Positions 1-32,018 of a stretch of 32,018 nucleotides of DNA are shown here, one piece after another; the first letter of the stretch is position 1; each line of letters begins with the position of its first letter. The notes under the pieces were generated by a model, which was given only the letters and a program-made list of their open reading frames with translations, did not search any database and was not told the origin of the DNA. Position numbers and translations under genes: made by a program. The DNA comes from Cocleimonas sp. (GTDB lineage Bacteria > Pseudomonadota > Gammaproteobacteria > Thiotrichales > Thiotrichaceae), in NCBI GenBank assembly GCA_023146675.1, contig JAGLBQ010000028.1:1-32018 (forward strand), read 5' to 3'.

Positions 1-607
1 TATCGGTATCAAGTGGCACTCCCGTGTTATCACCAACCTCAGTGGCATCATCAAGACCATCACCATCGGTATCCTTTTCTAGTGGATTGGTATTAATAGC
101 GCCTTCAAGTAGAGTGGGGAGGTTATCGTTATCATCATCATCATCAAGTGCATTGATTTTACCATCACCATCTGTATCCGTTGCTGCACTTGGTTCCTCA
201 CCCACTTCTTCATTGTCAGGGATACCATCGCCATCGCTATCGGTTTTGTTTGGATTTGTTTTTAATGTGGCTTCTTCATCATCAGTTAGCCCATCACCAT
301 CACTATCAACCGCCTCTTTAGGCTCTGTTGAATCTGTGCTATTTACTTGTTGTGCGTCTTCTTTTTCTGCACTCTTGGTTTTACTTTCATCCTTTGTTTC
401 TACTTCTACTTCTACTTCTTTTTCATCTTCTTTTTTCTCCCCTTCTGGAATGCTAGGAGTAGCTGTTGAAGCTGGGTGCATTGTGCTGGTAGTACTTAGT
501 ATTTTATTTGAATCACAGAAGCCTTTTATTTTGCAGGTATAATACCACCAGCTACCAAGCGCCCATATGGCGGCTAGAATAAGTAGAATAAGTACACGTT
601 TGTTCAT
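1..607 (-). CDS. Membrane-anchored protein with thrombospondin type-3-like Ca-binding repeats (partial, 3' end beyond window)
   Basis: Reading the minus strand from the ATG at 607 gives an open frame with no stop up to the window edge, so the C-terminus is missing. It starts with a membrane segment (residues about 4-22, MNKRVLILLILAAIWALGSW) followed by WWYTCKIKGFC. Next is a Glu/Lys/Thr-rich linker (about 40-95), then repeated Asp-rich motifs of the form DSDGDGLTDDEE, DSDGDGIPDNEE, DTDGDGKINALDDDDD and DTDGDGLDD. These are typical of thrombospondin type-3 repeats, which bind calcium in extracytoplasmic proteins. The hydrophobic-WWY-CxIKGFC start followed by a linker resembles OmpA-family proteins, so a C-terminal OmpA peptidoglycan-binding domain may lie beyond the edge; that part is inference. 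The opposite strand has an open frame here that is only a low-complexity shadow. Confidence 0.8.
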   Translation of the reverse strand, partial: MNKRVLILLILAAIWALGSWWYYTCKIKGFCDSNKILSTTSTMHPASTATPSIPEGEKKEDEKEVEVEVETKDESKTKSAEKEDAQQVNSTDSTEPKEAVDSDGDGLTDDEEATLKTNPNKTDSDGDGIPDNEEVGEEPSAATDTDGDGKINALDDDDDNDNLPTLLEGAINTNPLEKDTDGDGLDDATEVGDNTGVPLDTD

Positions 608-742
608 GAGCATTGGCTCCTTTGAGGATGACACGATTTTGATAATTGTTGTGTTAAGTAGGGGGATTTAAACAGGCTGTAGTTATAGCATGTTTTTAAT
701 AAATTATGCCAACTATATGAATAATTAGCTATTTTGTATATT

Positions 743-1285
743 TTATTGGCTATTAGCTGAGTTTATTTTCTTATATTCTGAGTCTTCAAATGTTATGCGT
801 TGAATAGAAAGATGATGAATCCAATAACTAAGCCCCATCGTTAGTAGTACCGCTGTTGCAAAGGCATACAAGCCATAATGAATTTCAATTTTTGCCAGCG
901 CCCCCAGTTTTACTGAAACAAGTAATAGCGCAACGACGAAAACATCAAGCATTGACCATTTGCCTATTATTTCTATCACATGCAAAGACTTGTCAAGTAG
1001 AGAGCCACGAGAATAGTCAACATTTAAGATAAGCAGTAGGTTGGCTATTTTAATAACAGGGACGCAGAGGCTAAACAAGGTAATGATAATAAATAAAAAC
1101 CATTCTTGATCTGCATAAAACTGTTTCACGGTTGATAGTAGTGACACTGTATTTTCAAGAAAACTAAATTTAATCAATGTCAGTAAGGGGGCAGTTATAG
1201 CAATAACCAGTATCCCTAGTGCCGCCAACAATAATAAATTGATGATAATTGCTTGTTTTGGAAAATGACGTATCAGTGATTTCAT
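743..1285 (-). CDS. PqiA-like (paraquat-inducible protein A family) inner-membrane protein
   Basis: The 180-residue product has four hydrophobic segments (about 14-36, 62-86, 108-132, 138-158). The signature GKWSMLDVFVVALLLVSVKL at about 108-127 matches the conserved core of the PqiA domain (GxWSMLDVFVVA). It is a single-domain version, shorter than the two-domain E. coli PqiA, as in many stand-alone PqiA-like proteins. In PqiABC the family works with MCE proteins in lipid movement across the envelope; no MCE gene is visible here. The gene begins 8 bases after the end of the AraC-type regulator relic and has a GGATAACA leader before ATG, so the two were probably one transcript. Confidence 0.85.
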   Translation of the reverse strand: MKSLIRHFPKQAIIINLLLLAALGILVIAITAPLLTLIKFSFLENTVSLLSTVKQFYADQEWFLFIIITLFSLCVPVIKIANLLLILNVDYSRGSLLDKSLHVIEIIGKWSMLDVFVVALLLVSVKLGALAKIEIHYGLYAFATAVLLTMGLSYWIHHLSIQRITFEDSEYKKINSANSQ

Positions 1286-1293
1286 TGTTATCC

Positions 1294-1864
1294 TTATTGT
1301 TTTTTTCTAAATTGTCCAGGCGCCAGTCCTGTGATTTCTTTAAAAGCATTATAAAAATTTGACTGCGAGATAAATCCTACCGATAAACCGATAGAAAAAA
1401 CGGATGCAGTTGGCTTATTGATTAATTGTTGCTTTGCTTCTGTAATGCGATATTCGCGTATAAAGCGTGAAAAGCCTTTTATTTAATTTGCTATTGATTA
1501 ACTCAGATAGTTGGTGCGATGTTAGCTTTAGCAATGTTGCAATTTCTGCAAGATTAATATTTTCATTAATATACAATTTTTCTTGCTCCATTAGTTGCTT
1601 TAAATCCGCTAATGTCTTATCACAATCTATATGCTTTAATGTAGAAGTAGCATAAGTCACCTGCGCCGCTTCTTCTACTTCTATGGTGATATTTGGGGAG
1701 CGTATCAAGGTTAAATCGGCAATAAAAAAACAAACAACATAAGCACTCCCCATTAAAAATGCCAAAGGTTGGGCACTATGCGCAATCGCAAGCAATAAGG
1801 CGCTGAAAATTGAGAATATGATAGTGAAGATGGCAAGTGTTTGCATTTTAATGAGTCTAACCAT
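1294..1864 (-). pseudogene. AraC-type helix-turn-helix regulator with membrane N-terminus, frameshifted
   Basis: From the ATG at 1864 (a GTG at 1882 is also possible) the frame encodes two membrane segments, a linker and the first half of an AraC HTH domain (INLAEIATLLKLTSHQLSEL). It then turns into nonsense and stops near 1415. Moving one base forward at the AAATAAAAGG tract near 1478 restores the rest of the domain: FSRFIREYRITEAKQQL, then GLSVGFISQSNFYNAFKEIT and TGLAPGQFRKKQ, stop at 1294. These are hallmark AraC C-terminal motifs, so the shift lies within one gene. Membrane-AraC regulators usually carry about seven helices; only two remain, and only 26 bases separate its start from the divergent transporter gene. 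Decay is the likeliest reading; a sequencing error at the A-run would explain the frameshift but not the short N-terminus. Confidence 0.85.
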
Positions 1865-1890
1865 GAAACAGATAAAATACACGAAAAAAT

Positions 1891-2646
1891 ATGCAAGAAA
1901 TAATTAATCAATTCAGCACACTGCAACTTATATCTATTGTTCTGATTTTTATTTGGACAGGTTTTGTGCGCACAGGAATAGGTTTTGGTGGTGCTGCTTT
2001 GGGTTTGCCATTACTACTATTAGTTGATGGAAATCCCCTTTTCTTTTTGCCGATTATAGGCGCGCATCTGTTATTTTTCACCTCTTTAACACTGAGCAGT
2101 CGTATTCACAATGTTAATTGGTCCGTTGTTGGTAGCGTGATGGCGGTAATTATTATTCCCAAGTTCATCGGTATTCTTGGATTATTTAGTTTGCCAACAC
2201 ATATTTTGACCATTATGGTGTTTTTAATCACCTTATTTTACGGGTTGACATGGTTATTTAATTACACCATTAGCAGTCAGTCCAAATGGGTTGATGGGTT
2301 TTTATTGGTATTAGGTGGCTATGTAAGTGGCACATCATTAGTGGGAGCACCCTTGATAGCGGCTGTTGTGATGCGCTATGTCAAGAAGACAGAGCTTAGA
2401 GAGACGCTGTTTATCTTATGGTTTATTTTAGTGTTCTTTAAAATGGGTACCTTCGTTGCCTATGATGTACCTTTAAACTGGCAAGCAGCGTTATGGCTCT
2501 TACCATTTGCTGCGATTGGGCATTTTGCAGGTTTAAAAGCGCATGAGTACTTAGTACACTCTGATTCAACTGTTTTTCACCGTGTTTTAGGTTTGGGTTT
2601 GATTGTTGTATCAAGCATTGGTTTGGTAAAGATTATAGGGTCATAA
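1891..2646 (+). CDS. TauE/SafE-family anion exporter/permease
   Basis: A 251-residue polytopic membrane protein with about seven to eight hydrophobic helices. The first conserved block, TGIGFGGAALGLPLLLL (about 28-44), matches the Gly-rich start of the TauE/SafE (former DUF81) family, and the second internal repeat has GGYVSGTSLVGAPLIAAVVM (about 142-161). Family members move sulfite, sulfoacetate, taurine-linked or other organic anions across the inner membrane; the substrate cannot be read from sequence. The start is the ATG at 1891, with no clear Shine-Dalgarno sequence in front. The gene is followed after 3 bases by a VOC gene, suggesting co-transcription. Confidence 0.9.
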   Translation: MQEIINQFSTLQLISIVLIFIWTGFVRTGIGFGGAALGLPLLLLVDGNPLFFLPIIGAHLLFFTSLTLSSRIHNVNWSVVGSVMAVIIIPKFIGILGLFSLPTHILTIMVFLITLFYGLTWLFNYTISSQSKWVDGFLLVLGGYVSGTSLVGAPLIAAVVMRYVKKTELRETLFILWFILVFFKMGTFVAYDVPLNWQAALWLLPFAAIGHFAGLKAHEYLVHSDSTVFHRVLGLGLIVVSSIGLVKIIGS

Positions 2647-2649
2647 ATT

Positions 2650-3021
2650 ATGAGTTTTTTAGGATTTCATCATGCCAGTATGATAGTTGCTGATACAGAG
2701 CGCGCATTGGTATTTTATCATAAAATATTGGGGTTGCAGATTGCTTCTGACCGACCTGACCTTGCCTTTTCTGGCGCATGGTTGACCATTACGGAGCAAC
2801 AACAGATCCATTTGTTGGAAGTACCTAATCCAGATCCATTAAAAAGACCAAAGCATGGTGGGCGTGATCGGCATGTAGCATTACGGGTGAGTGATGTAGA
2901 AAGTTTACGTTTGCGTCTAGAAGCAAATGAAATAGCCTATACGGTGAGTAAGTCAGGCAGAAAAGCGCTTTTTTGTCGAGACTTTGATGGCAACACACTA
3001 GAATTTATCGAATCTATTTAA
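2650..3021 (+). CDS. VOC (glyoxalase/bleomycin-resistance) superfamily protein
   Basis: A 123-residue single VOC module with two beta-alpha-beta-beta-beta repeats. Visible features are the N-terminal FHHASMIVADTERALVFYHKILGL with a putative metal-ligand His (residue 7 or 8), a second candidate ligand in RHVALRVSD, and the terminal Glu in GNTLEFIE, which sits where metal-binding Glu residues occur. The family covers glyoxalases, ring-cleaving dioxygenases and thiol-transfer resistance enzymes. The short HxxxE pattern fits a small metalloenzyme, but substrate is unknown. It is spaced 3 bases after the TauE-type gene and its stop lies 15 bases before the ATG of the next gene, consistent with one operon. 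Confidence 0.85.
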   Translation: MSFLGFHHASMIVADTERALVFYHKILGLQIASDRPDLAFSGAWLTITEQQQIHLLEVPNPDPLKRPKHGGRDRHVALRVSDVESLRLRLEANEIAYTVSKSGRKALFCRDFDGNTLEFIESI

Positions 3022-3036
3022 TTGGGCTTTAAGCAA

Positions 3037-3513
3037 ATGAAACCAACGGAAATAAAACTAACTAAACCACAGATAGAAACGTTGCAGAATGATCCTTTTT
3101 ATAAGGCCTATAAAGGAAAATTTTCAGGGATCTTACGTTGGCATCAGCTTGATGAGTTATGGACGGAATTAACCAATAAAAAGCAAGATGATTGGTATGT
3201 ATATGCGGTTGGAGAGCAGCCTCCACAGAAGACTGTTAGTGCTGAAAAGCTAGTGACTTTCATTCAGGAGCTAGATCAGCTACTTCGTCGGGAACATGAC
3301 GAGGATTACTGTGGCATTGTCTATGCTGACAGCCATAAGGAGCCTGCATTTATAAAGGTATTTGATCCTAACAATCTTGGGACAGCTTGTGGATCAAGTG
3401 GCATACCTCCTTTACCAGGCTGGATTTTATCAAAAATAAAACCAGTCAATTTACCCTCTGCTTTTCCGCAACCAAGGAATAGAAAGAGATGGTGGAAATA
3501 TTTATTTGGATAA
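3037..3513 (+). CDS. Conserved hypothetical protein with CGSSG/PPLPGW motif
   Basis: A soluble protein of 158 residues without signal peptide or membrane segment. I chose the ATG at 3037 over an in-frame TTG at 3022. The middle part reads DDWYVYAVGE, then an acidic helix ending in LLRREHDEDYCGIVYAD. A C-terminal block follows: IKVFDPNNLGTACGSSG followed by PPLPGWILS. I recall similar uncharacterised proteins in gammaproteobacteria with the same DEDYCGIVY and FDPNNLG-CGSSG-PGW blocks, but know of no function. It ends in a basic tail (RNRKRWWKYLFG). The stop codon lies inside one arm of a 12-bp inverted repeat that spans the gap to the next gene. Confidence 0.8.
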   Translation: MKPTEIKLTKPQIETLQNDPFYKAYKGKFSGILRWHQLDELWTELTNKKQDDWYVYAVGEQPPQKTVSAEKLVTFIQELDQLLRREHDEDYCGIVYADSHKEPAFIKVFDPNNLGTACGSSGIPPLPGWILSKIKPVNLPSAFPQPRNRKRWWKYLFG

Positions 3514-3553
3514 GTTAGCTAGAATGCTATCACTGGGTTCATTATCCAAATAA
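3502..3553. repeat. 12-bp perfect inverted repeat around the end of the conserved hypothetical gene
   Basis: TTATTTGGATAA at 3502-3513, which includes the stop codon, is matched by its exact reverse complement TTATCCAAATAA at 3542-3553. The loop is 28 bases, with a small inner TAGC/GCTA stem. No T-tract follows. The second arm ends a few bases before the AAAGGA ribosome-binding site of the next gene, so the structure could act as a transcript end, a processing site or a control of translation. Confidence 0.6.
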
Positions 3554-3577
3554 GACAATCAAAGGATGAATGGACTG

Positions 3578-4681
3578 ATGTTACAAAGGGAAATGGATAG
3601 TACGGTTGATTATGGAATACCACTGATTGAACCAAAAAAAGGATTTTTAGAGAAGCTTTTTAAAACAGATTCAAAATCTAAGCTGAAGGATAAAATCCCC
3701 ACTATTACCCGAAAAGCAAACCATAGCGTCAGTGATAGGGTTTTAAATACCGTATCAAAAAAAGCTTTAACATGGGGTTGGTTGAAATATCTAGGTCGAT
3801 TAGGCGTACCCGCCCAAGTTCTTAGTATCGTTGCATTTGGAACCTTATTAGGTGCTGCCTATGCAGTCACTATGCAAACAGGAAATAGACAATTAGTAGA
3901 AGGTGATCTTTCCGTAGGTAGCACGTCCGCGCCTCAGGAAAATATTGCGCTGCTAGAACAGACTCCAGCACCCGTCGTAATGCAAGTAGAGCCTGAGCTT
4001 CAGTCGCAGAAAATAGAGCGGGAAGCTATCTTTCAACAGATTTTGCCTGTAGCTTCATTAGAGCAAGATGTAGAGTCTATTATAGAATCAGAGGAGATAG
4101 GGCTGAAAGAAAAGGATGTAACTGATCCAAGCCATGAGATTACTACGCAAACAAGAGAGGGGCAATTCACAGAAGGAGAGTTGTCAGTAGCGGATACGGA
4201 TAGCATACCTGATCTTCAGGAAGATGCTTTGTTGTTAGAGCAGAAAATACAGAAGAAGGAAGCTATTTCACAACAGACTTCCTCTATCGCTTTATTGGAA
4301 CAAGATCTGGGATCTATTATAGAATCAGAAGCGACAGAATTTAACGTAATAGATGTGACTGAATCAAACTTAATGCTTTCTCTCAATAGTTCTATTGATG
4401 AACTTCAAAAAACAGTTAACTCTCCAAAAAGTCTTAGCCCAGAAGAGTCAGACTCAAGAGAAAGCGCACCAACAGAAGTGATAACTTCAGAGCTAAATAA
4501 ATATGATCAAAAAAGAATCAAAGAATTACAGCAACAAATACTGTCAGTGAAACAAAAAACAGCAAAATACGACCAGAGTAATCTGCGCTTAGAAGGAAAG
4601 TTAGAGCTGTTGACTGTTAAAAATAGGGCGCTGTCAAATCAGTTACGTCAACTTGATGATTTGTTTGATTCATTAAAATAG
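3578..4681 (+). CDS. Single-pass membrane protein with internally duplicated periplasmic region and C-terminal coiled coil
   Basis: I do not recognise the family. The frame opens at an ATG at 3566, but AAAGGA at 3561-3566 sits too close to that ATG and about 11 bases before the ATG at 3578, so I prefer 3578 (367 residues). Counting from 3566, a basic cytoplasmic part (1-80) is followed by one transmembrane helix (about 82-103, VPAQVLSIVAFGTLLGAAYA). Two imperfect copies of an acidic ~90-residue unit follow (about 105-187 and 196-266). Shared blocks are VEGDLSV/TEGELSV, ALLEQ/LLLEQ and LEQDVESIIESE/LEQDLGSIIESE. The last ~60 residues form a coiled coil (KRIKELQQQILSVKQKTAKY). A role as an envelope scaffold is possible but not shown. 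Confidence 0.75.
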   Translation: MLQREMDSTVDYGIPLIEPKKGFLEKLFKTDSKSKLKDKIPTITRKANHSVSDRVLNTVSKKALTWGWLKYLGRLGVPAQVLSIVAFGTLLGAAYAVTMQTGNRQLVEGDLSVGSTSAPQENIALLEQTPAPVVMQVEPELQSQKIEREAIFQQILPVASLEQDVESIIESEEIGLKEKDVTDPSHEITTQTREGQFTEGELSVADTDSIPDLQEDALLLEQKIQKKEAISQQTSSIALLEQDLGSIIESEATEFNVIDVTESNLMLSLNSSIDELQKTVNSPKSLSPEESDSRESAPTEVITSELNKYDQKRIKELQQQILSVKQKTAKYDQSNLRLEGKLELLTVKNRALSNQLRQLDDLFDSLK

Positions 4682-4704
4682 CATTATCAATTAGAAAACT
4701 ACAG

Positions 4705-4718
4705 ACGGCTAGAGCCGT
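4705..4718. other. Short GC-rich palindrome between genes
   Basis: ACGGCT-AG-AGCCGT is a perfect 6-bp inverted repeat, flanked on both sides by the direct repeat TACAG. It lies 24 bases after the stop of the coiled-coil protein and about 60 bases before the thioredoxin-like gene. It may be a weak transcript-end hairpin; no T-run follows. Confidence 0.4.
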
Positions 4719-4778
4719 TACAGAATCTACGTTATAGTCACTCCTTTATTTTTAGCAACACTTTTAGGAGAAAAAACT

Positions 4779-5846
4779 ATGCATGCACTATTATCTGTAC
4801 TATCTATCGTTATGATTACTTTGCTAATGATCTCTCCCTTAGAGTCTAAAGAAAACAAGGGGGAGCCTATAGGAAAATATACGGGTGCTAAAACAGCAAC
4901 TCATCCTAGTTGGTTTAAAGAAAGTTTTCTAGATCTGGAAGAAGATATTGCGGATTCAGCAGAGCAGGGCAAACGCTTGGTGGTTTATTTTTGGCAACCA
5001 GGTTGTCCTTATTGCGCTCAGCTTTGGGATGATAATTTTGCGCAGCAGGATATAGTAGATACTTTCCGTAAAAATTTTGAAATTATTGCGATTAATATGT
5101 GGGGTAATCGTGAGGTAGTGAGTGTGGGGGGTAATGACTATACAGAAAAATCATTTGCTGAAGCCTTATCAGTCGCTTATACGCCGACGCTATTTTTCTT
5201 TGATGAAAATAAAAAAGTGGCGTTAAAGCTAGAAGGTTATGTACCACCCGAAAATTTTCGTTTGGCATTACAGTATGTCTCGCAGCATAAAGAAAAAGAG
5301 GGTAATTATGCTAATTTTGTTGCTACAAACAAGGGTAATGATAAAAATAACGAGGGTAAATTACAGTCTGAATCCTATTTTTCTAAGCCCGCGTATCAAC
5401 TGCATATTAGTCATCTAAGTGAGGAGGATAAAGGTAAATATCAGGTGGTCTTTTTTGAAAAGCCTGACTGTAAAAATTGCGATCTATTGCATCAAAAAAC
5501 ATTGCAAGATAAAGAAACCATTACGTTAGTTAAGCAATTTAAATCAATCCAATTAAATCGTTTTGCAGATACTAAGGTGATTACGCCTGCAGGAAAGCAT
5601 ACAACCGCGAAAGAATGGGCAACGCAGTTAAATATTACTTATTTACCTGCAATGGTGTTTTTTGATCCCGAAGGAAAAGAAGTAATGCGGATTGATGCAC
5701 AAATGCGTAGTTTTCATGTCCAATCTGTTTTTGATTATGTGTTGAGCGAAGCTTATAAAACAGAGTTGAATTTTCAGCGCTATATTTCTGAGCGTGCTGA
5801 TAAGATTCGAGAAAAGGGGAAAGATGTTAATATTTGGCAGTATTAA
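4779..5846 (+). CDS. Exported tandem thioredoxin-fold protein (two CxxC domains, SoxW-like)
   Basis: A 355-residue protein with an N-terminal signal sequence (about 1-22) and an AGGAG ribosome-binding site. The first thioredoxin-like domain (about 45-170) has FWQPGCPYCAQLWDDNF with the redox pair C76-P-Y-C79 and a cis-proline in YTPTLFFFD. The second (about 205-330) has FFEKPDCKNCDLLHQ with C231-K-N-C234 and cis-Pro in YLPAMVFFDPEG. This suits a periplasmic thiol-disulfide protein; the first domain resembles SoxW and related thioredoxins that reduce partner proteins. CPYC is a glutaredoxin-like dithiol sequence, and CKNC is unusual. Two complete redox centres in one chain suggest relay or isomerase-like activity, which is inference. 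A lytic transglycosylase follows. Confidence 0.85.
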   Translation: MHALLSVLSIVMITLLMISPLESKENKGEPIGKYTGAKTATHPSWFKESFLDLEEDIADSAEQGKRLVVYFWQPGCPYCAQLWDDNFAQQDIVDTFRKNFEIIAINMWGNREVVSVGGNDYTEKSFAEALSVAYTPTLFFFDENKKVALKLEGYVPPENFRLALQYVSQHKEKEGNYANFVATNKGNDKNNEGKLQSESYFSKPAYQLHISHLSEEDKGKYQVVFFEKPDCKNCDLLHQKTLQDKETITLVKQFKSIQLNRFADTKVITPAGKHTTAKEWATQLNITYLPAMVFFDPEGKEVMRIDAQMRSFHVQSVFDYVLSEAYKTELNFQRYISERADKIREKGKDVNIWQY

Positions 5847-5951
5847 TTTTTTGAATAAAGTAGAATGCAGCATAAGTGGTTATTAAACTTATTAATATAT
5901 TTTAATATTATAAATTACCACCTCCTTTTAGTTTTTGGTTACACTTATTCG

Positions 5952-7004
5952 ATGAAGTTAATACATACAATTATTGCGTTTATATTCACCTCTTTACTGG
6001 CTAATACTGCTATTGCTGTGCCGCATCAAAAGCAGGTCATGTTGTCAGCAATGAGTCCATCCGCTTTGCCTGAAAAGAAAAAGAAAGCGAAAAAAAGATA
6101 CAGAGGTAGTTCTTGTTTAAGAAGTGTTGATACCGTTAGGCGTAAAGCGCGCGAGATAGATTTTATTATCAATAAAAGTGCACAGCGATACTCTGTTGAT
6201 GCTAATTTGATTAGAGCAGTGATTGCAGTTGAATCTTGTTATAACGCTCGTGCTGTTTCTCCAGCAGGAGCGCAAGGATTGATGCAGTTAATTCCTGCTA
6301 CGGCAGATCGTTTTGGTGTTACCAATAGTTTTGATGTAAAACAAAATATTAATGCAGGGACAAAATATTTACGTTTTTTATCTAAGCGTTTTAACGGTGA
6401 TTTGCGTAAAGTCACTGCGGGATATAATGCAGGAGAAGGAAGGGTTGATCAGTATAGTAGAGCGCCCTACAATGGTGTTCCACCGTATAAAGAAACACGT
6501 AATTATGTGAAAAATGTATTACGCATATACGGCGAATTATCGGGTAATTATGATCAAGCATCGCTCAATGTGGATGATGGCTTGGTGAATAGACATCCCG
6601 CTAGTTATAAAGGTATGTCTGCTGAAAAAAGAGCTATTTTAAGTAGAATACGTTCATTGGGCGTGAAATCTGCCTATCAGTCTCGGAAGAAATCGACCTA
6701 TCAATCTCGAAAGAGAGTAGCACCAAAAAGAAAGCTTCCTCCTCGGGCTATTAAAGCACAAGTAATACACAAGCCAGTTTATAAAAATGGACTAAGACTT
6801 GGCGGATATAGAAAGCCAGTATCAAGCATAAGCGAGCTTTCCCCCAGAAGACAACGCGCTATCACGAGATTAAAAGCATTGCAGAAAAAATTACACGTAA
6901 TAAATGCTAGATCTAACAAAACATACGCAACATTAGGAAAACCTGGAAGGAAAGGGTGGAAGACTAATCGTCAGAATGCACCGCAATTGTATAAAAGACG
7001 ATAA
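5952..7004 (+). CDS. Lytic transglycosylase (SLT domain) with long basic C-terminal tail
   Basis: The frame extends upstream to 5865, but the ATG at 5952 begins a clean signal peptide (MKLIHTIIAFIFTSLLANTA-IA), so I use that start (350 residues). The SLT/goose-lysozyme-like domain spans about 70-195. The catalytic Glu is E94 in AVESCYN, followed by GAQGLMQLIPATA and AGYNAGEG, the standard family motifs. Such enzymes cleave the MurNAc-GlcNAc bond in peptidoglycan, producing 1,6-anhydro ends. Residues about 210-350 form a Lys/Arg-rich, low-complexity tail with a short repeat (YQSRKKSTYQSRKR), longer than in most family members. It could bind the wall or other anionic polymers. No strong ribosome-binding site is visible at either start. 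Confidence 0.9.
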   Translation: MKLIHTIIAFIFTSLLANTAIAVPHQKQVMLSAMSPSALPEKKKKAKKRYRGSSCLRSVDTVRRKAREIDFIINKSAQRYSVDANLIRAVIAVESCYNARAVSPAGAQGLMQLIPATADRFGVTNSFDVKQNINAGTKYLRFLSKRFNGDLRKVTAGYNAGEGRVDQYSRAPYNGVPPYKETRNYVKNVLRIYGELSGNYDQASLNVDDGLVNRHPASYKGMSAEKRAILSRIRSLGVKSAYQSRKKSTYQSRKRVAPKRKLPPRAIKAQVIHKPVYKNGLRLGGYRKPVSSISELSPRRQRAITRLKALQKKLHVINARSNKTYATLGKPGRKGWKTNRQNAPQLYKRR

Positions 7005-7013
7005 TTAGAGTAT

Positions 7014-7706
7014 TTAGTTATCCTTACACTTTTCTCGCATTAGGGCAATATAGTCATCCAGACTTTGCCCTGATTGCTCACTGAACGTTTGCTCTAGTAT
7101 TTGTAATTTTTGGATTCTATCTAAACGAAAATTACGAAAACTATCACGCAATTCACACCATGCGGTAAGCGTCCAAACATTACCCCAAAAAAATAAACCC
7201 AGTGGCTTTAGTTTCCGTTGACTGGGTGTATCGTCTGCTTTGTTATAATCTATTTGTAGATAATTAAAGGTTGCAATTGCATTGCGGCAGTGATCAAGCG
7301 TTGTTTTCAGGTCTTTACGATCACCAAAACTAAGCGCAAATAGTTTGCTATCATCAATATGTGCGTGTAACTCGTCAGGGATAACAGCCTGAATTTTATC
7401 AAGAACAGACTGAGCGCTACTGCCTAACTCTGAACCACCCCAAACTTTAAGAATACGCACTCCAAGAACTAATGCCTCAAGCTCATTGGCATTAAACATT
7501 AAAGGAGGGACATCTAAAGAATAGCGTAAGTGATAGCCAACACCTGCTTCGCCTTCAATGGGAACACCTGAAAGACTGAGGTCTTGAATATCACGATAGA
7601 TAGTGCGCTGGGAAACCTCCAGTCTTTCGGCAAGGTCTCGTGCCGTGATTAACCGTTTATTACGCAAAATTTGCACTAATTGAAACAGGCGGTCAGCACG
7701 ACGCAT
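7014..7706 (-). CDS. YafY-family transcriptional regulator (DeoR-type HTH + WYL domain)
   Basis: A 230-residue regulator. The N-terminal winged HTH (about 1-60: RRADRLFQLVQILRNKR, TARDLAERLEVSQRTIYRDI) is followed by a WYL-type ligand-sensing domain (about 135-220) with GLFFWGNVWTLTAWCELR and FRNFRLDRIQ. The WTLTAWCELRxxFRNFRLDRI pattern is normal for YafY proteins. Such regulators bind nucleic acid or small ligands through the WYL fold and commonly control a neighbouring gene. GGAGAA lies just ahead of the ATG. The VOC gene lies 10 bases upstream on the same strand, so the two probably form an operon. Confidence 0.93.
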   Translation of the reverse strand: MRRADRLFQLVQILRNKRLITARDLAERLEVSQRTIYRDIQDLSLSGVPIEGEAGVGYHLRYSLDVPPLMFNANELEALVLGVRILKVWGGSELGSSAQSVLDKIQAVIPDELHAHIDDSKLFALSFGDRKDLKTTLDHCRNAIATFNYLQIDYNKADDTPSQRKLKPLGLFFWGNVWTLTAWCELRDSFRNFRLDRIQKLQILEQTFSEQSGQSLDDYIALMREKCKDN

Positions 7707-7716
7707 TAAGTTCTCC

Positions 7717-8088
7717 CTAGCCTACTGAATAAAGTCCAACGCGATTGCCTTCGCTATCTGAAAACTGGGCAAAGTGACCGCATTCGCCATCATTTATCGC
7801 TGTTTTTGGTACAAGAATTTCCGCACCATTTTCTACAGCACGATTTAATGGGATACTTAAATCATCACCACCATTGAGATAGATAACAGCACCTGTTTTA
7901 CTTGGCTCATAACCTTCTGCCTGTACCAACATGCCGCTAACGGCAGGGTCTTCGTGATCAAAAATTGCCATTTTAAAGCCATCCATATTATCGTCTTTAA
8001 AGCCTGTTTTCAGAACCGCACTATAAAACTCTTTAGCACGTTGCATATCGGTAACGGGAATCTCAAACCATGTGACAATATTTTTCAT
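7717..8088 (-). CDS. VOC-family protein, operon partner of the YafY regulator
   Basis: A 123-residue VOC module: WFEIPVTDMQRAKEFYSAVL at the N-terminus, GAVIYLNGGDDLSIPLNRAV in the centre and HFAQFSDSEGNRVGLYSVG at the end. The usual metal-ligand His near the N-terminus is replaced (TWFEIP), so a metal-free or altered active site is likely. The AAAGGAG ribosome-binding site lies 6 bases ahead of ATG. YafY-VOC pairs are common; the VOC protein may act on or bind the compound the regulator senses, although neither substrate nor ligand is known. Confidence 0.88.
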   Translation of the reverse strand: MKNIVTWFEIPVTDMQRAKEFYSAVLKTGFKDDNMDGFKMAIFDHEDPAVSGMLVQAEGYEPSKTGAVIYLNGGDDLSIPLNRAVENGAEILVPKTAINDGECGHFAQFSDSEGNRVGLYSVG

Positions 8089-8168
8089 AAATTACTCCTT
8101 TGAGTGTATTTGGAACGTTCTGGAAATGAAAATTAAGTTCTCATTTCTTAATAAGTAGTTTAGTTGAT

Positions 8169-8196
8169 ACCTACTGACAGCATCCTGTCAGTAGGT
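8169..8196. terminator. 12-bp perfect hairpin after argB
   Basis: ACCTACTGACAG at 8169-8180 pairs perfectly with CTGTCAGTAGGT at 8185-8196 around a CATC loop. It lies 23 bases beyond the argB stop and about 80 bases before the VOC gene on the same strand. It is likely the argB transcript end, but the U-tract expected of an intrinsic terminator is missing on the minus strand. Confidence 0.6.
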
Positions 8197-8218
8197 TAAA
8201 ATTTAATCAAGATTAATA

Positions 8219-9208
<990 letters not shown>

Positions 9209-9256
9209 CTACATGGATTTTTTCTAAGCTTTTTAATATAGTAGGAGCGTTTATTT

Positions 9257-9286
9257 TTTACATTCGCTATAGATACTCATTTTATA
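9257..9286 (+). promoter_or_regulatory. Candidate sigma-70 promoter for the aminotransferase gene
   Basis: TTTACA at 9257-9262 followed after 18 bases by TTTATA at 9281-9286 forms a plausible but imperfect -35/-10 pair, about 40 bases before the ATG at 9326. The region between argB and this gene is strongly AT-rich, so chance matches are likely. Confidence 0.3.
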
Positions 9287-9325
9287 AATTTATAACAAAA
9301 CTACTTTTTAAGGGTCTTTTTTCTT

Positions 9326-10501
9326 ATGGCAATCCAGCTTTCTGATCGCGTACAGCGTGTTAAACCATCTCCAACACTAGAAATCAGTGCATTAGCATTG
9401 AAATTAAAAGCACAAGGGCGGGATATTATCTCGTTGGGGGTGGGTGAGCCTGATTTTCACACAGCACCTCATATCAAAGAATCAGGTATCGCGGCAATTG
9501 CAGAAAATAATACAAAATATACCGCAGTGGATGGTATTCCTGAGTTAAAAGCAGCCATTATCAATAAATTTAAAAAGCAGAACGATTTAAGCTACGAGTC
9601 CGATCAAATTCTGGTTTCCTGCGGCGGTAAGCAGAGTTTCTCAAACCTTTGCCAAGCCTACTTAAATGATGGTGATGAAGTTATTATTCCTGCACCTTAT
9701 TGGGTGTCTTATCCTGATATGGTCATGCTAGCAGGAGGTGTGCCTGTCATAGCCAGAGCAGGGCAAGAGACGGGTTTTAAACTGACCGCTGAAACACTAG
9801 AAGCTTCCATTACGGATAAAACGCGCCTCTTTGTCATCAATAGCCCATCTAATCCAACGGGTGTTATGTACAGTAAAGATGAGTTAGCAGCATTGGGCGA
9901 GGTGTTATTGAAGTATCCTAATATTGTTATTGCCACTGATGATATGTATGAATTAACCCTCTTTGGTGTTAATGAATTTTGCAATATTGTCAATGCAACC
10001 CCAGCACTTTATGATCGTACCGTGGTCATGAATGGGGTATCAAAAGCCTATGCTATGACAGGTTGGCGTATTGGTTATGCAGGTGGACCACTAACATTGA
10101 TTAAAGCAATGAAAAAAATCCAGTCACAAAGTACCTCAAATCCTACTTCAATTTCACAAGTTGCAGCCGTTGAAGCGCTAACTGGGGATCAAAGTAGTAT
10201 TGATACCATGATGGAAGCCTTTGAAGAAAGGCATAATTTTGTCGTAGCAGAATGCAATAAAATGGATGGGGTGGAATGTCTGCCTTCTGATGGTACATTT
10301 TACAGCTTTCCCAATGTTGAAGGCATGATTAAGCGTCTTGACGGGGTGAACAATGATGCAGAGTTGGCAACTTATTTATTAGATAAAGGTGTGTCACTGG
10401 TGCCAGGTAGTGCGTTTGGATTAGAGGGGCATATTCGTATTTCTTATGCGACTAGTATGGAAAACTTAAAGAAAGCGATTGAACGGATTGCTTCACTTTA
10501 G
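9326..10501 (+). CDS. aspC: Pyridoxal-phosphate aspartate aminotransferase (class I, AspC/AatA-like)
   Basis: A 391-residue fold-type I PLP enzyme of the short Ib/1-gamma aspartate aminotransferase group. Evidence: LSDRVQRVKPSPTLEISALA at the N-terminus, GVGEPDFHTAPHI (substrate loop), KYTAVDGIPELKAAI, SPSNPTGVMYS (cofactor Asn), and NGVSKAYAMTGWRIGYAGG, where the Lys forms the Schiff base and the downstream Arg contacts PLP phosphate. The C-terminal HIRISYATS has the substrate-carboxylate Arg. It transfers amino groups between aspartate and 2-oxoglutarate; some homologues act as prephenate or broad-specificity transaminases, so the gene symbol is the likely one rather than proven. The length is normal for the family. 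Confidence 0.9.
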   Translation: MAIQLSDRVQRVKPSPTLEISALALKLKAQGRDIISLGVGEPDFHTAPHIKESGIAAIAENNTKYTAVDGIPELKAAIINKFKKQNDLSYESDQILVSCGGKQSFSNLCQAYLNDGDEVIIPAPYWVSYPDMVMLAGGVPVIARAGQETGFKLTAETLEASITDKTRLFVINSPSNPTGVMYSKDELAALGEVLLKYPNIVIATDDMYELTLFGVNEFCNIVNATPALYDRTVVMNGVSKAYAMTGWRIGYAGGPLTLIKAMKKIQSQSTSNPTSISQVAAVEALTGDQSSIDTMMEAFEERHNFVVAECNKMDGVECLPSDGTFYSFPNVEGMIKRLDGVNNDAELATYLLDKGVSLVPGSAFGLEGHIRISYATSMENLKKAIERIASL

Positions 10502-10516
10502 CAAAGTGTACGCATT

Positions 10517-10562
10517 ACGTGGCTCTAGCGACATAACCTCTCACTGACAGCTAGAGCCTCGT
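10517..10562. terminator. Hairpin downstream of the aminotransferase gene
   Basis: ACGTGGCTCTAGC (10517-10529) pairs with GCTAGAGCCTCGT (10550-10562) with one mismatch and a 20-base loop. It sits between the aminotransferase stop and the next start, which are only 81 bases apart. No U-tract follows, so it may end transcription, attenuate it or mark RNA processing. Confidence 0.45.
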
Positions 10563-10582
10563 AACCAGAGAAATTATTCCAC

Positions 10583-12355
10583 ATGATGATAACGAACCCT
10601 CTTACTAAAGTAGCATTGACTCTCATTCTATTAGGCTTATCAGCCTGTTCTAATCTTCCTAAAAAACCAGCGCCACCAGCAAACCAAAAAGCAGGTGATT
10701 ACAGCTACTTAAAAAAACATATGAGCTGGTTTATCAATAAAGAAATGCGTAAAGCCAATACTGTGGGCTTAAGCATTGCGCTAATTGATGATCAAAAAAT
10801 TGTTTGGCAACAGGGTTTTGGTTTTGCAGATAGGGAAAGGCAGATTAAAGCGGATACACAAACCCGTTACCGTGCAGGCTCAATCTCCAAAGTTTTCACC
10901 TCAATGGCGGTGATGCAACTGGTTGAAGCGGGGAAAATGAATCTTGATCAGCCGCTGGTTCGTTACTTACCTGAGTTTAAAATCAATAGCCGTTTTGGCT
11001 CTACCGATAACATTACTCCAAGAACAATTTTAACCCACCATTCAGGGCTTCCCAGCGATTGGTCGGATCGCATGTGGGCTAAAAAACCGCTCCATTTTAC
11101 TAAGCTAGTTGGAGCAATTAAAGAGGACTACACAGGTTATCCTGTTAATAAAGCGCTGAGTTATTCCAACTTAGCGATCAGTCTATTAGGTCATGCGATA
11201 CAGAAGATAAGTGGGCAGAACTATAGTGATCATATGCAGCAAACTCTACTTGCGCCAATGAACATGCATCATTCAGAATTTGCATTGGGTTTAAGAGGTG
11301 AAAATGCAGCTAAAAGTTATATTGATGGCAAAGCTGTCGCTGAACTGCCATTGGGGAAAATCCCAGCAGGTGGTTTAAATACTACCGTTACTGATCTTTC
11401 TCAGCTTGCAATCATGCTGAATAAACAGGGGAAAATAGAAAGTCAGCAGGTGTTATCAGCAAGGTCATTAAAAACTATGTTTACTGTGCAAAATAAAAAT
11501 ATTCCACTGGATTTAGGTAATAAAATCGGGTTGGCATGGTTTATAGATGATCAAACACTGGCAGGTAAAGAGCGTGTTTATGGGCATAATGGCGTGACGA
11601 TTGCGCATCGTGCTGTATTTGCGGTATCAGAGAAATCAAAACTAGGGGTTGTTATTCTGTCAAACTCGGGTGGTACGCCGATTTTAAAGATTGCCAAAGA
11701 GTTTTTACAATCGGCATGGCAGGCTAAATATGCTAAAAAATTACTAACTCTGGATGCAAAACCATTGGCATCTCCCCTCAAAAATTCTGCAATTGTGGGG
11801 TCTTACACTACTATGTTAGGGGTTATAAAAATTATAGAGAAATCACCAAATTATTATCAAATAAAATCTAAACGCGGTACTTTTGATTTATTGCCTGCTA
11901 AAAATGACACGCTGTATTTAAAATATCGACTGCTTGGATTGTTTCCAATGGATGTTGGTAAGCTTAAAGATGTCCGTCTATCTATACACAAAATTGATGG
12001 CTATCAGGTGATTGTTGCAGAGCGAAACCAATATCGACGTATTATGGGGGTAAAAATTGAGCGTAAAGAAATCCATAGTGCATGGAAAAACCGTCTTGGT
12101 CGCTATAAAATAGTAAATTCCCAAGAGAGTGATTTAACATATGTTGACTCCTTTTTGCTTAAAGTTGAGAATGGTTTTTTAATCGCACAATTAAACTATC
12201 CTAAGGGGAGTGATGATATGGTACTGACAACGATAAATGATAAAGAAGCTATTATAGAAGGATTAGGCAGAGGAAAGCGTGAGACGATACGGATGACCGT
12301 TGATAAAACGGGGGCAGAAGTAGTTATGTACAGTGGGCTACGGTTTAAGCGCTAG
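10583..12355 (+). CDS. Lipoprotein serine hydrolase of the class C beta-lactamase / penicillin-binding-protein-like family
   Basis: A 590-residue lipoprotein: lipobox LSAC with Cys22 and Ser at +2, consistent with outer-membrane placement. The hydrolase domain (about 45-375) carries the serine-hydrolase triad of motifs: S100-I-S-K103 in RAGSISKVFT, Y194-S-N196 in LSYSNLAIS, and HNG (335-337) in the YGHNGVTIAH region in place of KTG. THHSGLPSDW and GGLNTTVTDLSQLA are further family marks. The family includes DD-peptidases, esterases and class C beta-lactamases; with HNG and a long C-terminal beta-rich extension (about 390-590), a true beta-lactamase is unlikely. The start uses the first of two adjacent ATG codons; AGAGAA is a weak ribosome-binding site. 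Confidence 0.9.
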   Translation: MMITNPLTKVALTLILLGLSACSNLPKKPAPPANQKAGDYSYLKKHMSWFINKEMRKANTVGLSIALIDDQKIVWQQGFGFADRERQIKADTQTRYRAGSISKVFTSMAVMQLVEAGKMNLDQPLVRYLPEFKINSRFGSTDNITPRTILTHHSGLPSDWSDRMWAKKPLHFTKLVGAIKEDYTGYPVNKALSYSNLAISLLGHAIQKISGQNYSDHMQQTLLAPMNMHHSEFALGLRGENAAKSYIDGKAVAELPLGKIPAGGLNTTVTDLSQLAIMLNKQGKIESQQVLSARSLKTMFTVQNKNIPLDLGNKIGLAWFIDDQTLAGKERVYGHNGVTIAHRAVFAVSEKSKLGVVILSNSGGTPILKIAKEFLQSAWQAKYAKKLLTLDAKPLASPLKNSAIVGSYTTMLGVIKIIEKSPNYYQIKSKRGTFDLLPAKNDTLYLKYRLLGLFPMDVGKLKDVRLSIHKIDGYQVIVAERNQYRRIMGVKIERKEIHSAWKNRLGRYKIVNSQESDLTYVDSFLLKVENGFLIAQLNYPKGSDDMVLTTINDKEAIIEGLGRGKRETIRMTVDKTGAEVVMYSGLRFKR

Positions 12356-12391
12356 CACAATATGATAACCTATACTTTGCTCCCTCAGCTA

Positions 12392-12431
12392 AATTGATAG
12401 CGCCCAAATAAGAATTTGGGTGCTATCAATT
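12392..12431. terminator. Strong 18-bp hairpin between convergent genes
   Basis: AATTGATAGC-G-CCCAAAT (12392-12409) pairs with ATTTGGG-T-GCTATCAATT (12414-12431): 17 Watson-Crick pairs and one G-U pair around an AAGA loop. It sits 37 bases from the stop of the serine hydrolase and 40 from the stop of the convergent coiled-coil gene, so a two-way terminator is the natural reading, even though neither side has a T-run. Confidence 0.7.
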
Positions 12432-12470
12432 GGTGACTTTGCCAAGAACCGAATTAAATAAGTTAGTTGT

Positions 12471-14945
12471 TCAAGTCAAAGCTTTCGCGCCATCAATAAA
12501 CCCCTGAATCTCATCAATACTAGGTAGTGTGCTGCGCTTGGTTATATATTCATGGACGGTAGAAATTTCTTGTAATACATTATCAGCATTTGAGGCGGCA
12601 AGTTTGGTCGTTGTGTTAAAGCCTGCAAGTTCGAGCAATTCTGCCAAAATACCATCTACTCCTTTAATGCGAATTAGATCAGCATTATTTACCCAGCCAT
12701 GAACAACCCACTTCTCTTTACCTAAGCTTTTGGATAATAAATTAATGCCTGTATCGGTTGATGTTTTTGTGAGTAAGTCTTGGGTGGTTTTAATACCCAT
12801 GATGTAAAGTCGTCTATCATCTTCGTTTGATATGGATTGAATAGCATCAATGGGAAAGTTTGATTCTTCTGCATCAGGGTAATGCGTTAAACTTTCTTTC
12901 GCCTGACTTAAACCATCTTTAGCTTTCTCAATTCCTGACATTGCCAGCTCTGCAATTCCTGCTGAAGCGAACATGCCTTTAATGCCATTGCTAGAGTTTT
13001 CATTGCTATCTTGATTATGATTGTAAGATTTTATGGAATCCTTTGCATCAGATGCTTTGTGAACAATTTCTTCTTTAGCACTATGGATTCCTTCTTTTGC
13101 CTTGTCAAAACTAGACTTTAATTTGTCAGAAACACCAGAGGATTCAAACTTTTCTTTTATATCTGAAAAGACATTTTTTTCTTCTGGTATGGCATTTTTT
13201 TGCACAACATGATCAACAGGTGCTGTTGTTATAGCGTCTTTTGTGTCTGATATTTTTTGTGATAGTTCATTGGGCGTTATTTTTTTCTTTACTTTATTTT
13301 GTTCTGCTGTTACTGGAGTAGACCGTATTTTTTCCTTCTTCGGTGTATTTGGTGCATAGTCCAGCGGTGCTTTGATGCTTTCTACCGCACTATCTTTTAC
13401 AGTTGAAACTTTGTCGAGTAGGTCTTTTTTACCTGCTTTTGCTTTATCAAAAGCAGATGTTAACTTGTCAGAAACAGCAGAGGATTCAAATTTTTCTTCT
13501 GGGTTGGTATTTTTTTGATCAATAGGTGCTGTTGTTATAGCGTCTTTTGTGTCTGATATTTTTTGTGATAGTTCATTGGGCGTTATTTTTTTCTTTACTT
13601 TATTTTGTTCTGTTGTTGCTGGAGTAGGCTGTGTTTTTTCCTTCTTCGGTGTATTTGGTGCATAGTCCAGCGGTGCTTTGATGCTCTCTACCGCACTATC
13701 TTTTACTGTTGAAGCATTGTCGAGCAGGTCTTCTTTACTTGCTTTTTCTTTATCAAAGCCAGATATTGATTTATCTGAAAGGATACTTTTTTCTTCTGGT
13801 TTGGCATTTTTCTGATCAATAGCTGTTGTTACAGCGTCTTTTGTATCTGACGTTTTCTGTGATAGCTCATCGGGTGTTATTTTTTGCTTTACTTTATTCT
13901 GCTTTGCTGGAGTAGGCTTAATTTCTTCCTTTTTAGATATATTTTTTGCATAGTCCAGCGGGGCTTTGATTGTTTCTAAGGCACTATCTTTTACCGTTGA
14001 AACTTTGTCGAGTAGGCTTTTTTTACTTGATTCTTCTGACGGTGCAGTAATGTTATCGCTATTAACAGGTTTAGCCTGATTCAAATCAGGTTCTGCTTTA
14101 TTTTCTGTTTCTGCATGTGAAAGGAGATCACTGTCTTTAGCTAATTGTTTTTTTAGCTTGTCTTCTTTAGTTGCAAGATCTTTTTTTAGTGTTTTCTGAA
14201 GAGTGTTTGCCTGTTGTAAACGGGTCTCAGCTTTTTCTTTTTCGACTAATGCATTGGATATTTGTTCTTCTTTTTCTTCCAGTTGTTCGGTTAGTTTTTT
14301 CTCTTTTATCGCAAAGCCTTTGGTTAAATTATCAACCTGTAACTCTCCTTTTCCCAAGTCTTTCTCGATATCAACGAGCTTATTAGTCGCATGATCAAGA
14401 TCAGTTTTGGTTGATTTTAATTTTGTCTCTAAGGTTGTATTTTTTTGTTGATATTCTTTTAGTCTGTTTTGTGTGTCTTTTTCTAGTAGAGACAATTGTG
14501 AAGAAGAGTGTTCCAGTTTCTTCTCTAGATCAATACTGGAGCTTTGTTGATCATCTTCATACTCCGATATTTTGCTATCAAACTGCGCCATGCTCATGGC
14601 GAGTTCTTCATCTTTTTGTGCGAGTAATGACTGCTGCTTATGTGTTTCCTCATCCGCAGTAGCCAGTTTTATCGTTAAACGCTCAAGCTTTTGGTTGTAG
14701 GTATGCTTTTGAGTTTCTATTTTACTTTCAAGTCTTTCTTTTTCATGGGTTACACCAGAAAGCTTATTTATTTTGCTGGCATAGCTATTGCGCTCTTGAC
14801 TGAGCGCATCGTATTTATCTTGCCACTTTTCATTAAGCGTATTCAGTTTCTTTTTACCACCTCCACGCAGTAACCACCCCAGTAAACCCGCAACCAAAGC
14901 AGTGATTAGAAGGCATAACCAAATTTGTGATAGTAAGTAAGCCAT
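12471..14945 (-). CDS. Membrane-anchored coiled-coil protein with ~100-residue tandem repeats and C-terminal DUF4332-like helix-hairpin-helix domain
   Basis: An 824-residue protein. Residues about 4-26 form a membrane anchor (LLSQIWLCLLITALVAGLLG), then a long coiled coil (about 30-270). A repeat array follows (about 300-630) with three near-identical units containing DKVSTVKDSAVESIKAPLDY and KITPNELSQKISDTKDAITT, plus a degenerate last unit. The final 126 residues (about 699-824) contain two helix-hairpin-helix-like halves: LYIMGIKTTQDLLTKTSTDT and DLIRIKGVDGILAELLELAG, resembling DUF4332. The long helical middle could span part of the periplasm or cytoplasm. Its ATG overlaps the stop of the OmpA gene by one base, implying translational coupling and a joint role. 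No function is known. Confidence 0.85.
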   Translation of the reverse strand: MAYLLSQIWLCLLITALVAGLLGWLLRGGGKKKLNTLNEKWQDKYDALSQERNSYASKINKLSGVTHEKERLESKIETQKHTYNQKLERLTIKLATADEETHKQQSLLAQKDEELAMSMAQFDSKISEYEDDQQSSSIDLEKKLEHSSSQLSLLEKDTQNRLKEYQQKNTTLETKLKSTKTDLDHATNKLVDIEKDLGKGELQVDNLTKGFAIKEKKLTEQLEEKEEQISNALVEKEKAETRLQQANTLQKTLKKDLATKEDKLKKQLAKDSDLLSHAETENKAEPDLNQAKPVNSDNITAPSEESSKKSLLDKVSTVKDSALETIKAPLDYAKNISKKEEIKPTPAKQNKVKQKITPDELSQKTSDTKDAVTTAIDQKNAKPEEKSILSDKSISGFDKEKASKEDLLDNASTVKDSAVESIKAPLDYAPNTPKKEKTQPTPATTEQNKVKKKITPNELSQKISDTKDAITTAPIDQKNTNPEEKFESSAVSDKLTSAFDKAKAGKKDLLDKVSTVKDSAVESIKAPLDYAPNTPKKEKIRSTPVTAEQNKVKKKITPNELSQKISDTKDAITTAPVDHVVQKNAIPEEKNVFSDIKEKFESSGVSDKLKSSFDKAKEGIHSAKEEIVHKASDAKDSIKSYNHNQDSNENSSNGIKGMFASAGIAELAMSGIEKAKDGLSQAKESLTHYPDAEESNFPIDAIQSISNEDDRRLYIMGIKTTQDLLTKTSTDTGINLLSKSLGKEKWVVHGWVNNADLIRIKGVDGILAELLELAGFNTTTKLAASNADNVLQEISTVHEYITKRSTLPSIDEIQGFIDGAKALT
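13219..14018. repeat. Three tandem ~300-bp coding repeats
   Basis: Cores lie at 13219-13425 and 13525-13731 (each 207 bases, nearly identical) and, more diverged, at 13822-14018. The repeat period is 306 then 297 bases, so the reading frame is kept. The first two units are much more alike than the third, which suggests a recent duplication by recombination. Confidence 0.85.
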
Positions 14946-15865
14946 TATTGCTTGTCCTCAATTGTAATTTCAATACGACGATTTCTAGCTCGACCAACAT
15001 TTGTTTTATTGCTGGCTACAGGTTCGCTAGATCCATGTCCTTGTGCCGTTAAACGTTTAGAGTCAATACGCTGATCGATAAGATACTTCATCACAGCCTT
15101 GGCACGCCCATGACTCAATTTTTTATTAAGTGATGCTTTTCCTGTAGAGTCTGAATGCCCATGAATGACTAGGTTGAAGCTACCGCATTCCTTAGCTGCT
15201 AAGGCTAGCTTATTAAGTACCCTGATACTGTTTTTCTGCACAGAATCACTAGAGGTATTAAAGTAGATAGGCGTTTTAAGTATCTGGTTAAATTTTTTCT
15301 GACAATCTTTTGATGCTTTTACTTGTTTTATAGGTGCTTCCTGAGCGGCTTCTTTTTCCTGAGACTCATCTTGTTTTACCGATATTTCTTTTGTTATTTC
15401 TGCTTTTTGAGTTTTATTCTGTTTTACGGGAGGCTCTATTGTGGGAGTATTTTTAGTTTTTTGTGTATCTTCTACTGAATTATCATCAGAATCAGTAGTT
15501 TGTTCTTTTGGCTGTTCTATATTTTTTGTATCAACCTGAGGACTGTTATTTTGATCTGAATCTTGAGGGGTTGCAGTACTGTTAGTAACAGTCAGTTGAT
15601 TCTCTATGAGGTTGTAACCATTAATACGCACAGCTTGATCAGCCGCATCTTTTGCTTCCTTGTTAGGAGCAGAGCCCGTTAGGGTAATATCGCGACCATC
15701 GACAGCAAGATTGACCCATCCTAGATTTTGCTTATCCAGTGCTTCCTGTGCGCGTGTATTAATATCGCTTTGAATAGTCGTTGCGGTGTTCATTTTGTGG
15801 GAGCAGTAATAGCCTAATAAGGCAGTAGGTATGAGTAATAATAAGAGAAGTAAAAATTTTTTCAT
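14945..15865 (-). CDS. BON-domain plus OmpA-type peptidoglycan-binding envelope protein
   Basis: A 306-residue protein with AGGAGA five bases before ATG. A hydrophobic N-terminal segment (about 3-20) anchors it or acts as signal. Residues about 28-95 resemble a BON domain (VNLAVDGRDITLTGSAPNKE, then ENQLTV). A Gln/Thr/Lys-rich linker (about 96-190) follows. The C-terminal OmpA domain (about 195-306) has YFNTSSDSVQKNSIRVLNKL, the NLVIHGHSDSTG motif and ARNRRIEITI, with the conserved Asp and Arg residues that bind diaminopimelate of peptidoglycan. Such proteins tie the membrane to the wall. It starts the operon with the coiled-coil protein downstream. Confidence 0.93.
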   Translation of the reverse strand: MKKFLLLLLLLIPTALLGYYCSHKMNTATTIQSDINTRAQEALDKQNLGWVNLAVDGRDITLTGSAPNKEAKDAADQAVRINGYNLIENQLTVTNSTATPQDSDQNNSPQVDTKNIEQPKEQTTDSDDNSVEDTQKTKNTPTIEPPVKQNKTQKAEITKEISVKQDESQEKEAAQEAPIKQVKASKDCQKKFNQILKTPIYFNTSSDSVQKNSIRVLNKLALAAKECGSFNLVIHGHSDSTGKASLNKKLSHGRAKAVMKYLIDQRIDSKRLTAQGHGSSEPVASNKTNVGRARNRRIEITIEDKQ

Positions 15866-16303
15866 CAGATCTCCTGAAACTAATGTGAGCTGGAGGTGGT
15901 CACATTGTGAGTATCTATTATGATTAAGGTAATAAGTAAATGCTAATGTACTAATATTATTACTATTAATTCACCGCTCGTATGGTCATTAGTACACTAT
16001 ATCCTATTGTAATGCTTTTCGCTGGTTATTATCTAGACAAAAAGTCTAATTATATAACACTAAGGTTAATTAATTTTATTATCTTTATTAGAAATAGTTA
16101 TCAGTATGAAAATACTGAGTATTTTAGTAAATTAACTATAAATAACTGAGCTTTTTAACCATACTTTGTCGCTATAGCAAATACGGATTTAGAGGAGTCT
16201 CTTTATTGATAAACACTAGAGTCAATAGCCCTCATAATTTTAATTTATTACAGACCGCATAAGGTAATTTTTTTATTTATATTTAACCCAAATAGTGAGA
16301 AAA
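15866..16303. promoter_or_regulatory. 438-bp divergent intergenic region between the OmpA operon and the sigma factor/kinase operon
   Basis: No coding frame is convincing here; the sequence is very AT-rich. Promoters of both divergent operons must lie here. Two small hairpins are visible: TAGAC-AAAAA-GTCTA at 16034-16048, and TCAGTAT-GAAA-ATACTGA at 16101-16118, the latter with a GNRA-type loop. I cannot assign a specific promoter with confidence. An ECF-type autoregulatory promoter would be expected ahead of the sigma gene. Confidence 0.5.
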
Positions 16304-16822
16304 ATGGAATTTAATCAAAATAACTCAATCCTACTCCAATCTGTTTATCCTGATCTTAAGCGCTTAGCTTCGATTTATATGTCAAGGGAGCGAGCAGGGC
16401 ATACGTTATCGCCAACAGCACTCGTCAATGAAGCCTATTTAAAGCTGTGTTCCAATAAGAATATTGAAAGTGAGGATAAACAGCATTTTTTAGCGATTTG
16501 TGGGCGCTGTATTCGACAGGTATTAGTGGAGCACTCGCGCAAGAAAAATGCATTAAAACGTGGTGGTGACCTTATCTTTTCAACGTTGTATGAAGAATCA
16601 TGCGGCAATGATGTGGGTAAGGAAACAGATTATGCGGCATTGGATGAAGCATTGAGGCGTTTAGAGCAGTTAGATGAGATACAGGTGAGAGTGGTCGAGT
16701 TGCGTTTTTACTCAGGAAGGACAATTGAGGAAATCGCTACACTTCTTGACCTCTCAGAATCAACGATAAAGCGCAAATGGATGATGGCTAAAGCATGGTT
16801 GTACAAGGAAATAAATCAGTAG
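16304..16822 (+). CDS. ECF-type RNA polymerase sigma factor
   Basis: A 172-residue sigma-70 family protein starting at the ATG at 16304 (a GTG at 16295 is an alternative). Region 2 contains LASIYMSRERAGHTLSPTALVNEAYLKL-type sequence, split here as RAGHTLSPTALVNEAYLKL, the signature of the ECF subgroup found next to Ser/Thr kinases in planctomycetes, xanthomonads and other gammaproteobacteria. Region 4 has VELRFYSGRTIEEIATLLDL followed by SESTIKRKWMMAKAWLYKEI, the -35-recognition helix. No anti-sigma gene is near; the kinase following it by a 28-base overlap is the expected regulator or target. It is plausible, not shown, that kinase activity controls this sigma factor. Confidence 0.92.
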   Translation: MEFNQNNSILLQSVYPDLKRLASIYMSRERAGHTLSPTALVNEAYLKLCSNKNIESEDKQHFLAICGRCIRQVLVEHSRKKNALKRGGDLIFSTLYEESCGNDVGKETDYAALDEALRRLEQLDEIQVRVVELRFYSGRTIEEIATLLDLSESTIKRKWMMAKAWLYKEINQ

Positions 16823-19068
16823 TAGAAGAAAAAACAAGTGAAGCAAAAGCCTATGCTCGCATAGAAAAATATTTTTTATCTGCTTTGGCAGTAGACAAGA
16901 AAAACCGAATCGAATGGTTAAATCATGCGCTAAGTGATGACTTAGATATACTCAAAGAAGTTAAGCTACTGCTGTGTGCACACCATGAAACAGATAGCTT
17001 TCTGGAAACCCCCGCGCCGGTGAAAGCCACTATTGATGACATGACTTCTCGCTGTCCTGATTTGGCAGGTAGACGGCTTGGGGTTTATGAGGTCATTACT
17101 AAAATAGCCACGGGTGGAATGGGGAGAATCTATTCTGCCAAACGTGTTGATGGCGAATATGAAAAAATGGTTGCCATTAAGGTGGTTGAGTACTCCAGCC
17201 TTGATACGGGGTTATTCCAGAAAGAGCGTCAATTATTGGCAGATTTCCAGCATCCTAATATTGTTACTTTGTTAGATGGTGGGACATTAAAAGAAGGTTT
17301 TCCCTACCTGGTCATGGAGCTGGTAGATGGACTGGCTATCAATCGTTATGTAAATTCAGCAGAGCTTTCAATTAAAGAAATAGTGACATTATGCTGTGAA
17401 CTTTGTGCAGTTGTTGATGATGCGCATCAGCAAGGAATTATTCACTGTGACTTAAAACCAGATAATATTTTAGTGATCAATAAAGGCAGCCGCAAAGGCA
17501 CGCTTAAACTACTTGATTTTGGTATCGCGCAAACTTTATCGCTGCGAAAAACAGAGGCTGATATTAAGCCAAGAGGGCTCACACCAGAATATGCCAGCCC
17601 ACAGTGTCATTACAATAAAGTGCCTCATGCGACCGATGATGTCTTTAGTCTTGGGGTGATTCTTGGGCAGCTACTCAGTGGACAGCCTCTTTCATTAATA
17701 CAAAAAACATCACAAATAAAAGAACACTATCAAGCGCCCGATATTAATGAGCTGGCAACGCATATTGAAGATAGAGAATTAGTACAAATTATGCGTAAAG
17801 CAACGGCGAATAAGCGCAGTGGGCGTTATCATTCTGCTAAGGCACTTCAAGATGATTTGCAAAACTGGTTAGATGAAAAGCCTGTTGCTGCTGCACAGGG
17901 AGGGATGATATATGCGCTAAGTAAATCGATACACCGTGTGCGATATATAATTTTTATTGTGGTTACTCTTGCATTATTGGCGGCGCTTATTGGGCAAATA
18001 TTAGGAGAGCATTATGAGTTCCAACAGAGCAGTGATTTACGTGAGCATAATGCAATTGATGCAGTTGATGATTTAAACACGTTATTATCAAGCATTCCTT
18101 ACACCCCTAAAGTAGAAAAAGAAGTAACGACATTAACACTTAATCTTCTGCAAAATTTACACAAGGCAACCCCCGATAGTCAAATAATTAAAAAACGCTA
18201 TGCAGATATACTAATTCGTATGGCGAATGTGAATGGGCATCCTTATTATTTGAATCTGGAGAATAAGGCAAAAACACGCAGACAGTATGAAAAAGCACTG
18301 GGTCTATACAAAGAGTTGGAAAATTTGGAAAGTAGTAAGCTAGATGAGTCAATACAGCAGTCAGCGATTGTTAACCAACGCTATATTGAACACAGGTTGG
18401 CAGGGTTTGAGATTTATGAGAAAGGGGAGAGTGATCCCAATACAATATTTCAGGCACAGAAAAAAATGATCCTAGTGTGGGAAAAGCTAGCCTCTCGAGA
18501 GTTTGTCAACTTACCCTCTAAACAACGACTATTGCTGATTAATATGCTATTAGAAAATGCATATGAAAGCCTGCGTATAACGCCCTATGTGGAAACATGG
18601 GCTTTACTGGGCAATGCAAAAAAGATGTTGGAAAATAATGATATTGATGTGGCTAACTCTTTAAATGAACACACTTATTTACAGGCATTTTATTATGAAA
18701 TAACAGGGCATTATTACTACCTACAAGGCAACGTGAATGCAGCACTGACTTCTTATAGCAAAATTAAGCGCAGTATCGCAGGTGATCAATTTTCAGGTCG
18801 CTATCGTTATTTACTCACTAGGGTTGATAGTGCATTTGCTTGTCTTGGCTATTTGCAAAAAAACAATACAATGCAACAGCAACACTTTAAATATTTTGAC
18901 TATGCGCGTGCTAATTTAGAAGCGTTAGCCAATGAATATACCAATGTACCTTTTTTGCAATATCGGTCTGACAATATGAATCAGCGACAAAATGTTAGAA
19001 CAGCTAAAGGGCAGAAAGCATTCTGTGCTAATCCAATCGAGTTTTTATTGCCATCTATGAAAATTTAA
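16795..19068 (+). CDS. Transmembrane Ser/Thr protein kinase (Hanks type)
   Basis: A 757-residue protein overlapping the sigma gene by 28 bases. An N-terminal helical segment (about 15-75) precedes the kinase domain (about 97-360). Visible motifs are glycine-loop ATGGMGRIYSA (105-115), VAIK Lys129, alpha-C Glu144, IIHCDLKPDNIL with catalytic Asp219 and Asn224, DFG at 241-243, and TPEYASPQ in the activation segment. HCD replaces HRD, so this is a non-RD kinase, often not dependent on activation-loop phosphorylation. One transmembrane helix (about 384-404) leads into a ~350-residue extracytoplasmic helical part that may be TPR-like. The usual PASTA sensor domains are absent. The sequence suggests a sensor-kinase with a periplasmic input region. 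Confidence 0.93.
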   Translation: MVVQGNKSVVEEKTSEAKAYARIEKYFLSALAVDKKNRIEWLNHALSDDLDILKEVKLLLCAHHETDSFLETPAPVKATIDDMTSRCPDLAGRRLGVYEVITKIATGGMGRIYSAKRVDGEYEKMVAIKVVEYSSLDTGLFQKERQLLADFQHPNIVTLLDGGTLKEGFPYLVMELVDGLAINRYVNSAELSIKEIVTLCCELCAVVDDAHQQGIIHCDLKPDNILVINKGSRKGTLKLLDFGIAQTLSLRKTEADIKPRGLTPEYASPQCHYNKVPHATDDVFSLGVILGQLLSGQPLSLIQKTSQIKEHYQAPDINELATHIEDRELVQIMRKATANKRSGRYHSAKALQDDLQNWLDEKPVAAAQGGMIYALSKSIHRVRYIIFIVVTLALLAALIGQILGEHYEFQQSSDLREHNAIDAVDDLNTLLSSIPYTPKVEKEVTTLTLNLLQNLHKATPDSQIIKKRYADILIRMANVNGHPYYLNLENKAKTRRQYEKALGLYKELENLESSKLDESIQQSAIVNQRYIEHRLAGFEIYEKGESDPNTIFQAQKKMILVWEKLASREFVNLPSKQRLLLINMLLENAYESLRITPYVETWALLGNAKKMLENNDIDVANSLNEHTYLQAFYYEITGHYYYLQGNVNAALTSYSKIKRSIAGDQFSGRYRYLLTRVDSAFACLGYLQKNNTMQQQHFKYFDYARANLEALANEYTNVPFLQYRSDNMNQRQNVRTAKGQKAFCANPIEFLLPSMKI

Positions 19069-19715
19069 ACAATCAGTGATATAACTTTTTTCAATTTTGG
19101 ATTGATAACTAAACATATAAATATCAATAGCTTATAATTAAAACAAGTGAAAGTTAGGCTGACCTAATTCTTATTCTACCTACGCATGTCAGTTATACCT
19201 TATTTAAATTATGTAGTGATTATCACTAATTGGAAAAATACTACCGTTTATCGCTGATAAGGGCTATTGGAAATTAATATCGGTGAATCAGGTACATAAT
19301 AGATGAGGAACAAGCATGAAATAATTTTTCAAATGATGACATAGAGTTTTTATACTCAAAAAATGGGCATAGCAATCCTTGGTTGAAGGTTCTCAGTTCT
19401 TAGTAGAGGTATTTCTACTCTACATGACGATTGAAATGATTTACTCAGAGGGCAAGAAGATAGTCTGCTCTTTTGATACAAGTCAGAGTTGGGAAGTTAT
19501 TCCGTGCATGTTCCAATGACATAGTTAGGACTGACGATTTAATAACATACGAAACAATAATGCAGTATTTTGTACCCAACCAAGGGGACAGATAGCAATT
19601 TCAGAGTTCTGGTTATTGAATCCTCAGTCTTTAGGTAATGGATTATCTACTATGCTAAATACTCGTAAATCATATAGATTTATGTTCTCAAGGATGAATT
19701 ATGTAGGATTTTATA
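19069..19715. other. 647-bp intergenic stretch with a 15-bp palindrome, no convincing gene
   Basis: Stop codons interrupt all longer frames and no ribosome-binding site supports a gene. A perfect palindrome, TAGTGAT-T-ATCACTA, lies at 19214-19228 and looks like an operator. Small hairpins occur at 19154-19167 (TTAGG/CCTAA) and near 19404 (AGTAGA/TCTACT). GGGGACAGATAGCAATT near 19585 resembles sequence often seen around REP-type elements, but a single copy is not evidence. It could be a decayed gene or a long 5' leader. Confidence 0.4.
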
Positions 19716-20045
19716 ATGAAAAAAACAGCATTAAGTATAGTCTCAATCATTTCAATACTCTTAGTATCAGAACCCGTTCTAGCAGAAAATGCATCAATAA
19801 AAATACGTATTCAAAAGCAAGAATTGCGTATCCAAAAAGGATGCGATAAAGGACAGATAACCCATGGTGAAGAGCTAATTCTTAAAAATGAACAAAAAAA
19901 TATAAAAAAAATGATAAAAAAACTGTCGAGGGGGCGATCTTTTTCATCAGGAAGTAAAAATAAAGTACACACAGCATTGAATAGATCAAGCATTAATATT
20001 TTTAAAAAACGTTATAATAAACCGAAGCGAAAAGGGAGTAAGTAG
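19716..20045 (+). CDS. Small secreted basic protein
   Basis: A 109-residue protein with a standard signal peptide (MKKTALSIVSIISILLVSEP, cleavage likely after VLA23) and TAGGA about 8 bases before ATG. The mature part contains RIQKQELRIQKGCDKGQITH and GEELILKNEQKNIKKMIKKL, followed by a Ser/Lys/Arg-rich tail (SSINIFKKRYNKPKRKGSK). The QxxRIxxG-xxGQITxGE pattern recalls a widespread family of small periplasmic proteins with paired helices whose function is unknown to me. A single Cys (residue 42) is in the mature part. An overlapping 77-codon frame starting at 19616 has no signal or family resemblance and is a shadow. Confidence 0.7.
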   Translation: MKKTALSIVSIISILLVSEPVLAENASIKIRIQKQELRIQKGCDKGQITHGEELILKNEQKNIKKMIKKLSRGRSFSSGSKNKVHTALNRSSINIFKKRYNKPKRKGSK

Positions 20046-20157
20046 GGAAAACGTTAGCTTATGTTTTTACACATTAAAATTAACGACTTGCATAATGTAT
20101 TTTTATATGCTGATAAAAATTAATATTTAATGGGGTAAATGTAATCTATTAGTTTTT

Positions 20158-20184
20158 ATGAAATAACTTTCCAAGTTATTTCAT
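20158..20184. terminator. 12-bp perfect hairpin between convergent small genes
   Basis: ATGAAATAACTT (20158-20169) pairs exactly with AAGTTATTTCAT (20173-20184), with a TCC loop. GTGTTTATT follows on the plus strand, giving moderate U-richness, so termination of the small secreted protein's transcript is the best reading. It may also stop the opposite transcript. Confidence 0.65.
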
Positions 20185-20191
20185 GTGTTTA

Positions 20192-20524
20192 TTAGTCAGA
20201 GTTACGGACTTCTTTTTTTATTATTTTATTGTCTTGAAAAGTAATAAAGCATGCCACACGAAAGAAAGGACTGTTTTGAGTTTCAACTGATAAAGTGCCA
20301 TTATTTTCCTTCATATTAGAAAAAACTCTATATTTTAATTCCTTTGCTTTTGACATCACATTTTTATAATGGCTCTCCTCAGTAAAACTGTTGCAAAAAT
20401 CATTCGCTGGCTTGGAGTAAAACCATAAGGGAAGCCATACTAAGAATAAGAGAAATGATATTACTATAAATATTTTAAAAATAGATTTAAATATTCTTCT
20501 GAATATTGAAATGTCTTTTTCCAT
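20192..20524 (-). CDS. Small single-pass membrane protein, unknown
   Basis: A 110-residue protein. A basic N-terminus (MEKDISIFRRIFKSIFK) precedes one strong transmembrane helix (about 15-37, IFIVISFLLFLVWLPLWFYS), with a ~70-residue periplasmic part containing two Cys residues (CNSF and ACFITF) that could form a disulfide. I see no family. The ribosome-binding site is weak (AAGTGATAAAG). It sits 109 bases downstream of the large coiled-coil gene on the same strand and could be co-transcribed with it. Confidence is moderate because it is short and unrecognised, although its composition and hydrophobic profile look real. Confidence 0.6.
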   Translation of the reverse strand: MEKDISIFRRIFKSIFKIFIVISFLLFLVWLPLWFYSKPANDFCNSFTEESHYKNVMSKAKELKYRVFSNMKENNGTLSVETQNSPFFRVACFITFQDNKIIKKEVRNSD

Positions 20525-20633
20525 AACTTTATCACTTTATATTATTATCTTAAAGTTCGTCTCCAGCACTTTTTTGTTCTATAACTAACATATTTGAAGT
20601 ATTTACTGTAGTATCCAAACTAAATATATTTAA

Positions 20634-22742
20634 TTATTTCAAGTATCTGTTAAGAAAAATAGTGGTAACACGAGATGTTGATAATGACTGAGATTGTGAG
20701 CAATTATTTACATGTTGCGATATTATTTTTCTAGCAATACGTTCTGTTCTATTAGCACCCTCAGTTGATACAGGAAATTTTTTTTCTTTAGCGCAAAGCA
20801 GTTTCAATTTTGACAAATACATTGCAGCGATTGAGTTTAAACGTTTTCTAATGATTAATTCCTTTCCTTTTAATAGTTTTCTTTTATGTATTAGTGCATT
20901 ATTGCTTGATGCATCACTTTGTTGTTTTATAGCCTCTAATCCATCAAGCTTTTGTTTTAATTGAGTTGTGTGTTGATTGAAGGTTTTGCTGTAATTAACC
21001 AGTTGATGGATTGCTGTTTTTTGTTTTTGTTTTTGTTTGTCAATTTTAGTTTTGGCTTGATTCTGCTTTTGTCTTTCAAGCTCTGCTAGCATATTACGCT
21101 TTTTCTCAGCAGCATTACTTTTAGTAATATCCTGTTCTTCATTTTGTGGTCTATTGTGCTTCTTAAGCTTAGCAGGTGGTGTAATAGCGATAGGAGGGTT
21201 GTCTGCTTTTTCTTTTTCTCGTTGTTCCCTTATTTTATTATTTTCAAACTCCAATCGTCGTTGTTTAACGAGAGCTGCAAGACGTCTTTTTTCAGCCAAT
21301 TTTTTTGCTTCAATTTTTTCTAATTGTTTACGTTTTTTGTGTTCTTGTTCCAATGCTATTTTTCTAATTCTAAGCTGCTCCTCTTTATGTTTTTTTTGTT
21401 CCGCTATTTTTTGTTCTTGCTGCTTCCTTTTTTCATGATCTTGCTTAATTAACAATAATCGAGCCTTTTTCTGTTTTTTCTTAGCAAGCTTAAGCTTTTG
21501 TTGCTGCTTTAATAATGCTAGTTTTTTTTGTGCCTTTAATTCCTTTTTCTCCTCAATTAATCGCTGTTTCTCAGCTTCAGCCGCCTCTGCTTTTCTATTA
21601 GCCTGCTCTTGTTGTTTTAAAGTTTCAGCTTGTGCTTGCAGGTGCTTTATCTTTATCGCTTCTTGCTTAGCTTTTTCTTCGGCAAGTAAGGTTTTGTTTA
21701 GGCTTATAGCCATTTTTTCTTGAATATTATTTGCAATAAATTGTGTGTTAGTCTGAATTTTTGGAGGTTCTTGACTTTTACTTTCAACCAAAGCAGCTGA
21801 ACCAGTTTTTTCCTCCTGACCTTGCCAAAAATAATAGCTACCAGCCGTAGCGGTAGTGATTGCAAATAAGGACAAAATAAATGTTGCCATCCTTCTTTTT
21901 GGTTTTTCTCTTTTTATTTTAAGAGGCTCAGTTGAGCCTGCTACCTGAGACTTTATTTTTGTTGGATTGACTTGTGCTTGTTTTTTCTTGAAAAGTAACA
22001 AACAATTATTGTCAGTTTGCTCTGTATCACCCTTAGATTCAAATTGGCGATAACACTTAATAATATTAGAATGTAAGCGAGCATTCGTTTTGGGGGTAGT
22101 ATAGCGATGGGATAATAAAGCCATCATTTCAAGGCGGTATTCTTCAATATCAAGAAGTTGAAAGGAAGGCTTAGCGTCATGCTCAAGATCAACGAGTAAG
22201 TTTGATAGTGAAATATTCGTTGGTTTTTTAATCTCACAATGATAGCGACGATTTACCAAGGCAATATGGGTATTACCAAGAAGAAGAAATATAAGTTGTT
22301 TTTTATATTGATAAAGTAACACAATCGATGGATCATATAGTGCTAAAATCTGCTGCTGCTCATGCGTTGTTTTATTGTCATTACTGAACTGATCAATAGC
22401 TACTAAGGAACCACTTTTAGTCTTTTTATTTTTAATTGAATCCAGCAAAACAGCTGCTTTCCACTGCTTACTAAATAATGTTAAAAACACCTCAGAAAAG
22501 TTAAGCTCTTTTTCTAATATATCAGAAAAGGCACGTTGAGCTACTTTGATAGCGAGTTCCGCACCCCGAGTGCTTCTAGAAGTAACCAATCTATCCTCAT
22601 TATTTTCAGGCAGATGCTCACTCGCGATGACAAACAAACCTTGAGACTTATCAATACAAAATGGCTGTGTAAAATGATGAAAATTAGGATTGGAAAGAGT
22701 ATTGCTATCAAAAAGCGTCCAATGCGATAATTGAGATGGCAT
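20634..22742 (-). CDS. Possible degenerate PP2C-like domain fused to a transmembrane helix and very long charged coiled coil
   Basis: A 702-residue protein. Residues about 30-215 have a strand/helix order reminiscent of PP2C phosphatases: QGLFVIASEHLP where DGMGG metal-binding residues would be, a helix AELAIKVAQRAFSDIL, and LIFLLLGNTHIALVNRRYHC resembling the GDSRxYLxR strand pair. The metal-ligand Asp residues are absent, so catalysis is unlikely. One transmembrane helix (about 285-305) leads to a Lys/Gln/Glu-rich coiled coil (about 345-600) and a basic C-terminal part with two Cys. The PP2C reading is by eye and could be wrong; the membrane/coiled-coil layout is certain. A kinase gene lies about 1.5 kb away on the other strand. 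Confidence 0.65.
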   Translation of the reverse strand: MPSQLSHWTLFDSNTLSNPNFHHFTQPFCIDKSQGLFVIASEHLPENNEDRLVTSRSTRGAELAIKVAQRAFSDILEKELNFSEVFLTLFSKQWKAAVLLDSIKNKKTKSGSLVAIDQFSNDNKTTHEQQQILALYDPSIVLLYQYKKQLIFLLLGNTHIALVNRRYHCEIKKPTNISLSNLLVDLEHDAKPSFQLLDIEEYRLEMMALLSHRYTTPKTNARLHSNIIKCYRQFESKGDTEQTDNNCLLLFKKKQAQVNPTKIKSQVAGSTEPLKIKREKPKRRMATFILSLFAITTATAGSYYFWQGQEEKTGSAALVESKSQEPPKIQTNTQFIANNIQEKMAISLNKTLLAEEKAKQEAIKIKHLQAQAETLKQQEQANRKAEAAEAEKQRLIEEKKELKAQKKLALLKQQQKLKLAKKKQKKARLLLIKQDHEKRKQQEQKIAEQKKHKEEQLRIRKIALEQEHKKRKQLEKIEAKKLAEKRRLAALVKQRRLEFENNKIREQREKEKADNPPIAITPPAKLKKHNRPQNEEQDITKSNAAEKKRNMLAELERQKQNQAKTKIDKQKQKQKTAIHQLVNYSKTFNQHTTQLKQKLDGLEAIKQQSDASSNNALIHKRKLLKGKELIIRKRLNSIAAMYLSKLKLLCAKEKKFPVSTEGANRTERIARKIISQHVNNCSQSQSLSTSRVTTIFLNRYLK

Positions 22743-22937
22743 GAAAATATGAGTCCTTTTTAAGATCTTTGCTATTTATAAAATGCGATGGCATCATTTT
22801 TTCGTCCTTGAAAAACAGATGTTAAATGGTAGTTTTTGAAAACAATAGCTAATTATTATGAAAATTTCCATGCTATTAAGTAGTCATTATAACTGATGAT
22901 TAGATATACTCTGTATTGAGAGCTAAAATAATCAGTG

Positions 22938-25802
22938 TTAAGAGGCTTTTTTAAGTCGGGTGCATTTTAGACCAAATTGACGTTTCAACAAACCCAGATA
23001 AATTAAAAAGAAAGTAAATAAGCTATCAAAAGAGCCACCTGATTTATCATCTGCTACGATAGTTTTTTCTTCAGAAATTTTAATTTTTTCATCATCATTA
23101 ATAATAGTTGCTGTAGCGCTATTATTTATCAGTATCACATTGCTGCTAGGATTAGATAATAATAGCCAGAAGGTTTCATTATCTTCTATTAATTTATCGG
23201 CTACTATATCAATACTGATGGTTGCTGATATTTTTCCTGCAGAGATGGATAATGTCCCGCTATCTTTAAAAAAGTCACTGCCTGCGTGTGCTGTGTCATT
23301 AATAGTAACGTATTTTATACTGGTATTAGTCTTTGCTATTTGGTTTAATTTAATAGTAAAAATGGCTTTGCTTATCCCTAAATCACCTTCAATAATTGAA
23401 ATATTAGGTATTGTTACAGTGATGGGGGCAGTAATCGTGTCATTATCGATCACCATACCTTTTGTAATCAGATCACCTGTAGATTTAAATTGAATATTTT
23501 GTGGCGAACTTAGGGTTAAGTGATAAGTTTTATCATCCTCAGCAATGGTATTGCCAATGATCAATTGTGATATGGTTGCGTTGATTTGTCCCGTTAAAAT
23601 ATTGATTAATCCGCTTTGTATTTTGGCATTATTTTTACTGTCATGAATAGTATATTTAATCGATGAGTCTTCCGTTGCTGCTTTATTAAGACTGATAATA
23701 TAGCGCAGTGTTTTAGTGTCTGAATCGCCTTCTGTAATGGTAGGAGCATTGACGCTAGCGATTGGTTTATTCTCTGTTTGTAAGAATTCATTTATTTCTA
23801 CTTCACCCTCAGACAGTGCAAAGAAAATATTATTGCTACAGGCAACCATCATACGCGCATCGATCATTGCCCTTGTTGTGTCAGGGATGGTTAAAAACTG
23901 TGATCCATCATTTGGGGTGAGCATTAATAAATCCTGCGATGCACCCTCTTTTGTTAGTAGTTTTATATCAACATGATTACAGTTTACAGGTGCCCAGCTT
24001 GAGCCTGCTTCATTCCATCTGACTTCAATCTTTTCATTGCGATGATACAAAGAAAAATTTGTTTGTGAGATCACTTTAAATGGATTACCACTTGTCATTA
24101 TTTTTGTGTCTGCACGTGCTATGCCGCCATTATTATCTCGAACGGTAACAGCAAATTTCAAATCACGCTTGGTTAGGGGGAGTTGTTCGCCTTTTATTGG
24201 AGACTCACCAAATAATGTTGCTAGTTGTGGGAAGAATCGCTGATCAGAGTTAGAGGGTAAATAGCTACGAAATAGGGGGTTGTCACCCGCATCAATACCG
24301 ACCTTAACGGCTGTTCCATTGCTATCTATTTGATCCCATGTATAACTTAATGTATCGCCATCAATATCGGTCGCATGACTGCTTAATTGAAAAGGTGTAT
24401 TAACAGGAATAAAAAAGGGGGTGCCGACGGTTAGGGTTGGATTGTTATTATTACTCGCGTCTTTAACGCCGCAATTTGCTTTGCCGCTGTAGCGTGTATA
24501 GTGATTGATTTGATCGATACTCACCGCATTAAAAACAGCGTCTGAGTTGCGTTGTAAATTATCTGCGCCACAAATTCCCGCATAAGACATCACGGTGCTG
24601 CCACTACCAGGTTCTACGGCTGCGTCATGTTCACGGTTTCCGCCGCTACAGTTTTGCTCAATACTATTAAAGGTATGTGTTGCACCTAATTGATGTCCTA
24701 TTTCATGTGATACATAATCTATATTAAAACTATCGCCATAAGGACTAGGTGATCCTGTAATCCCTCCCGCTTTATGTGATTCTTGATTTGATCGACAAAC
24801 ACCGCTAAGTATTGCGAGACCACCAGTGCTTGCACCTCCAAAAAGATGACCAAGATCATAATTAGCATTACCAATGACCCTTTCCATATTCGTAATATTT
24901 TCATCCATCATATCGTGAGGATTGTCATTGGAAAAAGGATCAGAGGTGGGGTTTAGGTAGATTATTTTATCATTATTGGCAACTAATATAAATTTTATCC
25001 CAAGGTCGCGCTCATAAATCTGATTGACTCGGTCAATTGTTGTCAACATAGCACTTAATGTAGATGCTTTAGTGCCGCCATTTAATGCACTGTATTCTGC
25101 ACTAGCTGCTAGAGCTAAGCGATAAGTAATCAGTTTATTGGATGTTCTAGCTTGTACTTTTAATGACGTTGACCAGCTGTTTTTGGATAAAGGTGGTTGA
25201 ATGACAATCTCATCATAATCTGTTGTACGTTGGAATAGTTGCTTATTTTTTTGTTTACTAAAGCTATTATATAACGTGTTTGACCTTCCTGAATTTAATG
25301 ATTTATTTGCGAAGGTTTTATCAGGATCAATAAAAATTGTGTCAGCATTTTCCAATATCAACATGGCATGGAAACCTGCTTCAGTAAAATTAATGCGACC
25401 ATGAATATTTTTACCGTTAGCCGCTTTGACTTTCCATGTTTTAAATTCAGGAAACTTGTCTGCTAATGCTTTTTCCATTATGTAGTGTTCCGTTGCAATA
25501 ACAGCTAGCATCGAGCCATCAGGAAGTGGTAAATTTATTATTTTATTCTGGGTGGTATTTCTTGCCACCTGCTGTTCAGACGCAACTTTATATTGTGTAT
25601 TTTCACTAGAAAAAAGCTGTTGGCGCAAAGCTGTCTCATCTAAACTCAATAAGCGAGCAGAGTAGGGTGCTGATACTCCTGACACGGAAGATCTTAATTG
25701 TTTGATGGATGAGTCATTATGATTAGAAATATCTTTCCAGATGGGGTTGGCAAAAATATTAGTCGATACAAATAGGCTTAATGCAATAAGGGTTCTGCGC
25801 AT
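22938..25802 (-). CDS. Secreted reprolysin-like (M12) zinc metalloprotease with Calx-beta domains and GlyGly-CTERM-like tail
   Basis: A 954-residue exported protease. It has a signal peptide (1-18) and a propeptide-like region (about 19-215). The catalytic domain (about 220-440) has HEIGHQLGATH at 366-376 (HExxHxxGxxH) and the Met-turn VMSYAGICG around Met405, which are the metzincin signatures. A linking domain follows, then two Calx-beta domains (about 687-790 and 795-905; TEGDSDTKTLRYIISLNKAA, IEGDLGISKAIFTIKLNQIA), which bind calcium. The end reads SGGSFDSLFTFFLIYLGLLK followed by RQ, matching the GlyGly-Ser + hydrophobic + basic pattern of GlyGly-CTERM sorting signals cut by rhombosortase. 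The leader has GGACC, a weak ribosome-binding site. Extracellular or surface protein degradation is the likely role. Confidence 0.92.
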   Translation of the reverse strand: MRRTLIALSLFVSTNIFANPIWKDISNHNDSSIKQLRSSVSGVSAPYSARLLSLDETALRQQLFSSENTQYKVASEQQVARNTTQNKIINLPLPDGSMLAVIATEHYIMEKALADKFPEFKTWKVKAANGKNIHGRINFTEAGFHAMLILENADTIFIDPDKTFANKSLNSGRSNTLYNSFSKQKNKQLFQRTTDYDEIVIQPPLSKNSWSTSLKVQARTSNKLITYRLALAASAEYSALNGGTKASTLSAMLTTIDRVNQIYERDLGIKFILVANNDKIIYLNPTSDPFSNDNPHDMMDENITNMERVIGNANYDLGHLFGGASTGGLAILSGVCRSNQESHKAGGITGSPSPYGDSFNIDYVSHEIGHQLGATHTFNSIEQNCSGGNREHDAAVEPGSGSTVMSYAGICGADNLQRNSDAVFNAVSIDQINHYTRYSGKANCGVKDASNNNNPTLTVGTPFFIPVNTPFQLSSHATDIDGDTLSYTWDQIDSNGTAVKVGIDAGDNPLFRSYLPSNSDQRFFPQLATLFGESPIKGEQLPLTKRDLKFAVTVRDNNGGIARADTKIMTSGNPFKVISQTNFSLYHRNEKIEVRWNEAGSSWAPVNCNHVDIKLLTKEGASQDLLMLTPNDGSQFLTIPDTTRAMIDARMMVACSNNIFFALSEGEVEINEFLQTENKPIASVNAPTITEGDSDTKTLRYIISLNKAATEDSSIKYTIHDSKNNAKIQSGLINILTGQINATISQLIIGNTIAEDDKTYHLTLSSPQNIQFKSTGDLITKGMVIDNDTITAPITVTIPNISIIEGDLGISKAIFTIKLNQIAKTNTSIKYVTINDTAHAGSDFFKDSGTLSISAGKISATISIDIVADKLIEDNETFWLLLSNPSSNVILINNSATATIINDDEKIKISEEKTIVADDKSGGSFDSLFTFFLIYLGLLKRQFGLKCTRLKKAS

Positions 25803-26090
25803 GACGGGGGGTCCAGTTATTGTTATTATTTTGTAGCTTAGGAGAATGACAATCGGGGATTTGCTACATTAATTTAAGATGATTATTGCAAAGTAAGGCT
25901 GAATAACTGTTAAACAGAACGACCAATAGCTCATTAAAAGCAAACAAAAAGATAAAAGGTAATAAAGTCAGCCGCTTTATTGGAGAGGGTTACTTTAGGT
26001 TGTGTTAAATGCTAAGATATAGAGCAATCTTATAATAAAAATTATAGAGTGGATAAGCGATAATGCATCCACCCGTATTACTCATATCTA
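25803..26090. promoter_or_regulatory. 288-bp divergent intergenic region
   Basis: The gap separates the metalloprotease (minus) from the DUF2339 gene (plus). A perfect -10 hexamer TATAAT is present at 26031-26036, about 55 bases before the DUF2339 start, without a good -35 element at the right distance. I see nothing else distinctive. Confidence 0.35.
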
Positions 26091-28853
26091 ATGTACCTCA
26101 CAATGCAAAGCACCGTTCTCGCCATTCTTTTCTTTTTTGTATCAGCCATTACAATGTCTTCCTTCTATGTCTTTGATTGGTTGATTGTTGTTATGGCAAC
26201 TATTTTAGGTTTTGTTCTAGGTCGGATAAATCAATTACATAAAGAAGTGAGTGGCTTACGTGCTGCAATGGCTAAAGACTGGGAGCAGCGTGATAAACGA
26301 GCGGTAGCATCTACTTCATCTACAGAGGAAAAAACAGTAACAAGCAATACTCTGCGAGCAGCAGAGAAAACATCAAAATATTATCAAACAGTGGATAATA
26401 CTGACACTAGTGTAGAGTCTGTTGGTACCACACAAAGCAGAATAAAACCAAGCTACCAACAAGCAATAAACCCGCCCTCACCGACTATTATCGATAAAGC
26501 CATTTCACTGGTGAAAGGCTATTTCACCAGTGGAAATCTCTTTGTACGCATTGGTATATTGATCTTGTTTTTTGGTGTGTCATTTCTATTAAAATATGCC
26601 GCAGATAACGGTGTGTTTCCAGTTGAATATCGTTTAATGGCAGTGGCTATTGCTGCAATAGGACTACTTACCTTCGGCTGGTCATTGCGACATAAAAAGC
26701 AAACCTATGGGCTATTACTGCAAGGTACTGGGGTCGGCTTTCTCTATCTTGATATTTTTGCCGCACTCAATCTCTATCATTTAATCCCACTTCCAGCCTT
26801 TGCACTAATGTTTGTTATCAGTATGTTCGCTGCTGCATTAGCGGTATTACAAAACTCACGTTCATTGGCAATCTTTGGTTTTACAGGTGGTTTTTTAGCC
26901 CCAATTCTCACCTCCACTGGCTCTAATAACTATATTGGACTCTTTAGTTATTACATTATTCTCAATATTGCGATTGTCACTATTGCGTGGTTTAAAGCAT
27001 GGCGAGAATTAAATCTGCTGGGCTTTTTATTCACCTTTGTTGTGGGTGCCGCATGGGGGTATTCAGCCTATCAAACTGAAAATTTTGCGACGGTAGAGCC
27101 ATTTCTGATTATTTTCTTCCTACTCTACGTGTTGATAGCAGTTTTATTTGCCCTACGCCAACCAGAAAAGCTGCGTGGCTATGTTGATGGTAGTCTGCTC
27201 TTTGGTGTACCACTTGCCGCATCAGGTTTGCAATATGCGCTGGTGAAAGATTTTGAATACGGTATTTCCATCTCTTCCTTCGCAATTGGCGCATTCTATT
27301 TATTATTAGCGTGGTTCTTATGGAAAAAAGCAGGTAATGCACTGCGTTTATTATCCGAAGCTTTTCTCGCTTTAGGGGTGATTTTCACCTCATTAGCAGT
27401 ACCCTTTGCATTAGCACTAACACAGTCCTCCGCCGCATGGGCATTAGAAGGGTTGGGTTTAATCTGGCTAGGCTCACGGCAAAGCCGCCTTTCTGTCCGA
27501 GCCTTTGGATTATTATTGCAAGCAAGCGCGGGCGTATTGGTTGTTTATGGGTTTATGCAGTATCTATCGACCTCTTACACAGAAACTCCCTTTGTTAATG
27601 CTACTTATATCAGCGCATTAATGATGGCAATAGCGGGTATTTTATCCGCTAGATTATTAGCAACTGATTTTGAAGGTAGCAAAAAATGGGAAAAAGTCAT
27701 TAGCAATGTGTTGCTGGTATGGGGTTTGGCATGGTTATTTGCAGGAACGCTGTATCAAATAGGTAAACATCTTGATGATGATGGGTTAATTGCAGGTTTT
27801 ATGTTGTTGGAAGTCGCTGTCAGCCTAATTTTTATGATCACAGCACTACGCACTAAACCGCAGTGGAAACAGGCATGGATTGTTGCTATTGCTTTATTGC
27901 CTGCAATGCTGATGAGCGCATTGATGCAGTCTGATCTGTTGTCAGGCTTCAATATTCAATATGACCATCCATTTAGTGACGGTGGTTGGTTAGCATGGCC
28001 ATTAGCATTTATCGCCTTATATACTATTATTTTTCAGCTTGATAAACATCAGTTTGCTACATCATTACGCCCCCTTATTCATACCCTAAGCGCATTACTG
28101 TTGGTTATTATCATTACATGGCAAGGCGCGTACCAATTATTTTATATCGCGCAAGAAACAGGTTGGGCAACGCTATGGTTTGCTATTCCTGCAACATTGG
28201 CATTATGGTTTATTGTGAAATCAAATCATTGGCCGGTTGAACATAACCGCAATAGTTATCTACAACAAACAGGGTCAGCATTAGCGATTTATCTTATTCT
28301 ATGGGGGTTATTCGCAGTAACTGCTCGCGGAAGCTCAGATCCTTTACCGTGGATGCCTTTATTAAATCCACTCGATATAACTTTAGCCATTGTATTGATA
28401 ACCCTTTATCAATGGTGGCAATCGCTCAGCCATAAAGAGTTAATGATAAATATTAGCCAATTTGAACCCAATAAAAGCATGTTTGCAATTGGCATCGCAG
28501 GGCTGACCTTCCTATGGCTAAATTTCACCTTATTTCGCATTGCATCACACGGGTTTGATGTGCCCTATAATGTAGAAGGTTTATACTACTCTAATTTAGT
28601 GCAAACGGCAGTATCCGTACTATGGGCGCTTTCGGGTGTGATACTAACGATCTATGCCAGCCGTCAAAAGATGCGTACCGTATGGATAGCAGGTGGGATT
28701 TTGCTCGGTGTGGTGGTGGTTAAATTATTTACAGTGGATTTATCATCATTGAGTAGTTTGGCTAGGATTGTGTCATTCCTCGTTGTTGGAGTCTTGCTGA
28801 CGAGTATTGGCTATTTTGCGCCATTGCCTAATACTGAAGACGAGTCATCATAG
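26091..28853 (+). CDS. DUF2339 polytopic membrane protein
   Basis: A 920-residue protein dominated by hydrophobic helices (about two dozen). An N-terminal helix pair (about 5-43) is followed by a Ser/Thr-rich soluble segment (about 55-135). The conserved start of the DUF2339 core is then seen in NLFVRIGILILFFGVSFLLK and LLLQGTGVGFLYLDIFAALN (about 150-230). The last helices end in a short acidic tail. The family is widespread, of unknown function, and sometimes linked to cell-envelope genes. The ATG at 26091 has no clear ribosome-binding site; the ATG at 26103 is an alternative. It is not clearly operonic with the que genes, since a hairpin lies between them. Confidence 0.9.
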   Translation: MYLTMQSTVLAILFFFVSAITMSSFYVFDWLIVVMATILGFVLGRINQLHKEVSGLRAAMAKDWEQRDKRAVASTSSTEEKTVTSNTLRAAEKTSKYYQTVDNTDTSVESVGTTQSRIKPSYQQAINPPSPTIIDKAISLVKGYFTSGNLFVRIGILILFFGVSFLLKYAADNGVFPVEYRLMAVAIAAIGLLTFGWSLRHKKQTYGLLLQGTGVGFLYLDIFAALNLYHLIPLPAFALMFVISMFAAALAVLQNSRSLAIFGFTGGFLAPILTSTGSNNYIGLFSYYIILNIAIVTIAWFKAWRELNLLGFLFTFVVGAAWGYSAYQTENFATVEPFLIIFFLLYVLIAVLFALRQPEKLRGYVDGSLLFGVPLAASGLQYALVKDFEYGISISSFAIGAFYLLLAWFLWKKAGNALRLLSEAFLALGVIFTSLAVPFALALTQSSAAWALEGLGLIWLGSRQSRLSVRAFGLLLQASAGVLVVYGFMQYLSTSYTETPFVNATYISALMMAIAGILSARLLATDFEGSKKWEKVISNVLLVWGLAWLFAGTLYQIGKHLDDDGLIAGFMLLEVAVSLIFMITALRTKPQWKQAWIVAIALLPAMLMSALMQSDLLSGFNIQYDHPFSDGGWLAWPLAFIALYTIIFQLDKHQFATSLRPLIHTLSALLLVIIITWQGAYQLFYIAQETGWATLWFAIPATLALWFIVKSNHWPVEHNRNSYLQQTGSALAIYLILWGLFAVTARGSSDPLPWMPLLNPLDITLAIVLITLYQWWQSLSHKELMINISQFEPNKSMFAIGIAGLTFLWLNFTLFRIASHGFDVPYNVEGLYYSNLVQTAVSVLWALSGVILTIYASRQKMRTVWIAGGILLGVVVVKLFTVDLSSLSSLARIVSFLVVGVLLTSIGYFAPLPNTEDESS

Positions 28854-28872
28854 GCTCTAAATAGCTCCAAAT

Positions 28873-28901
28873 TTTAGTTTGTATGATGCATACAAACTAA
28901 A
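28873..28901. terminator. 13-bp hairpin between the DUF2339 and queC genes
   Basis: TTTAGTTTGTATG (28873-28885) pairs exactly with CATACAAACTAAA (28889-28901). It begins 20 bases after the DUF2339 stop and is followed by a T/C-rich stretch (ATCTTCTTGATCATCCTTTC), so it may terminate the upstream transcript; as a palindrome it could also be an operator. Confidence 0.55.
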
Positions 28902-28945
28902 TCTTCTTGATCATCCTTTCTCTTTTCGTTATAAAGCTCCTTCTT

Positions 28946-28992
28946 GGCTATCAATAGCCCCTGTCGATGCACCAGGTAAAAAACACAGAGGG
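28946..28992 (+). promoter_or_regulatory. Possible structured leader of queC-queD-queE
   Basis: GGCTAT-CA-ATAGCC (28946-28959) is a compact hairpin. CCCCTGT (28958-28964) can pair with ACAG-A-GGG (28985-28992), enclosing CACCAGG and a TAAAAAAC tail. An A-rich tail of this kind is found in preQ1-I riboswitches, and the leader lies before queC, but the expected pseudoknot pairing is not evident. I regard it as a possible cis-regulatory RNA only. Confidence 0.25.
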
Positions 28993-29016
28993 ATATTTCT
29001 CTCAATAGAAGGAATT

Positions 29017-29709
29017 ATGAAAGCACTTGTCGTTTGTTCAGGTGGCTTAGATTCCGTTACTTTAGCGTATAAAGTAGCGAATGAAGGCACGCTTGCTTCC
29101 TTGTTGTCCTTTAATTATGGACAACGTCATTTAAAAGAGCTCGACTTTGCACGTCAATGTGCAGATCATCTAGGCGTAAAACATACCGTCATTGATTTAC
29201 GCCAAGTGGGTCAATACCTGACCTCAGCCCTTACCCCAACCTCATTACAAAGTGAAGCGATTCCTGATGGGCATTATGCCGAATCCAGTATGGATGTAAC
29301 CGTCGTACCGAATCGTAATGCCATTATGATGACTATTGCGTATGGATTAGCCGCATCTCAACAGGCGGATACTGTTGCAATGGCGGTGCATGGCGGGGAT
29401 CATTTTATTTATGCTGATTGTCGACCTGCTTTTATTACTGCCTTTGCCGCCATGCAAACACTGGCATTAGAAGGGATTGCAGATGTATCACTCTATACCC
29501 CCTTTTTAAAAGATGATAAATCGGCGATTGTGAGAGAAGGGTCGCAATACAGTGTGCCATTTGAGCAAACATGGTCGTGTTATAAGGGGCTTGCACAACA
29601 TTGTGGACGGTGTGGAACGTGTGTAGAACGGCGTGAAGCCTTTCATCTTGCAAAGGTAACTGATCCTACCTGTTATGACGATGCTAACTATTGGCAGTCG
29701 GTGGTTTAA
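29017..29709 (+). CDS. queC: 7-cyano-7-deazaguanine synthase
   Basis: QueC converts 7-carboxy-7-deazaguanine to preQ0 using ATP and ammonia, in queuosine biosynthesis. The upstream open frame begins at 28879, but the family start MKALVVCSGGLDSVTLAYKV is at 29017 with AGAAGGAAT before it, giving 230 residues, the usual size. Motifs are the SGGLDS PP-loop near the N-terminus, VVPNRNAIM, AVHGGDHFIYADCRPAF, and a zinc site near the C-terminus, SCYKGLAQHCGRCGTC. It is followed after 3 bases by queD. Confidence 0.97.
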   Translation: MKALVVCSGGLDSVTLAYKVANEGTLASLLSFNYGQRHLKELDFARQCADHLGVKHTVIDLRQVGQYLTSALTPTSLQSEAIPDGHYAESSMDVTVVPNRNAIMMTIAYGLAASQQADTVAMAVHGGDHFIYADCRPAFITAFAAMQTLALEGIADVSLYTPFLKDDKSAIVREGSQYSVPFEQTWSCYKGLAQHCGRCGTCVERREAFHLAKVTDPTCYDDANYWQSVV

Positions 29710-29712
29710 TCT

Positions 29713-30087
29713 ATGTATATTATTAGCAAACAATTTCACTTTAGTGCGTCACACCAACTATTAAACCTGCCTGATGAGCATCCTTGTGCACGTTTACACG
29801 GGCATAACTATATTGTTGAGATAGAGCTGCAATCTGAGAGTTTAAATCACTATGGTTTTGTGCGTGACTATAATGATTTAGATGCCTTAAAACAGTTTAT
29901 TGATGATACTTTGGATCATCGTCATTTAAACGATGTGTTAGGTCATGATGACACTACCGCAGAGCATCTGGCTAAATTCATCTTTGATTGGGCAAAACCA
30001 CAATGGCAAGAAGTAAGTGCTGTACGCGTGAGTGAAACACCTAAAACATGGGCAAGCTATCAGCCAACTCAGAAGACAGTCTTATGA
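29713..30087 (+). CDS. queD: 6-carboxy-5,6,7,8-tetrahydropterin synthase
   Basis: QueD makes 6-carboxytetrahydropterin from dihydroneopterin triphosphate, the first dedicated step towards queuosine. The 124-residue length is standard. Visible are the zinc ligands in FSASHQL and LHGHNY, the catalytic Cys in CARLHGHNY, LDHRHLND with a catalytic Asp/His, TAEHLAKFIF, and the Glu of RVSETPKTWA. It overlaps the queE start by an ATGA. Confidence 0.96.
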   Translation: MYIISKQFHFSASHQLLNLPDEHPCARLHGHNYIVEIELQSESLNHYGFVRDYNDLDALKQFIDDTLDHRHLNDVLGHDDTTAEHLAKFIFDWAKPQWQEVSAVRVSETPKTWASYQPTQKTVL

Positions 30088-30869
30088 ATGCGCCCCTTAT
30101 TTTAGAACGTCCGCTACGAGATGTAGATGAGACATCATTAATCAGTATTGCTGAAATTTTTGGTCCAACGATTCAGGGGGAAGGGGCATTAATTGGAATG
30201 CCTACACTCTTTGTTCGCACGGGCGGGTGTGATTACCGTTGTGCATGGTGTGACACAGGCTATGCTGTCTTGCCTCAATTTGAAGATCAGTGGAATTTAA
30301 TGGATGCCTCCGCTATTTTTAAGAAAATTGAAACACTTAGTCAAGGTCATCCATTATGGGTCACATTGTCAGGTGGCAACCCAGCTTTACAGGATTTTTC
30401 CGAATTAATTCAACGAGGACAGCAAAAGGGGTATCAATTTTCAATGGAAACACAAGCAAGTATTGCAAAGCCTTGGTTTTCATTATTAGATCAGCTCACC
30501 CTCAGCCCTAAACCACCCTCAACAGGGATGCGTTTTAAACAGCGTGGATTAGAGCGCTGTTTAGATGCTTGTGCGTCTGATCGCACACATCCTGTTGATA
30601 TTTCATTGAAGTTTGTTGTCGCTGATAAAGCCGATATTATCTGGGCAAAAGCCATTGCAGACTTACATCCACATATTCCAAGTTTTATTCAGCCTTGTAA
30701 TACGGACGCAAGCCTTGAAGGCAATAAAACGCAACAGACCCTGGCGGATAACCGTGATCAACAGCGTTTACTGTGGTTAATTGAATGCACTCAAGCATTG
30801 CACTGGCATCAAGTAAGGATACTTCCCCAGTTGCACCGCTGGTTATGGGGTGATCAAGTAGGGGTTTAA
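30084..30869 (+). CDS. queE: 7-carboxy-7-deazaguanine synthase (radical SAM)
   Basis: QueE rearranges 6-carboxytetrahydropterin to 7-carboxy-7-deazaguanine. I chose the ATG at 30084, which overlaps the queD stop (ATGA), over 30048, which would overlap queD by 40 bases; this gives 261 residues. IFGPTIQGEGALIGMPTLFV is the family start. GGCDYRCAWCD supplies the CxxxCxxC that binds the 4Fe-4S cluster. TLSGGNPALQ corresponds to the GGE-like SAM-binding motif, with Asn in place of Glu. The longer size and the LSPKPPS block fit the gammaproteobacterial subclass. With queC and queD it forms a complete route from dihydroneopterin triphosphate to preQ0; queF and folE are not in this window. Confidence 0.95.
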   Translation: MNAPLILERPLRDVDETSLISIAEIFGPTIQGEGALIGMPTLFVRTGGCDYRCAWCDTGYAVLPQFEDQWNLMDASAIFKKIETLSQGHPLWVTLSGGNPALQDFSELIQRGQQKGYQFSMETQASIAKPWFSLLDQLTLSPKPPSTGMRFKQRGLERCLDACASDRTHPVDISLKFVVADKADIIWAKAIADLHPHIPSFIQPCNTDASLEGNKTQQTLADNRDQQRLLWLIECTQALHWHQVRILPQLHRWLWGDQVGV

Positions 30870-30870
30870 T

Positions 30871-30922
30871 TTAAGGAGTACCCAAGAGCGCCCGTTAAGA
30901 TGATGGCGCTCTTGCCTTTAAA
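30871..30922. terminator. Two-way terminator hairpin between queE and the M16 peptidase gene
   Basis: CAAGAGCGCC (30883-30892) pairs with GGCGCTCTTG (30905-30914); TTTAAGG before and CCTTTAAA after can extend the stem with one bulge. It fills the 57-base gap between convergent genes. Confidence 0.75.
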
Positions 30923-30926
30923 TTTG

Positions 30927-32018
30927 CTAAGGCTTCAATATTTCTAGCTCAATCTCTTTAGCTGATTGCAATACCTCTTGTGATCCAATCACTGCAATAT
31001 GACCCTTCTCAGGTTGTAAATATTTTTCCCCCACTTGCAATAAATCATCCACACTGACATTCAGAATATTCTGGCGACTTTGTTTGCGATATCTATAATG
31101 ACGACCATGCAGGTCTGAGTAGAAGGCATTGACGGCTTCGCCTGAAGGAGAACTTGGGTTATCGATACTACTAACAACGCTGAGAATAGCTTCTTCTAGT
31201 GCTTGCCCGTCATGCTTTGTATCCAGTAGCCAATTTAGGCTGGAATCAAAGTCATTCAGTGTTTCGACAAAGCGTGGGTCGCGGTAGGAGTAAAAGCGGA
31301 AGGATGCGGTATCAGGGTCATAATTTGCTCCACCACCATAAGCTCCCCCTTGCTCACGAATAGTACGGTGTAAATAACCATTACGCAGGAAAGAGCCGAG
31401 TACACTTAATGCAGCGGAATCTTGATGTCCTGTTGGTGCGGCAGAATAAGCTTTACCACAAAAGTTGACTTGGGTGCTAATCGCCCAGCCTTGCATGATT
31501 TTACTGGGTGTCCAGATAATATCAGAGTCTGCTTGTTGCGCAGCGTTGTCAGCATTTTGCCATTGCTTGTTCAGTGTTTGTTCAAGTTCTGGCAGGCTTT
31601 TTTCATCAGCAATGAGTACAAATTGACGGGGAGCGGTGATTAGTTTCTGATGTAACTGCTGTAATTTTTCACTGAAATCACGTAACGCATTGTCGTCGTT
31701 AAAGCTGGCATCTAGTATTTTTAAGTTTTGAATACTCAACAGCCCATTATTGCGATTTGAAATATTGGCACGTGCAGAGAGACCTGCGCTGGCAGCTAAA
31801 CTAGCAAGGAGGTGACCTCTATTGGTGATTCCTGCTTCTTGCGCTGCACGCATTTGTGCAATGAGTTCGCGCAGTCGATTTAGCTCATCAAAGCGTGCAT
31901 CAAAAAAGGTGCTGTGTAATAGCTCACCAAGTGCATTTTGATTTCGTTCTAGCGCTTTTCCATAGAGTGAAAAATAGCCTTTCACACGATTACTATCGCC
32001 TATTTCACTGCGTCTTGA
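30927..32018 (-). CDS. M16C-family (PreP/presequence protease-like) peptidase, C-terminal part
   Basis: The frame is open to the window edge (codons SRRSEIGDSNR precede the internal GTG at 31985), so the N-terminal part with the zinc motif HxxEH is outside. The visible ~360 residues match the second half of M16C proteins: an M16C-type helical segment (LNRLRELIAQMRAAQEAGIT and RGHLLASLAASAGLSARANI), then the inactive peptidase-like lobe with SVLGSFLRNGYLHRTIREQG and GAYGGGANYDPDTASFRFYS, where the Arg and Tyr help substrate binding in the active-site chamber. Family members degrade short peptides such as targeting sequences. It ends after a hairpin shared with the convergent que operon. Confidence 0.92.
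   Translation of the reverse strand, partial: SRRSEIGDSNRVKGYFSLYGKALERNQNALGELLHSTFFDARFDELNRLRELIAQMRAAQEAGITNRGHLLASLAASAGLSARANISNRNNGLLSIQNLKILDASFNDDNALRDFSEKLQQLHQKLITAPRQFVLIADEKSLPELEQTLNKQWQNADNAAQQADSDIIWTPSKIMQGWAISTQVNFCGKAYSAAPTGHQDSAALSVLGSFLRNGYLHRTIREQGGAYGGGANYDPDTASFRFYSYRDPRFVETLNDFDSSLNWLLDTKHDGQALEEAILSVVSSIDNPSSPSGEAVNAFYSDLHGRHYRYRKQSRQNILNVSVDDLLQVGEKYLQPEKGHIAVIGSQEVLQSAKEIELEILKP

Follow-up and report, generated by a model that had tools for sequence, protein, structure and literature searches.

A predicted membrane-anchored pseudo-PP2C protein confined to one genus of the Thiotrichaceae

A 702-residue protein and its relatives

The window analysed here is a stretch of 32,018 nucleotides of Cocleimonas DNA. 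On its minus strand, an open reading frame runs from an ATG at 22742 to a stop at 20634 and encodes a protein of 702 amino acids; a ribosome-binding-like stretch, AAAAAGGA, lies upstream of the start. An earlier note on this DNA had given the position of the frame as 20634-22742, and those coordinates are exact. The gene and its parts are as follows.

20634..22742, minus strand: whole gene, 702 aa, comprising a putative pseudo-PP2C domain, a transmembrane segment, a charged helix and a C-terminal helical domain; the homologues of the genus share this architecture
21972..22742, minus strand: predicted PP2C-fold domain lacking the metal-binding motifs DG and SDG, residues 1-257 (AlphaFold2, Foldseek, motif table, dN/dS)
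21828..21890, minus strand: single transmembrane segment, residues ~285-305, whose N-side flank is positively charged (+5 versus -1), with the same asymmetry in homologues
21054..21767, minus strand: highly charged segment, residues 326-563, single-alpha-helix-like by periodicity and salt-bridge tests; its length varies among the aligned homologues
20637..21053, minus strand: conserved helical C-terminal domain, residues 564-702, with invariant C650 and C681 (seven-sequence alignment, AlphaFold2, dN/dS)

All the relatives of the gene come from a single genus of the Thiotrichaceae. When 57 related genomes were searched with the N-terminal domain, strong matches (E 4e-39 or better) were found in seven of the nine genomes of the same genus and in none elsewhere. 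A profile search of 63 genomes of the family recovered the same seven and none of the 54 genomes from other genera, and the C-terminal domain, searched alone, led to the same seven again. Extending the search to 369 genomes of the class added only a chance match, and the viral contigs searched held no relative. Weak matches outside the genus (L018, L100, L102 and L104) were judged to be chance; L100 is a xanthine dehydrogenase. The absence of the gene from the other two genomes of the genus is not certain, because these are 93% and 58% complete.

In all seven genomes the architecture recurs, either whole or as its two ends divided by contig breaks. In G000, G005 and G008, where no contig end cuts the gene, a single frame of about 700 codons includes both ends. 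Named records with the gene are marine metagenome-assembled genomes (MAGs) labelled Thiotrichaceae, Leucothrix and Cocleimonas, together with one labelled Aquificaceae, which a whole-genome search grouped with the same genus.

Fold and motifs of the N-terminal domain

The earlier note had read a PP2C-like order of strands and helices in the N-terminal part, and had proposed structure prediction and a fold search as the way to check it. Both bear the claim out. An AlphaFold2 model of residues 1-257, made with the seven homologues (pLDDT 78.6, pTM 0.80), begins with strands at 8-12, 21-30 and 33-43, helices at 53-78 and 82-104 and a strand at 138-146. Its second half has strands at 149-155, 159-164, 169-172 and 204-210, a helix at 217-235 and a last strand at 248-253. 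Compared with the PDB by Foldseek, this model matches the PPM/PP2C class: all 50 matches listed are proteins of that fold, mostly with probability 0.97-1.00, and the best among them is RsbX (2.7e-5). The matches listed include bacterial serine phosphatases, plant HAB1, human PPM1A/B, the catalytic domain of Mycobacterium tuberculosis PstP (2cm1) and a relative of TAB1 (2irm). They also include, at E<=0.001, the effector (C-terminal) domain of RssB (6z4e), an inactive PP2C domain. TM-scores are moderate (about 0.3-0.5) and rmsd values large, so that the fold class is clear and its details are not.

The sequence itself says less. PP2C_2 (PF13672) is the Pfam family that more of the homologues match than any other, three of the seven, but below the cut-off (best E 0.0018); the window protein scores 13.2 bits against a cut-off of 24 bits. 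These weak matches sit in the register expected from the predicted structure. Profile-profile alignment with hhalign of the seven N-terminal domains to VWA-linked, kinase-fused and stand-alone PP2Cs of the same bacteria gave scores within those of shuffled controls; nonetheless, in the best of these alignments the strands pair in the register expected. A sequence profile search of the PDB with the domain found nothing relevant, and an NCBIfam search gave no match. Pfam matches to CDC13_N and PH_MADD, each in single homologues only, were judged to be chance.

Sequence evidence alone is thus insufficient to assign the domain to PP2C. It is the structural model that identifies residues 1-257 as a PP2C (PPM) fold. 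Could the domain instead be a lineage-specific alpha/beta domain, unrelated to PP2C, that resembles the fold by chance? The want of a significant sequence match would fit such an origin. Nevertheless, we regard it as very improbable, given that the PDB matches listed belong to one fold class, mostly at probabilities near the maximum, and that PP2C_2 recurs as the weak Pfam match in the register predicted from structure.

The metal-binding residues of the enzymes, which the earlier note had found missing, are indeed absent: neither the DG nor the SDG motif occurs in any of the seven homologues in our motif table. The final DN, however, is kept in five of the seven, including the window protein, and lost in two. 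With the register set by the order of strands rather than by coordinate superposition, an invariant glutamate (E42, 7/7) stands where an Asp is expected in the strand that bears VADGMGG in enzymes, and it is not followed by a pair of glycines. At the LLxSDG position, the seven sequences read LLSH, LLSQ, LLPH or LLPS.

Loss of the DG and SDG motifs makes phosphatase activity unlikely, and the N-terminal domain has most likely lost catalysis. The invariant E42 and the DN of five homologues still make up a residual acidic site, so that weak or altered activity is formally possible. On a stronger version, the protein would have diverged but would still be a working phosphatase like PstP, relying on E42 and the aspartate of the terminal DN together with other ligands. 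E42 adjoins the DG position and never varies, DN is present in most homologues, and the layout is common to PstP (PMC3052367). Yet the SDG aspartate and the acidic residue of motif 1 are missing in all seven sequences, and two of them have no DN either; we consider an active enzyme improbable.

The domain is nevertheless not decaying. Compared with the nearest species (Nei-Gojobori, dS about 0.8-0.9), dN/dS is 0.23 for the N-terminal domain and 0.17 for the C-terminal domain, and the former value indicates that the N-terminal domain is maintained by purifying selection.

Two intact PP2C_2 phosphatases are encoded elsewhere in the same genome (L001 1420-2861 and L002 1420-2834), each adjoining a VWA-type protein in a TerY-triad-like arrangement. 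They would be good real-enzyme controls for work on the pseudophosphatase.

From the membrane to the C-terminal tip

Tethering by one helix, as the earlier note had it, agrees with our analysis, which finds one transmembrane segment at about residues 285-305. Its basic N-side flank predicts that the N-terminus lies inside. The same note had described what follows as a charged coiled coil of about 250 residues. Highly charged it is: residues 326-563 contain 21% K, 13% E, 7% R and 1% D, with a net charge of +30. The coiled coil is doubtful, however. We detected no heptad (hydrophobic 3.5-residue) periodicity across residues 326-563 (p 0.88), and no 70-residue part fell below p 0.11. Oppositely charged pairs at i,i+3 and i,i+4 exceed those in shuffled sequences (p 0.002). 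Both tests used one sequence. Together, the missing periodicity and the excess of potential salt bridges make a single charged alpha-helix more likely.

Beyond the rod lies a part that was absent from the earlier note. Residues 564-702 form a separate conserved helical domain of 139 residues. AlphaFold2 models it (pLDDT 91.2) with a long hairpin and, in addition, two short helices; its fold has no PDB match at E<=0.001. Wherever the C-terminal sequence is available, the only cysteines beyond the transmembrane segment are two in this domain, 31-32 residues apart and invariant (7/7). Such a pair would be expected to form a disulfide in the periplasm, and C650 and C681 likely do so. The positive-inside rule and the conserved cysteines agree on a topology in which the N-terminal domain is probably cytoplasmic and the rod and tip periplasmic.

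This half of the protein recalls TolA, which has a single transmembrane segment, a long charged periplasmic helix and a small C-terminal domain, all with counterparts here. The window protein might be a TolA/TonB-like envelope protein, whose rod and C-terminal domain tie the inner membrane to the outer one or to peptidoglycan while the PP2C-fold domain is a cytoplasmic docking knob only. The long charged single-helix-like segment with its small two-cysteine domain would fit such a bridge, and that domain is the most conserved part by dN/dS. However, the N-terminal domain is kept in all homologues and is itself under purifying selection. TolA has no cytoplasmic globular domain. Moreover, a fold search of the PDB with the C-terminal domain gave no match at E<=0.001, TolA and TonB included, and the Pfam scan did not detect a TolA C-terminal domain. 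We hold a TolA/TonB-like role to be possible, but rather unlikely.

Neighbours, function and known systems

At 16295-19068 of the window (plus strand), an ECF sigma factor gene (PF07638) overlaps the gene for a Hanks-type Ser/Thr kinase with a transmembrane segment (16795-19068). The arrangement is like that of the ECF43-type sigma/kinase pairs EcfP/PknT and EcfK/PknS (PMC13147305). The pseudo-PP2C could be a dedicated partner of this kinase and sigma factor that protects or reads their phosphorylation, and the earlier note had pointed to the nearby kinase as something to assay for binding. The kinase gene lies 1.6 kb from the pseudo-PP2C gene here and shares a contig with it in the nearest species (L027). 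The association does not hold beyond these two, though. All nine genomes of the genus encode the kinase, even the two where we did not find the pseudo-PP2C gene, and outside the window species and its nearest relative it is on other contigs. Three species (L024, L025 and L032) have an NhaD/CitMHS-like transporter downstream of the gene instead. We consider a dedicated partnership improbable. In L031 the downstream neighbour is an RNA pseudouridine synthase, and across the loci of the genus we found no conserved operon partner.

Other features of the window deserve mention. Between the kinase and the pseudo-PP2C, 19716-20045 (plus strand) encodes a small basic secreted-looking protein that is conserved in the nearest species (L027 2272-2613). 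Directly upstream of the pseudo-PP2C, 22938-25802 (minus strand) encodes a reprolysin-like metallopeptidase with a Calx-beta domain, in an order kept in the nearest species (L021). At 12471-15865 (minus strand), the frame of a BON-OmpA protein touches that of the next protein, which is repetitive, 824 aa long and ends in DUF4332.

On the models described above, the protein is a lineage-restricted, membrane-anchored pseudo-PP2C. A cytoplasmic PP2C fold that is devoid of metal-binding residues and joined to a rod and a further domain would probably be a binding or signalling adaptor, not an enzyme. With moderate confidence, we favour a membrane-anchored pseudo-PP2C adaptor with a periplasmic rod and tip. 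The PP2C domain would sit at the inner membrane, on its cytoplasmic side, and one transmembrane helix would connect it to the long charged alpha-helical rod and the small helical periplasmic domain, probably stabilised by its disulfide. Like RssB, which binds sigma-S, the PP2C fold would bind another protein and not dephosphorylate it. The rod and tip, in the periplasm, would anchor the adaptor or tune it to the state of the envelope. The adaptor role, like the partner and the signal, is conjecture. More ambitiously, the family might be a new class of bacterial transmembrane pseudophosphatase receptor, restricted to one Thiotrichaceae genus. Its non-catalytic PP2C would read phosphoproteins at the inner membrane, as the earlier note had thought possible, or sequester them, and a single-helix rod spanning the envelope would control it; we put this forward only tentatively. 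If the adaptor reading is true, it would offer an enzyme-free route leading from the envelope into the cytoplasm.

Animals, too, have PP2C-type domains that lack phosphatase activity, in PHLPP2 (PMC12002173) and TAB1. The window protein probably shares this property, but they are eukaryotic and their domain context is unrelated. The literature that we searched on bacterial membrane pseudophosphatases described none.

The earlier note knew of no described protein with this layout. That holds in part. M. tuberculosis PstP has a cytosolic PP2C domain of ~240 aa, a juxtamembrane region, one transmembrane helix and an extracytoplasmic domain with disulfides (PMC3052367, PMC12421883), and in the window protein the parts come in the same order, in a topology predicted from the positive-inside rule and the conserved cysteine pair. 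However, PstP is an active Mn-dependent phosphatase with its metal motifs, whereas the window protein, judged by its motifs, lacks the catalytic Mn-binding centre. PstP also has no counterpart of the charged helix of 240 residues or of the helical tip with its one Cys pair.

In function, the closest parallel may be Escherichia coli RssB. Its effector domain, a PP2C fold, has no active-site residues, and sigma-S and ClpX are its binding partners (PMC7226468), so that an inactive PP2C fold serves as a protein-binding adaptor (PMC7226468, PMC12143880). Both proteins have a PP2C/PPM fold, predicted in the window protein, that is stripped of active-site residues. By contrast, RssB is soluble, with an N-terminal receiver domain and a C-terminally truncated PP2C domain. 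In the window protein, the PP2C domain is N-terminal and keeps its last helix and strand, and the transmembrane segment, rod and tip follow; the predicted fold begins at residue 8, and the Pfam scan found no receiver domain. Soluble RssB is the bacterial pseudo-PP2C described in the papers that we found. The window protein would be a second case, membrane-anchored and PstP-like in layout, and would suggest that, more than once in bacteria, the PPM fold has lost its catalytic role and been taken over as a module for binding.
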